Positions 1 to 64,000 of a stretch of DNA of 64,000 nucleotides are shown in pieces. A program made the translations under genes and the position numbers. Below the pieces are notes generated by a model that saw only the letters and a list, made by a program, of their open reading frames with translations, was not told where the DNA came from and did not search any database. This stretch comes from Favolaschia claudopus (taxonomy: Eukaryota; Basidiomycota; Agaricomycetes; Agaricales; Mycenaceae): assembly GCA_037176885.1 (NCBI GenBank), contig JAWWNJ010000047.1:806001-870000 (forward strand). The letters are read 5' to 3'. How positions within the stretch are numbered: position 1 is the stretch's first letter; each line of letters begins with the position of its first letter.

Positions 1-1428
1 TGCAAGAAGTTGAAGTCCGCGAGCGAGGGGATGAAAGGCCTGGAGGAGCTTGAAGGACTATGGTACGCCGCTGACCGACTCGTCGTTCCCCGCGTCCCAG
101 AGGTTCGCGAAACTCTATACCACCTCGCACACGACTCCCTCGGCCACTTCGGTTTCGACAAATCATACCAATCCCTACGCGACTCGTTCTACTGGCCGAA
201 CATGCGGCGCGATCTGGAGAGCGCGTACATCCCAGCTTGTCCCGACTGCCAAAGAAACAAATCGCGAACAACAAAGAAAGCAGGCCCACTCCACCCGCTA
301 CCGATTCCAGAACAACGAGGCGACTCAGTCGCCGTAGATTTCATTGGCCCGCTGCCGCCAGACCAAGGGTATAACTACCTTATCACCTTCACCTGCCGCC
401 TAGGCTCCGACGTCCGCCTGGTGCCTACGAAAACTGATGTTACAGCCCCGGAACTTGCGCTGCTCTTCTTTGACAATTGGTACTGCGACAATGGGCTGCC
501 GCTTGAACTCGTCTGCGACCGCGACAAGTTGTTTGTCTCCGCCTTCTGGAAGGCGCTGCACAAGCTCACCGGCGTCAAAATCAAAATGTCCTCAGCATGG
601 CACCCGCAAACCGACGGCGCCAGCGAACGCACCAACAAAACGGTCAACCAGGCCCTGCGTTTCCACGTAGGGAGGAACCAGACCGGATGGGTGCGTGCCC
701 TACCACGCGTACGATTTGATATTATGAATACAGTGAATGCCTCGACGGGTTTCTCCGGCTTCCAACTCAGGATGGGGCGTTCGCCGCGCATCATCCCGCC
801 CCTCGTCGTGGCGCCCAACGCGGCGAAAACGGACGAAGAAACGCTGGCCGCCGACATCATACAACGCCTAGTGGACGACGTAGCCGAGGCGAAGGAAAAT
901 CTCCTCACCGCGAAGATCTGCCAAGCGGAACAAGCAAACAAGACGCGTCGCGCGGACCACCTTTTCAAGGTCGGGGATCGAGTGCGACTCTCCACGGCGC
1001 ATCGTCGCCTGGAATACCTCAAGAAGGGCGAGAAGCGTGTCGCGAAGTACATGCCCCGCTTTGACGGCCCGTATACCGTCACGGCTGCTCATCCCGAGTG
1101 CTCTACATATACGCTAAGCCTTCCCAACCAACCGAATGTCTTCCCTGTATTCCACTCCTCTGAATTAGAGCCTTTTATAGAAAACGACGACGAGCTCTTC
1201 CCCGGGCGAAAACGAGCTGAACCGGCGCCTGTCATCAACGAAGACGGCGACGAAGAGTGGTTCATCGACGAAATCATCGACGAACGCAAGCGGGGACGGG
1301 GGATGCAGTACCTCGTCTCTTATTCTGGATACGGCCCCGAACACAACCGCTGGCTCCCCGGACGCGAAGTCGCCGACGCTGGAGCTCTCGACCGCTGGCT
1401 GGCACGGAAGGAGGATGGAACGGTCTAG
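1..1428 (+). CDS. Ty3/gypsy chromovirus polyprotein, C-terminal part (integrase + chromodomain), 5' partial
   Basis: This is the 3' end of a retrotransposon pol gene; the frame is open to the window's left edge, so reverse transcriptase and RNase H lie outside. In order: an HHCC zinc-binding integrase domain (HLAHDSLGHFG, then CPDCQRNK), the integrase catalytic core (DFIGPLP, then CDRDKLFVS, then HPQTDGASERTNKTVNQ, giving D, D and E), a GPY-like stretch (KYMPRFDGPYTV, FPVFHSSELEPF) and a terminal chromodomain (EEWFIDEIIDERKR... YLVSYSGYG... NRWLP). The chromodomain places it in the chromovirus branch of Ty3/gypsy. No stop or frameshift is visible over 470 codons, so the copy may be young. Any start near position 10 is only a reading-frame artefact. 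Confidence 0.93.
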   Translation, partial: CKKLKSASEGMKGLEELEGLWYAADRLVVPRVPEVRETLYHLAHDSLGHFGFDKSYQSLRDSFYWPNMRRDLESAYIPACPDCQRNKSRTTKKAGPLHPLPIPEQRGDSVAVDFIGPLPPDQGYNYLITFTCRLGSDVRLVPTKTDVTAPELALLFFDNWYCDNGLPLELVCDRDKLFVSAFWKALHKLTGVKIKMSSAWHPQTDGASERTNKTVNQALRFHVGRNQTGWVRALPRVRFDIMNTVNASTGFSGFQLRMGRSPRIIPPLVVAPNAAKTDEETLAADIIQRLVDDVAEAKENLLTAKICQAEQANKTRRADHLFKVGDRVRLSTAHRRLEYLKKGEKRVAKYMPRFDGPYTVTAAHPECSTYTLSLPNQPNVFPVFHSSELEPFIENDDELFPGRKRAEPAPVINEDGDEEWFIDEIIDERKRGRGMQYLVSYSGYGPEHNRWLPGREVADAGALDRWLARKEDGTV

Positions 1429-1581
1429 GCGCGCATGTCCAGTTCTTTTTTCTTTTTGTGCCTGCCCCGGTAGCTTTTCCCACTGGGTTTTTAACGCACC
1501 CGGGAGCAGTTTTGTACGTAGCTCCCATCCCTTTCCCTATCCTTTTTCTTTCTCTCTGGTTGCATGACGGGTCGATTTTTC

Positions 1582-1738
1582 ACGGAGGGGGAGGGTGTAA
1601 ACCTGGTGGCTTACGCAATACTGATCACACACCGACATATCACATGATTTACCTATTCTTTTCTCTTTACCATTACCTCGCGTACTCTACTGCTTTCCAA
1701 GAATCATACTCTGGTCCTATTCATCTGCGTCTGACTCA
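1582..1738 (+). repeat. Polypurine tract and start of the 3' LTR of the + strand chromovirus
   Basis: Downstream of the integrase stop, a purine run (CGGAGGGGGAGGG, about 1583-1595) is followed directly by TGTAAACCTGG at 1596, the normal layout of a polypurine tract and LTR start. The LTR end is not certain. The - strand coding frame of the neighbouring element becomes recognisable by about 1760, so this LTR is either very short (ending near ...GACTCA at 1738) or truncated. Confidence 0.5.
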
Positions 1739-2435
1739 AGATAGTGTTTCTCGCCTTCCTATCGAAGGTGTGTTTCCAGATAGGCTTAATCTTTTCCGCG
1801 ACCGGCTTGTACTTCTTAGTAGCAAATACTCGCTGTTTTCCCATAGAGATGCCCAAATTTCCAAAAATAAATTGCTCTCTTGGTACTTCCGGCACCGGTA
1901 CTTCAAAATTCAGCTTCCCCTTCGCAGCAGGGACTGTCTTAGCTCCCTCTGCCTTCGAAGTCTTCTTAGACTTCTTCTTCTTCTTTTTCTTCTTGTATTT
2001 TCGCTTTCTACGGTTCACTTTCGGTGCACGGTCCGCCGCCTCCGCGGAACTATCTTTATCATCATTCACGCGGGAATCTCGCTCCATGTAGGCAAACGCA
2101 GACTTAGCCGAGTTATCACCCGGATTAGGTGCATGCTTTCCACGGTTCGATTTTCTCGGGCTTCCCGGGCTTCCAGATTCCGTGAACAAGAAGACGTCTG
2201 TGCCTCTATCTTTCTCTACCTGCCCCGCGTATTGATTCAACAATACACTAGCATTCTTATCTCCTGCAAATGCGTCTTTAGACGCCAATAAATATGCCAT
2301 CGTCCTGTCATCCTGCGTAACAACATCCCCGTCTTTTGGTAAACCATATCCTGTGCACACCAACTCCCCATGGTCGTTGTACTCAAACGCGGCCATTACT
2401 TCTCCCCCATCTTTGAGTTCCTCGAAGACTTGCAA
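1704..2435 (-). CDS. Retrotransposon protease-to-RT spacer region (truncated pol)
   Basis: This frame continues the protease ORF in the -1 frame and overlaps it by about 40 bases. It has no catalytic motif. It holds acidic stretches (DGDVVTQDDRTMAYLL), a long Lys run (KYKKKKKKKK) and a terminal block KKYKPVAEKIKPI that, from memory of basidiomycete gypsy elements, resembles the segment just before reverse transcriptase. After that block the frame ends within about 25 codons, near the junction with the + strand chromovirus. I read it as a pol fragment broken by that junction; assignment rests on position more than on sequence. Confidence 0.6.
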   Translation of the reverse strand: MQVFEELKDGGEVMAAFEYNDHGELVCTGYGLPKDGDVVTQDDRTMAYLLASKDAFAGDKNASVLLNQYAGQVEKDRGTDVFLFTESGSPGSPRKSNRGKHAPNPGDNSAKSAFAYMERDSRVNDDKDSSAEAADRAPKVNRRKRKYKKKKKKKKSKKTSKAEGAKTVPAAKGKLNFEVPVPEVPREQFIFGNLGISMGKQRVFATKKYKPVAEKIKPIWKHTFDRKARNTILSQTQMNRTRV

Positions 2436-3781
2436 AAATCCGGTTTGGTCTCCGCGGGAGCTGTCTGGACTGGCTTTCCTGTGTCTCGATCTATTTTGAC
2501 CCCCCTCTGAGAGGTTGCAAAGGTATTTTTGTTCCCTGTGCGCGGATCTGTAATCGTGATCTCGACTTCGCCGGTTCTCTTGCTCGCAAACACAGCTTCT
2601 GACAAAATTTCGAAGGGGCGTCCCAAAAGAACTTCATAAGGCACCTCATCAATAATATGAACTTGAAGGTGCATCACTATCCCTTCAAAATTAAACGGCA
2701 CATTTATAGCCAAGCCCAATGTGGACTGAATCTGGCTATTCGCAGCAACCATCTCACAGACTATATTTGTATTCCAAGTTAAACCAATTTCCTTGGCCAA
2801 CTGAGCATTCATTGATACAATCTGCGAGCCGCTATCCGTAATGGCTTCCACATACTTGCCATTCACTGACGGATGAATGCATCTGAGCTTTGCAGAGGAG
2901 CCCGCGGCCGGGACTTTAACAGCTTTCGCTTTTTCTCCCTCTGGTAGAGACTCATAGTATTGAAGGACAGGGTCCCCACAAATAACGCTTCCCTCCGGTA
3001 AATCATGATCATTGGAGGTAACCAATTCAGGGAACGTGTCAAACATCAACACCGACACAGTCTTTCCATCATCATCTACAACTTCACAAGTGGTTGTCTC
3101 AACTCGAACGTTATCCTCTGCTTCACTCTCGTCATCCGCGGGGCTCTCAGAGTCTGAGTCTTCATCCTCAGGCACCCGTTGAACGACAAAATTGTGCACC
3201 TTGCTCGGAACAATATCACCAGAAGTAGTCTTCATGAATTTGGCTTTGTTCTTCCGCGGACCCCCAATCTCAAGAGTTTTCCGGAGCATCTCGTTACTAT
3301 CCAGCAATGTGCCTATTTTGACTGGTATCACAGTTTCCCGAATAGCGTCTGCGATCTCCGCGGTAGCTTTGTCTCGCCGCTGAGTATCTTTAGGCACTCT
3401 TGTTCTTCGTGAACCTGATGACCCTTGGCCATGTTGCTCCTCTGCTGGTTTTCGCGGGAACGCGGATCGTACGGGAGGGTCAGACAGAGGTTTCACATCC
3501 TTGAACGGAAGTTCTTCCTTCTGATTTCTATTTCTGACACCAACCGACTCGTCCTCAGAATCACTGACTTCTTCCACGGTGACTTTCCTCGTAGGTTGAG
3601 TAGAACGCTTCGGTAGCAACACTTCCACTCTATTCTCTCTAGCTGGCTTAATGGGCACCTTCCCATTATCTCTCTCAGCTACTGTTTCTTTTTGTTGGTT
3701 TTTCTGTTTTTCTGGAACGCGGTCTTTGGCTTTCGGATCCTCAGGAGCTTTCCGCGAGCGAGTCTCCCTCATCGGAATCAC
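2396..3781 (-). CDS. Retrotransposon aspartic protease (retropepsin-like) region
   Basis: The N-terminal half is charged and low in complexity (Arg/Lys/Glu/Ser-rich). The C-terminal third is a retropepsin: AITDSGSQIVSM carries the catalytic DSG, and the flap and core strands follow (MVAANSQIQSTLGLAINVPF, then HIIDEVPYEVLLGRPF with the typical LLGRPF). Such domains cleave the Gag-Pol polyprotein in virus-like particles. The frame opens at the gag stop with a GTGA overlap, one base back, so it is expected as a Gag-Pro fusion by -1 frameshifting; the apparent GTG start is not meaningful. Confidence 0.8.
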   Translation of the reverse strand: MIPMRETRSRKAPEDPKAKDRVPEKQKNQQKETVAERDNGKVPIKPARENRVEVLLPKRSTQPTRKVTVEEVSDSEDESVGVRNRNQKEELPFKDVKPLSDPPVRSAFPRKPAEEQHGQGSSGSRRTRVPKDTQRRDKATAEIADAIRETVIPVKIGTLLDSNEMLRKTLEIGGPRKNKAKFMKTTSGDIVPSKVHNFVVQRVPEDEDSDSESPADDESEAEDNVRVETTTCEVVDDDGKTVSVLMFDTFPELVTSNDHDLPEGSVICGDPVLQYYESLPEGEKAKAVKVPAAGSSAKLRCIHPSVNGKYVEAITDSGSQIVSMNAQLAKEIGLTWNTNIVCEMVAANSQIQSTLGLAINVPFNFEGIVMHLQVHIIDEVPYEVLLGRPFEILSEAVFASKRTGEVEITITDPRTGNKNTFATSQRGVKIDRDTGKPVQTAPAETKPDFCKSSRNSKMGEK

Positions 3782-5646
3782 TGAAAATCCTTCTGAGCCG
3801 CCATAAACTGCGCTATCTTTGCAACAGACTCCTCGATTCTGTCCAGTCTATCCGCGGTGGCAGGAGAGTCTGACTCTTCCCTAGATTCACTCGCAAACGA
3901 CTCCGCGGCTGCTGCAGTGGGGTCACTAGCATAATAATACTCAAACGCCTCTTGGTTATAATACACCTGAGTACGATTGTTATAGTAATCCCGCACTTTG
4001 GTCATGTAACTCTTATTCTTGGGTTCCCGCGGCAAAGCCTTTCCATCATAGAAGAACATACGTCCGTCTTTCAGGATTAGCAGGCCCCCAGTAATATCAT
4101 CCCTTCTGTGCTTGCAGTCCGCAACATAATGCGAAGGATCCCAACAATAATAACAGCCCGTAGGCTTGCCTTCTCTAAGAGGCGGCCTATCCGGTGCATA
4201 CGATGGTCTGTCACCACCGTATTCTCTTCTCTCTGCAGGACGACTAGGATAATTGGAAGTCCCCTTTGTCAAGGCTTCATGCATCTTGGACATGACCTGT
4301 TTTTGGTCCGTTGTAAACTTGTCCAGATGATTGGCAAGGGTCTTTTCCATTTTGTCCTCAATCTCCTTATTCGACTGGAGAATTTTCTCCTCTCTGGCTT
4401 TGGAATCAGCCTCAAGCTTCTCCAATCTAGCCTTCAACTTGGCAGCTTCATCTCCACCCTCTGAACTACCCGAAAATAGAACAGCCTTCCTCTTTGTATC
4501 CGAGGGAGTTGTGAAGAAAATAGAGTCATTACTTTTGATCAACGACTTCAGTATTTCCTCAAAGTCTGCCCATTCGTACAGGTCATCAGGATGAGTGTAG
4601 GCCGGTTTATAGGCCTTTCCTTTGTTCGCAGGCAGCGCTTCATATTCAGATTTTGCTCGCTGATACGAAGTAAGTTCCGTCGGACTTCTGGCCAGCACGA
4701 TATTGCGAAGAGTCTCCCTGAAGGTAGGGTGAATACCTTTCAAAAAGTCTTGCGCTAACTCGCGCCTTGAGAGCATCTCTCGGTCCTTGTTCATCACTGC
4801 AACTCGTCCGCGGAACTTTCGACAATAGTTGGCAAATTCAACTTCCTCATCTATTCTCACCGGACGGTCTGTATACTGTTTCAAGAAAGACGCCCAGCCC
4901 GCGCGGGAACCTTTCTCTACTGCACGAACTTCAGGATAAGCATCCATCAATTCCGCCTTCCATTCCTCATACGTTCCATTCGTATAGGTGGGCAAAGCTT
5001 GCCATTCTTTCTGCACTTTACTGTTCGCATAGTGGTGTGCTATCCACTTCTTGCTCTGCTCACTAAGCTTTCCTTGCTTCGCGATGATATCTTCGATCCC
5101 TTCCAAATACTTGGGCAAATCCCCTGTTTCGTCATCGAATTTCAGGTTATGTCTCCCAAAAATATCCGGGATCTTGCTCTTATCAATCTCGTCGTAGGTA
5201 GCCATAGTGTTTGTTTGTGGGGGGTTTATCTTGGCTACGGAGTTCGAAATAGCCTCGATGGTCTGATTCAAATGATCAGATAGCTCGCCGTCCGAGTGGG
5301 TTGCGTGTCCCTCAAAGGGTAATGCTGCAGAAGTATTTATAACTTCCGCGGAACGCGCTCTCCTTCTTCTCTTAACTGGTGACGAACTAGACGACCGTCC
5401 TGTACTGGAATTTTTGGTCGTACGCGGTTTTCTGCCAGACGTCGAGGGTCCCCAATTTACAGACTCGGGTATAAGACTGTTCCTTGAAGTCGACGTTTGA
5501 GCGGGTTCTTGTAGTGCAACCCTGGCTTGCTCTAGCAAACTCCTGGAACCTGCTCCTGTATTTAATGGAGACGGGCTACGCTGGTGTCTGCCTCTCCTCG
5601 ACGTCTTTCTAGTACGAGGATTTGTTTGGGCTGGAATTCTCGACAA
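3778..5646 (-). CDS. Retrotransposon Gag protein
   Basis: Gag forms the particle and packages element RNA. The first about 145 codons are Ser/Arg/Thr-rich and may be leader; a plausible ATG is at about 5203 (MATYDEIDKSKIPDIFG), while the frame itself opens with no ATG at its far end. The middle has the helical capsid-like layout of Ty3 Gag (WIAHHYANSKVQKEWQALP, EEVEFANYCRKFRGRV). A coiled-coil stretch of Lys/Glu follows, then one CCHC zinc knuckle (CYYCWDPSHYVADC) for RNA binding, then a Tyr-rich tail. The stop overlaps the protease frame by four bases. The frame is uninterrupted. Confidence 0.85.
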   Translation of the reverse strand: MSRIPAQTNPRTRKTSRRGRHQRSPSPLNTGAGSRSLLEQARVALQEPAQTSTSRNSLIPESVNWGPSTSGRKPRTTKNSSTGRSSSSSPVKRRRRARSAEVINTSAALPFEGHATHSDGELSDHLNQTIEAISNSVAKINPPQTNTMATYDEIDKSKIPDIFGRHNLKFDDETGDLPKYLEGIEDIIAKQGKLSEQSKKWIAHHYANSKVQKEWQALPTYTNGTYEEWKAELMDAYPEVRAVEKGSRAGWASFLKQYTDRPVRIDEEVEFANYCRKFRGRVAVMNKDREMLSRRELAQDFLKGIHPTFRETLRNIVLARSPTELTSYQRAKSEYEALPANKGKAYKPAYTHPDDLYEWADFEEILKSLIKSNDSIFFTTPSDTKRKAVLFSGSSEGGDEAAKLKARLEKLEADSKAREEKILQSNKEIEDKMEKTLANHLDKFTTDQKQVMSKMHEALTKGTSNYPSRPAERREYGGDRPSYAPDRPPLREGKPTGCYYCWDPSHYVADCKHRRDDITGGLLILKDGRMFFYDGKALPREPKNKSYMTKVRDYYNNRTQVYYNQEAFEYYYASDPTAAAAESFASESREESDSPATADRLDRIEESVAKIAQFMAAQKDFQ

Positions 5647-5717
5647 CCCAGGAAAGTCCCTTCTCTAGACTCTCCCAACTACAGCAACGCGTTTTGTTTT
5701 ATCAACAAATTACCACC

Positions 5718-5739
5718 GAACCCCTCGCGGTGGGCTCCA
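5718..5739 (-). other. Candidate primer binding site of the - strand retrotransposon
   Basis: Two bases inside the 5' LTR (on the - strand) lies TGGAGCCCACCGCGAGGGGT. It begins with TGG, the complement of the CCA tail of a tRNA, and its complement reads like a tRNA acceptor arm plus part of a T arm. I cannot name the tRNA. Confidence 0.5.
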
Positions 5740-5741
5740 GA

Positions 5742-7526
5742 TGTAACGCTGACACTTGAATATATCAACTGAAGTGCTAAATATAGCGCAGCAGAGAATC
5801 TACCACCAAAATATCTATATAACACAATCAACCAACACACACAACACTACAACACAAATATCTCCACAAGATACACTCAAATGTCTCTCGAAGAGTTCGT
5901 GGGGTTCGATCCGAAATCCAGATGTCACAGTGACGAGGATATAAGTCGACTTGCAAGTAAGGACCTTGCACAAAACACGCTCTCACACACCGTAGATGGA
6001 AGTGATTCCGTCCGCGGACCTTTCCTAAAAATAGGAACTATAAAACAGTAGGATACAAGATACCCAACGAAGTTGAATATCAGGGCGAGATTGAAACAAT
6101 GGCCACAGACAGTTTCCGCGGCAGAATGCACAATTCTTATAGCGCCAGTTACGCTATAGACCTGAACCTCCAAATTCCAGGAACCTTTGACACTCCTTTA
6201 TATAGCACAAGCCTTTCAGACGAGGACTAATCAGATCTCTTCCGGTTATGCGCCAGCAGTCCCAACGCAATGCTTCAGCAGATGGACAGTTCCACTCTTC
6301 CTCAGACTCAGGGAGATACTAGTTCACTCTCGAGCACACGTATCTTCACAACGAGATAGGCAGTCCGCGGGCAGTAGAGGCAGGCAGTTCCTTACACACT
6401 AAGGCCACGACAAAGCTACTCGAAAGCAAAGCCTCCGCGGGTGAACACTCTCGAAACGATGCTTAGATTCACACTTGAACTGAACTTCAACACAATTTCT
6501 ATTAAGACAAACGAGTAGACAATATCTTTATATATGCCTCTACGTTGCTGCCTGAGTTCACCAACGCTGTCCAATAGACTGAGCGCGATGTCCTCCAGCT
6601 CAACGAGAAATACAGGTCCTTTTATACTAATGCCAAGAAATACATCACATAAATAGTACAGAGTAAGCAATGTCGATCCAATTGAGTAGAGAGATGGTAT
6701 ATTGGTATTTGGGTGTCCCGGCGGACCTTCGGCAGCCTCTTGGCTTGTCGATCCAACGGTAGAAAGTCAGCCATTATGACTCTCACGGTTGAATCACTGA
6801 ATGGCGGAAGCCCGCGGAACGCCATCATTGGTGATCCCGTCAATCCGTCACTGGCGGCAACCCTTCCGATGGTGCCATCAACGCCTCTAATAACTCCTAA
6901 GACTATTCTTGGGACATTCCAATTCACTCGCAATATCACAGGCTCGTCTGTTGTCCAATTTATCAAGCCACCAAGTCATCCGCGCTGACTCCAATATAGA
7001 AATAGATTTCTAATGAAGTTGCCGCACTTGTCCGGCTTCAGCATCACATCATCAACTCCCCTGTCAAAGACCTCATGTCTTGCCATAACTCTGCCTTCTG
7101 ATCCTAGCACCGGCATCTCCTGTATGAGATCCCTTTCCGCTGTTCCAGCTGTCTATTTATAGTCGGCAGCCCGCGGCATCTGTCTTTTGACTGATGTTGA
7201 CTCTGATAGCCCCCGCGGCGCCTCCTACATCCTTGTAGACCTTCGTCTAAGTCCGTAGTACACAAGTACTTGACTCTTCGTCACTCTTCTGAGGGTTCTG
7301 TTATGGAACAGATCCATAGTACTGCAGTAGTGCCTTTCTCCTGTGATGGGTTTTACGGTCAACAGCTCGGAGCTCACTTTGACCCTCCTTAGTGTCACCA
7401 ACAGAGGTACTGACTTCCTATTGATAGTCGAGTAAGACTATAGTCGTGGCGGGTAGTTGGGGTGTTTAGGGCCGCACTTGACTTAAAATAGCCAGATATA
7501 ACGCGCAAAAATGACCAGTCGTTACA
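5742..7526 (-). repeat. 5' LTR of the - strand Ty3/gypsy element (1785 bp)
   Basis: The - strand sequence begins TGTAACGACTGG and ends TGTCAGCGTTACA, giving perfect 7-base inverted ends (TGTAACG/CGTTACA). The right edge (7526/7527) is fixed independently: base 7527 onward is aldo-keto reductase coding sequence alignable to the intact paralogue at 23.7 kb. At 1785 bp it is long for a fungal LTR. No gene is visible in it; open frames inside are short and lack codon structure. Confidence 0.85.
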
Positions 7527-7616
7527 CCGCGGCCCACAGATTTAGCGCTTCAAGCATAGAGGGCTTATTGTACATCCCTCCGTACAACTTCTCCAGCTCG
7601 TCGCCCTTGGCAAAGC
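7527..7616 (-). pseudogene. Aldo-keto reductase, interrupted copy, distal exon fragment
   Basis: Read on the - strand this 90-bp piece continues the reductase frame (FAKGDELEKLYGGMYNKP, then ALNLWAA) and matches the intact paralogue at 23.76-23.83 kb almost codon for codon. It sits between the KDZ transposon (which splits it from 20660-21359) and the retrotransposon LTR, which removes everything downstream. The last 8 bases, GGCAAAGC at 7609-7616, are the target duplication of the KDZ element. The C-terminal about 100 codons of the reductase are not found in the window. Confidence 0.9.
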
Positions 7617-7698
7617 CACCTGAGGTACCTACGTTATGCTGACAAATCGACCTTCAAGGTCGGGTTTAGAAGGTGTGTAGAACCCTGCCTCAAGCTCA
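7617..7698 (+). repeat. Left terminal inverted repeat of the KDZ element
   Basis: Pairs with 20578-20659. Shared core blocks include ACGTTATG, TGACAAATCGACC and TTCAAGGTCGGGTT, ending in CCTGCCTCAAGCTCA. The block GACCTTCAAGGTC is itself a short palindrome-like box (GACCTTcaAGGTC), a candidate binding site. Confidence 0.9.
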
Positions 7699-8835
7699 AG
7701 GCAACCGCGTCGGTCATCACGTACGGTGGGAATACGGTCGGAAATAGACCTGTTTCGGCCGACATTGACGTTGCCAGCGGCGGTACCGCGTCGGCGGCGT
7801 CGCCATTCCCGTCGCCGATGCTTTCAGCTCCTGCTTGCTCTTGCTTTCAACCCACACACACAATCTCGCTTTTGAGCATTCAGCAGTATCCTCTAGTATC
7901 CGTTCAACTGTATCTTTCTCCTCCAGGCTGCGTTGACATGCGAGCGACGGCACCGCGGTCGCTGATACCTCTTGTGCTCAGTGCTCTCAAGACTCAGCCC
8001 AGCCTTTCCCTTGTTCGCTTATGGCGGTCTACATCACCCTCCCGCCTCTTGTATCCCTTGCTTTTCTCTCTCAAGTGCAAGCGACGGCCGCCGTCACCAA
8101 TCATGGTGCGTTTGCTCCAGCCTTCTCCCAGTGCTGCCACAATCAGAACTCGTAAATGCGCACAGCAACACTCAGCTGTAACATCCCTGGCCTCAGCGCA
8201 GCATAGATCGGTCGTTTGGCAGGTTGATCACCTGCGACGGTTGCCGATAATCTGACCGACTCAGAGCGACAATGCAGGGACTTTATAGCCAAACCATTCG
8301 CTACAGAGAGTATTTCTGTGTAGTCGACCCATGAATAAGGAGTAGTTCTTCCCACAAAAACTCGGTCGCCGTTGATTGTTGGTGATGGCGACGGCTACCG
8401 TCGTCGAATTGTTGAATACAATAATTTCAGCACGAGAAAGTAAGATCATACACCACCGTTACTACTCGACAGTGTGCACTCCTTCTTGGAACGAGAAGCT
8501 CAGTCACCAATTATCACGCAGCAAAGACATACAATACACGTTCATTGTATATCAAGAACAAGACAAAGTACAATATGAGGCCTATATACAGTAGGTACGT
8601 GGGCACGAGTAGCGATATAGTAAGTATTTCAAGATACAAGATGTTAGGTATATACACTAGGGCTATAGGCTATATACAAGAGCAAGTCCAAGATGACGAT
8701 ACAAAAGCAGATAGACGTACAGAGCACAATATCAAGGCAACAGAAGTCCAAGATGATGAGACTACAACAGACAGCGGCGTACAAAGCATGCAAGAAAACA
8801 TTGTGGATCAGCATTGACGAAAAAAAAACCCCCGT
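7699..8835. other. Left subterminal region of the KDZ element, no gene seen
   Basis: About 1.1 kb between the left inverted repeat and the 3' end of the cargo gene. Open frames here are short and show no codon structure. GC-rich blocks with CGACGG-type words (7770-7960) give way to AT-rich sequence (8420-8830) with repeated ATACAAGA and AAGTCCAAGATGA words. I see nothing that can be called a gene. Confidence 0.6.
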
Positions 8836-11800
8836 TCATCCGACCGTGCCTCCGTTCAGCAACCTCCCCACCAACGCCGCCATCTGGTCGGCCGGCAAGT
8901 TGAGCTTCGCGAGTGCGTTAATTGCCGAGGCAAGAGCATTGGCGTCATTGCCAGCAGTGGCGGCGGGGGGGACGACGGCAGCGGGGGGAACGACAGGATC
9001 TGGGATGACGGGAGCACGGGCGTTGGCAATATTCGGCGTGGTGACAGTGGAAGGGGGCTCAACAACGGGAGCGGCACCGGAAGCGGCACGAGGAGGCCAG
9101 ACGGATTCAGCGCGAGGAAGAAGAACTGAAACCTGCGGCCGTGAAACCTGCGGTCGTCTGGAGTTCCCGGAAGAAGCGCGAACCGGAACAGTAACACCAA
9201 TAGGAAGGGCGGAGCCGGTATCGTACATAGTGATGGAATCGGGGCGCGTTGTCTTGAGTTCTATCAAGCCTTGAAGTCCCTCGTCGTCAACGATGTCCTC
9301 CCCGGTACGCGACTCCGCAGTCCGCGACCGTTTGTGAGACCGGTCCGAGTCATCGTCAGCGCCGCGCCGCTTTGTTTTGGCCTTGTTGCGCTTCCCATTA
9401 ACAACGGCTTCGGTGTTGGGGTCGTCATCCGGCGTGGTGTTGGCCAATGGTGCAGGCTGAGTGGTAGAGGTACTGACACCGCTGTCCTGCTGCAAAGGCG
9501 GTTCGGCGAATGTGACGGTTTTGGTCTTCTTCGACTTCGGAGGTAATGTGGAGATGTCGGTGGAAGATTGACCAGCCCCACCGCCGCCGACTTGTGCCGC
9601 CGTCGCGCGCGTGATGCGCTTAGGCGGCGGCGAAGTGTCATCTTCTGACTCGACGGTGTTCGCAACGGCGGGGTCGAACTCTTCACCGCTGCCCTCGTTG
9701 CCCTTGCTATCCTTCGCCCTCGCACGCTTTGAGGTTGCCTCCGCCTTTGTAGGGGCAACCCGTTTCCTTGACGCCGCCTTCTTCCCCTTCTTCGGCTTTG
9801 CTTTCCCCTTCCCATGCCTCTTTTCCTCATATTCCGTCTCCTCTCCCGAATCCAGCACTTCGATGGCGGTCTTGGATGCCGATGCCGTCGCTGCTGAAGT
9901 CTTGGATGCCGACGGTTTCGGTACATCTTGGAGTTTGGATGACGAGGCCTTCGGTGGATCAGGGACCTTGAGCGTGGAAGGTGGGCCATGTGACAGGAGG
10001 AGGTCGACGGAAGCCGAGTAAATGTTGCCGCGGAGGTCAACGGCCTTGACGGGCAGACCTTGCGATGAGGTCCAGAATGATTCCGTATCGGCGGAATTCA
10101 AGAGGGGGGGCGCGCGAGTATAGTCGTGGCATACTATGGCATAATCTCCTGTCAAGAACGTTAGCTGAGGCAATCAAGAACGAACAAAGCACATACCGTC
10201 TTCATATGCGTGATACATCAAACGGAGGCCGGCAGCCGGCCCAAGAATACGCGCCGCAATAGCCAAGGCGACGGCGCAGCGTTCAGGGACTGACCAAGAA
10301 CCCGTTCCCTTCCCGCTGGTGACGAGATTGGGTAAGGTGACGTGTTGGGGGAAGTTGACTAGGCGGACGTTGAGCTTTTTGAAAGTGTCGAGGAGCAGGG
10401 CCCACTCGAAGTTGTCCGCGCGCTGATCATGGAAGATGTCTCGTCCCAGGTCTGCCTCACTGAGCCGGACGAGAGCGTTACGCACCACGGCAAGCGCTGC
10501 GGCCAACTCCTGGTCGCGCAACTTCCGTTGTACTTTCTCCTTCTCCTTTTGCGACAACCCGGCTAGATCGGCTTGTGGGATCTTCGCATGTTGCACGCCC
10601 TCCACGTCATTGATGCCGAAAGGGAGTCCCTTTACCTTCCCCTTGACTAACGCATCCGCAAGTGGACCGGCATGCAAAACCACTGCTCTCCTCTGAGCTT
10701 CAAGCTTGGTTTGAGCAGCTGAAGGTGCGGAAGAGCCCGAGCGAAGTTTCGGCTTGGTGTCGGAGGCGGTTGCGGCGACGGCGGCGGGTGCGGTGACGGC
10801 AGCGGGTGCGGTGACGGCGGCGGCGGTGGATTTGTCAGCAGGGGCAGAGATAGCGACGGCGGCCCCACCAGACATGGGAAGCTGGATTTTGGGGGTCTGG
10901 AAAGCATTCGCATAGTTGGTGAGGGCGTTGGCAGCATGCGCCTTGAAAAGCTCGAGGATGTTCAGAGCATCTTTGACATTGCGGCATGCTGTATTCAAGA
11001 CCGGCTGAAGGTCCTCTCGGCTGCAGTACTGATTAAATACGATGGCAGAGGTAGGGAGTTGGAAACGTACTATGTATATAGCTTGAATAAGCCAAGGAGG
11101 TCGTCGTCGGAGATGCCAAAGACATCCGGTATGAACTAAAAAGCAATGTGAGTGAACTTTGAACGAGAGACGGGCCAGAAAGTGGAATACCTTCTCGAGC
11201 CTCGGCGAGGTCCATTTTTTTGCGAGCTGGCCGTCTTCGTTGATATTGGCGCCGGCGTAGAGGAACAGAGTGTCGAAGTCGTGAGTCCGCAATTGCACAT
11301 CCATCTAGTAAACAGACATATCAGCAAGAGAAAAAAACGGAAGATGAATGCTTACCCCGTGTGTCAGCAGCTCAAATGTTTTTTCCCAAGCACGCTGCCG
11401 ATCCTCCAAGCTCGTTTCCGCATCCAAAAGGCTGTCCGCCTCGAACGCTGAAAGAATTTCCTCTTGCTTCTCCTTCGGGTAGCTGGCCTTGAATACCTTC
11501 CATGCTTGGGGCCAGATACCGCGATCCAAGTTCGCATCCGTCTCCTCAAAATTGGGATCCACCGTCCGGATGATGCGCAAACGGTGGGACGGATGCGAGG
11601 CATACTGCAAGAATCGATTGTACATATTGGTCCGCTTGAACGGCAGTCCCGTGAGGTGTTCGTGTAGCCTCCGTGTAACAAGGTCCCGTCGGAGGCCAGT
11701 TTTAGCGACGATGGTTGTGAGCGCGGTGTCGACGTTGTCGAAGAAGGATTCCATCTCCCTACGCTGACTCTTGGACATTCGTCCCCCGCGGTTTGGAGCG

Positions 11801-13139
11801 ACAGAGCCGGCGTCGCTCTCGCTATCGCCTCCGTGGTCGCTATCGCCTCCGTTGTCATCACCGCCTCCGTTGTTGTCATCGCCTCCGTTGCCGAGATCAT
11901 TGTCCTTTCTGGCACCGCTGGTCCCAACGTCGCTCTCCTTCTCGTCGTCGGATGCAAATAACTTGGAAGGTGACGGAGCGGGAACTTTCTTGGGGGCCGA
12001 GCTCGAAGAGAAAGCGGGGGTGGTGGAACTGGTCTGGGCTTTACGAGAACGAGGAACGGACGGCAGGGTATGATTACCCACCGCGGGGGGAGGAACGAAG
12101 GCGGGGTTGGGCGGATAACCCATTGGGGATCGAGGGGTAAGGGGTGTGGCCGAACTGATCTTAGATTTACGCGACGGAGGAACGGACGGCAGGATAGCCC
12201 GATTATCCGCTGTGGGTGGAGGAGCTACGGCTGGGTGGGGTGGATGACCCACTGGGGGTGGAGGGAGGTTTATCGGTCGGAAGCCGAACTTGTCGGTGAA
12301 GTTTGGCAAGGTGCCTTTGTACTCCTTGAAGTCGATTGGGGGAAGGAACGGCTTCTACCGGAAATCCCATTGACTGCGCCCTTCTCAGTCTTCGGGATGC
12401 TCCCGCGCAGACGGGTTTTGGGGCCATCAAGAAGCGGCGAAACGTCGCGGCCCCCACCACCAACCTGATCATCAGAGCCCTCGTCACCACGCTCGACGAG
12501 ATCACCCTCAGCGCCATAATCCATGTAAGCGCCGAGGTCAATGTCGCCTTCAGCATCGACATCGCCTTCAGCGCCGGCGCCGACGTCAACGTCCATCGCA
12601 TCGTCACTGAGCTCGTCGGTGCCGTCGTCGTCATCGGTGCTGCTGTTGTATTGCGTTACAGCATCGAGCTGACACAGATTGGGATGGCGTACGCCAAGAG
12701 GAAGATCGTCGTCGTCGCTGTCGCTGTCGCTATCCCTTGCAAGACGATTTGAAGAAGCGGGGCTGGATCCAGCAGATGCGACGGGAAGACGGCGGCGAGC
12801 AGGCAATTCAGAGTCGCTGCAATAAGCCGCGGGCACGACAATTTCCGATTGGCGGGAATAAGCTGACGGCGCGGCCGCCGTCGTCGGCTTGCGCCTACGT
12901 TGGGGGCTACGTGGGGGAGCGGGAACATGGCGGGGCGACGACTCGGGTGGAAGGGAAGAGAATCGCTCACGCTGCGGCGTCAGAGTCGCGATGCCAGGCA
13001 GCGACATCCTGTGGGTGGAGATAGTGGAGAGAGACTCTATCTCGTCGAATAGGTCGGGATTCATCTTAGCCAGATCCTCCTGGCCAGCAAGACTGGGAGA
13101 GGGAGGGGAGGGGTCAGGGGCTTGGGGGTTGGTGGACAT
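8836..13139 (-). CDS. KDZ-borne cargo gene of unknown function (multi-exon, with an apparent frameshift)
   Basis: I do not recognise this family. The start is ATG at 13139 (MSTNPQAPDPSPPSPSLAG), followed by a disordered, acidic N-terminus with Ser/Asp runs and a Gly/Asp repeat. A globular part (SKSQRREMESFFDNVDTAL onward) is rich in helices: RRDLVTRRLHEHLTGLPFKR, then NRFLQYASHPSHRLRIIR. Introns are readable near 11.3, 11.05-11.13 and 10.17 kb. The middle (LVRLSEADLGRDIFHDQ, then NFEWALLLDTFKKLNVRLV) is also compact, and the tail is Lys/Ser-rich and low in complexity. At about 12345 the frame changes within a C run (TTCCCCCAATC); one extra C would restore it, so this copy may be frameshifted. 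It shares the element with the transposase and may act in transposition, DNA binding or silencing escape; none of these is shown. Confidence 0.6.
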
Positions 13140-14035
13140 CGTTGTTCTGCATAACCAATGAGCATTAAACCAGATAGACATGCATATTAAAATTACCGCA
13201 CCAAAACAAGCAAGAAAAGGAAGGCGAATTACAGTTATAGAGAAGCTGGCGTTTTGGAGGAGGTGAACGCGTATCAAGAGGAAATCAGAGCAACGACGGC
13301 GCTGTCGACGTGCAACGGCGAGCGCGTGAGACAATCGAGACTGCGTCGGCGACGCGTATCGTTGTTTTTTGAGAGGACGACGGCGCTGTCGACGTGCAAC
13401 GGCGAACGCGTGAGACAATCGAGACTGCGTCGGCGACGCGTATCGTTGTTTTTTGAGAGGTGGAACGCGTCGGCAGAGCGCAGGCGAAGGTGTCGTTTTC
13501 GAGAGGGAGAGTCGCGTCGACGACGTGACTTTTGAAGCGAGAAAAGCAGGCGACGACGGCGTCGGTCTTGAAAGCAGATTTTAAAAGCAATTGACGCGTA
13601 CGCAGACGAGTCGACTGAAGGAAGAGGGTGGAAGATGGGTAGGTTTTTTTTTCAAAGCGGTGAAGGGCAAGGAAGCGGATGCTGACAAATCGACCAAACA
13701 GCCCAATCTGGCTTCACTCAAAGCGGCATCTCGGCACCTGCCTCATCCCTCCTTCGTCTACGTACTCAGCCCCTGCGGCGCCGCCGCGCCGTCCGCCACC
13801 GACGTAAACTGGCAGCCAATGGTGAACTGAATAAATCTGACCGACTGATGTTTTGCTTACCTTGCTTTTTTTTCAACAGAATCCCTTGTCGATTTCGGTC
13901 GGACTTTCTTCTCCCAACGTCCCCGAAACTTTCTATCTAAAAATCTTGGTAAGTTTCACACTTTTGTTCAAGAAGGCAGAAAAGTACTGAAAGATGCTCC
14001 AGTTCCTAGTGCGGCCCAACGTCTTGCTCTTGACC
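13140..14035. promoter_or_regulatory. Shared divergent upstream region between two KDZ genes
   Basis: About 900 bp separate the divergent starts at 13139 (-) and 14036 (+), so both promoters should lie here. It contains the 84-bp tandem repeat and, at 13681-13695, GCTGACAAATCGACC, a 15-base copy of the core of the element's own terminal repeat. No TATA box is clear. Confidence 0.45.
13293..13460. repeat. Two tandem copies of an 84-bp unit
   Basis: Copy 1 is 13293-13376 and copy 2 is 13377-13460; they differ at one visible base (GAGCGCG versus GAACGCG). The unit begins ACGACGGCGCTGTCGACG and ends GTTTTTTGAGAGG. It lies about 150 bp upstream of the cargo gene start. The near identity points to a recent duplication. 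Confidence 0.95.
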
Positions 14036-14741
14036 ATGGGCCGCAAACGCAAGCACTTCACCGCAGACGATCGCAAACTTGCCCAAGAACAATATACTGC
14101 AAAATACAGAGCTACACCTCGGTGTGTTATAAAAGACATCTCTATTTCCCATGAAACTAACGAAAATTACCAGTGGAAAGATGATTCATGCGACTTGCAC
14201 CCTACGACACATTCGCCAGATATCAAAGCATTCTATCCCCCGCCTGCCCCCTCTCAGCTACAGACTAGAGAGGAACGCCCGTCTGCCATTGCCCGAGAAC
14301 GACCCGGTTTTCCAGGCCGCCTTTCGCACTGCGCATCATCCATACGAAAATCAGCTTATCAGCTGGAAGACACCGCCTCCGTTCCCTGAAGAAAACGGCG
14401 GTCAGCCTTGGGACATGGATTCCGAGGATTGGGAAGAGAGGCTCATGCAGTATGTTGGAGATACGGACACCATTATAGCTGCCTACCACGGCATGCGGGC
14501 GCGGGAAGAACAACAGCGGAATCGCCAACGACGCAGGGAATGGGCTCAGAACGGAAAGAAGGTCTCTTTGGACCTGGCGCGAGAGGAGGTAGTTGGACTT
14601 ATGCAGGAATGGGATCGGCTTCTGGCTATGCCTCGATCGAAAGACTCCCGTGTGTATGAAATGACATGTACTTATGTTCATTGGCTTGCACGTAGCATAG
14701 ATAACCTGTACTATGTCAAATTTCTACAAGTAGACTCTTGA
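14036..14741 (+). CDS. Small basic KDZ-borne protein, unknown function
   Basis: Exon 1 (14036-14121) encodes MGRKRKHFTADDRKLAQEQY. A 52-bp intron (GTGTGT... TTACCAG) follows, and exon 2 (14174-14741) continues in frame. The N-terminus is basic and helical. The middle holds Pro-rich and acidic parts (WDMDSEDWEERLMQYVGD) and an Arg/Glu-rich helix (RAREEQQRNRQRRREW). The C-terminus is hydrophobic-aromatic (MTCTYVHWLARSIDNLYYV). The basic start could bind nucleic acid, but no known domain is recognisable. It is divergent from the cargo gene and convergent with the transposase, and it is intact, which suggests a role in the element rather than chance. Confidence 0.65.
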
Positions 14742-14771
14742 ATCTCACTTGCCGTTTGCTTCATTCCAAAA

Positions 14772-14868
14772 AACGGAGGCCAAAAAACAAAAAACGGAGG
14801 CCAGAGCAAAGAACGGATGCCAAGAATAACGGATGCCAAAAACAACGGAGGCCAAAACAACGGAAGGC
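14772..14868. repeat. Short interspersed array of ACGGAGGCC/ACGGATGCC units
   Basis: Six units start at about 14772, 14794, 14813, 14829, 14845 and 14860, spaced 15-22 bases apart by A-rich linkers, in the 263-bp gap between the stop codons of the small gene and the transposase. Related ACGGATGC units occur upstream of the transposase (20011-20060). Confidence 0.8.
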
Positions 14869-15004
14869 TTTGGGGCATTGCACGACTCAATACACAGAGG
14901 ATCGAGATAATCCGTTTGTATTCAAGCATATAGAATACATAATAATGTTATGGACGATATAGAAAGCAATATGGTCAAAACAACGAAAGCGACGGAGGCG
15001 GGAG

Positions 15005-18000
15005 CTACGTTATCGACAGGGAGAGGATGAAGTCGAGAAATGTATAGCGTACGGACAGAATCTGCGCCTCAGAAACGGCCGGGATCGCATACCCGCGCAA
15101 GATGCTGCATATTACACAGAGAACCCATATACCACAATCGTAGTCATTTGACTGCAGCGCCTGGCCCTGATGCAAATGGTAAGTATATGCTTTCTGTACA
15201 TGAATGGATGAGGACACAAACCACCGTATATAGAGGCTGAGCAATCCAGGGCTCTTCCTCTGTTGACAGCTCAAGACGGTGCCCATGTCGATTCGCCAAG
15301 ACCGTCATTCGTCGAATTAGTAGCATTACATCCTGTTCATTAGTTAGTAATAAATCAGAGACGCAGAGAAAAACAGTTACGCACACGTATATCCGTGTGC
15401 CAAGCCGAATGTCCACCGAGGCTGTCGAAGAAATACAAGCGCTGCTTGCTTACATGCGCGGCCACAAAAACCCAATGCGCCTGACTCCGGCGATGTATGG
15501 GAATTAGCCATACATCCTTCTCCCAGTACGTCGTCGGCTGCAAACATCCCCAAAAGAAATTATCCTCGGCCTTGTTCTGTACTCGCGCGACATCGTATGT
15601 GCTCAGCAGCGCGCAACTGCTGACCACGTCCCTCGTTGGAGCCGTTACCGCACCGAACAGGTTTAGCAGAGCCCCCGCGACACCGTTGAGGAGGCATCCG
15701 GTCAGGCGAGCGGTGGAGGCGCGAAGGAGATTGATGTCTTGATTGTCTATCTTGAGAGTACGGCGACCGTCGATGCCGACGACGACGCGGGTGAACCGTG
15801 AACTCCTGTCGATAGGGCTCATGTCCCTGTTCCGCTGCTGAAGAAGGGCTAGAAAAGATTCGTCGACAGGAAGGTCCGACTTGATAGATAGTTTTCAGGA
15901 ATGGGAAGCCGTGGAAGATCTCAAGACGCACCGGCATGTCCCATTGAATCTCAAATTTTACAGAATTTTGATCAAGATCGGTCGAGTCTTCTTCTGTGTT
16001 AACATTACCAAGAACGTCTTCCACCAGACAGGCGTCATCCTCGTCGTCGTCCGTTTCTGCGTTCTCCCCCTCGTCGCTGTCAGAGTCAAACTCTACTTCT
16101 ATGCCGCTGAAGCTCGCGACGGCGGTGCCGCTGCTGACAACGTCGGCGTCGTCGGCGGTGCCGCTGACAACGTCGACGACGGTGGCGCCGCTGACGACGT
16201 CGGTGTCCGTGGTGCTGACAAGGTCGGCGTCGGCGGTGGTGCTGGTGACAGTCACAGTGGAGTTGGCGATGTTGTTGGTCATGCGAGTGTTTGTGGTCGC
16301 AGAGGCAGCGGCAGGAGCTGCGGCGGTGAATCTGGTAATCGGAGGGAAGACGGTGACTGGTCGCTGGGGTGGTTCTCGCAAAGACGGCGTCCAAATTAGT
16401 TGTAACCGTTGAAGGTGGCGGAGGCGCTCCCGAAGAGGTAGGTCAATAACTGCATCTAGCAAGAATTCACTTATGATTGAAAGAGACATAAGTTCGAGCT
16501 CACCTGTGCCAGTCTCAATAGCTCTCTGGACAACCCGAAGCTCTTCCTGAAGCCACATGCTCATATTCTGCCTCTCGCTGTCGAGCCGTCGTGCCTCCTC
16601 ACTGCACCTGTCTGCCGTATGCAAGGCCCGGATGCCGTCGCGTATGTTTCCATCGGTAAGCCAGCGCGGGATTTCATTTGCGCGTGGTGTAATCCAGACA
16701 TCTAAATGTAGCGTGGGGTCATCGCGCAAGTCAGCCAAGCGCGAGGGAAGGGGAGTGGGGATAGGGATGGTGCAATTGGGAGGAGCCTGATCTTGAAGGG
16801 TTAAACAAAGCTCGTTGAATTTTGCAATTGAGCGTATGAGAGCGGGATGACGTTTTGTTATTCCATTTCGTGTGGCTTGATGTAGCTTAGTTCCTGTATC
16901 ACAAAAATGAGTCTTCATGTTAATGATCAGAAACAAGGAAAGATACCAAGTGGCCCACTTCGCCCCCGTACCGCTCGATCCAGAGTTTCCCATTCGAAAA
17001 ACGTTCCCACTGCACGCTTCCGAATATTCATCTTGAGGTCGCGCATCATGAACAGAGTTTGAATGAAGGGTAGGGGAAGATCTCTGAGTTCAGCCAGGTC
17101 ATCCTCGACATTGAGGGTTGCATAGAGACGCTGGGCCTCAGAGGTCAGTTGCTCATGAGTGGTGTGAAGGCTGTTGATGAGCCGTTGAGACTCTGGAGAC
17201 ATGCCGGAGGCGGCGATCGACTGTTTGACGTCGGAGATGGCCTGCTCGACATTATCGATTTGAGCTTGAAGCGCAAGGACCTTCTCGATGTCACGGCGGA
17301 TACGATTCGGAGCATCTAAGATGGAAAAACCAAATCAGCGATGATGACGGCGGCGGTGGCAACGGAGGCGGTAGCAATATATGTGCCTCAACTTACAGGA
17401 ACGAAGGGAAGTCTGCTCCTCCTTTTGCAGAGCCCACTGCCGTCGCAGCTCAGACTCAGGAATACCACATTGTCTCAAAACCCTGCGAGCCTTACACCAC
17501 CTCTCGCCAACAGATTTATCCTGTCGATTAAGCCATTCGCCGAGGCCCTCCAGCCCGTCTTCATTAACAAAGGCAATCATTTGATCTATCATCCAAATGC
17601 GCCGCGAGAGCTGAAGGTACAGTCAGCTAACCGAGTTCAAAGGCAACATCAGGATACGAACCCCTTGATGCCGTGTGGCCGGGACTAGCCTCCGAATACG
17701 GGACCAGAGACGCTCGACACCTTCCATATCTGACAAACCCATTCCGAGACGAAACTTCGGATTGTAATTCACTTGACATATCCACTGGTGGCCGAAAGCG
17801 TGCATAGCATTGATGACAAATGATATGCGTTCGCGGATACCCTCGCTAAGGATCGGAAACTACATAAAAACTGTTAGCGCATACAAAACGAAAGATGAAA
17901 GTCGACCTACAAGATTCAAACTGTGATCGGTAATACAGGCGATGTCGTATGCCTGCTTAACGGTGGCCCTAGGTGGGAGTAAACTGAAGAGATGTTCTAG

Positions 18001-19815
18001 GAGAGCAACAATGAAGTGCTGCTGCTCTCCGGGTGTGTCGACGTCGGCCAGAAAGAGAACGTTTGAGTGTCGGCATGTCATGACAAAGATCCCGCTGGCA
18101 TCACAACGCTTGATGTCCACCTTCCTCTTTTTCTCGTTGGCAGCGGTCCAGGATTCTGCGCACATGTCCACAACCTCTTGAGGAAGCGTAAGCGGGGGGG
18201 CAGAGCGATGGCGCTTGCCCCGAGCTTCGGCAACTCGTCGAGCCGACTTGCCGACCTCTTCCCGGGAAAGAAAATATTCTGGATTATTGAAAATTGCCGA
18301 ATCTCCAGATTTTTTCCAGTGTATATAGCTAAAGCATCCGTCAGCAGCCAGTTGAACGTCTCCTCCCCTGGGTCTGGTCAGCGCGTGATGGAGAAAAAGA
18401 ATTAAGACGACTGACTCGGCGAGCGGTCTTCCCCAGACCTTTGTACCAAAGCAGGCGGGGCATCGCTCCCTCAATATCCTAGCAGCACGGGTCAGGCTCG
18501 GTCCTGCCTCTGCCTCCGCCTCCGTCATCGTCGCTGTTGGGGTACCCTCCCTTGCTGCCCCCTCGCCTGCCTCCGTCGTCGTCGCTGTCGCAGTAACCAC
18601 CCTTGCTGCTCCCTCGCCTGCCTCCGTCGTCATCTCCGCTGCGGGGGCTGCTCCTCCACCTGCGTCCGCCGCTGTTGCTATCATCCCGGCTTGAGCAACC
18701 GCCTCCGTCCGTTCCATTGCACCCGCCGCCGTCGTCGCCGCATCCGTCGCCGCATCCGTCGTTGCATCCGTCGCTGCCACATCCGTCATTGTGATGTCCA
18801 TGTCTTGATGCAGAGGATTCGCTTGTACTGGAGCCGAACCTGCACTCGAGGTATCGCATGCCGCCAGTCTGCGCGAAACAGAGGCAGAGATGCGACCCCT
18901 CAGATTGCTGTACCAGAGAACGGCGGTTGTAAGCGTTTTCCGGAACGAATCTTTGCCGCGAGACCCGCCTGGGGAGGCCCGAGTGATGAGCGGAAACCCC
19001 ATCCGTCGATAAATGGTTTGAAGCGCGGCGGAGAGCGCCGTGATGGCGTCGCAAGAGCGCTCAAAAAGCGCGCGATAGACCTCTAGAAGATCTATGGAAA
19101 CCCCGATGCGAGGGCGTACCGGTGAAGACGGGAAGACCCCATGCTTCACTAGTAGCACCGTCACCGGGACGCAAGGGCAGGTGGTGACCTCCACCTTCTG
19201 AAGATCTAGAAACACTGTAAGCCTTGGGATGGTGAGGAAAAAAGAAAAAATGAACATACAGGAGAGATACAGACACTGAATTGTAGCACGGACAGTCTGC
19301 CCACAAGAACAATCATGGTGTATAGACGCCGGAATAGGAAGGGGGGGTTGCCCATAAGCAGTCTCGCGGTACAGCGCAAAGGGGCGCTCCAAAGCGGCTA
19401 ACAGGTCATTCCAGATGTGCGACGTAGATGAGGAAGAACGTTGACGCTCAGAAGACGCTTCATGCAGAACAATTCCGCGAGTTAATCTGTCCAATGGTCC
19501 GTCTGCGGGGCCATCGTCCACCCATTCAGCCGAATCAACGTCGATGTCGGAATCCTGGTAATCTGGATCGGAGTCCGGCTGGGCTACCGAAGGCTCTTGA
19601 GGTGCTGATGATTCCTGAAGCCCAGTGTCGAGGCCGAGAAGGGTTGCCAGCCTGGATCTAGCGGCAGCTCTCTTCATCTCGCGCCCAGATCCCACAAACA
19701 GCCGTTTCTTCCGCAAGTCATTCTTCTTGATAGGACTTGTGTGTTGTATACCGGCGCCGTGACGCGTTGCGGGCTGGCTACCGCGAGAGGACCGTTTGTA
19801 TTTAGAAACGGGCAT
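15005..19815 (-). CDS. KDZ transposase with C-terminal Ulp1-like cysteine peptidase domain
   Basis: It should cut and insert the surrounding element. The start is ATG at 19815 (MPVSKYKRSSRGSQ); the upstream frame has no ATG. A Cys-rich N-terminal part (HHDCSCGQT, TTCPCVPVTVLLVKHGVFP) leads into the KDZ core: CPACFG (about 18440), DGCFSYIHWKKSG (about 18340), CAESWTAANEKK, then ASGIFVMTCRHSNVLFLADV and DTPGEQQHF (about 18045), HLFSLLPPRATV, YDIACITDHSLNL, then AFGHQWICQVNYNP and GMGLSDMEGVERLWSRIR (about 17770). Coiled-coil follows (17.2-17.6 kb), then Thr/Ala/Asp low-complexity sequence. The last part is Ulp1/C48-like: SQAHWVFVAAH (His), YFFDSLGG (Asp), QSNDYDCGIWV (Gln, Cys). At least nine short introns are needed, one with acceptor near 15881. 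No disabling stop was found. Confidence 0.87.
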
Positions 19816-20010
19816 GGATTGCGGAAGAAAAAAGAGACGCGTTGTTGTGGCCTGTATCAAATTGATGGTATCACTGGCTTGTGCAAGAAGCCGAAAATAC
19901 CTCTGAACTTGAACTGGACTTCAACAACTCCTATTGCCATACAGTCAAGGCGCGGGAACTACGGTGACTAGTACCCCGACGAGGACCGAACGAAACGAAC
20001 AGCGCGAAAC

Positions 20011-20060
20011 GACGGATGCGCGAACCAACGGATGCGCGAACCAACGGATGCGCAAACCGA
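20011..20060. repeat. Three tandem 16-bp ACGGATGCGC(G/A)AACC units
   Basis: Near-identical units ACGGATGCGCGAACCA start at about 20012, 20028 and 20044, and a decayed fourth (ACGAATTTG) follows. Single ACGGAT words recur at about 20190 and 20329. They lie about 200 bp upstream of the transposase start and about 600 bp inside the right end. Confidence 0.85.
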
Positions 20061-20577
20061 CGAATTTGTCCGTCGTCTCCCTCTACATCTACTGGGATAG
20101 ATCAGCTGTGGGGAATCATCTGCTGTATATGTCGACATATCATGAAGGCTAGGGGACTAAAGAAGCCAGAGAACGAATTTCAGGAAACAACGGATCCGCC
20201 TGGTACACTATCAATTTGGTGACTATGCCGTGAGACGCGCGGCCTATAGAGCGAGTATTTAGAGCTTTCGAAAGGGATGTACATTTCTAGGCAAATTGTG
20301 GAATTCCTCGATGCCCAAACTACCTAACGGATGCACCCTGGTAACCCTATCAGTAACTCAGAAGGCTCTCAGCTTCTCTCTGACCCGGTATTCTGCGCTA
20401 GTGCGTTGTAGAGTTCACTCGGAAGGCAGCCTCGCTGTCAGCACCAAGCCTGAGCTGCTGGATTGACCGACGATGTTAACGACGACGACGACGCATAGGC
20501 CAGCACCATGTCAACGTCATCGTTGTCCCAAAAAGGTTACCAGACGTAAAAGTTGAGTGATACTCGCTTCCGCTGTC
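20061..20577. other. Right subterminal region of the KDZ element, no gene seen
   Basis: Sequence between the ACGGATGC array and the right inverted repeat. It includes a short GAC/GACGACG stretch (about 20470-20495). No open frame with codon structure is seen. Confidence 0.6.
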
Positions 20578-20659
20578 TGAGCTTGAGGCAGGCTTTTACG
20601 CACCCTCAGAACCCGACCTTGAAGGTCGATTTGTCATCATAACGTTGGTACCTTAGCTG
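20578..20659 (-). repeat. Right terminal inverted repeat of the KDZ element
   Basis: Reverse complement matches 7617-7698. It is followed at 20660-20667 by GGCAAAGC, the second copy of the 8-bp target duplication. Confidence 0.9.
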
Positions 20660-21359
20660 GGCAAAGCGCCCCGCCTCCGCCCCGCCGCTTTGCATCTGCT
20701 GGGAAGTCTTGGCAAGAAGCCCCCCCGCGATGGGGCTGTAGACGTAGAACGCAATGTTGAGTTTGCGAAGCGTCGGGACTATCTCGGTCTCGATCTTTCG
20801 GGCGACAGCGTTGTAATTCCCTTGGTAAACGGAGGGCAAGGGGTACCCCTTGGCTTTGCAGATGTCATATACGCGCTGGACATCGGCGGCGAGGAAATTA
20901 CTGAGGCCAAAGCGTTTGAAGTAGCCTGCTTGGTACGCCTCGTTTATCCCCTTGAGCTGATCTTCGAGATCAAGGGAATCGTCGGGGGCGTGCAGATAGA
21001 ATACGTCGACCTGAGTCAGTGTTTAATGTGATGCGATGGGACGATCAAGCCAAACGCACTTGGTTCACTTTCATAAGGCCCAATGAGTCCGTGATATGCT
21101 GCATGATACCTTCACGGGTGCTTGTGCCCGGAATAGCGCCGCCAGGGGTCTTGGTATCGATCGTGAAGAGCTTTCCTGCTCCCGTCTTTCCAAGCCATTC
21201 CTCCGATTTACCATAGACCCGAGCCGTATCGATATTGTCGCAGCCGAGTTCTTTCAACAACTTGTAGGCTTTGTCGATGCTCTCCACATCGGGGAAGGAT
21301 TTGGGATGGCCGAAGGCGTATCCGCCGACGATGGCTTTGACGGGCGCAGCGGAGGACAT
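20660..21359 (-). pseudogene. Aldo-keto reductase, interrupted copy, first exon and a half
   Basis: Start ATG at 21359 (MSSAAPVKAIVGGYAFG). Exon 1 ends at 21069, a 58-bp intron follows, and exon 2 starts at 21010 at the same codon as in the intact paralogue (LMK|VDVFYLHAPD). The frame is open up to GGAEAGRFA, where the KDZ element enters, and continues at 7616. AKR family marks are present: GCDNIDTARVYG (catalytic Asp and Tyr region), YLHAPD (catalytic His), YSPIAGGLLAK. There is no other damage, so both insertions look recent relative to decay. Without its C-terminus the product cannot complete the TIM barrel. Confidence 0.92.
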
Positions 21360-22074
21360 GGCGATTTCGACGTTGATGTGAGGATCTTGAGGAATGTCAG
21401 GAGAGGAGGAGGGTTTAAATACAACTATGAAGCCGCTGCGAATTTTACGCAATCCTATGCACCAATTCCGTTGTTCCGTCTCCAGCATGACCGAAACATC
21501 GGGAATCGGAGTGTCTCATGTGGTGATCAACGGAACTTGGGCGATCATAGAGGTACTTATAGAGAACAGTGCTTGTGCTTGCTGGAATTTGTTTCAATGT
21601 TTTTCGAGGAAACGGAAACAAAATAAAGGAAGGAGAGGGTAGGGTGATCCGATGACGTGTGCCGTCGGTTCCCATTGCCGCTTTGGGAGAAGACTCAACG
21701 CGGTGAGACGCGTCGATCACCCCATGGCGCGTCTTCGATGGAATTTGTATGTAGTACGGGCCCCCTGCTGTTTCAAATTTGGGACCGCGCAGGTATTCCT
21801 CCTCCTCCTCCGCCTCCAAAATTGAAGGAAGACGTAGATTCCAATCATGAGCAAATGAAAAATCGGGGAGAGGCAGTGGGGGGCGAACGAAAAGTCGAGA
21901 AGAGGAATGAGAACTGACGAAAGGTTGTGCCAATGTGCCCACCGGAATGTCCATCTTTCGCTCACAGGCACGCAGGCCGCACGAATCATGTCCCGAGATA
22001 TAATCATCCAATCCAATCCAAACCGAAGTCCCAATCCAGTACGATCGTCAACAACATACGAGACATCATAGCAT
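21360..22074. other. Intergenic, no gene seen
   Basis: About 700 bp between the broken reductase start and the CFEM gene's 3' end. It should hold the old reductase promoter (AT-rich TTTAAATAC near 21414) and the CFEM terminator. Open frames are short. Confidence 0.5.
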
Positions 22075-22598
22075 TCATACAAAGGCCGCAAGAGACAGCG
22101 ACAACAGCCCAAATACGGAGGCAGTTGCGACGCCGAGGCGGGAGGCGGCATTCTTGTTGTCCACGACAGCTGCAAGATCGAATGAGCTATGTGACGCAAG
22201 AGGAAAATGATCAGGGAAGGGACGCACCGTTGTCCCCACAGCCCGTCTTCAACAAGGCATTGATATCGTTCGTGCTGGCCTTGCACGTCGACGTGCCGCA
22301 CTGAGTGAAGTTGGAGGCATAGACGGGGGAGGCACAGGCACATGCGGAGGAGTTTGCGGCGGCGCTGGAAAGATGGTTAGTGATGTGATGTCAGACGGAC
22401 AGACATCAGGAGAATGGGAGGTGGGAGAGGAGGAAAGACGTACAAGTCACACCCAGTCGCGGTGAACGCAGTGGTGGAGCACCCGATGAGACATGTCTGC
22501 ATGTTGGAGGCTGACGAGTCTGCGGGAATGGCGGAGACGAGGGTGGAGAGGAGGAGGAGACCGCCAGCGGTGAGGGTGGAGGAACAAGAGAAGCGCAT
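22075..22598 (-). CDS. CFEM-domain protein, probably secreted and GPI-anchored
   Basis: Three exons: 22598-22444, 22365-22228 and 22169-22075, with introns GTACGT...CCAG and GTGCGT...GCAG and a CTAAC branch site in the first. The start MRFSCSSTLTAGG opens a signal peptide (LLLLSTLVSAIPA). The spliced protein has eight Cys in CFEM order: CLIGC, C before DFAAANSSA, CAC, FTQC, STC and TGC. The C-terminus is hydrophobic (ATASVFGLLSLSLAAFV) after a small-residue site, fitting a GPI signal. CFEM proteins of fungi act at the cell surface in haem or iron capture, adhesion or host interaction; which applies here cannot be told. Confidence 0.87.
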
Positions 22599-23481
22599 CG
22601 CGTTAGAGACTGAAAAAGAAGGGGGATTGGAAAAAAAAAATGAAAAGCTGAAAGGGCAGCGAGTGAAGGGGGAAAAGGAAGGAAGAAATGCCAAGACATG
22701 CGGAGGTTTTGTTTGACATGTCGCCAACAAATCGCCAAGGAGATTGTCTGATTGCCAAGGAACTTGAGTTTCGACGCCGGAAGACTCCGGAAGACCGGAC
22801 CGCTCCGAGCAAACTTCAAAGGGCTTTGGAGTCGATGGATTGGCCCAGAGGGTGCGGTGTTGGCGCCAAAAACGTGCCACGATCTCAGAGAATGCTGGGA
22901 GGCTCAGCTTTTCTTTCGTTTGCGAAAGAAAAACATCCCAGTCAGACGAGAACAAAACGAGAGTCATTCCCGAAGCGGGACATGGGGCTTAGGGTCTGTC
23001 GAGAGCTTCGTGAGATTCAGGAAGAGGGTCAAAAAAGTGTGAATGTAGAATAGGTGGTGGTCTCATTCGTTCGTTGGACGTGTTATGTGGGGAGGGACAA
23101 AGTGTGTTTGGGTCATCAAACTTCACGGGATCCTGGGAACACTACCACGTGGCTCAAAGGCAACATCTTCTGCCCTCCACCTCGACAGTGCTTCAAGCAC
23201 CAGACTGCCTAGCCGACAGCTCTCTTTCTCTTAAACAATAGAGCTTCGGCTTCAATTAATGCCCGAAGCTCACAGGATCGCAAGTTCCACGGTGCCACCG
23301 CGGCAAGGCTCTATTTTTTGGACCGAGCTTGAAGAAAACCTCAGGAACGGCGGGAACGTGCAATTCCAGGTCGAAGAAAGTACCACTCAACGCCAATTTA
23401 TGATCAGTGAGGGATAACATTCAGTCGGGACCCATTCTACGGTGAGAGGGGTCTTACATTTGGCAAAGCGTAAACGATAAT
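22599..23481. other. Intergenic, no gene seen
   Basis: About 880 bp holding the CFEM promoter side and the 3' flank of the intact reductase. Open frames on both strands are short and not supported. Confidence 0.5.
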
Positions 23482-24541
23482 CTATTCGTATTTAGGTTCG
23501 GCAGGCACAGGCTTCTCGGAGGAGTTGAAATTATCGAGCGGCGAATCCTTCTCAATCACCTTCCATATCTCGTCGATCTTAGCCTTCGCCGCCTTTCCGA
23601 CTGAACCCGCCTTCAACCATCCCATTGTCTCCGCAATCTGCGCGTGGTTGCGCACACCAAAGATAATCGCATCACCACAGCTTCCATCCACAACAGAGTC
23701 GAACGTCACCCAACGATACGCCAATTCCGCCGGACTACACCCCGCATCCTTCGCCGCCGCAGCCCACAAGTTCAAGACCTCGTGGAAAGCCGGCTTATTG
23801 TAGAGCCCGCCGTACAGTTTCTCCAACTCGTCGCCCTTGGCGAACCTCCCAGCCTCCGCACCCCCACCGAGCAACTGCTGGGGAGTCTTGGCGAGGAGCC
23901 CACCGGCAATAGGGCTATAGACGTAGAACGCAATGTTGAGTTTGCGCAGCGTCGGCACGATCTCGGTTTCGATCTTTCGAGCGACGGGGTTGTAGTTGCC
24001 TTGGTAGACCGTCGGCAACGGGTACCCCTTGGCTTTGCAGATGTCGTATATCCGTTGGACGTCGGTGGCGAGGAAGTTACTGAGACCAAAGCGTTTGAAG
24101 TACCCCGCCTTGTACGCTTCGTTGATTCCCTGCAACTGGTCCTCGAGGTCGAGGGAAGCGTCGGGGGCGTGCAGGTAAAACACGTCGACCTGGACACGGA
24201 GAATTCAGGTCGGGAGCTACGGAAACTGAAAAAACACGCACGCTCTTCACTTTCAGAAGCTCTAGCGACTCCTTGGCGTGCTGCAGGATGCCCTCGCGGT
24301 TGCTGGAACCCGGGATGGCACCGCCGGGAGTCTTTGTATCGATCGTAAACAGCTTCCCCGCCCCCGTCTTTCCGAGCCACTCCTCCGACTTCCCGTAAAT
24401 GCGCGCAGTGTCGATCGTGTCACAGCCCAGATCCTTCAGCATCTTGTAGGCCTTGTCGATGCTCTCAACATCCGGAAAGTATTTGGGGTGCCCGAAGGCG
24501 TAGCCACCGACGACGGGTTTGACGGGTGTAGCAGGGGACAT
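23482..24541 (-). CDS. Aldo-keto reductase (aflatoxin-aldehyde-reductase/AKR7-like), intact paralogue
   Basis: NADPH-dependent reduction of aldehydes or ketones in the cytosol is expected; the substrate is unknown. Exon 1 is 24541-24251 and exon 2 is 24189-23482, split by a 61-bp intron. The start is ATG at 24541 (MSPATPVKPVVGGYAFG). About 330 residues, normal for the family. Family marks: GCDTIDTARIYG (Asp, Tyr), KLFTIDTKTPG (Lys region), YLHAPDAS (His), FGLSNFLA, YSPIAGGLLAKTP, and the C-terminal cofactor-binding IIFGVRNHAQIAETM. The order Ser/Asn after LSN fits AKR7-like members. It is the closest reference for the interrupted copy, sharing the intron position, and lies about 2 kb from it, so the two arose by local duplication. 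Confidence 0.93.
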
Positions 24542-25325
24542 GAGAAGAGGAGGTTCGATGATTGTCGTTGCAGAAGGAGTATTGGGAGAACATCAGCAGA
24601 GAAGAGAGCCCGTTATAAGTACGCCTCGAGAGTTTCACTGCCGCTCCAAGCTTCCGCAATTCCCGTGCATTGGAGATTATGAATCCGAAGTCAGCGAAAG
24701 AATGGTAACGTGCGCATGCTGTGAAATGGCCCACCGGGATACTCTGGCGTTTCTAAGCAAGGAAATATCGCTCGCCCACCGACCTGTCGCTGTTCGGATA
24801 GTTTTCGTCTTTTTAGCCGCTAGGGAACGTATTGATCGCAATGACGTTGCTAGGTCTTCCGGTTATCCGAGTTATCCGAGCCGTTAAAACCACAAACTGA
24901 TTCAGCACGAATTTCCGCCCTTCGGAGAAGCAGGGTTTGAAAGACCCATCGATATCGGGCAAACAAACTTCTAAAGACAATGAGAATCAAAAGAGAAGAT
25001 GAAAACTTCCAGAGTGCCGCTGTGTAATTTTAATTTTTTACTCTATCAGTATGCCGGATACCATCGACACAGTCCAAGTTCAAATCCAAAGCAGCCCGAA
25101 AGACTAAGAGATATCCAGATAGAAACCTCACAAGTACATTGATAACCGAAAGGAAAGATCACAATTCTGGGTACTGCTACTGACACAACCTCCCAATAAC
25201 TATAATATGACAAATTCAACTCGAACAATAATGCATCTGATCGTCCCGTGTCTCTTGTAAATGCCAAACGCCGTGCCATTGCATTCCTTGAATCACACAC
25301 GACACACACCACAACACCCGACCGC
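24542..25325. other. Intergenic, no gene seen
   Basis: About 780 bp between the reductase start and the laccase 3' end. A TTATAA-like box near 24613 on the reductase side is a weak promoter candidate. Confidence 0.45.
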
Positions 25326-28300
25326 TCAGTAGAACTCCGGCTGGAGGTTATCATACGTGGGGCAGAGCGTCTTCCAGTCGGGCTGCACGATTTGAGACTT
25401 CGGACCCGAGATGTTGTCCTTGGGAGATTCTCCGAAAACGACGGCTGGAGAAGAAGTAATGATGAGTCTCGAACGAAAGGGAGGGAGAGTGTAGGAGAAT
25501 TACCCAAACCGGCTTCCAAGTGCCAATCTGAAGGGAGAAAGTGAAGGTTAAGTCAGCGTTCTCGGTAACCAAGATGTTGTAAATACCGATGTGGCTGATG
25601 GAGAGAGGCGTAATCAGACTTTGCGAAGAAACAAATGAGAAGAAGAAACATACCAGTGGAGGAACCAGGCGCCTGGGTTGTCGGTGAAGAAGCGGAAAGT
25701 GGTGTTCCCACCGTTGATCTGATATACAAGTCAAGCTATATTCCGCATACAAGTCAAGAAAAAAGCTAGTTCACGCACGGGAGTCACGTCGCGACGAGGC
25801 GGGTTCTTGAAGTTCTTCGTGACGGCGTTGGATTCAAGGATGACATCGAAATTGTGTCCGTGCACTGAGTGACGATGGATTAACTGTCTGCAATCCTGAT
25901 ACATGGCGAAAACGCACAATGGAAGGGATGAGCTCCCGTGCCGGGAATACTGATATCGACGATACTGTTGGGGGGCAGCAAAATACTGGGAAGAAAAGGT
26001 CGGTCAGTGAGCTTGATTTGAGGAAGTTGTGGCTCAAACAAAACACGTACACTTGCTCCGAAGGCAACAAGTCCGTGGGCTGTTTCCTCTCAGATCAGAA
26101 AACAGAAAGCAGGGAATAGTCGGGAAAGCATCACCTTAGCGGCGCCACTGAGCAACTGCAACAGGACAGGGAGGGACGGGGAGAGGTAGGACTAGGAGAA
26201 ATCAATGTCGGTCAATCACTCATTGCAATGATAATTGGCTGGCAAAACGCACAATTCCGTTGATTTCAAAGAACGGCGCGGTCGGTTGAGCGATGTTCAG
26301 CGTAACAGCAAAGTCAGGCGGGCCAGATCCGAGTTTGCCGGGGCCTTCGGCGGCAATGGGCTTTATTAGACATGATCCATCAGTTCTGTGGACGCGCGAA
26401 AAGGAATGGATTTGACGCACATGCATAAGCGCATCGTCCATCTTGGTTCCGAGTTCGGGGGTATCGTGGGTGGTGGGCTCAGCGGCAGGTGCACCCTCGT
26501 AGCGGAGAATGGCAAGGGTCAGGTTGGGGTTGTCTGATTTATGAATCGTTGAGCACTACTATATTTTGAACGGAACGTGAAACAAAGGCACGCACAGTTG
26601 GGGTTGTTGGCAGGGCTTCCTCCGGTGGGGCTGTTGAATCGAGTCATATAAGTGTTCATTCACTTTTGATGCTAGTATACTCACGGCGCGCGGATCTAGC
26701 ACACACGAAATCAATTAGTTTTGCTTGATTGTGATCGTAGAGGCGAAGACGTACCCAATAGTTGTTGACAGCCTGGTTAGCGTGCAGAACGATTGAGATA
26801 CGTTGGGCTGCACAAGAAAATCAACATCATTCCAAAGTAATTGCTTATTGAATACTCACCGGCATAGACATCGGCGTTCTGGAAGGTAACGGGATCGTGC
26901 TCAACACCGTCGAGTTCGATGACGTCTACATTGTACATCGGGAATCAGGGACCTGTCTGGTTGTATGCAGAGCAAGCAGGGGACAACGAACCGAAAGTGT
27001 GGTTGTCAAATGACAGCGTCATGAATGGACGGCATGAGATCGAGAAGATACGGAAGCGGTAGCGCAGGCCCTGCTTGACGTTGATCACCGCGAAAGGGAC
27101 TATCGAGGGTTGCAGTCAGCCTTATTGCTACTCAGGGAATGAGAGGAGAGTTCGGAACATACCGAGCGGTCCGCCGTTGTACCGTCTAGGTAACAGTAAC
27201 ATTAAGTGACGCGTTCAACGGCAATCTAATACCCGGTGGTTGAACTCACCCTTTCCCGTTGATGAGGCCTGAGAAACGATTAATTAATGAGTTGACATTC
27301 GCACCCCAGAGCATGGGTAGCTATGGGAACATACCAGAGTCTTGGACGCTGGGAGAGACAATCGAGTGTCAGTTTTAATCGAGCGGTAAATGCGAGGGCG
27401 GACTTACGGGATAATACCGGTCTTGAAGAACTCGTTTTGGCCGGCGGGCGCGAGGACGTCTGGTGAGCATCGCGTTAAAAACAGGGTCTTACCGAACAAG
27501 AGGTATGGGAAAGGAGAGAGGGACGTACGGTACCATTCGCCGAGGGTGATAATGGTGCTGTCTGTCAACGGTTTTCGAGTGGTGAGGAGGAGATGATGGT
27601 TTAGGAAGGAGGTAAAGCGACTTGCCGTCGTCGACGTCGCTGGAGGGATATCATGTTATTTGCGTGAAAGACGACAAAAGGAATTAGAACGTACTAGAGG
27701 TGGGCCATAGGGTCATCCGGGTCTGGAAGCTCGGTATCAGGAACAAGCGGTTTATGTGAGCCAAATAAAACTCACCGTAGACGACGAAAGCGCCACGAAG
27801 ACCATCACCTGTGAGATACAAGCATTAAATCCATTGTATTCCTCCGTCTTTGATTGCCTGCTTGACTCACAGTACTGCGTCGAGTAGTGCGAGTGGTACC
27901 AGTAGCTAAGTTAGCCAAAAATCAATGTCTGATTTCAAGTAAGATAAAGTGAGACAACTGACTTTCCGGTTTGACCGGCAGTGTCGAACACATAGTCGAA
28001 TGTTGTCGATGGAGCAATCGGGCACTGATTCACAAACCTGCAAACAAGATTAGCGATGGGCTGGCAAGTGGTGAGGTGGAAATCAGCGTACGAAGGGCCG
28101 TCCATTCCCGATGTTCGTGCTTGGAAGAAACCATGCCAGTGCTTGAAAGATCATTCATTAAGAGGATGATGTTATTGAACGGAAGACATACGATGGAAGT
28201 GCTTCGCAGCATGTCGGGGCTGGTCAACTTGTTGTGTGTGTGGATGACGACGGAGTCGCCTTTGTTGACCTTGAAGGTCGGACCGGGGAAAGTTCCGTTT

Positions 28301-28546
28301 GCAACGACAGTGCTAGAACATCCGTCAGCGAGAGTGGAAATCATGGAAACTGATCCCCTTACTCGCGAACAAAGCCATCGGGGGCGAGCTTGGTGTTGAC
28401 GATATCCAAGTTGAAAATAACTTGAGCGCCTATGTAGGATTGTAAGCCATAGCTTTAATGCTCCAGTAAGATGCAGTAGACAAACCGAGAGCAATGGAAG
28501 GAAGCAGCGACAAAGCCGCAAGCCGGAGGGAGGAGGAGGCCAACAT
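25326..28546 (-). CDS. Laccase (multicopper oxidase)
   Basis: Secreted oxidase taking electrons from phenols and reducing O2 to water. The start is ATG at 28546 with a signal peptide (MLASSSLRLAALSLLP, then SIALGAQV); the stop is at 25326. All four copper signatures appear after splicing: L1 HWHGFFQ (about 28138), L2 WYHSHYSTQYC (about 27895), L3 HPFHLHGHNF (split by an intron, about 25850-25930) and L4 HCHIDWHLEAGL (split, about 25510-25670). These give the ten His and one Cys needed for the T1 and T2/T3 coppers. The residue four after the L4 second His region is Leu-type (HLEAGL), compatible with medium-to-high potential enzymes, an inference only. Coding is broken into many short exons by introns of about 50-60 bp, as in white-rot laccases. 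Confidence 0.95.
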
Positions 28547-28600
28547 TGTGGGTGTGCTACTACGCTGAGAGCCCTGACATTCGGGACCGTCCAAGGACTC

Positions 28601-28606
28601 TTTATA
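28601..28606 (-). promoter_or_regulatory. TATA box of the laccase gene
   Basis: TATAAA on the - strand, 55 bases before the ATG, inside TTGCTATAAAGAGTCC. Distance and sequence fit a fungal core promoter. Confidence 0.6.
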
Positions 28607-29877
28607 GCAAGCAGTGATGAAATGAATGGGAAGAAAATGTGAGGCATTTCACGCCGGACGCGTGTGTGCCTAACTCGGGCAGTACCCAATCCAGATACCG
28701 GGTTTTCGCGGGTTTCCCCAGTCGTGCGCCGTGGCGGGAGGATCGAGTGGTCGCGGAGCTTGTGAGAAGCATTTAGGCGGGCGTGGGTCGTAAGTTCACA
28801 GAAAAACCACGAAGGACGGACATGTTGAATTCCTTGAACCTTGATTCGATGTGGACAGAAGAGAAAGCCATGGGAAAGGCTGTTATGGTGACGGCATTTG
28901 ATGGAAAATTGATGGCCGATGGCGATCCGTCAGCGGTGCCGAAAAATGGTTCAAATCTTCGTTCAAATCCCACATATTCTACTCGACGACGGTGAACATC
29001 CCAGACGCAATTATCATTTTCTCTTGGCAGGTCCGGTTTCATTCAGTCGCGGAAATTATATCCCGACTCGCTGCGGTTCCGCGGAAATTCGAAGTCAGAA
29101 CCACGCCGAGGCAATTACTCTGTTGTACCTCTTCATCCAACCAAGAGCCTTTTCTGCGTAATCGACGATCAAGCGAGCTAGAAGATGCCAAAGTGGAGAG
29201 TTCTGTTTGGCTCGAGCAGTACTTCTTGGCTAAATTTACACTCACGAACTGAATGATTGTCGAGCTGGTAATAGTCACTGAAACACGCTAACATTTGGCA
29301 GTTTCATTCTTGTCGGCCGTCTAGTGCGGAGTTGAACGCATAGACCGCAGCCCCTTAGCCCTTGCGAGAACAAATAGGAGCTATTCTGGACCGCGTGTCC
29401 GCAATCGCTTGAATGTCATCAAATGTAAAGCGACGGAAAGCACCCGGAGGCAAATGTCCCCGACCCTGAGACGATTCTCAAGGGCGGTCCACGCGCTTGT
29501 TGCAACTTGCGACGGGTGCGTTTCATATGTGCAAACAGCCTAGGATCAAATTTTTGGGGGTGGCCGCGCCGTCGTGACGGCCAACGACCGCCGCAGCGAT
29601 GACCCCCTCCAAGCTGACAGACTTCAACACGCTTGATCTCGAGCCCCGATAATTGAAAGACCCAGTCATGTCGGCTTCTCAAACTGAAGACTGCAGACAG
29701 TCTTAACTCGAACCAAATTGTAACAATAAATCATTCACATTGAGGACCACAAAACCAAAGACAAGGAACAGGAACTCGTATTTCAACAAACAAAAGCGAA
29801 CCCTAATCGCAACGTCCTCCTCAACTTGCTCGCGTTAAACGCACACTCATTCTGTCCAACAACCACCACTATACCCC
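28607..29877. other. Intergenic, no gene seen
   Basis: About 1.3 kb that should carry upstream control sites of the laccase. Short open frames on both strands (for example around 29040-29280) show no codon structure or family match. Confidence 0.45.
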
Positions 29878-30598
29878 TCAGAATCCAAGCGTGGCCGAGG
29901 TCCGAGTGAAACCCTCAGCGACGAGGAATTGATTTGCGTCGAGCATCCTGCAGATGAAGAATAATCAGTAGGGACAAAGGAAGGCAAATATTGATTACAT
30001 AGTGTGAACAAGCGCGAGTCCACCAGGCAGCGTGGAGTTGAACTGTGCCAGAGAGTTCGAAAGGATAGGGTCGAACGTGGCAACCATCGTCGGGAACCCT
30101 GGAACCAAACCGGAAGCCTTCACCCCAGAAAGACTCGCCGAGACCAATCTATGAGCATCCTTCAGTTTCTGAAATGGCTTTTTCTACACGAAGAAAAACA
30201 CTGACTGCACAGCTTCCGCGAGAGTAAGACTGATATCATCGTTCGTCGGTGTAACGGTGGTCGAGCCGCTGCTCCTGGGAGTAGACGCAAGGCTAGTGCG
30301 CATCTGGTTGAAGGTGTTCTCCATACGAGTGAACTGGGCCGAGAGCGTCGCAGTGTTGAACGTGTGTGAAGCCATCAAAGTCACTGTGGTCGCTCATGAA
30401 CACCATTGGAAGAAAAAAAGCGACAATGAGGAAAGACTTGCGAATGTCAGGGCTAATATCATGCATAGCGACGTCGACGCGGTCCACGATAGTGTTAATC
30501 TGCGCATTGGTATTGCGCGACTGTCTAGCATCGAGTCTGCTCGCGCAGGCGACGGAGACAAGAGCGGCGAGAGCGAAGATAGGGCGGAGGACAAACAT
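29878..30598 (-). CDS. HsbA-like (hydrophobic surface binding protein A family) secreted protein
   Basis: The start is ATG at 30598 with signal peptide MFVLRPIFALAALVSVACAS. The mature part is short and helical with the HsbA layout: INTIVDRVDVAMHDIS, then FNTATLSAQFTRMENTFNQM, a Ser/Thr linker, DDISLTLAEAVQ, LVSASLSGVKASGLVPGFP, PILSNSLAQFNSTLPGGLAL and a last small exon LDANQFLVAEGFTRTSATLG. At least three introns (for example GTAATC...TGCAG between 30000 and 29951). HsbA proteins bind hydrophobic surfaces and were described as recruiting hydrolases to them. Family assignment rests on layout, so is moderate; secretion is well supported. Confidence 0.7.
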
Positions 30599-32225
30599 AT
30601 TTCGCTGCGAAAACGGACGGCGGAAACACTCTTCCCAAAGGAACCGCCGTGGCTTGTTAAAGCCTATCCAGCGTGGGCTCTTCAAAACAACTCGTGAGTA
30701 TCTTCGCAAACACTTACAATTCGTGAGTACTAGCGACACATCTCGTGAGTACACCTCGTACCTCCTCGTACCTTGCCAGGGCGGTCGATCGCCCAATGAG
30801 AAGCGAGGGGATTCGCGGCTGACGGGAAGGAGAAGTCTCCGGTAAAGAACGGTGTTCGGAAATCCACGACGAATTAAGCTAGTTGACGCAAATCAGCGTG
30901 CTTCCCAGGTTCGTGGGATCGTGTAGGAGGGCGGGAAAATGCTGTCCAGTCCATGTGCTCGGCGGCGGCCGCTTCTTGTACTCTCGCCGATGGCTAGGGT
31001 CCGGTGCAAGCATATACAAGGTGAACCCGATTGCTTGAGGCCTTTTTCCCAGCGAAAGTGTCTCAAGTTTTCTGAGTGAATGAGAGTTTCTACTAAGTAA
31101 TCGTGAGATTGAAACATACCCGCGCGTCAGAGCGCTCGAGCCCAGCCTCTTCACACGCGTTTGGTAGATTTGTATGCTGGTGGGAGATGCGGACCCGAAG
31201 GGTATGTGTCTCGACACTACACTAGACCGATCAAGAGGTTGCCAGACCGACTGACAGAATAATTTCGAGTCTTGTTTCAAGTGCCAGTCGCAAACTTGGT
31301 CCAATGGTCCTTGGAGGTGTTTGAGTCGGTCGAGCCGTGCCAGCTTGCCCAGTTCGGCTTGAGATTACGCATCTAGATATCGTACTAACAGATTTGAGGC
31401 TCGTTGGCCATGGCGAGACAGAACTGAAATCTGGTGATGGAAGTGATAAGGCAGGTTTGATTGTTTGCCCATGTGTACCCGCAGGCGGCATGGGAGGCCC
31501 GGAGTCCGGGTCGGTCCGACGCGCCGCCACGGGCCAGCTTGCTAAAGAGGCTCAAAGCCGCTAAACGAAGGCAAAATAGTTTGAGCGCTCTCTTAAAATT
31601 ATCCAATAGTGGCGAAAGTCAGAGAACAGATCGTTTTAGTCCCAAATCTAACTGTAACTCACAGTAAGATCGTTACTAATTACCTGAACCCAAGTTGAAC
31701 TTGAAGCCAAAAATAAGGTACCACCCAACAATCGATAATTCGTGAGCCAGAGGTCATTGGCCCAGGCGAGCAGCCGCGAGGTAGGTGGCAAATTTTGTCC
31801 CAGGCTGTGGAGCCGGGGCCGGTTGAGCTTCATGTCCCCCATCAGATTCCAGAAATCAAGTTGCTCTCAGCTTGACTCCCAAACTGAACTTCACAACAAC
31901 TTGCCGAGCCCGAGAAATCATTGGATGCTCCAGGTAAGTAGTCGCATAAATGCACAAACTCTAACAGTCGAAAGGCGGCTAGGCGAGCGTAACTGTGAAA
32001 TATCGTCGAAAATAAACGCCAATCGGGGTGCTCGGAGCGGGGCGGGAATCCAGGAATCAGAGGGACACGGTAGATCGCAACTACGAGTGTTGATCCATCT
32101 ACGTTTCCTACACTGGCTTGCTGCGCTGCCTCCAAGACCAACCCTTTAGACTATACTGGGTGACTATTCACCATAGGCTTCCATATGGCCATTCTCTCTC
32201 AGCCAGCGTTGAAATTCACCCCATA
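30599..32225. other. Intergenic, no gene recognised
   Basis: About 1.6 kb. Several - strand frames of 70-140 codons exist (30879-31304, 31385-31606), but I cannot join them into a known protein. One stretch (NQTCLITSITRFQFCLAMAN near 31440) could be a relic helix of a second DUF6533-type gene; this is a guess. Confidence 0.4.
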
Positions 32226-33900
32226 CTAGCACTGTCCGACTTCAACCCGAAACGACCGCAACTCCACAACATCCGTCTCGGTCCCACTCTCCTCCCCCTC
32301 CGAACGCGAACGTGCGAATTGCACATGTAACGCGGACGGATCGGTGTCCTCTGTTAGTGTTACTGGCAAGTCAAACTTCCCCGGTTCACGGGCGGAAATT
32401 AGGAGCCGGTTTGCTAGGGCTGCGGGGATCGAGAAGGCAAAGCCAGTGACAAGTTCATTGGTGGTTAACTGGATTGGAGAATAAAGTGAGCATTAAAAGC
32501 GTAATATTCAGGGTGGATGCTCACATTGTTGATCATCCAGACCGTCAAATTCGCAGTGTGCAACCCGAGAATTCTACACATTACGATATCGAATACTCAG
32601 TTGCCTTTTCACTACCTATTAGAATAATCATACTCACGCGACGAAAAAGCAAATCGACTCCTTTGTTAATCGAGGAATAATTCGACCGGGGATTTTTCGC
32701 TGTTGGTAGGCCTTGAACAATGCAAGCGAGAGGAAAACTGATTCCGCCAGGATGTTGATCAGAGGGACGTATGCCATCCAGTGCACATTCGGCGGGTCGC
32801 CGTCGGCGCAGATGTATAAGCCAGGAGCGGGGTTGTTCTCCGCTGCAATAGACATATGTCCCGTGAGGTGCATGGAAACTCGTGGTATGCAGTGAGGTAC
32901 GCACCGACCAGGCCCGCTCTGGGCACATCAAATAGAATGACTTGCCCGATGATTTGTCCGAGAACAACGATACAAAGAAATAACAGAATCTTGCGGTTTC
33001 TTGCATACATGGCGTATATTCGAAGAGACAGAATCACTAATTCGAAAGGACATAGTGAGCGAACTAATCGTAAGACATAAGCGAAGGAAAGAATACGTTG
33101 TGTAGTTGTTGGTTGGATGATTGCGCCACAGTTTTGCCATCGAAAAAATCTTGCACCTGCAGAGAATTAACCATGACTGCGCTGACTGAGGTCGAAATTC
33201 TGACATACATCTAAATTCGAAAAGGGGATAGAATCTTTCGTTCAATTTCGCCCCCACAGATGAAGGAACATACGACGCACAGCTGGGATCAAATTTAGAA
33301 CAAGGTCTGAATGAACTCAGAAATCGTACTTCTTCCGAAGGGTGAGATTGCATGAATACTGAGGCGGGAACCAAATTATCAGTAATAGTGAAAGCCAATT
33401 CGGGCAATACTCACTAATCGCGTTTCCACTGTTATACATTTTGTAAGAACAGTCTCGTCAAGACGGACTGAGAGCCTACCTGTTGAAGGCTAGACTGTAA
33501 TACCTGCTCTGAAATTCCACATAGACAACACAGAAAAGGTCTGAAAGGCGATCGACTGACCCATAAGAACAGTCCCTTTGCTATGGTCCACCGTCGCCGC
33601 TGATGGCAAAAAAAAGATGGTATCGTCATTGGAGAACATAATGAAATAGAACGAGATTCACCCAGAACAAGTTAATCTGCGAGAGGTGAGTTGAGCTATA
33701 TTACAGAGTTTGGCGTTGTTCCTACCTCCTTCGGAAGATGTAAAACTGATTGAATGTAAAATAAAACAGTGGACGCGGCAAAGTCGAAGAAAAATGCAGG
33801 ACGTACAGTACTCGTAGCCAAGAATGATTGCAGCTGCGACTAGATTGCCAATAAGAACAAGTTCACCAAGTGTCAGCAACGATTTTCCACCTACGCTGAC
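32226..33900 (-). CDS. DUF6533-type seven-helix membrane protein (5' end unresolved)
   Basis: A basidiomycete-expanded family of predicted seven-helix proteins of unknown role. Joining three exons by clear splice sites gives AIILGYEYFLHLPKEINLFW then RRRWTIAKGLFLW, the characteristic DUF6533 block. Further helices follow: VILSLRIYAMYARNRKILLF, LCIVVLGQIIGQVILF, then MAYVPLINILAESVFLSLAL, and a hydrophilic tail ending ELRSFRVEVGQC. The stop TAG is at 32226. Exons between about 33560 and 33060 are not fully resolved. The only nearby ATG (about 33944) is out of frame with exon 1 unless another intron exists, so the start is open. Receptor-like function is often suggested but unproven. Confidence 0.72.
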
Positions 33901-34776
33901 AATTCCGCTCCCACTGAGCTTGGATGAGGATGGTAGTATAGTCTGGCATAGCGCCAGCTCTTGAAATTGGGGAGAGTCGGCGTTTCATTCAGGCGAGACC
34001 AGTATATAAGTAGTCTGCCACGTACAATCGGAACACTGGCAGAGTCCGTGGAGCACACCGGGCGATTAGCCTAATAGCATTTGATGTTCGACGCATTTTC
34101 CTAGTCGCCGTGTTTACGCGATATCACACTTATTTCCAGCGTTAAGAGGCGGATAGACATCTGTGAATTGAATCTAGTAGTGAGATGACTGTTTTTATCT
34201 CGAGATCCTATTCGTACTTCTTCTTTGAAATCATGTTGAACAGCGGTATCATTTCAATACTGAGGAGCCACTGGCGCCAAATTAGCGCGAACTTGAAGTC
34301 ATGATGAATGTTACGCATGAAACGGTCCGGGAGTACGCACTTGAAGATGCAGAACTCTATCATTCTCCAAAACAGGCCCGTTCCCGGTTCCGTGAGCGCT
34401 TCCTGTGAGAAGGGACGGCAAAGACACGGAGCACCGGCGGCTTCAATTCGAGCCTTCGAGGTATAGTGAGGGGATGAATGAAACCTTCGTGTCGTTCAGC
34501 AGACAAAACTAAAAGACTTTGGAAAAATTGGAGCAAATTCCGCGGGTTGGAAGAGGCGTACGGAAACAACGGCGCAATTGAAGCAACGGAGATCATGGTT
34601 CGGAAGAAGGGTGGATTGTTTACGCGAATTACTTTTCAAGCGATGACCGCCGAGCTTCGGCATTGTCGGCATGCTGATTCATAACGTAAACACAGTAATA
34701 TTCGAACGGCGATCCAACATCGGTTTTACAGGTGAATTTGGTGGAGGCAGAGGGATGGCGCGGTACCGCAAATGAT
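33901..34776. other. Intergenic, no gene seen
   Basis: About 880 bp of sequence between the membrane protein's upstream side and the left end of the second DNA transposon. Nothing recognisable. Confidence 0.45.
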
Positions 34777-34877
34777 CTCTAGAGTACGGTAGGCGGGATG
34801 GTCGAGGTTGGTTTTGACATTTTGACATCCGAGTTCCGAGGGAGTCCGAAGTGCCGGCTGAGCCGCGGCTAAGTACG
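34777..34877 (+). repeat. Left terminal inverted repeat (and target duplication) of the kinase-carrying transposon
   Basis: Matches the reverse complement of 40809-40902. Shared blocks: GTACGGTAGGCGGGATGGTC, GAGGTTGGTTTTGAC, TTTTGACATCCGAGTTCCGA and a more diverged inner part ending CTAAGTACG. Confidence 0.92.
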
Positions 34878-35368
34878 TGATGAAACTGCCAAATCAGGCA
34901 GATGCCGAGTCAGTCGGAATCTAGAAAATTCAAGCACCACTTTGCCATGGGCATTGTAGTGCCCGTATAGATAGTATGTAGCTCTTTCTTTGAGCCTATA
35001 GGACATCTTTTGTTATGTTGAATGGTGGGGGGAGAATTGTCGGCCGTTGAATGGGGAAATAAGGTGCATCAATTAATCACTATCATCAATCTCGACCTCA
35101 ATGCGGATCGTATGCGCTACAATGACGCAAATGGATTTCGAGCGAGCTAGCTCAAAATGCAGTTGCGTCATACATTGGAAGTATGCTCAGAATATTGACA
35201 CAATTTTGTTTCCTTGTTGCTGTGTTCCTTGACTGGGAGCCAGACTGCCGGATCGATCAATCAAGTCTGGTCAGTCAGGAGGTACTAGATGACGCTCTGC
35301 TGTTAACTTAAAGAACTTTTGAGCATTGATGTCATACCATATAATTCGGTATTACAGGTAACATCTAA

Positions 35369-36939
35369 CTACAGTAGCAAAGGCAGCATGCGGCAAAATA
35401 TTGTCCACCCATCAGTCAGCTTCAACTTCGGACTCCCAATCTGTTCATACACTTCTGCTGCCTGTGTATCAAACTCGTCTGACACCCAACGATAGCACTC
35501 CTCCCTCGACTTCGGGATATTCTGTCGAAGCTGATCAATGTATTCTTGCGGTGCCTGCTCACCAAATTTAACAAGTCCGAACCGTTCTGGAAAATCACAA
35601 ATGTAATTTGGCGAGAACCCAGAAGGAAGGACTTTGTCCTTCTGTAACCGAATACGGTGATTATTCCAGTAATCAACAAAATCATCCAGACAGAGCTGAA
35701 TAATTTTCGGCCACAGCCAATTGAATAGATTACTGTAAAATGTTCGTCAAAATTTGATAGTTGAAGAGTTGGGGAAGCATACACATGAACATCATAAGCT
35801 GCATTGAAATAATTGAGGGTTCGGCCCAGCAGTAAAATTTCCTTGATGTCAAGCCCAACATAATTTGTAAAAAGCTTCCAAGATGCTTCAATGGGAATGT
35901 TGTCGGTGCTCGGCAATGCCACAAAAGCAGGATGATTTTCCAAGGAGACATCGGGCATGCATTTTTGGCTAAAATAGCGAGTCAGAACCACGTAGAACAT
36001 AAATCAGCATAGCTCTTACCGCAAAGCAAGATGCGCTGCATATAGCTCCCCCGTCTCAGACCCTCCATCAACTGTTGCCTGAACAAAGACTATAAGAAAA
36101 GGTCAGAAACAAGCCTTAGATATGTGAATGAGTGAACACATACCACCATTATCTTCGACCAAGTCAAGATAGTAATGACCGACAGTCGATGAGCATCGAG
36201 CATTAGGGACAGTCAAGAATTTGATCATTCTACTGCTTGAATGGCAGCGAGAACCGTAGATATCTATACCAACTCGCCCCATGCGCAAGGCTTTGAAATT
36301 CAATTTCTCGTGGCCGTCAAAATGAACTTCATAGTAGACTCCGGTGTCGGTAAGGTGTCCACGCTGCTTAGGGGTACGGTTACGGCCCGGATATCTAATC
36401 TCTGCTCCACCGGGATCCAAGTCGGCCATCAAACGGCGAACGGTGTCGCTGAGAAATTATCAGCTTGAAGTACACTGGAGAAGGAACAACCGCCATACCG
36501 GGGAATTTTCACTCCATGTTCGCGGGCTATCTGAGTCTGAACCGTTCCGGGACCCTTGCGAGAGGAAGCATTATCAGAAATGACTTCGCCGATGATTGTG
36601 GCTGAAATATGTTCCGGCGGTGGTTTCTTGACAGTGTCGACATTGAATTTGCGATTGAGGCCTTTCAAAGTAGTGAGACTAGTACATGCAAGTGAGCAAA
36701 GTGAATAATCAGCATGTCAAGAACTATATACACACCCAATCTTGTAGTTGAAATCCTTGACAAGATAATCCAGTCGCTGAGCAAGACTCAGACTGTTGCG
36801 AGAATATCTGTAGAGAGCTGCTTCCAGCACATCATCCGGCGGTCCTAATATTTCAACAACGTTAAGTCGGATTTAAGAATTTGGGAATACCCTCACTTGT
36901 GCCGTTGTAGTGACCGTTATTGCCAGCTGTGTTGACCAT
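35369..36939 (-). CDS. Integrase-like (rve superfamily) DDE transposase
   Basis: Probable transposase of the surrounding element. It belongs to the eukaryotic integrase-core family with an RNase H fold. Candidate catalytic triad: D in HFDGHEKLNF, D in TVDGGSETGEL, and E in IPIEASWKLFTNYVG. Other family blocks: REHGVKIPR (N-terminal helix-turn), MGRVGIDIYGSRCHSSSRMI, STVGHYYLDLVEDNGG, then DDFVDYWNNHRIRLQKDKVL and YICDFPERFGL. Six or so introns of about 50-60 bp. The likeliest start is ATG at 36939 (MVNTAGNNGHYNGT); an upstream frame at 36987-37259 could add an exon but overlaps a repeat. The stop TAG is at 35369. No damage seen in the triad. Confidence 0.82.
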
Positions 36940-37014
36940 TTGACGGTGTTCACTGAAGATTGCGGTAGACTTACAAGCTATTTATATTATTGCGCTTGGA
37001 TGAGTCGAGTCAAG

Positions 37015-37560
37015 ACAGGTTGAACCGTGGGAAATTCGCTTACATGTATTCTTGCCTCCTGTATCGACAAATGACTCGAAAATGACTCGGATTGCAGAGC
37101 ATTCACCGACCCACTGTGCTTTCCGTGTGTGTGCATGAAACTGGACTGACTCAGAAATTGTGCAAAATCAGCGAGTCGAGTCCAATCCACCTGAATATCC
37201 GTGTTTCCGAATATCCGTTTCCGGAGCGCAGTAGAAAATGAGTCAAGCTGGACTCTCATCTCCGGATTCTAATGTTGCTGATCAATCATGTTACTTCTTT
37301 TGTTCTATCCGTACAAGTTCAACCGTGGGAGCTACCTGCGGTTATCCTTTTGACCCACCTTCGTGCCCGCTCCGGAAATGACTCGAATTGCAGACTCGCA
37401 GATTTCGTGCTCACAAAAAATCAGACTGACTCAGAATTTGTTTGAACCCATGACTCGAAATGTACCCACCTCAATATCCATCCGAAGCGCAGTTGCAACG
37501 AGTAGCACGGTTCCGAGTTTTGATTTGTGATCTCTTTCACCTCCATGTTCGACTTGGCAA
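37015..37560. repeat. Degenerate tandem duplication in the divergent promoter region
   Basis: Copy A about 37015-37262, copy B about 37313-37560. Both start GTTSAACCGTGGGA, then share AATGACTCG.ATTGCAGA, ACTGACTCAGAA, and AATATCC...GAGCGCAGT. The copies have diverged. The opening motif occurs again downstream of the kinase at about 40261. Confidence 0.65.
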
Positions 37561-37577
37561 TTCACTGAGGCAGTATT

Positions 37578-37583
37578 TATAAA
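37578..37583 (+). promoter_or_regulatory. TATA box of the transposon-borne alpha-kinase
   Basis: TATAAA within AGTATTTATAAACAAAG, 54 bases before the ATG at 37632. Confidence 0.6.
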
Positions 37584-37631
37584 CAAAGAAAGCACCACCC
37601 GAAATTCAGTCACCTACCTCTACTATCTACA

Positions 37632-40019
37632 ATGGCTCAAGATGTCGACCCAACTCTTTGCACTAATCCCAACTCTCCCGGTGAATGTTGTGGCGCCTCT
37701 TTCGATCACAAGGCAACCCCTGGACTCTGTGCAGCATGCTATGTCGCTACTACGGACTCAGCGCGCGCCTTGGAGATGAAGGTATTTTTTTTATCTTTAA
37801 CTTTCCGAGAAATATAATGATCGTACTCTAGGATTGGCCCCAATGCGAGGGCTGCTCGGCCCAACTGAAGCTTCTCAAAGGGTCTCGTTGTGGTTCATGC
37901 ATTAGAAAAGGTAAGTTCGATGGTCTAGTAGATCTTGAGTTCAAATTGAACAAGCAACATTTTGACTAGATGCACAAGCCTTGCCACCAGCCACGCCTCT
38001 ACAGACGCAAGATCAAAACCTCCCGCCGAACTCCGACTCATCGGCCGACAGCCTTCAAAAGCTTCAAGCAGATGCTCGGCGTACCGCTATGTTTGCTCGC
38101 ACCCTTCAAAAAGGATCGCTCAAATCCAGCGGAGGTACTTTGTCTGCGCCGATTGGAAATGCAAAGGGTATGGCTCGGCAGATTACTGTATATCTCGTCC
38201 CTGCCACCTCCAATACTCGGACTGATGCATCGCGTATGCTCGGAAACGCCACCCGGGCCTTTCCGGAGGATACCCCGATGGAAGGTGAGTTTAATGAGTA
38301 CTATTCTGCGTTGGATTTGTGATTTTTAACTTGTTTATTTGATAGATGTCATGACGCACCTTCTTCGCCATTGGAATTTGGATTGGGAAAAGGATTCTGC
38401 AGAAAGTCTCACACCGTGCGCATTTTCATCTTTATCTTTCAGTCAAGACTTCAAGTATTAATGAGTCGCAATTACAGGGAACACATATCTCTCCGTCTCT
38501 TTGGCAATGTTGGAATTCAACCGCACAGCACTGCCGGGTCTTTGGGCAATTTCTTCAGCATTCATGATCGTATCTACGGCAACAATCCAAAGAAGATGCT
38601 TCAAGGACCTCCGACTCTCAAACTACCTTCTCCTGCCATTTACCTGGAGGGGTTGATCTTGGTCAAAGAGGTGAGTTGTTGATTGATTGGTCTTGCGCCT
38701 GAATCACAATTCATTTGCTTAGTATGAGGATCAAACCGGTGCTCGAGCCCCATACTTTGTGCACACAGAAAAGGAAATCAGGAAGCGTAAACTAAGCGCA
38801 ACCACAGGCAATGTTACAAGTGTTGTCAAACGTACTCGAAGTAAGTGTCATTCCGTCGAGCGAATGTAAAAGTATTACTAATGACTACTATTGGTAGGCC
38901 AACTCCCCAGCCATGTGTTTACGCCGCTGCGCTCGGAAATCGGGGATCTTCCTGGCTTTTCGAAGGTCCTTTTCCTTTTTGCTACTGTCTCAGTGGCGAG
39001 GGATGGTGCAGTTAATATTATCTGGCCGGATTCTACCGCCACTCCAGTGGCTTGTACTCTACAAGATACACCTCTAGGTCAAGGAAAGACGAAAAAGGTG
39101 TTCAAGGTGCGCTTTCAATTCAATTTGATTCGATTTTACTCATCGAAGGTGTAGGCCATTTACGACGGGATGCCCTGGGTCGCCAAACGCTTCTTCGACA
39201 TTGGTACTGGGGAGGAACAAGTCGAAATTCACGAAAACTCGAAGTTCCTCATTCAAGAAATCACTCGCTTGGCAAAATCCGGGTATTATTTAGAACATTT
39301 CGTTGCTGAAGCGAAGCAGAGGGGAGTTAGTATCGATGAAAGTGAGCACTACCTTCTAATTATACGCTAACTCAGACTGATTTTCTTCAGCAATCTCCGT
39401 GACTGATTTCAAACTTGGAATTGAGGTGGTACAAGACGGTGCCTCGCCTTCTCTTGCATCAGGAGTTTCACTCGATCGGTACCAAGATGCGAACACCAAC
39501 TCCAACTCCAAATTGCTCTGGCTCTTTGAGCCTCGTCGATCCGCTCGTGTTGACCACTGGAGTGGAACCAATGACTATCCAGCTTGGCATCACAAGAAAC
39601 TCGGCAGCACTTTGAACGCATTTACTCACTATGTATATCACCTCACCCAGGAATCCATAGTTCTTGCTGATCTTCAAAGTGTGTTTGATTCTCTCCTCCA
39701 TGTTGAGATTTATCCTAATAAATGTATCCCTTGTAGCTTCAACAGCTGTCAACGAACATGGAGACGGACTCAATGTCTTATTCGACATGATGACTCACAC
39801 AAGCAATGGGTGCGTACTACTTGAGCAATCTTTTTCTGCAATGCCCTCAGAATTTACAGTGCCAGCGGGGTCGGTGATCATGGCCAGGAAGGCATTGATA
39901 CCTTTGTTCAGAGCCACGAGTGCGTTGACCGGTGTGATGGACTTGGGCTCAGTAAGGAAGGATTTACAAAGGCTTTGAAGGAGTCGGGTGAATCTGACGA
40001 AGAAGAAGAAGATCAGTAG
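37632..40019 (+). CDS. Alpha-type protein kinase with N-terminal Cys-rich (zinc-ribbon-like) module
   Basis: Predicted Ser/Thr protein kinase of the atypical alpha-kinase (MHCK/eEF2K) family. Exons begin 37632-37781, 37832-37910, 37970-38284 and 38346-38415, and continue to stop TAG at 40019. N-terminus: Cys pairs (GLCAACY, CEGC, CGSCIRK) suggest a zinc-binding module. The kinase domain shows MPWVAKRFFDIG (ATP-binding Lys), KFLIQEITRLAKSGYYLEHF, LWLFEPRRS, DHWSGTNDYPAWHHKKLG, FTHYVYHLTQESIVLADLQ (Asp of the ADLQ loop), VLFDMMTHTSNG and a C-terminal zinc-type HECVDRCDGLGL. The tail is acidic. The gene lies wholly inside a DNA transposon, head-to-head with its integrase, which makes it cargo. 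All active-site blocks appear intact. Confidence 0.88.
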
Positions 40020-40808
40020 TATTATTTACTTACTATTTGAAATCCCTCGGAGCGTAGACCAGACTGCAATTGCTTATATTGTCTTGTTCTTCCTGATTTG
40101 ATTCTTTCGGAGCAGAAACTAAGACAATTGCATTGTGGATTTGATTAAATTGATCATGATTCTCTGCCCAAGACTAGAGTAGAGGTATTATAGTCATGCT
40201 ACTTGTCCAGAATCTCCCTTTTGCATCTTTACGCTCCGAGATTGTACTGGTCGTTGACAAGTTGAACCGTGGGAATGCTTGTTGATCGCATCAATGCAGC
40301 TCGAAAAAATTCAACCTCGACGATTTCTAGGTAAGCAGAGATACAGAATCAATAAATCTAGTTACTATTGAATAGTAGTAGCTCAAATTAGCTCTATATT
40401 AGCTCATTTTAACTTTGCGTGGCGCGGAAACCGAACATTTTGGGGGCAGATCTAATGTTTTTTCTTAGGCACCTAATAGTAGAGGAATAGAGGCTTAGAG
40501 CTCAAACAGTAATTTTTCCTCGATCATCAGTAGTACATAGATTACTGTGTTGGATTTCCGGACCATGTTTGTGCATAGAATTGAGGCGTAATAACCCCAA
40601 CTTTGAGGCGGCCGCATTACACAGCCACACATCTCACAATGTCCTCTCTTTCGCACGGGGGTTGCCTCAGAATACTCTACAATTTCGTTTCCATTAAGAT
40701 AAGCTTCATTAGCTTTCACTTGTACCTCAACTAGGTATGGGAACGCGCAATAGCCTGAGTATCGACTCAGCACAGTCTTCCTAATTAGGCAGTTACATCA
40801 CGTACCGT
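40020..40808. other. Right subterminal region of the kinase-carrying transposon, no gene seen
   Basis: AT-rich sequence with a third GTTGAACCGTGGGA motif at about 40261 and a small TAGCTC/ATTAGCTC repeat (about 40378-40412). A 92-codon - strand frame (40495-40773) has a CEMCGCVM motif but no codon support I trust. Confidence 0.5.
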
Positions 40809-40902
40809 CGTACTTAGCTGCCGCGGCACTCGGACTTTTTCGGAACTCGGATGTCAAAACGTCAAAACCAACCTCGACCATCCCGCCTACCGTACTCTAG
40901 AG
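40809..40902 (-). repeat. Right terminal inverted repeat (and target duplication) of the kinase-carrying transposon
   Basis: Reverse complement of 34777-34877; the flanking CTCTAGAG is 40895-40902. Confidence 0.92.
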
Positions 40903-41367
40903 TGAAAACTTTTTTTTTGGTTTTCTGGTCAGGTTTCAGGCAGCGGTACTTTTCGAATCCCGAAGCAACTAACTTACTTACACGTACGCACTACGTACCT
41001 GTCCTCGCAACCGAGCAAGGTACATAACTCAAGTGTCAACCTGCTCTTTTGAGCCCAAACTCATGCCCCATCCCCTCAAACTTGGCATGTAGTCCGGTTT
41101 CCTCTGTACGACGGACTTTTCGCGGCGCTTGGGGCCTTCCGTCGACTGAGGCCCCAAATCCCGCGAAGACTCCGTCGTGCAGCTCGGGATTCTGACGCGG
41201 TCATACAAAGGCCGGTGGGGTATTTGCTGTCCCCTTCTTTCCTCTTTTTGATTTCGGTGCCACCACAAGTTGATAATTGAGGCATGCGAAAAAAAAAATC
41301 CCACTGATCTCCTCAAGTAACGGCGAACCCACACAAATTAAGCAAAAACTCTTCTGAAACAGTGTCC

Positions 41368-42719
41368 CTATGCGCAGAACGTCACAGTGTAGTCCGCATG
41401 CAGACTCGAGCTGCAGGTGAGGATGGGCGTCGAGCCGGATTCGTCGTACGTGAAAGCATACGCGTTTGGGCACGCATTCTTGAAGAACTATCAAAGCAAA
41501 CGAGCGTCAAACCAGAAAGAAAGATGGCTGAAAGACAAATGGGAGAGGATTTACAGAATAGAAAGCAACACCCGAACTCGGGCAAGTCGACGGAAGGCCG
41601 AAATTGCCCGTGCAGCAGTTCGGGGAGTTGGCTGAAGAGTGAGTCAGTATATATATGCCGAGATGAATCACAAGGAGAAAGAAAGATCTACTAGACGCAC
41701 CAGGGTTGCCATCCAAATTCGCCGAGCACGCACTATTGCATCCCACCGTCTTCCCAGTCGAGTCAACCACCTTAAGCATCGATGGGCAAGTCGGGTTCAG
41801 GTCGACTTTGCATGCTGGTACATTGCATCCCGCCGTGTTCGAGATGGTGATGGGGACATTGAAACCTTGGATGAGGGATACTAAATTCGATACGCAGTAA
41901 AGTGATAGAAGTGAAGTGAGGATTGGGAACTGTTCATGGATGGATGAGCGAATGGCTGACCATCAGGGAAATCTGTCCTCCCCCCGCTTGAGAGCGCGAA
42001 TTCGGCAACTGAGACGGGAGGAGCGGGCTGAGACGCAGGGAGTTAGGGCGGCGCCAGGATGATTTTGGTGGTAAGTAGATCACGTACAGCTCCGGTGCAT
42101 AATCTGCCGACATTGCATCTCGAAACGTCCGCAAAAATGACGAGGAAAACACGCACAGTCCACCAGTACAACCTCCAGTGGCGCAAGAACCGGCATTACT
42201 CGAGAAGTTACAGCCAGTGCGAGCCTATTGCGAGGTTCACAGATATTGAGAGGAGGCATCCTCGCAAGAAAATATTATTGCTTACCCAAATACGTCCCGA
42301 GGTCCAATTATCTGGCACCTAGCGAGTTCGAGTCAGTTGGGTAGTCCATGAGATAGGATTATATGGGACCTGGAATGAAACTGATGAACCGGCAGGCGCT
42401 ACCCACCTGTACACGAGAATCAGTCAAGCAATCCGAGTCAATTTTGAGTCTGGACGCACCCCGTCGGTTGATTCGGAGTGGCGCTTCCTGCAGCAGGGTC
42501 CGTGAAAATCTTTCACGAAAATTTCAGAATTGCAATGCATCCAAGCGAGAGGCAGGTTATTTTACCGCTGGCCTAGAGATAGATGACATCAATACCGGTT
42601 AATGGTATTGCGACGGAGACGCACCAAACGGTGTAAGAGCAGCTGTTCTTGACAGTGAAGGTCCGCGCCGAGACAAGCGAAACCGCAACGAGAGAAACCA
42701 AGACGCTGAATCCTTTCAT
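41368..42719 (-). CDS. Thaumatin-like protein (GH64-TLP fold), copy 1
   Basis: Small secreted Cys-rich protein. ATG at 42719 opens a signal peptide (MKGFSVLVSLVAVSLVSAR), then FTVKNSCSYTVW, the TLP opening. Exons recoverable by alignment to copy 2: ...SATPNQPTG (about 42465), VPDNWTSGRIW, the Cys-rich CNFSSNAGSCATGGCTGGL (about 42190), VSVAEFALSSGG, then DLNPTCPSMLKVVDSTGK, ANSPNCCTGNFGLPSTCP and the last exon FFKNACPNAYAFTYDESGS ending TVTFCA. It has all segments and no visible stop, so it seems functional. Fungal TLPs are implicated in wall remodelling or beta-glucan binding and glucanase activity; activity here is unknown. Confidence 0.85.
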
Positions 42720-44880
42720 CGTTTCAAAGTGGATGAGGTGGCTGCGCGCGTGGCGTTGAAGTCGAGGAAGAGAGCAGATCGACGACGCGCATTTGATCCC
42801 GCTGCAGAGCCTTTATGTAGGCGACGGCCATCCATCTACATCAGAACCTGGCTCGTACCATGTGATGGATATAGCATATGTTGCCATCTTCCTTCAACAA
42901 CGGACCAGATTTACGTATGGCCGATAATTGACTTTGAATCGTAAAATAGGGCGAGGGGAATTGAAGGGTTGATATCTTGCGCTCAGTTGCTTGATAAGGA
43001 GGCAGATGGTGCGTGTGCTGCCAGTGCGGGTGGCATCCGGGGGCGCAAGACGGATGTATGCATTTAATTTCAAACCAAGAACTCGTCAGGCAAATTGGGC
43101 ACACCATCCGTCGAACTCGCCGCTAGCGTCAGATCCCGCGTCGGATGTTCAGGATGTTCAGCCATGTCCCGTACAAGACCGTGTCTAGCGGTGACTTTCG
43201 TGTGGTGCGTCCGCGATTCACGAGACGCATGTCAAAGTCAATAACAATCATGCAATTAAAGTGTGTTTCTGTTTACCTGGATCTGAGATACTGTACCGGC
43301 AGCCTCGACAACTTAGGACTTCGACTTTGACTCCGACTCGAGTCTCGGAGAAGATGGTCTGAGAGTCTGAGACAAAGAATTTCTGTTGTTCGTTTTACAA
43401 GAAGTTCGTCTTGCGAGACAGGACATTCAGGGCTAAGCGAAAAAGGTCTTGACCGAATCATGATATCAGCAGCGAGATGCTTCAGAGCTTCAGCTTAGGA
43501 GGAGGGTCGAAACGTGGAAAATGATGGCTGACAAATGTTCGCTGATTGCCGCGCGGCCGTTGTTGACACGTGTGTGCGAGTCGTGCAACGTGTCAAGCTT
43601 TCTCTTTCCCACCTTCTCGTTGCCTTCTCGCTAGGTTTGCGCTGGATATCTGTGAGGTTGCAGCTGTTGACCCAACTCGCCGCCTCTATGGTTGTGTAGT
43701 GCACTTGTTATAAGCGACTTGGCAAATACCTTTATCCTCTCTCATTCCGGGAGCCGCGGGTCATCCTCTTTCTGCAGCAAAATCCTCATCGAGGAGACGG
43801 TTCAATAATTCTGGAGGCATGGGCTATACCTTCAGCTGCTTTTGACGAGCAGCCGGGTTCAACGTGCGAATATTCTAACACCTGTGCGTCGTTCTCGCGA
43901 AGACTCCATTGTACTTAGGTTGAATTCACGAGCGAACATTTGTTCCCCGTTCTTTTTGTTTATCCTTTCTTTCGAGACAACTGATCGGATGGGGCGGATT
44001 TCTCGAGGTATCTCGAACAAGCAAGCAAATTCCAACAGTTCACACCCACATAGTGAGTGACGCCACGCAGCTGACTTGAACTTCTAATTCCATATGTGTT
44101 TTTTCGAGGACAGGCTTTCCTCTCGGACTCCAGAGCTTGAACAGTTCAGACCGATCCCTGTGGCACCCGAAATTTACCACCTCATGATACCTCAAGCAAA
44201 TCTGGGCGTCGGAGCCTTGTCATCCTCTGTGGAGCAAACCCGTGTGCACGTGGGATATCGCTGAATACGGTATGCCATGCGTGGCCGTTGGATACTGTTG
44301 ACTGAATGAACAGTTGCCACCCCAACGAAGGTTGCCGTCCCGAAGCTAGGTGCATGTTCTCCGAGGCACAGATTCATCATTGCCCGCAAGGCCAGCCTTA
44401 TTCTGAGTCTTTGGTCACGGTGTTCGCCACTGTTCGTTTAGCAGGAATTTCAGAAACGACAATTCACTCCATTTCACTGCAGAACTTCCATCAAGATTGT
44501 GCGGTTGAAACCTGGGTCAACTCCGGACCACCCAACGCGGACTTAAAATCGAAAACCGAGCCTCGGACGCGTCGCCAAGCAGAAGAGGAGAGGATGCCGA
44601 TGACCCAATTCAAAATCCAACGTGGCACGATTGGATTGGGATGGCCTCAGACGTGTTCCCTCCGCTAGGTGCCCTGCTTCACATTTATTCAAAGCTCTCA
44701 TGAATGACTTGATAGCTTGTGCGGGCAACCCACCAAGTACATGGGTCGAGATTCAACGTAGAGTACGTAAGTTCATCGTTACCCGAATCCGGAAATTCTT
44801 CCGAACGAACATCTGATTTTCGCAAATCCGTTGGAGCGCCTCCATAAGGTTCATCGAAGCAACATCGAAGGCGAAGATGG
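42720..44880. other. Shared upstream region of two divergent thaumatin-like genes, no gene seen
   Basis: About 2.2 kb. Open frames are short. It includes homopurine and microrepeat words but nothing recognised; both TLP promoters should be at its ends. Confidence 0.5.
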
Positions 44881-44887
44881 TATAAAA
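44881..44887 (+). promoter_or_regulatory. TATA box of thaumatin-like gene copy 2
   Basis: TATAAAA in GATGGTATAAAATCC, 111 bases before the ATG at 44992. Confidence 0.5.
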
Positions 44888-44991
44888 TCCAGCCCATGAT
44901 ACATTCGAAAGACTCAGCCGTATCCCCCCTCTGTCCGTCCTCACCGTTACACAACTCACCCAGCCTATTACAACTTGAAGGCGTCGAAAAC

Positions 44992-46268
44992 ATGAAGGGA
45001 TCCGTTGCTTTTGCCTCGCTCGTCGCAGCCTCCGTCGTCTCGGCGCGTACCTTCACCGTCACGAACAGCTGCGGTTACACTGTTTGGTGAGTTTCTCACT
45101 CTATCCTCCAACATAGACTTCATAAACTAAATGAATTCTTCCTACTAGGCCTGCGGTACCTATCGATCTTCCCCTCGATTCTCACTCTCAAATTTGTTGT
45201 AGATCTTCACTGACCTGAACGTCGGAAGCGCCATCCCCGATCAACCGACTGGGTGCGCATTCTCTTCGCTACTATTCAATTCTATTTCAACGCCAGCATT
45301 GATTTTTTTTTCTCAGCTGGGAAGCCCCCGCCGGCTCAAGCGTTTCCTTCTCGGTTCCCGATAATTGGACAGCGGGCCGCATTTGGCCCCGTACCCAATG
45401 CGACTTCTCGTCGAACCCTGGACCCAACTCGTGTGTCACTGGTGGCTGCAATGGTGGACTGTACGTTTATCTCCTTTCCATTCTGCTGCGCTCAAACTTA
45501 TCACTGATAATGAACAGTGAATGCGATGCACACACCGGCACTGTATGTCGTTTACATCTTTTCTTGATATTTTCTTTGGCAATGCTGACATATCTCAAGG
45601 GCGTTCCTCCCGCCACCGTAGCAGAGTTCACTCTGTCCGGCGGAGGAACAACTGACAACTATGATGGTAAGCACCCTTCCCTCATTTTCGGATATTCTTA
45701 TCCTCTTAAATATATTGATTTTCCTGTCTTTCCTTCTAGTGTCCCTTGTCGATGGGTTCAATGTCCCTATTACTGTCACCAACACGGTCGGCTGCGATAT
45801 TCCTTCCTGCCCCACCGACCTCAACCCGACCTGCCCCTCCGAGCTCTCCGTCGCCGACCCGAGCGGCAAAATTGCTGGCTGCTACAGCTCATGCAAGGCT
45901 AACCTGGATGGAAACCCTGGTGGGTATTCATTTTCTATTCCGACGCGTACAACTCACATGCGTTTAATTCGTGCAGCTAACTCTCCGAATTGCTGCTCCG
46001 GCGACTTCGACGTCCCAGCGACCTGCCCCAGCTCGGGCGTCGCGTTCTACGACGCAAGTTTAAATTCCCGTTTTAATATTTATTCCCCCCGTCCCCCGTC
46101 CCACACCACAGACCCCCGTTAACATTATATTAACTCTTCTTTGTTTTGCAGTTCTTCAAGAAAGCCTGCCCCAACTCCTACGCATACCCCTACGACGAAT
46201 CCAGCGGCACGGCTCTCTGGTACTGCGACTCGAGCAAGAATGCCGATTTCACTATCACTTTTTGCTGA
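44992..46268 (+). CDS. Thaumatin-like protein, copy 2
   Basis: Complete secreted TLP. The signal peptide MKGSVAFASLVAASVVSAR leads into TFTVTNSCGYTVW. Spliced blocks: IFTDLNVGSAIPDQPTGWEA, VSFSVPDNWTAGRIWPRTQC, SSNPGPNSCVTGGCNGGLEC, VPPATVAEFTLSGGG, then VPITVTNTVGCDIPSC, DLNPTCPSELSVADPSGK, SPNCCSGDFDVPATCPSSGV, FFKKACPNSYAYPYDESSG and the final ...DFTITFC. The REDDD-type acidic cleft cannot be fully judged by eye. About seven introns, placed as in copy 1. The copies point away from each other, so the pair arose by an inverted duplication. Confidence 0.9.
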
Positions 46269-46812
46269 TGAATCCTGGTCGATGATTAGTACTCATGAAG
46301 TCCAATACTAAAGAGCGTACTCGCGCTATACCCGTTGCTGATGTACATACATACCACGAATTGTAATATTGCATATGTGACGAATACCATCATACATCCA
46401 CACAAAATGAACGTCTTATTCTTTATTGTGCCGAGTTGCTTTCCAATCCAGGTCAGCTCTCTTCCCCTCCTCCTCGGTCCGGAGTTTTCTGACGAAACTC
46501 TGAGAGATTTCTCTCTTTTGATTGTTTCTTGTTTCGGATTTCGAGTTTCCCTTGTTTTCTCTTGTCGGTAAGGTCTTCTATTCGAACACAAATCAAACAG
46601 CTGAGTACCGTAAATATCCCGACAGCTTCGCACGGCCTCGACTTGGAGCGGTTTAAGATGGTGGCTTGGAGGCTCCTAAATGTCCGTGAAATGACATGCT
46701 CTGCCTGTATCAGTGCATTCACGCGTTTTTGCCTTAAGGATTGCTGTACCGGCCCGAAGCTGGTGCCGGTACAAATGCCGCGATAATCATCAGCACTTGC
46801 TCTCCGACCACG

Positions 46813-48438
46813 ATGACCACTCTATGGTGTTTGCCTGTTCGCCTGCCGAAACGACTCCCTTCGTTCAAGACAGCGCAGCCTCGCGACGACCTTCCCTTCG
46901 AACTTTGGCTCACAATCTTTCACTTTCTCGACGTCCTCGCGTTGGGGGCCGTCTGTCGAGTGAGTCGCGCATTTAACATCTGCGCGACGCCGCTCTACCT
47001 TCAGCGCCTTGGAATGGCCCGGGCGGATCTTAACTCCGGAGCATTCATCCTTCCGCCGGATACTGGGGTTTTCCCTGCGCTCCGGACAGCCTGCTCTCTT
47101 CCTCCCGCCCGCAGGCTAGCTTGCGATATTTCTGGGTCAACGAAGTTCCAAATAATGCACTATCTACGAATCTTCATTTCCAAGCAAACCCATCTCGAGG
47201 ACGTTGACCTGAGATTACCCTGGAAGGACGACTTCACTGAGGGCTGGAAGGAGGGGAAGAAGAATCTTCCACGACAAGTCGTGCAGAAGGAGGTTTGTCG
47301 CCTTCTCAACAGCATTATGCCACGGGGCAAAACTGTACTCATTGTCCCCGATCGAGTGATCCTCAACAGCTCTACGCGAAAGCAGGCTCCTTCGTGGCGC
47401 TTGATTCGTCGGATCACTGCACCACCTCGTGGAATTCGAGCCAAGGTTCGCAGCGCAACCGCTGTCACCAAGCGGCAGCCTACGACGATGGATCTCATTC
47501 TGCGCACCAGCAGTTGCGACCCAGATGGAATCACCACGCGCTCCGATTCGTATGCCCTCGACGCACTGTTCACGTTGAACGTCAGATACGCTCCAGCGCA
47601 CAGCCCCGGGGATTGGTCAATAGCAGTGTTCGATAGCAGAAACATAAAGTGTCTTGACTTGACATCCACACTGCCTGTCCTGGACTGGCACAAAGTTTTG
47701 CCACATTTGCATCTCCCTGATCTAGAAGAGCTGTCGATGGGGAAGGCGCCAGCGTACAGTGCTTCGGAACTACATGACATCGGAGCAGACACATTGGACG
47801 CATTTTTAATTCGACACCGAGGCATCGAGCGCTTGGAATATTATCCCCAGCCCTCTCATCGATCCGATCCCCTTCATTCGGAATTCTGTTTTGCTTTCCT
47901 TGACCGTTTAACGCACCTCACGATCACGCCCGCACATTTCATCCGATTACACGTTGCTCCATACACACTCCCCGCACTCACAAATCTTATCCTGTTTTCG
48001 CCGACATCAATCGCTACGATTGATGCGGCGGATGAATTTCTTCTCGTTCTTAACCTACTCGCGTTGACGAACAAGGATGGCAACGGCCAGGACGATGGTA
48101 TATGTCTCCGCTTCCCCGGCTCCTGGCTCTCTCCCCCACCACCCGATCTCTCGATCGAGTGCATCTCATCCGTCATCATCGCGGGGGATTTTATTCTGGA
48201 TGTTGACGATTTCGTTGGATTTCTCGCACCGTTCGAGCCAGGATTGAAGATGCTGGAGGTGCAGCCCGCGGCGAAGCGGACGTTTCAGCATATTGAATTC
48301 GTGGATAAGTTGCGCGGGAGGGTGCGGTGGTTGGATGGAATCACTTGTTTGAGGACTGAGTATGTGAGAGGCGATGTTAAAGGATTCGCTGAGGGAAAGG
48401 CGCCGGAGAAGGCTGATGTCAAATACGATGACGAATAA
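46813..48438 (+). CDS. F-box protein
   Basis: Single-exon gene of 541 codons; unlike its neighbours it has no intron. An F-box lies near the N-terminus (DDLPFELWLTIFHFLDVLAL, then GAVCRVSRAFN), the part that binds Skp1 in SCF ubiquitin ligases. The rest shows loose Leu-rich, strand-helix pattern (HLEDVDLRLPW, IKCLDLTSTLPVLDWHKVL, LHLPDLEELSMG) as in LRR-like substrate-binding regions of fungal F-box proteins. ATG 46813 is chosen because the frame upstream has no ATG. The substrate is unknown; such genes are numerous in Agaricomycetes. Confidence 0.82.
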   Translation: MTTLWCLPVRLPKRLPSFKTAQPRDDLPFELWLTIFHFLDVLALGAVCRVSRAFNICATPLYLQRLGMARADLNSGAFILPPDTGVFPALRTACSLPPARRLACDISGSTKFQIMHYLRIFISKQTHLEDVDLRLPWKDDFTEGWKEGKKNLPRQVVQKEVCRLLNSIMPRGKTVLIVPDRVILNSSTRKQAPSWRLIRRITAPPRGIRAKVRSATAVTKRQPTTMDLILRTSSCDPDGITTRSDSYALDALFTLNVRYAPAHSPGDWSIAVFDSRNIKCLDLTSTLPVLDWHKVLPHLHLPDLEELSMGKAPAYSASELHDIGADTLDAFLIRHRGIERLEYYPQPSHRSDPLHSEFCFAFLDRLTHLTITPAHFIRLHVAPYTLPALTNLILFSPTSIATIDAADEFLLVLNLLALTNKDGNGQDDGICLRFPGSWLSPPPPDLSIECISSVIIAGDFILDVDDFVGFLAPFEPGLKMLEVQPAAKRTFQHIEFVDKLRGRVRWLDGITCLRTEYVRGDVKGFAEGKAPEKADVKYDDE

Positions 48439-49271
48439 TTTGGAGGTGAACTGACATCCGGACCGGATGAATTTGAATGAATTGCTTGATTTATGTTCGT
48501 ACGTTGCGGAAGTTCTTGATGTGTTTCTGCAGCTAATTACTGCTTCAGTTTATCGGGTCTCTTTCGCCGCGCTCGAGGCAATGAGGGAGCGGCGGAAGAG
48601 AAACGAGAAGATGGAGATCCACGTGGGGTTCCCAACAGTTAACTGTTGGACGATAGGATTGAATTGTATTGATTATCTCTTCAGTTTGCCGCTCTCAATT
48701 CATGATTGTCAAGGATCTGTTTGCAGGTTAATTCAGACATTCATACCAAATGGGCCGGGAGCACGGAAGTAAGTAGAATTCGATCGTACTTTCAGATATA
48801 ATGCACTGTAGGGACGAGGACCTTTGTATTCCATTGTCTGTTTATAAGAGACCAACTTTGATCTATTCTTCGCGGTTTCCAAGTTATTGCGAGGCGCGAG
48901 TCTACACTCCTTATCCAAACCTGACGCTCAGGGCAGGATCTTGGACCTGTCGCGGTCCGCCGCCGGGGAAGATTTAAAGAAGGAGAAAAACACGGAGTCA
49001 GGTGACCGCGTTTCACGGTAAGCACCACGTTGCCATGGTCACACTGATGCCTCAACTGTATATCTCCCTCAACTGGCAATTCTTAGAACGTTCAAGTCGA
49101 ATTGCGAGGGCATTCACATTAGCACAGACATTACCACACCCCGCGAATTAGCCCTATATTTTTTTTGTTTATTCCATCAGCAAAAATTTGGTTCAATTTT
49201 TTAGTTGCCGAAATGCCGCCGAGTGATAGTGATCAGTAAGAGTCACCAGATCCTTCTTGCCTCTGACCACC
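48439..49271. other. Intergenic, no gene seen
   Basis: About 830 bp between the F-box stop and the MFS start. Open frames are under 105 codons and unsupported. Confidence 0.5.
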
Positions 49272-51215
49272 ATGTCGCACCAAGAAGAGAGGACGTCTGA
49301 GGCGGCTACAAGAAAGCCTACGCCCCTTCCAAGGCTGCAACTCTTCATTCTCATCCTCATCCAGTTCTCAGAGCCAGTCACTGGTCAGTCTTGGATATTT
49401 TTTCTCGCTGAAATTTAGTTCATTGGCCTATTTGTAAATTCAGCCTTGGTCATCTACCCATTCATCATTCAATTCGTCCGAGATACCGGCGTCACGGGAA
49501 ACGATGAAACAAAAACGGGCTACTATGCTGGATTGATTGTACGCATGCCGTATTTCGCGTTGTGAGCAGCCTACTAACTGTGGCCAGGAATCCGTTTTTT
49601 TCCTCGCAGAATGCCTGACGGTGGTCTACTTCGGACGTGCCTCCGATAAATTTGGACGTCGTCCTGTACTTCTCTTTGGTCCCATCGGTCTCGCAATCGC
49701 GATGTTTGGGTTTGGGCTGTCCAAACGATTCTGGAGTCTCGTCGTATGGCGCTGTTTTCAAGGAGCTTTTAATGGGAACATCGGTGAATGACTGCCCAAC
49801 CGCTCCAACTGATCTTGAATGCTGAATGTGACTCACTTTAGGCGTTTCGAAAAGTGTGATGGCAGAAGTGAGTTTGGTTTTTTACCGTTGCTGATGGGTT
49901 CTGTTGACACGACCGAAAGATATCAGACTCGACAAACGTAGCTGAAATTTATTCCTTGCTTCCCTTCATGTGGGCTATTGGAACATCAGTTGGGTTCGTT
50001 GCTTTCCCGAATGCTCGCGTTATCGAATCTGATCTGATTTTTTGTATGAAGGCCGTTTATCGGCGGCTCACTGGCGAATCCTGCCAAGCGGTTCCCGGAT
50101 TCCTTAGGCAAAATCGCTCTCCTAATCGAATACCCGTATTTCTTGCCGTGTGCCACGGCCGGTGCGCTGGCCCTATTCGCATTCGTCATTGGTTTCTTTG
50201 GTCTGAAGGAGGTAGGCATATCTTATCTGCCGTCAATTGTTTTGGAATGTTCACGTTATACGAATTCAGACCTTGCCATCCGCAGTTGCTCGTCAACGAA
50301 AAGCCAAAACAGCCACAGAGACGGAGCCTCTCCTTGCTGATTCCACCTTCACAGCATCACCAGTGGACGAAGAGGAAGCGCCCGTCCCCCCGCTACGTGA
50401 CCTATTCATCAAACCAGTCATCATATCGCTCACCAGCCACGCACTGCTGTGTTTCTGCGAGAGTTCTTATGAGGTATTCAATATATAACCCGTTGTGTCA
50501 GTGGTAATCATAACCATTAGGTTCTCATGCCGTTGATATACGCCACACCTATAGATACGGGCGGACTTGGTCTGAGGTACGTTGATTTTTGCATTTCAGC
50601 GATTGAATCATGCATCTATCTTGCTTCAACGACATCCCAGCCCGCTATACATAGGCCGAATCATGGCCGTCCTCGGCCTCCTGAACATCTTCACCCAGCT
50701 CTTTCTCTCCGCACGCGTCATCCGCTACCTCGGCCCCCGCACAATATTCATCACAGCGTTCGCCTGCATGGCCTACTCCTTCCTCGCCTACTCTCTCCTC
50801 AACTTCTTCGCGCGGAGAGCAGGGAGGGTCGATGGCTGGGTGGTAGCGGTGTTGGTCACGCAATGGGCTACGAGTTTCGTTATATACCCGACCTTCGGTG
50901 CGTGCTATGCCAATTCTGTCTCGGCTCATTATTCATTCGTTTTATTTTTTGCCTCTTTTCACAGCTTGTACACAGATATTCATCGTCAACTCCGCTCCTT
51001 CACCGAATACTCTCGGCGGCGTCAACGGTCTTGCTCAAATGGTCGGCTCCACGACGCGGAGTATCGCTCCTTCCTTCGCGTCGTCAATGTTTGCCACTTC
51101 CATTAAACATAACCTGCTGCAAGGAAATCTGGCGTTTTTCATGTTGAGTGCGATCGCGGCGTATGGGTTTAGGTCAGCGTTTTTGTTGCCGAAGAAGCTG
51201 CGCGGAGAGAGCTGA
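49272..51215 (+). CDS. Major facilitator superfamily transporter (DHA1/ZIFL-like)
   Basis: Plasma- or vacuolar-membrane exporter of small molecules, substrate unknown. The start is ATG 49272 (MSHQEERTSEAATRKPTPLP), then TM1 (LQLFILILIQFSEPV, then TALVIYPFIIQFV). The MFS signature loop GRASDKFGRRPVLLFGPIGL lies between TM2 and TM3, and VWRCFQGAFNGNIGVSKSVM in TM4 region. TM5-6 include YSLLPFMWAIGTSVGPFIGG and FLPCATAGALALFAFVIGFF; a central hydrophilic loop with ETEPLLAD and EEEAPVPP follows, then the second six-helix half (IGRIMAVLGLLNIFTQLFLS, GPRTIFITAFACMAYSFLAY). About eight short introns. The layout resembles ZIFL1-type DHA1 proteins common in basidiomycetes. Intact. Confidence 0.88.
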
Positions 51216-51533
51216 GTGGGCCGTCTCACGAAATCGATCCAAATCTGGAAGGCTAGCTAGAAGCCGTGGCGTAGATATCTCACCGGATGAGTCGTGCATC
51301 ATCGTCTTATCCACCGTGTATGTCGTATACTCAACTATAGACAGACATGTATCACGGTAGTTTCCTTGCTTTTCGATGCGTCGGTGGACATCAATCGGTG
51401 TCTTAGTGGCGGAAAAGGAGCAAGTGGGCGGAAGCAAAACTGTCTCACTCTCGAGACTGGAGTTCAATGCGGCGATCAAATCGCTCTTCTTCATCTTTCC
51501 TTTCACCACTTCGACCATCTATCTATCACCATA

Positions 51534-52458
51534 ATGTCTGTTTTTGCTCTCACTTCTCCCTCTCGCGGCGCGGCTGGCCCGCCCGCATCTGTTCTCCACG
51601 ATATCTTGGACTATTGCTCTTCTGATACTCTTGATCCTGCTTTCGACTCTCCTGCTCCCGACGTCGTTGTTGCCACGCCCACCTCCTCTTTTGTCCGTCC
51701 GAAACTTTCTACCAAGGCGGTCAGGGATCTCCCTGCTCTCCTCGCCCAGGCGAAAGCTAAATCATACGCCACTACTACCACTACTACATCTAATTTGGAT
51801 TCGCTCTCTTCTTGTTTGGCATCAAAGGAGGTAAATACCATGTCCCACTCCCCTCCCTCAGTTTCAAAACCATAACTTACCCCTCGCTCCTATCCAGACA
51901 TCATCCGAAACTCCCATCGGCCTCGGTATTTTCGTCCGCTCGTTGAGTCCTAGCTCGCCGACGTCGCCTCAGCTCAAACTCCTCTCCCCGCTCGAATACC
52001 GCCAGCCCTCCCCTGCGCTCGGCAGCCGCCGCAATATCCCACCGAACCCACTGTGTCGCAGAATCCAGCGTAGTGCGGCGCCGCTCATGGTTCGCAGCGG
52101 CGCCGTTCCTCCACAGTCCAATGCGAACACCATATCACCAGCCGTAGCGAACCGTGCGTCGAAGTACACTGGTCTCGGACACGGGCTCCCCACTTCGTTC
52201 AGGGAGAGCATAATTAGCCCCCGGATAACTTCACCTGCATCTTACCGACATGTCTCTTCTCCTCGCATCGCGTCCGTTGTCCTCTCAGCGCCTCCTGATC
52301 ATCTGCACACCCAGTTACATCCCGAAAACACACAACAAATAGTTGCACGCGTGTGGGCGGCTGCTTTTCGTCGATTCGAAGCCCTGTTGAACCAAAAATC
52401 CAGAAATAAAGGTGGCGAGGAAGCGAAAAATACGAAAACCCAGAAGGAAACACGCTGA
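51534..52458 (+). CDS. Ser/Pro-rich protein of unknown function
   Basis: Two exons: 51534-51830 and 51898-52458, with a 67-bp intron (GTAAAT...TCCAG). The start is ATG 51534 (MSVFALTSPSRGAAG). No domain is recognised. The sequence is Ser/Pro/Thr-rich with many SP and TP pairs (SLSPSSPTSPQLKLLSPLEY), a possible target for proline-directed kinases, plus one amphipathic C-terminal helix (QQIVARVWAAAFRRFEALLN) and a basic tail. No signal peptide or membrane segment, so probably cytosolic or nuclear. Confidence 0.6.
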
Positions 52459-52950
52459 ACCGGGTCAAGGTCGGGGTCTGTTGTCATTAGTCGAGAACAA
52501 ACAGAAAAAAGGGTAGAATGATTCAATCGAGACTGAACTAAATATGTCGTCCTGATATAATATGTCTACGTCCATCCATATTTGAATTTCCCGTATGCCA
52601 GCCCCAGGATGTTTGGAAATTAACAGGGACGTGAGCTGAAGTTCCGAATTTTGGGGTCATTGCGATAATCACGCTTAATCACGCCACCGCGTTCCTCTGA
52701 ACACGATCACGTGACAAAACATCCGCTTGCTCCGTGACGCGACCGGAGGAACGTCGAAGTAAGACTAGACTGGGCGTCCTTTACTTGAAATTTCGGGCAT
52801 GATGGCTGATATCGTCGAGATGATATTATCATATCAAAGATATATATGTTGCAACGGGGCGGTCAGAGCAATACACTCCGGCTAACACTGACCCCTTATG
52901 ACTCATTCGATGTCAGGATGGGTGAGGGTAAAAGAAAAAAAGCAACGAAG

Positions 52951-53044
52951 CGACCCGGCGGGAATTGAACCCACATCTTCTCCAACATACAACCAGCGAC
53001 ATGGAGCAGGGAGCAGAGATATCGTACCGTTGGACCACGGGCCA
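52951..53044 (-). tRNA. tRNA-like locus, probably with an intron; anticodon not assigned
   Basis: On the - strand: acceptor TGGCCCG pairs with CGGGTCG (with G.U pairs), an A-box-like TGGTCCAACGGTA, and a T arm GTGGG-TTCAATT-CCCGC. The anticodon stem TCTCT/GGAGA encloses about 30 bases, fitting a loop interrupted by an intron. The expected U33 is not in place, so it could be a decayed copy. Confidence 0.45.
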
Positions 53045-53427
53045 CGAAAGAGAACAACAAATCGAGGTGGTAGATCACGAATGCTGAAACAACTGCTCAA
53101 GACGCAGAGTGGGTTTTACACCAAGAAATGCGGCTGGGTTATGTAAAGGATCGGAATTGATGTTAGGCTTTGCACATTACTGGCAGATTATGCCTGGAAA
53201 GAATTGAAGTGAGTCTCAGCTCTAGAAAGAAATTGAAGACTCCATGCGAATGACTCTTGCGCTATTACTAGACATGGATATTTCACGCGTACGGTCAAGC
53301 TACAGGTTAGACTGGAGTACCTGTTTGAAGGTTCCCGTTCAAATTCTCGTTCGACTGAGCATTGTACCTCGGGTTGTGCGACTCTGTTGGCAAAACAATA
53401 AAGAGTGAGTCAAGAACGAGTCTCAAT

Positions 53428-53521
53428 GCCCCGACGAGAATCGAACTCGCAGTCTCCGGCTGTTGAAGGCATCGCATGCATGCTGTAGCCTGCGCGGTGT
53501 CGTACCATTAGACGACGGGGT
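53428..53521 (-). tRNA. Second tRNA-like locus; anticodon not assigned
   Basis: On the - strand: CCCCGTC ... GTCGGGG acceptor-like pairing (one mismatch), A-box-like GTCTAATGGTAC, T arm GCGAG-TTCGATT-CTCGT. Total span about 94 bases, again implying an intron in the anticodon loop. The anticodon stem pairs poorly, so tRNA gene versus pseudogene is open. Confidence 0.4.
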
Positions 53522-54195
53522 GCAGATACTCCGTGACATGGGACGGTCTCTCCACGTCCCGTCAAAAACTCATCGGATCGAGTCATCCATCCAGATCTTG
53601 ACAGAGATACTCTGTCTGTGAAGTAGGTAGACATGAAAGCCGGTGAGAAGATAATCGGCCCATTATCGGAAACATCTCGTTCTATATATTGGGTATAACT
53701 TCCCGGATGTTTAACTCATCCAAGTTTTGGTATAGCAATCACGCTGAAAGCGAATCTACAGAATACCCTGAACCGTAGCTTGAAGTCAGCTGTGCAGGCG
53801 GAATTTGATCGACAAAAGAAAGAAAGAGGAAGAAAAATCGATTTACGCGGTATTTATTTATTCTTGCTGTTTTTCTTTTGGGAAAACCTTGAATTGAGTG
53901 CTGCAGAAATACTAAACATAATACAGGTCGAAAAGATCTTGCGTGCAATTTTGTGTTGCAAGTCTGTCCGGCGATCAACCAAATCTGATCGGCAAATGAC
54001 TCTTGCTCTCAACCTCCATGACCACCGACGTCTTTGCTGGCATTAGGAGTCTCCTTCGACGTATTTCAACCTCAGGACCCCTTCTCTCTTCCCTGGACTC
54101 TGTCTATCGGATTGTCGCTGGATTGAGTTCATTTGCGGAGCCGTCACTTGAGCAGCTGAGCTGGCAAGATAAATTTCGTCGAATCTCAACGATAC
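53522..54195. other. Intergenic, no gene recognised
   Basis: About 670 bp. A frame from 54019 (MTTDVFAGIRSLLRRI) exists but cannot be joined to the following gene in frame. Confidence 0.4.
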
Positions 54196-56107
54196 ATGAA
54201 TCTCCGAGTCGGTACTTTCGACCTTCAAAAGCTCTCAGTCGGATTAGTTGAGAACTGTATCGATTTGGGGTATGAATGACCTCTGAGGTGTGCCGATCTC
54301 ATCCTTTCGTACTGTGAGGTTCTAACTGCAGAGTTTTCCGAGTCCTTGGTGGTATCAGTGTAAGTATTCAAGCTATCACACGAATCGATTCCATTCACAA
54401 CTTCACCGTCGTTATCCACTCCACAGTCCGCTTCGACCCGGATCATAAACACGTTTTTCACGCGTGCCCGGCTAAATTGGGACGATGCTATCGCGTTGCT
54501 TCATAACGCTTCCACGATCTCCACCTCCATCCACCCACCGCAATCCAACCCTTCCATGTACGCCAGTACGACACCGATATACGGTGCCCCACGCCCGATC
54601 CCGTCCGATGGAAGCCGCAGTCCGAATCTTTCTGCTGCTAGCCTAGGCTTCGAGGTCGAACATGTCTCGAGACCACCCTCTGCGATGGGAATGAATCGGC
54701 CTCCAGAGCCTGTGTTGGATCCCGAGTTCATGTATCGCGAACATGTATCGAAGCTGATTGGTGCGAAGTCGAGGCCGTGTAGTGTCTCGGGGAGGATCCC
54801 GCTCGATCCGTCTCATCTGGTGCTGTTCTTTCGATCCAAGGTGCGCTCCATGAAGTTATTACGTCTATGTTTTTGTAATCACAATTCATATAGACCGGAA
54901 TAACTCATTCTCTGGACTTCCCTATCGATATCGACTATAACACCCCACCTGCACTCGATGTTCTCATCGCCGCCTGCAAAAGAACGCAAACTCCCGGCTA
55001 CGACACACAACTATATGAATCATTTTACTATCCACCCAACCTCCCACTCACCCCCTCTCTCGAGATCGCCAACCATCCTATCCTCGATGCTATCCGGAAA
55101 ATGCTCTTCCCAACGCTCGCCGTCGGCCACCACCTCACCGTCCGCCGAGAGAAGCTCGACGTCCTCCTCGCAGGCAGCCGCATGCCTCCACAATTACGCG
55201 CAATGAACAACGACGGGCGCGTCGCCACGCTTTCTATCACCCTCCCCGTGCGCTTCCGCGGCGGATCGCTCGTCATCCGGGACAGCGAGGGGAGACAGGA
55301 ACGGCTCGATACCGCCGCGCCCACAAGCGATTTGGAGTGGACGGCCTTCACGGAGAGTGCGATTATGAGGTGGAGACGGTTACGAAGGGACTGAGGATGT
55401 CGATTTCTTATGCTGTTTTTGCGAAGTCGTTTGGCGCGACGACGGCGCTTACTCCGGATCCGCTTTTCACGCCGAACCAGCCTTTCCTTGATCTGTTCCC
55501 TCCTGTGTTGCAGATGTCTCGTGGTCGGAAGATTGGGTTCCTGCTCTCGCATGATTACGATGTGGATCCGTCGGTTGTGTTGGCAGAGTCTCTGGTACCG
55601 CTCGTGAGTGTCTGTCTTATTTTCTGTCCAGTTATGCATTTTCACTCATCGTTTTCTGCATGTACCTAGCTCCGAGGCGGCGACTCAATGCTCTACCAAG
55701 CCTTCAAGCTATTCAAACTCGCACCAATGCTGCACTGGACCGCGGGAGGCTACATCTGGCCCGTCGACCGTCCCGTCGAGCTCTCCAACGACGATCCCAG
55801 CGCCGCTCAACGAGCAGCGAACGGCTCTCCCCTCCCGCCCATACACGGCGCCTTCAGCAACTCCTCGCCATTCGGCTACTCTCCCCACATGCCTGGTGCC
55901 CTTCCCGCGCAGACGACCGCGGATATGCTGCGTCTGCGCGTGGAGGAGAGCGGCGCGGTGCCGCTTGCGACGGCGGAGGTGAATCTGTTGACGGATTGGC
56001 GCGCGCAGGAGAGTCCCCTTGTCGGCAAGGCGAGGGTGCATTTCGTGGAGGCGGGGTTGTTGGAGAAGTTGGTGGTGAATGTGGTGTTGGTTGCGTATGT
56101 GCATTGA
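54196..56107 (+). pseudogene. Decayed Fe(II)/2-oxoglutarate oxygenase-like protein gene, with a frameshift
   Basis: Layout matches a basidiomycete family related to prolyl 4-hydroxylases. Upstream exons join in frame: MNLRVGTFDLQKLSVG, VFRVLGGIS (intron GTAAGT...CCACAG), then ARLNWDDAIALLHNAST. The main exons carry LVLFFRSK|TGITHSLDFPIDIDYN, PPALDVLIAAC, the strand VATLSITLPVRFRGGSLVIR and YEVETVTKGLRMSISYAV, then IGFLLSHDYDVD and LRGGDSMLYQAFKL. By recalled family pattern the iron ligands are missing: H-x-D falls at LLAGSR and the distal His at DYEVE. A one-base frame change near 55350 separates WTAFT from GECDYEV; one extra G would restore it. Either a pseudogene or a pseudoenzyme with a sequencing error. 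Confidence 0.6.
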
Positions 56108-56367
56108 AGTATGGAGTGTTTTCTTCCTGTTATCATGAGTGGAGTTCTTCGCATTTGAAATTACTGTAATGCTTCGGCTGGAAGCAAAGGGAGAGCATGT
56201 TAGAGCTCATACACAATAACCTAAAGCCCGAGTGGAAAGATAGAGAGAGATAGAGTCAAAAATGTTGGCCTCCCGTTCGATTCGGGAACGGGTCATGCGC
56301 TCGTCGTTTGCCTCTTTCTTTTTCTGATATTCGGCTTGCGCCAGTGCTGTTCAATCCACAAAACCCA

Positions 56368-58053
56368 CTACCGCGACTCATAACAATAATCTAACCCACG
56401 CAAAAAACAAAATAACGCAAGGGTAAATCTTACATCCCACCCAAAAATGAGATACGTCTGAATCGGATTTGGTACGCTGAAACTGCGTCTCGTCCCAGAG
56501 GTTTTGAACGCAGGAGGTTTCTTGCAGAGCGAGGCATAGACACAGTCGCGCCATGCAGAATAGAGGAGGACGGCGAAATTGTTGCCTTCCGGACTGTGGA
56601 AGATAAGTAATCATCAGTGCCTTGAGGAGAGAAATATCGAAAAGACTGAAAATCACTGGCATACCTCCCACTCGTCCACGGCATCGTATCCCACCACCCA
56701 AGCGGGTTAACGGCGGGCGTCACAATCCCGTCCCTCGTAACATGCGGAGTTCCCGCACTGTCATTCCCAGCCAACACCTCACGAATCCCATCCGCCCAAG
56801 CAATATACGTCTCGGCGTCAAACATATTAGAAGCGTGTACCACCATGCGATACGCTACCGCAGCTAACATCGCGCTCCCCGAGATCTCGCCGAATCCACG
56901 TCCGTTATGATCACCCGATACGTTGTCAATGTCGAGGTAGTTACGGAGCAACCCCTGTTCGAGCTGCGACGCGCGCGCGCCGTCGAGGATCTCTTTGATC
57001 CAAGCGCTGAGGTCTTTGATTGCGGCGGGACACCACTCGCATTTGTCGTCCTGGGCGGCGGGGGCTTTGAGTAGGGTAGCGAGGACGCGCGCCATACCCA
57101 TTGCCGCCCAGCCGTTCCCTGTACTCCAGGGTCGTGGATCGGCGCCTTGGGGACCGACGATGTGTCGCCAGAGGCCGTTGGTTGGGGAGGTGCCGATGGG
57201 GGAGAAGGATGTGGAGGTTGAGTTGAAGAGGAGGATTTCGCGGTAGAAGCCGCATTGGGAGTAGGCTGAGTGCAGGAGGGATAGATCGTTGGTGTCGGCA
57301 GCGTAGTATGCGATGAATGGAGGTGCCTGGGGTGATATTAGGCATCTTAAGCCGTACCAACAAAAACAAAGAAGACTGACCATGAACATGAAATCCGCCC
57401 TATGTGACGCATATGTGAGACTTGAACGCGAAATTAATGTGAAGTAGGGACAGTGAAACTTACCAAATATTTGGGACATCAGCGCGTTGTGAGATAGCGC
57501 CATTAGCCCATCGAGGAGCCTTGTTCATCAGGTAGTCGATTTCGCTTGCCGCGGCGCTGGCAAAACGGGCATCGGTCTTCCCGAGTAGCACAGCGCCTAC
57601 GCCAAGACTCGCCGGGTCGCCCGTAGCACCATCACCATCCGCCAGACCATTAACGCCCGATCCCAGAATGATCTTCTGTTCAGCGTATACAAGAGCAGGG
57701 ACGTGCGAAGAGGGTAAGTTCGAAACAGGAAAAGGTGTGGGTGCGAATACGGAGAGTAGTGGCGAGTTGAGCTCGAGGTAAGCTTGTACAGCGGTGCCAA
57801 ATTCCCAAGAATGGCTTGGGAGTAACTGGGCTTGCTCTGCTACTGCGGTGATGTTGAAGCCGGGGTCGAAAGGCGTTGGGGTGAAGGAGGAGGAGGAGAT
57901 ACTGGTCAGGATTGAGTTGAGGAGGTAGGGAAGCGTATGATTAGCGGGTGACATGACCTGCCCGGAAGGTGAACGTACAAGCGAGGTGGGGTTGTTATCT
58001 GGATGGCACGAGGTTATATATGAGAACGAGCGTGTTGTAATGCGGGAACTCAA
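56368..58053 (-). CDS. Six-hairpin glycosidase, GH105/GH88-like (5' end unresolved)
   Basis: Predicted (alpha/alpha)6-barrel enzyme, related to unsaturated rhamnogalacturonyl or glucuronyl hydrolases that trim pectin or other polyuronide fragments. Exon 1 (to about 57474) has SPANHTLPYLLNSILTSISS, FGTAVQAYLELNSPLLS, IDYLMNKAPRWANGAISQR. Then comes ADFMFM, PPFIAYYAADTNDLSLLH, the signature PRPWSTGNGWAAMGMARVLA (W..GNGWA), NVSGDHNGRGFGEISGSAML, LGWWDTMPWTSG and a last exon SPEGNNFAVLLYSAWRDC. Introns near 57440, 57360 and 56660. The stop TAG is at 56368. The N-terminus has no clear ATG in frame, so an upstream exon with a signal peptide is likely missing from this call. Confidence 0.78.
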
Positions 58054-59396
58054 GCAGTTTCATCGACTAAGAGAACTTGATGACGGCGATTACATCCCGC
58101 AATTAAACGAAAGATAGATGTCTGTTGGAAAGGTGTTAAGTAAGATGATTTTACAGCGAGCTCAATCTTATGAGCTCCATCTTATAATTACTTTTGCATC
58201 GAAAACGTACGGTCTGAGTGGTCGTTGTTCGCGGTCGCCTTTGAGGACGCTTGCATGGTTTCCTCCAATTATCGCTGTATCTGGAGAAGAATGACGCCGA
58301 GGAATAAGATTGATGGGAACTATCTGCGACTGCTGCGGAGGAGTTTTGACGCTTGGCAAGAGAAGTTGGTTCCTTGTGCTTTTTCTGGATCAGCCTACGA
58401 CGTCGCGTATATGGAATTTTTCCCGTAAGCCAAAAAGGCCCGAGCATAAGCTCCTCTGCTGCTATTCGGCGAGATAGGTACGTTACTAACTTACCCGCCC
58501 CTTGAAGTATTGGTGGTTACTGGTCAATTACTGGTGGATACTTACAAGGAATCGCACGAATTACAAGTTCGTGCCGTTCAGACGAGATCAAAAGACTAAA
58601 ATCATGATGCGGGAGAGAAGAGAAGCAGATAACAGTCTCGAAGCCCAAGATGGACGGAGCAAATGCACCAGAGCAACATTTCGTCGTTGAGGAAGTGTAA
58701 GAGGTTCCGTGTGACAGTGACATAATGGCACACCGTGGAAATTTGTTCCGGTCTGATGCGCCGGAAGGTTCCGTTCAATGTTCCCACCGTTCACTTGTAA
58801 TCGCAAGTTGCGCAACTAATATTTTTTCTGGCAGCTGTTTGAGATAAACATTAGCTAGTCAAGCTGACAGTTCCTATAGGAACCGAGAAAACGCTTAGGC
58901 CTACTCTAGATCTTAGCGCCAGAACTTGGTTCCCGAATCCAACAACTTGAAGGGCCCGACAATAGAAGGGTGAGAACCTGCTCCGAAACACCCTTTCTTC
59001 CGTTCAAATCACTTCACCTGGTGGGCCAGTGGTAGACGCCGTGACAGTTGGTGTTTCTAGCGCAGGATTATTACCTCTTTAAATCACCAGCGATGTTCAG
59101 AAAGAATACAAAGCAAGAGTACGAGGCGAAATATAGGTAAAAAATGATTCGAAAATACCCTATGAATTCGGGTGTTGCTGCTGAATGATCTGCCGACTTT
59201 CACCATCGAGACTGTCAATGCAAATTAAGCCACCAGTAAGTAATTATAAGGAACATGCCGAAAACAGACCTGTCTTCCAGCGACTTCGAGCTGAACCTTG
59301 AACTGAGTACGGTCGTCGTTGAATTTCCCTTGAGTGGATCTTGTTCTGCTATGAAGTTGCAGTGGAAGTACCTATCCCGTTTAACAAGAGTAACAC
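58054..59396. other. Intergenic, no gene seen
   Basis: About 1.3 kb with only short open frames. The upstream exon of the glycosidase may lie at its left edge (ATG at 58076 in another frame). Confidence 0.45.
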
Positions 59397-59556
59397 TGAT
59401 TAGAGGAGCGTTCCATATATATATATGGTTGTGGATTGGAACGAAAAAGAAAGGGAAAAATCCCTCCTGGGAGCAGGATCGGACGCGGGACGCTACGCGT
59501 CGTTCCACCGAAATCCGGCCAACCCGTCTCACTCGCGCGTTGGAGCTGTGATTTCA
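59397..59556 (+). repeat. Left member of a permuted inverted repeat pair (order A-B)
   Basis: Block A (about 59397-59453: GAGCGTTCCATATATATATA... GAAAAAGAAAG) is followed by block B (59483-59556: ACGCGGGACGCTACGCGTCG... GCTGTGATTTCA). Both recur inverted at 62175-62320, but there in the order B-A. Confidence 0.88.
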
Positions 59557-59624
59557 TCAGGAAAACCCCCCAGAGAGATATTTGATTTTATACACAGTTG
59601 ATGGTACCAAACAAAGAAAAGAAG

Positions 59625-61785
59625 CTACTGCTCAATCCGCGCACCAACCTCATTCCAAAACGCACACCGTTCCTTCTCCCCACTATCAATGCCCTCCACA
59701 TGCGTGTCATTCAGCACAAATTTTAACCTTTGTCCTTCCCCCATGGCTGAATCGAACATCACCCACTCCGGCGTCCCCTCCAACCTCCGCACATTCGGAT
59801 CCAAGTCCCTCACGAAGGATATGAAATAGTTCATGACTACTGGAACGATCGGTGCGTTGGTGGTAGCAAATGTGGTGCTGAGGCCGCCCGGGACGAATGC
59901 GGGGCCGAATATTGCTGGGATCTAGAAGCGAGGGGGATCCAAGTTAATGATTATGCATAGAAAAGTGAGCCAAAAAATGAGAAGAACAGCAAGGAGAAAA
60001 CGACAATCACCTCACTCGTATGCGACACCCCAAACCCCGCCGCTTCCCTATCCGCCTGCACCACACTAAACCGATAATTCCACACACCCTTCAATTCACC
60101 TTCGGCCCCACTCATCCGCGCAGCAATGTAGTTACTCGGACACGTAAACGTCCCCTCCCCATAAGCTAGCGCAGCAGATGGGAAATACGCCGCATGCTTC
60201 GGGAGGGCCGGCATCAGGGGATACAGCCTCGAAATTCGCAGCAAGTCAGAGGAGGTGAGCTTGGGGTAGTTGTCTTGCATGAAAGAGGTGACCTGGGATG
60301 GGGTAGAGGCGTTGAAGGCGAAGTTTGTGCCTTCGTCGTCGGCGTCGCCGATGAGGAGGGGGACCTGGATGTAAAGGAACGATGAGAAGGGGGAGCCAAA
60401 CGAGACGATTATGAATCATGATTCGATAAGACGGACGAAAGAAAGGGAGAAAGACAGACCCGAATAAACTTCCCCTTGCTAAACATATCATACAACTCCC
60501 CCCTCACAAAATCTCCATCAATCGTCGGGGTCCAATAGAAATCTGGATTCGAGATCCGTCCAGGGAAGGGATGCAGTTGGTTGGCAGCGACGAGAGTGGA
60601 TGTGTTCTGTAAGCGGAGACACGCCATTTGACTTCCTAATTCCTTTGTACCGTTGACGCTGGCGGGGCATCCCGCAGCATCGGCAAATATGTCGAACTGG
60701 AACTCGAGTTCCGCTACGGGTGGTTCCCAGGGCCAGAAGACGGATTCGCCGATGGCGCCAACGAATAACCCTGAGAACGCAAAGATATAACAGTGGATTC
60801 AAATTAGGGTACCGATAGATAATTTACCATCGTTTCTGCCACCATAGGCGGTGAGATGGTGTGTTACTGAACCACCTCCTGCGATTCAGCGTTAGGATGT
60901 CAGTGATAGGGAGGTGGAAAACGAAAGCAGGAAGAGGCGAACCGGCAGAAGCACCGTGAATGACAACGTGGTTGGGGTCCCCACCGAACTAAAAATCATT
61001 CATTCATTCAATGACTTGGCCACGATCATGATGAGTGCATCATGCAAGGAAGACATACCTTTGAAATATATTTCTTGACCCACAACAACGCCTTCCTTTG
61101 ATCCAACAGTCCAACATTCAAGGTCCCGTCCCGTGCCACACGTTCGCTCGCGAGGAAGCCAAATCCTCCCACCTTTATAACAGTTGATAGGTGAATCTCA
61201 ACTCCAACTCAACAAAACATATTTTCGAACGCTCGCTCACCCGATAATTGAAATTCACCACAACAATATTGTGCCCCGATTCTACGATAACACCGGTACC
61301 ATTATAGTTGGCATTGGAATCGGACCGATAACCGCCTCCTTGGATAAAAAACCACACAGGGAGCAGTTTGTTCCGCTTTCCAGCTTGTTGCGAAGAAGAC
61401 GAAACGTTCGATGAAGGCGCGTAGACGTCGATGAAGAGACAATCTTCAGAGAGAGATGTCGATGTGGGGTCGAATGTGCCGCCGACGTTGTAGCAGAGGG
61501 GGCCATGCTATAAATATATATATATTCGATCCTCTTATAAGACCGAATGCGACGCACTGTGAACGCCTCAACTGGAGCTTGTTCGGGAAGCGGATCGGCG
61601 GGAGAACGCCAGCGAAGAGACCCGATGGGCGGAGCGGCGAAACGCATTCCTAGGAATTGATCTACGCCGGCAGCGAGAGGGGTCCCGATGTATGTAGCAT
61701 AGTCGAGTTTAACCTGGGGTTGGGAAGCAGCGCTGGCCGCTACGACGAGTGCGCAAAGAAGTACCAGCCGTTGAAGGAGGTGCAT
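59625..61785 (-). CDS. Type-B carboxylesterase/lipase, secreted
   Basis: Alpha/beta-hydrolase cleaving carboxylic esters. ATG at 61785 opens a signal peptide (MHLLQRLVLLCALVVAASAA). Family marks in order: VKLDYATYIGTPL, FLGMRFAAPPIGSLRW (type-B N-terminal pattern), SEDCLFIDVYAP (EDCL signature), WFFIQGGGYRSDSNANYNG (oxyanion hole GGGY), NFNYRV, GLLDQRKALLWVKKYI, FGGDPNHVVIHGASAGGGSV (nucleophile Ser in GASAG), DADDEGTNFAFN (acid Glu region), then VSHTSEIPAIFG (His of the triad in SHTSEIP). About seven short introns. Intact to stop at 59625. The substrate may be fungal or plant esters. It lies between the two arms of a permuted inverted repeat. Confidence 0.92.
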
Positions 61786-61822
61786 ATGAAATCCTGGGCA
61801 CGAGAAGATCGGGCCGCTCCGG

Positions 61823-61828
61823 TTTATA
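61823..61828 (-). promoter_or_regulatory. TATA box of the carboxylesterase gene
   Basis: TATAAA on the - strand, 38 bases before the ATG at 61785 (CATATAAACCGG). Confidence 0.5.
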
Positions 61829-62761
61829 TGGCTGCTGAGGAAGCGCCGTTGTCGTCAGAGGTTCGAGAAGGCGGGAGCATGTGAGACATAGCCGTTCGAA
61901 TGAAAGTCATGGGTTCAGCTTGGGTTCAGCTCAAGCTGTCCCTTTTGTCGCAAGGGACGCCACTTTCCACGCAATCTTGTATATAGTACGAGAAGCCGCC
62001 CACTGGTTGTGATTTCACGGCAAGGGGGGAAGACACCGTCCGCCCGCCTTTGTGGAAATCGAAGTTTCCCGCCCACGCTGTCGGTGTTGGTGGTGGGAGG
62101 CAAAAAGTCCATCAGCCATCAGTGGCCGCGGCCGAAACCTGCCAGTGATGGTTCTCGGATGGGTCTGATCCTGACTTTCTTTTTCGTTCCAATCCACAAC
62201 CATATATATATGGAACGCTCCTCTAGTCAGTCTTACTCGTGTGAAATTACAGCTCTAACGCGCGAGTGAGACCGGTTTGGCCGGATTTCGGTGGAACGAC
62301 GCGTATCGTCCCGCGTTCGTCACATTATCACGTTACCGCGAGTCCGGAGGTATTCGGCGGCCGAATGATGCCGACAGTGTTGATGTGACTCTTCCTTTGA
62401 CCACCATCCAGGACGTGTCATGGCTTCAAATCCCTCGATCTAGGTCATTACTGCGCTAATCGTTACCTTGTGGACTTGAACATTCGAGTCTAGACTCTGG
62501 ACCGGCGGTGGACCGTGGACGGCAGTGGAAGATTCGCCGTCGTCAAATCGTCGATTCGTGCGCTTGCCTCCTACCGATGAATCTTTCAATTTGTATTCAA
62601 ACTCGGTTTTTTTCTCTGCGGAATCTTACCCGGTGCGTATAATGAAACGACCGCTTCAATGATTATACAAATAAGCTACAATTATTGCACAAAATTATTG
62701 TAGATTTCGTCCAAACGTCCTTCAAAAGTCCAGAATACAAACCTCAAGGTCCAGCAAACGC
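61829..62761. other. Intergenic, contains the right repeat arm, no gene seen
   Basis: About 930 bp. Only the repeat at 62175-62320 is recognisable. Confidence 0.5.
62175..62320 (-). repeat. Right member of the permuted inverted repeat pair (order B-A)
   Basis: Reverse complement carries B (62320-62241) then, after a 13-base link also found left of A at 59.39 kb, A (62230-62175). Identity with the left copy is about 90%. Confidence 0.88.
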
Positions 62762-64000
62762 TCACTCTGCCCGCTTCACGCAGAAAGTGTTGGGTGTGAA
62801 CGTTCCGTTTGGATCAGCCATCTTCCTCGCCCTCATCAACCTCTCATACTTCGGTCGGTCCTCATAGTACGTCTCCCACACCGAGTCGAGGTCGAACGAT
62901 CCGTAAGATCCCCACAGGACTCGCCGATCCTCCTTGCTGAAGATTCCTTGCGGTCCGATTGCCTCTGCGTCGTTCTGAGCCTCCCAAGCTTCGGCCTCCG
63001 CTTTCTTCTCGGGTTTGTGGAAGTTGTCAATCGTCATGCACATTGTCGAGTCACGCCACTAACGAAAGTCAATGTGAGTTTGGTCTCATCTCCGAGAGAA
63101 AAATCAATTGAACGCACGCTGTAGGACGTCCCGTTATTCGCATTCCGCGTAAACATCGAGTTCTTCCCGCCGAAACACTGCAATTGCGCCGAGAGCCACT
63201 GCCCATTCGTACTCGGCTCCACAATTTTGTCCATCCGACCGACCACCCAATCCACCCATCCGTCCTTCACCAACGTCTTCGATTTCGTCACATACGTGCG
63301 CTTCACATACGGCAGATCGAATTCGCGCGTGTTGCGAAAGATCCACTGCGAAGTGAGCTGAGACATCGGCTTTTTCTCGACTTCGCTCTGGAAGAAACAT
63401 CCCGTCTTGAGCTGCTCGAAGAAGTTCATGTCGGGTTTGTCGGAGGGGCTCATGGGGACGTATTGCGCGTAGACGATGATCATGCGCGGCCAGACGGGGT
63501 TTCCGTCGTGCCCAAAGATTTCGGGGTGTTCTTCCTTCATCTTCTCGTCGAGACCGCCCAGGAGACCCAAGATATCGAACGAAGCGCTGAGGACGCTGAT
63601 GCACAGATCGTAGTTGCGCGGAAAGTTTTCATCGTCACTCATCTCCGCTAGATGTCCCAGCAGCTTGCGCAGTTTCGCCGTATCGTACAGATGCACCGCC
63701 CGCAGACCCAAAGAACCGACATAGTCGGAATCCCGATTTACCTCGAGCAGGAAATGCGTCAGGACGCCGAGATTTCCCGGACTACCGCCCAGCCACGCAT
63801 AGAACAGCTCGGGATCGCTGGCACGCGTGATCTCTTGCTCCTCGCCGTTATGGTCGATGATTTCCAATGTACGAATGTAGTCCCCGAACAGTCCGAAACT
63901 GCGACCAAGCTGGCCGTACCCGCCCGTCTGCGCGTGCCCGCCGACGTGCACCTGCGTGCATTGCCCGTGCGGGACGAAGACGTGATGTTTACCGAGGTAG
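62762..64000 (-). CDS. Berberine-bridge-type FAD-linked oxidoreductase, 5' partial
   Basis: PCMH-type flavoprotein oxidase; the N-terminus lies beyond the right edge. The frame runs from the edge through VFVPHGQCTQVHVGGHAQTG and GYGQLGRSFGLFGDYI (FAD-binding GH and GG blocks), RASDPELFYAWLGGSPGNLG (flavin-site GG.GNLG), and a substrate domain (LTSQWIFRNTREFDLPYVKR). A 59-bp intron (63117-63059) leads to the last exon WRDSTMCMTIDN... with the BBE-like ending YYEDRPKYERLMRARKMADP then NGTFTPNTFCV. Many fungal members oxidise sugars or act in secondary metabolism. No damage seen. Confidence 0.88.

Follow-up and report, generated by a model that had tools for sequence, protein, structure and literature searches.

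A 6.1-kb DNA transposon occupies positions 34785-40894 of the window (the whole 64,000-nucleotide stretch of Favolaschia claudopus DNA analysed here), and between its inverted repeats, TACGG...CCGTA, lie two divergently oriented genes, one for a DDE integrase and one for an alpha-kinase. The kinase gene is maintained by purifying selection. We think it likely that the element is a transposon of the IS3EU kind furnished with a two-gene kit, integrase and alpha-kinase, in which the kinase serves the element. The window belongs to contig C47 of a 264.6-Mb assembly, and other contigs are cited in the same form.

The limits of the element can be read directly from the DNA: it starts at 34785 with TACGGTAGGCGGGATGG and ends with the complement at 40894, and CTCTAGAG abuts it on both sides as an 8-bp target-site duplication, at 34777-34784 on the left and, matching it, at 40895-40902 on the right, related empty sites having a single copy (CTCCAGAG at C125). 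Repeat alignment places the left terminal inverted repeat, beginning TACGGTAGGCGGGATGGTCGAGGTT, at 34785-34877 (plus strand) and the right one, ending CCTCGACCATCCCGCCTACCGTA, at 40809-40894 (minus strand). The arms 34777-34849 and 40830-40902 show 95% complementarity across 73 nt, and once gaps are allowed the repeats extend to about 93 and 86 nt, with 86% identity. The first 25 bp of the left repeat are shared by the window element and those on C70 and C212, representing subfamilies A, B and C respectively. On the integrase side there is also a subterminal motif, CAAGCACCACTTTGCCAT (34931-34948, plus strand), found with 0-2 mismatches at the same end of the window, C70 and C212 elements and of an element on C50 that is deeply diverged and is termed lineage D here, and identical in window and lineage D; its last 17 bases have 64 exact copies in the genome, against none for the reversed control. 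Some copies of the motif form close inverted pairs (C27, C38, C86, C219) and resemble short non-autonomous derivatives. Beyond the element, about 200 bp past the right end, an inverted repeat is seen at 41104-41182 (34 nt, 82% complementary, with a loop of 11 nt), and pieces of host-type genes lie within about 7 kb: multicopper oxidase (28033-28929), thaumatin family (45303-45899) and F-box protein (46738-48435).

The integrase gene (35369-36939, minus strand) has seven exons (36939-36897, 36844-36736, 36678-36499, 36448-36144, 36089-36020, 35968-35783 and 35732-35372) and a stop codon at 35371-35369. Its spliced reading, free of internal stops, is 100% identical over 418 amino acids to a protein predicted by NCBI for F. 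claudopus. Among Pfam profiles PF24764 scores above its cut-off of 26, with 30.1 bits (E 4.7e-7), while matches to the rve_2, HTH_21 and IS3-transposase profiles lie below threshold. Among 53 aligned relatives of the integrase the positions D155 and D220 never vary, and conservation at E263 is 90% or more; these three are likely to be the catalytic residues. The predicted structure (pLDDT 88) gives 387 matches in the PDB, 44 of them with E of 0.001 or less, with Mu transposase and TnsB at the top and retroviral integrases next; the best E is 6.8e-7, yet TM-scores are low, at 0.15-0.35 of the query. Relatives with 40-55% identity are present in other Agaricomycetes.

The kinase gene (37632-40019, plus strand) has 11 exons, coding from 37632 to 40016 for 613 amino acids and then closed by TAG. 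The protein comprises a Cys-rich N-terminus with two Cys clusters (about residues 10-75), a middle region, and at residues 369-586 a domain matching the Pfam alpha-kinase family PF02816 (E 1.7e-24; 87.4 bits, cut-off 21.3). This domain includes the stretches GQGKTKKVFK, WVAK, DLQ and HECVDRC, and the columns of K397, D551 and Q553 are invariant among 29 aligned kinases. We take the conserved Lys, Asp-X-Gln and zinc-binding His/Cys to be the functional residues of the alpha-kinase family, Lys, Asp and Gln presumably being catalytic. By profile and motifs the predicted protein is an alpha-kinase. Its structure model is of low confidence (pLDDT 46) and yields no fold assignment for the N-terminus, and the single PDB match with E below 0.001 is an Entamoeba alpha-kinase, further alpha-kinases appearing beyond that limit; when the PDB was searched by sequence, with a Mycena relative as query, no match emerged, nor did PADLOC give any. 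In two protein searches that scored the candidates sharing most words, the named matches were all from Mycena or Favolaschia, together with one metagenome protein. In annotations the kinases of such elements go by the ordinary label of "kinase-like" proteins.

Between the two genes is a shared region of 692 bp (36940-37631) that would act as a divergent promoter. Examined by ORF and family scans, it gives no sign of a TET/JBP gene: its longest ORF is of 90 amino acids and no family exceeds its cut-off. Direct reading shows a TATA-like sequence, TATTTATAAAC, at 37574-37584 (plus strand), 48-58 bp upstream of the kinase ATG. The earlier note on this DNA, which described two divergent intact genes and gave the kinase a Cys-rich N-terminus and a TATA box, is borne out on each of these points. 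A 14-mer, GTTGAACCGTGGGA, is present three times on the plus strand of the element, at 37019-37032, with one mismatch at 37317-37330, and at 40261-40274, and occurs with at most one mismatch in all eight elements scanned. We considered it as an element-specific control site or hallmark and dropped the idea: the genome holds 218 occurrences, against 3 for the reversed control, and near one of them, on C51, neither integrase nor kinase was found. It may be a promoter element of the host, put to use by the transposon.

Search of the assembly with the terminal repeats yielded at least 43 matches to the left repeat from 40 of the 81 candidates scored. Target duplications of 6-8 bp flank 11 of the 15 end pairs compared: 8 bp in the window copy and C110; 7 bp in C56, C26, C70, C6, C61, C212, C113 and a 1.6-kb copy on C50; and 6 bp (CGCAGT) in lineage D. 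No duplication was seen at the four other pairs, namely C18 (rearranged), C75 (left end rearranged) and the pairs on C354 and C116, whose ends are not TACGG. Both genes, whole or partial, lie within repeats and duplications in ten elements (window, C110, C56, C26, C70, C6, C61, C212, C113 and lineage D), C61 and C113 being examples of copies that lack parts of one gene. The 1.6-kb C50 copy is internally deleted and has no detectable kinase, and has kept both ends as well as its 7-bp duplication. Stop codons interrupt the kinase copies on C56 (one), C212 (one) and C148 (two). Derivatives of other kinds are also present: a rearranged copy at C18:1164469-1172069 carries the 5' part of the integrase twice, in opposite orientations, and is without target duplication; an integrase piece directly abuts a kinase piece, as in internally deleted derivatives, on C253, C210, C135, C208, C75, C98, C59, C3, C295 and at 809 kb on C18; and at C116:613268-614590 a predicted protein, P0153, fuses a kinase fragment to a transposase-like N-terminal part (named "Transposase" in its source, with a precomputed PF27041 assignment). 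P0153 had no match in our own Pfam scan; it is probably a transposon inserted into a kinase copy and joined to it by gene prediction.

Sites related to the insertion points that lack the element were found for both insertions searched with joined flanks. For the window insertion, C125 (85%) and two places on C46 (80% and 70%) align with the flanks and show no 6-kb break; for the C26 element C29 (92%) and C268 (93%) align in this way. These are related element-free sites whose allelic status is unproven. The view that a single transposon carries the two genes between its inverted repeats had been put forward from the window alone and is upheld by copies elsewhere in the assembly that have the same gene pair and flanking duplications.

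The two genes are also linked when sought independently of the ends. DNA searches for each gene gave 45 kinase rows (all 39 candidates scored) and at least 49 integrase rows (40 of 44 candidates scored), which merged into 34 kinase loci and at least 36 integrase loci. An integrase match lies within 6 kb of 25 of the 34 kinase loci, where about 0.002 per locus is expected, and chance pairing was rejected on these figures; the 34 loci are not fully independent, as some contigs look duplicated (C295/C3, C253/C210). At every one of the 25 linked loci at least one integrase match is in the divergent arrangement, additional integrase pieces lying in other positions on C50 and C187. Seven of the nine kinase loci without an integrase match within 6 kb are short or fragmented; the two others are a 1.7-kb piece belonging to the C26 element, whose integrase is about 20 kb away, and a 1.9-kb piece on C20.

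A degenerate pattern of the integrase motif DGHEKLN detects 19 sites in the genome, against none for the reversed control, and one of these, C50:1446225, marks lineage D, which the DNA searches had not shown. Its integrase pieces are 33-54% identical to the window integrase, and its divergently placed alpha-kinase, with a Cys-rich start and an HECV..C end, is 31-44% identical to the query P0123 in pieces of at least 28 amino acids. Its termini are TACGGTTGGCGGGAAGG repeats, flanked by the CGCAGT duplication. The element as a whole (C50:1444290-1454993) is IS3EU-like and about 10.7 kb long; inverted repeats in its interior point to nested insertions. The divergent layout of predicted integrase and alpha-kinase genes is conserved in this deeply diverged lineage of the same genome.

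Comparison of the window element with its diverged copy on C110 reveals 13 nonsynonymous and 56 synonymous differences in the kinase (two codons being gapped in C110) and 11 and 49 in the integrase, corresponding to dN/dS of 0.064 and 0.058. Against C56, where changes are few, the ratios are 0.089 for the kinase (which has one stop in C56) and 0.145 for the integrase, and against C26 the integrase ratio is 0.115. Because its ratio against C110 is 0.064, the kinase is under purifying selection and is not idle cargo. In the comparisons with subfamilies B and C the kinase has a dN of 0.18-0.24 and the integrase one of 0.11-0.15, so that the kinase protein changes faster over longer times; dS at this distance is 1.6 to 3.6 or past the correction limit, and quantitative ratios are confined to C56, C26 and C110.

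Whether kinase and integrase form co-evolving clades, a question raised in the earlier note, is answered in part. In both gene trees two F. claudopus pairs group together and are joined by the same pairs from Mycena polygramma and Mycena sp. CBHHK (support 98/97 for integrases, 99/98 for kinases), an unpaired M. polygramma kinase falling outside this shared clade; the remainder of the tree is poorly resolved. The Favolaschia subfamilies are not strictly congruent, integrases weakly joining B with C (82/70) and kinases joining A with C (100/97). For statistical comparison, 19 of 42 kinases shared a contig, judged by its length and with adjacency not being required, with one of 40 integrases chosen among 120 listed of 183, four of which (P0056, P0059, P0065, P0100) were picked by eye for matching; one integrase matched two kinases, of which one was used, leaving 18 pairs. 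The Mantel correlation of these pairs is 0.63, with 140 of 9999 shuffles as high; with the M. pura and M. capillaripes pairs dropped for their long branches the 16 remaining give 0.505 (28 of 9999 shuffles), and the true pairing ranks fourth among 32 within-species swaps. One well-supported shared clade, with statistics that are not decisive, is suggestive of co-evolution.

Family knowledge, the duplications and the counterpart sites suggest how such an element would move: the integrase would bind the repeats, excise the element and paste it at cuts staggered by 7-8 bp. With less certainty we propose for the kinase an accessory function on behalf of the element that encodes it. The N-terminus, which is rich in Cys and probably binds zinc, might bring the protein to partners on DNA or chromatin, where it would phosphorylate the integrase complex or a host repair or silencing protein and so allow the element to move or to stay expressed. 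An accessory role in transposition or in escape from host control appears the most likely for this predicted kinase. Three observations make service to the element its most likely role: selection acts on the kinase, its gene moves together with that of the integrase, and in sister elements there is in addition a TET enzyme believed to oppose silencing.

Other readings differ greatly in how well they fit. The least tenable is that two solo elements in inverted orientation happen to flank unrelated genes: solo ends and nested fragments of the family do occur (for example on C116, C354 and C3), but it is refuted by duplications that match, by further copies with this pair of genes and by counterpart sites that run on uninterrupted. 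Nor do we give much credence to the idea that the kinase gene was captured from a host and now rides along as neutral cargo. Alpha-kinases occur outside transposons in other eukaryotes, the 1.6-kb C50 copy has kept its ends and duplication with no detectable kinase, and across subfamilies it is the kinase that evolves more quickly of the two proteins. Against this, the kinase is almost as constrained as the integrase in the C110 comparison, a selection test that largely refutes neutrality, and the divergent layout recurs both in lineage D and in TET-carrying IS3EU elements of other fungi, as far as the available text of that report describes them (PMC12730594). The earlier note's option of a captured host gene is, as a fresh neutral capture, not supported. 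Selection might instead operate at the level of the fungus, to which the kinase would be beneficial. Purifying selection alone cannot separate benefit to the host from benefit to the element, alpha-kinases are expanded in rusts according to the consulted table of PMC4469406, and the search within 6 kb of the kinase piece on C20, 1.9 kb long, gave no integrase match; this is nevertheless unlikely, as an integrase match accompanies 25 of the 34 kinase loci and the intact integrase-free loci that should persist are represented by few candidates.

A stronger contender is that the kinase controls the dose or timing of the element's own integrase rather than host defence. One short intergenic region is common to both genes, which are divergent wherever linked, and both are similarly constrained against C110; set against these, the sister elements that add TET suggest the collection of anti-silencing tools, in line with the TET proposal in the available part of Kojima's paper (PMC12730594). 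Control of the integrase is a tenable minority reading, and by analogy with those elements we judge action on host control slightly more likely. Broader still, and put forward tentatively though with a little more conviction, is the idea that a fungal IS3EU group has had the alpha-kinase among its founding components, as basic to it as the transposase, and that the rust expansions would be largely transposon genes arming the element against silencing or repair checkpoints.

The numbers of alpha-kinases bear on a further proposal in the earlier note, that they are expanded in Agaricomycetes and that mobility is the cause. This is supported only in part: in Table 3 of PMC4469406, the part of that paper used here, the high expansions are those of two rusts, with 79 and 39 genes, against 5 on average in seven Agaricomycetes. 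In the genome studied here, 25 of the 34 kinase loci are linked to the transposon. Since such kinases are annotated as ordinary "kinase-like" proteins, some of the genes counted in published expansions of the family may belong to a mobile element. If a transposon encodes a kinase that is kept by selection, some transposons would intervene in host or transposase signalling through phosphorylation, an idea made testable by a defined two-gene unit and its natural derivatives without the kinase.

Among the known systems that come close are the TBE transposons, whose kinase we assume to be of a different family from the window alpha-kinase. These are elements of the Tc1/mariner superfamily in a ciliate, Oxytricha, and have three ORFs, as described in the accessible text (PMC4724952). 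Kyakuja, Dileera and Zisupton elements with TET/JBP are, like ours, fungal transposons that carry an enzyme believed to work against control by the host, but both the transposase and the accessory enzyme are different in the account available (PMC12730594). Styx of Zymoseptoria has an IS3EU-related DDE transposase, a length of 7.9 kb and a proposed two-protein ancestor; it differs in its 6-bp duplications and four coding sequences, and the accessible portion of its description mentions no alpha-kinase (PMC10853768).

The IS3EU families themselves are also among the closest systems. The pairing of transposase and alpha-kinase is already in print: in the sections of Kojima 2025 (PMC12730594) available to us two sentences note it, every TET-carrying IS3EU family having a TET/JBP gene between oppositely oriented transposase and alpha-kinase, and the TET gene is proposed to act on host control; beyond this paper, our literature search on alpha-kinases in transposons or IS3EU, made on partial texts, found none that discusses it. 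What is added here is a selection test, empty sites, deep conservation, a variant duplication length and a TET-less form. IS3EU elements are described, in the relevant extract of a 2023 paper (PMC10045372), as having TA..TA termini and usually 6-bp duplications, and for rust families TAYGG..CCRTA ends, repeats of more than 30 bp and 6-bp duplications are given, a TET-carrying family being known also from Tuber indicum (PMC12730594, in the same sections). The window element, its relatives and lineage D end in TACGG..CCGTA; the window repeats, at about 93 and 86 nt, exceed 30 bp; and the kinase gene is oriented opposite to the transposase, as in the rust and Tuber families. A DDE transposase of the IS3/IS481 type lacking the HHCC motif is a further character of the superfamily; here the profile results for the integrase comprise PF24764 above its cut-off and rve_2, HTH_21 and the IS3 transposase below theirs. 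The duplications depart from the usual length, being of 8 bp in the window and C110 and of 7 bp in eight relatives, and because of this the window's group, compared with IS3EU by published description, is to be classed as a variant, non-canonical IS3EU. Relative to the rust and Tuber elements as they appear in those sections (PMC12730594), the window element is distinguished by having no TET/JBP gene between its two genes, by duplications of 7-8 bp rather than 6, and by its host, one of the Mycenaceae, whose genome also holds, in lineage D, an element with the 6-bp duplication.
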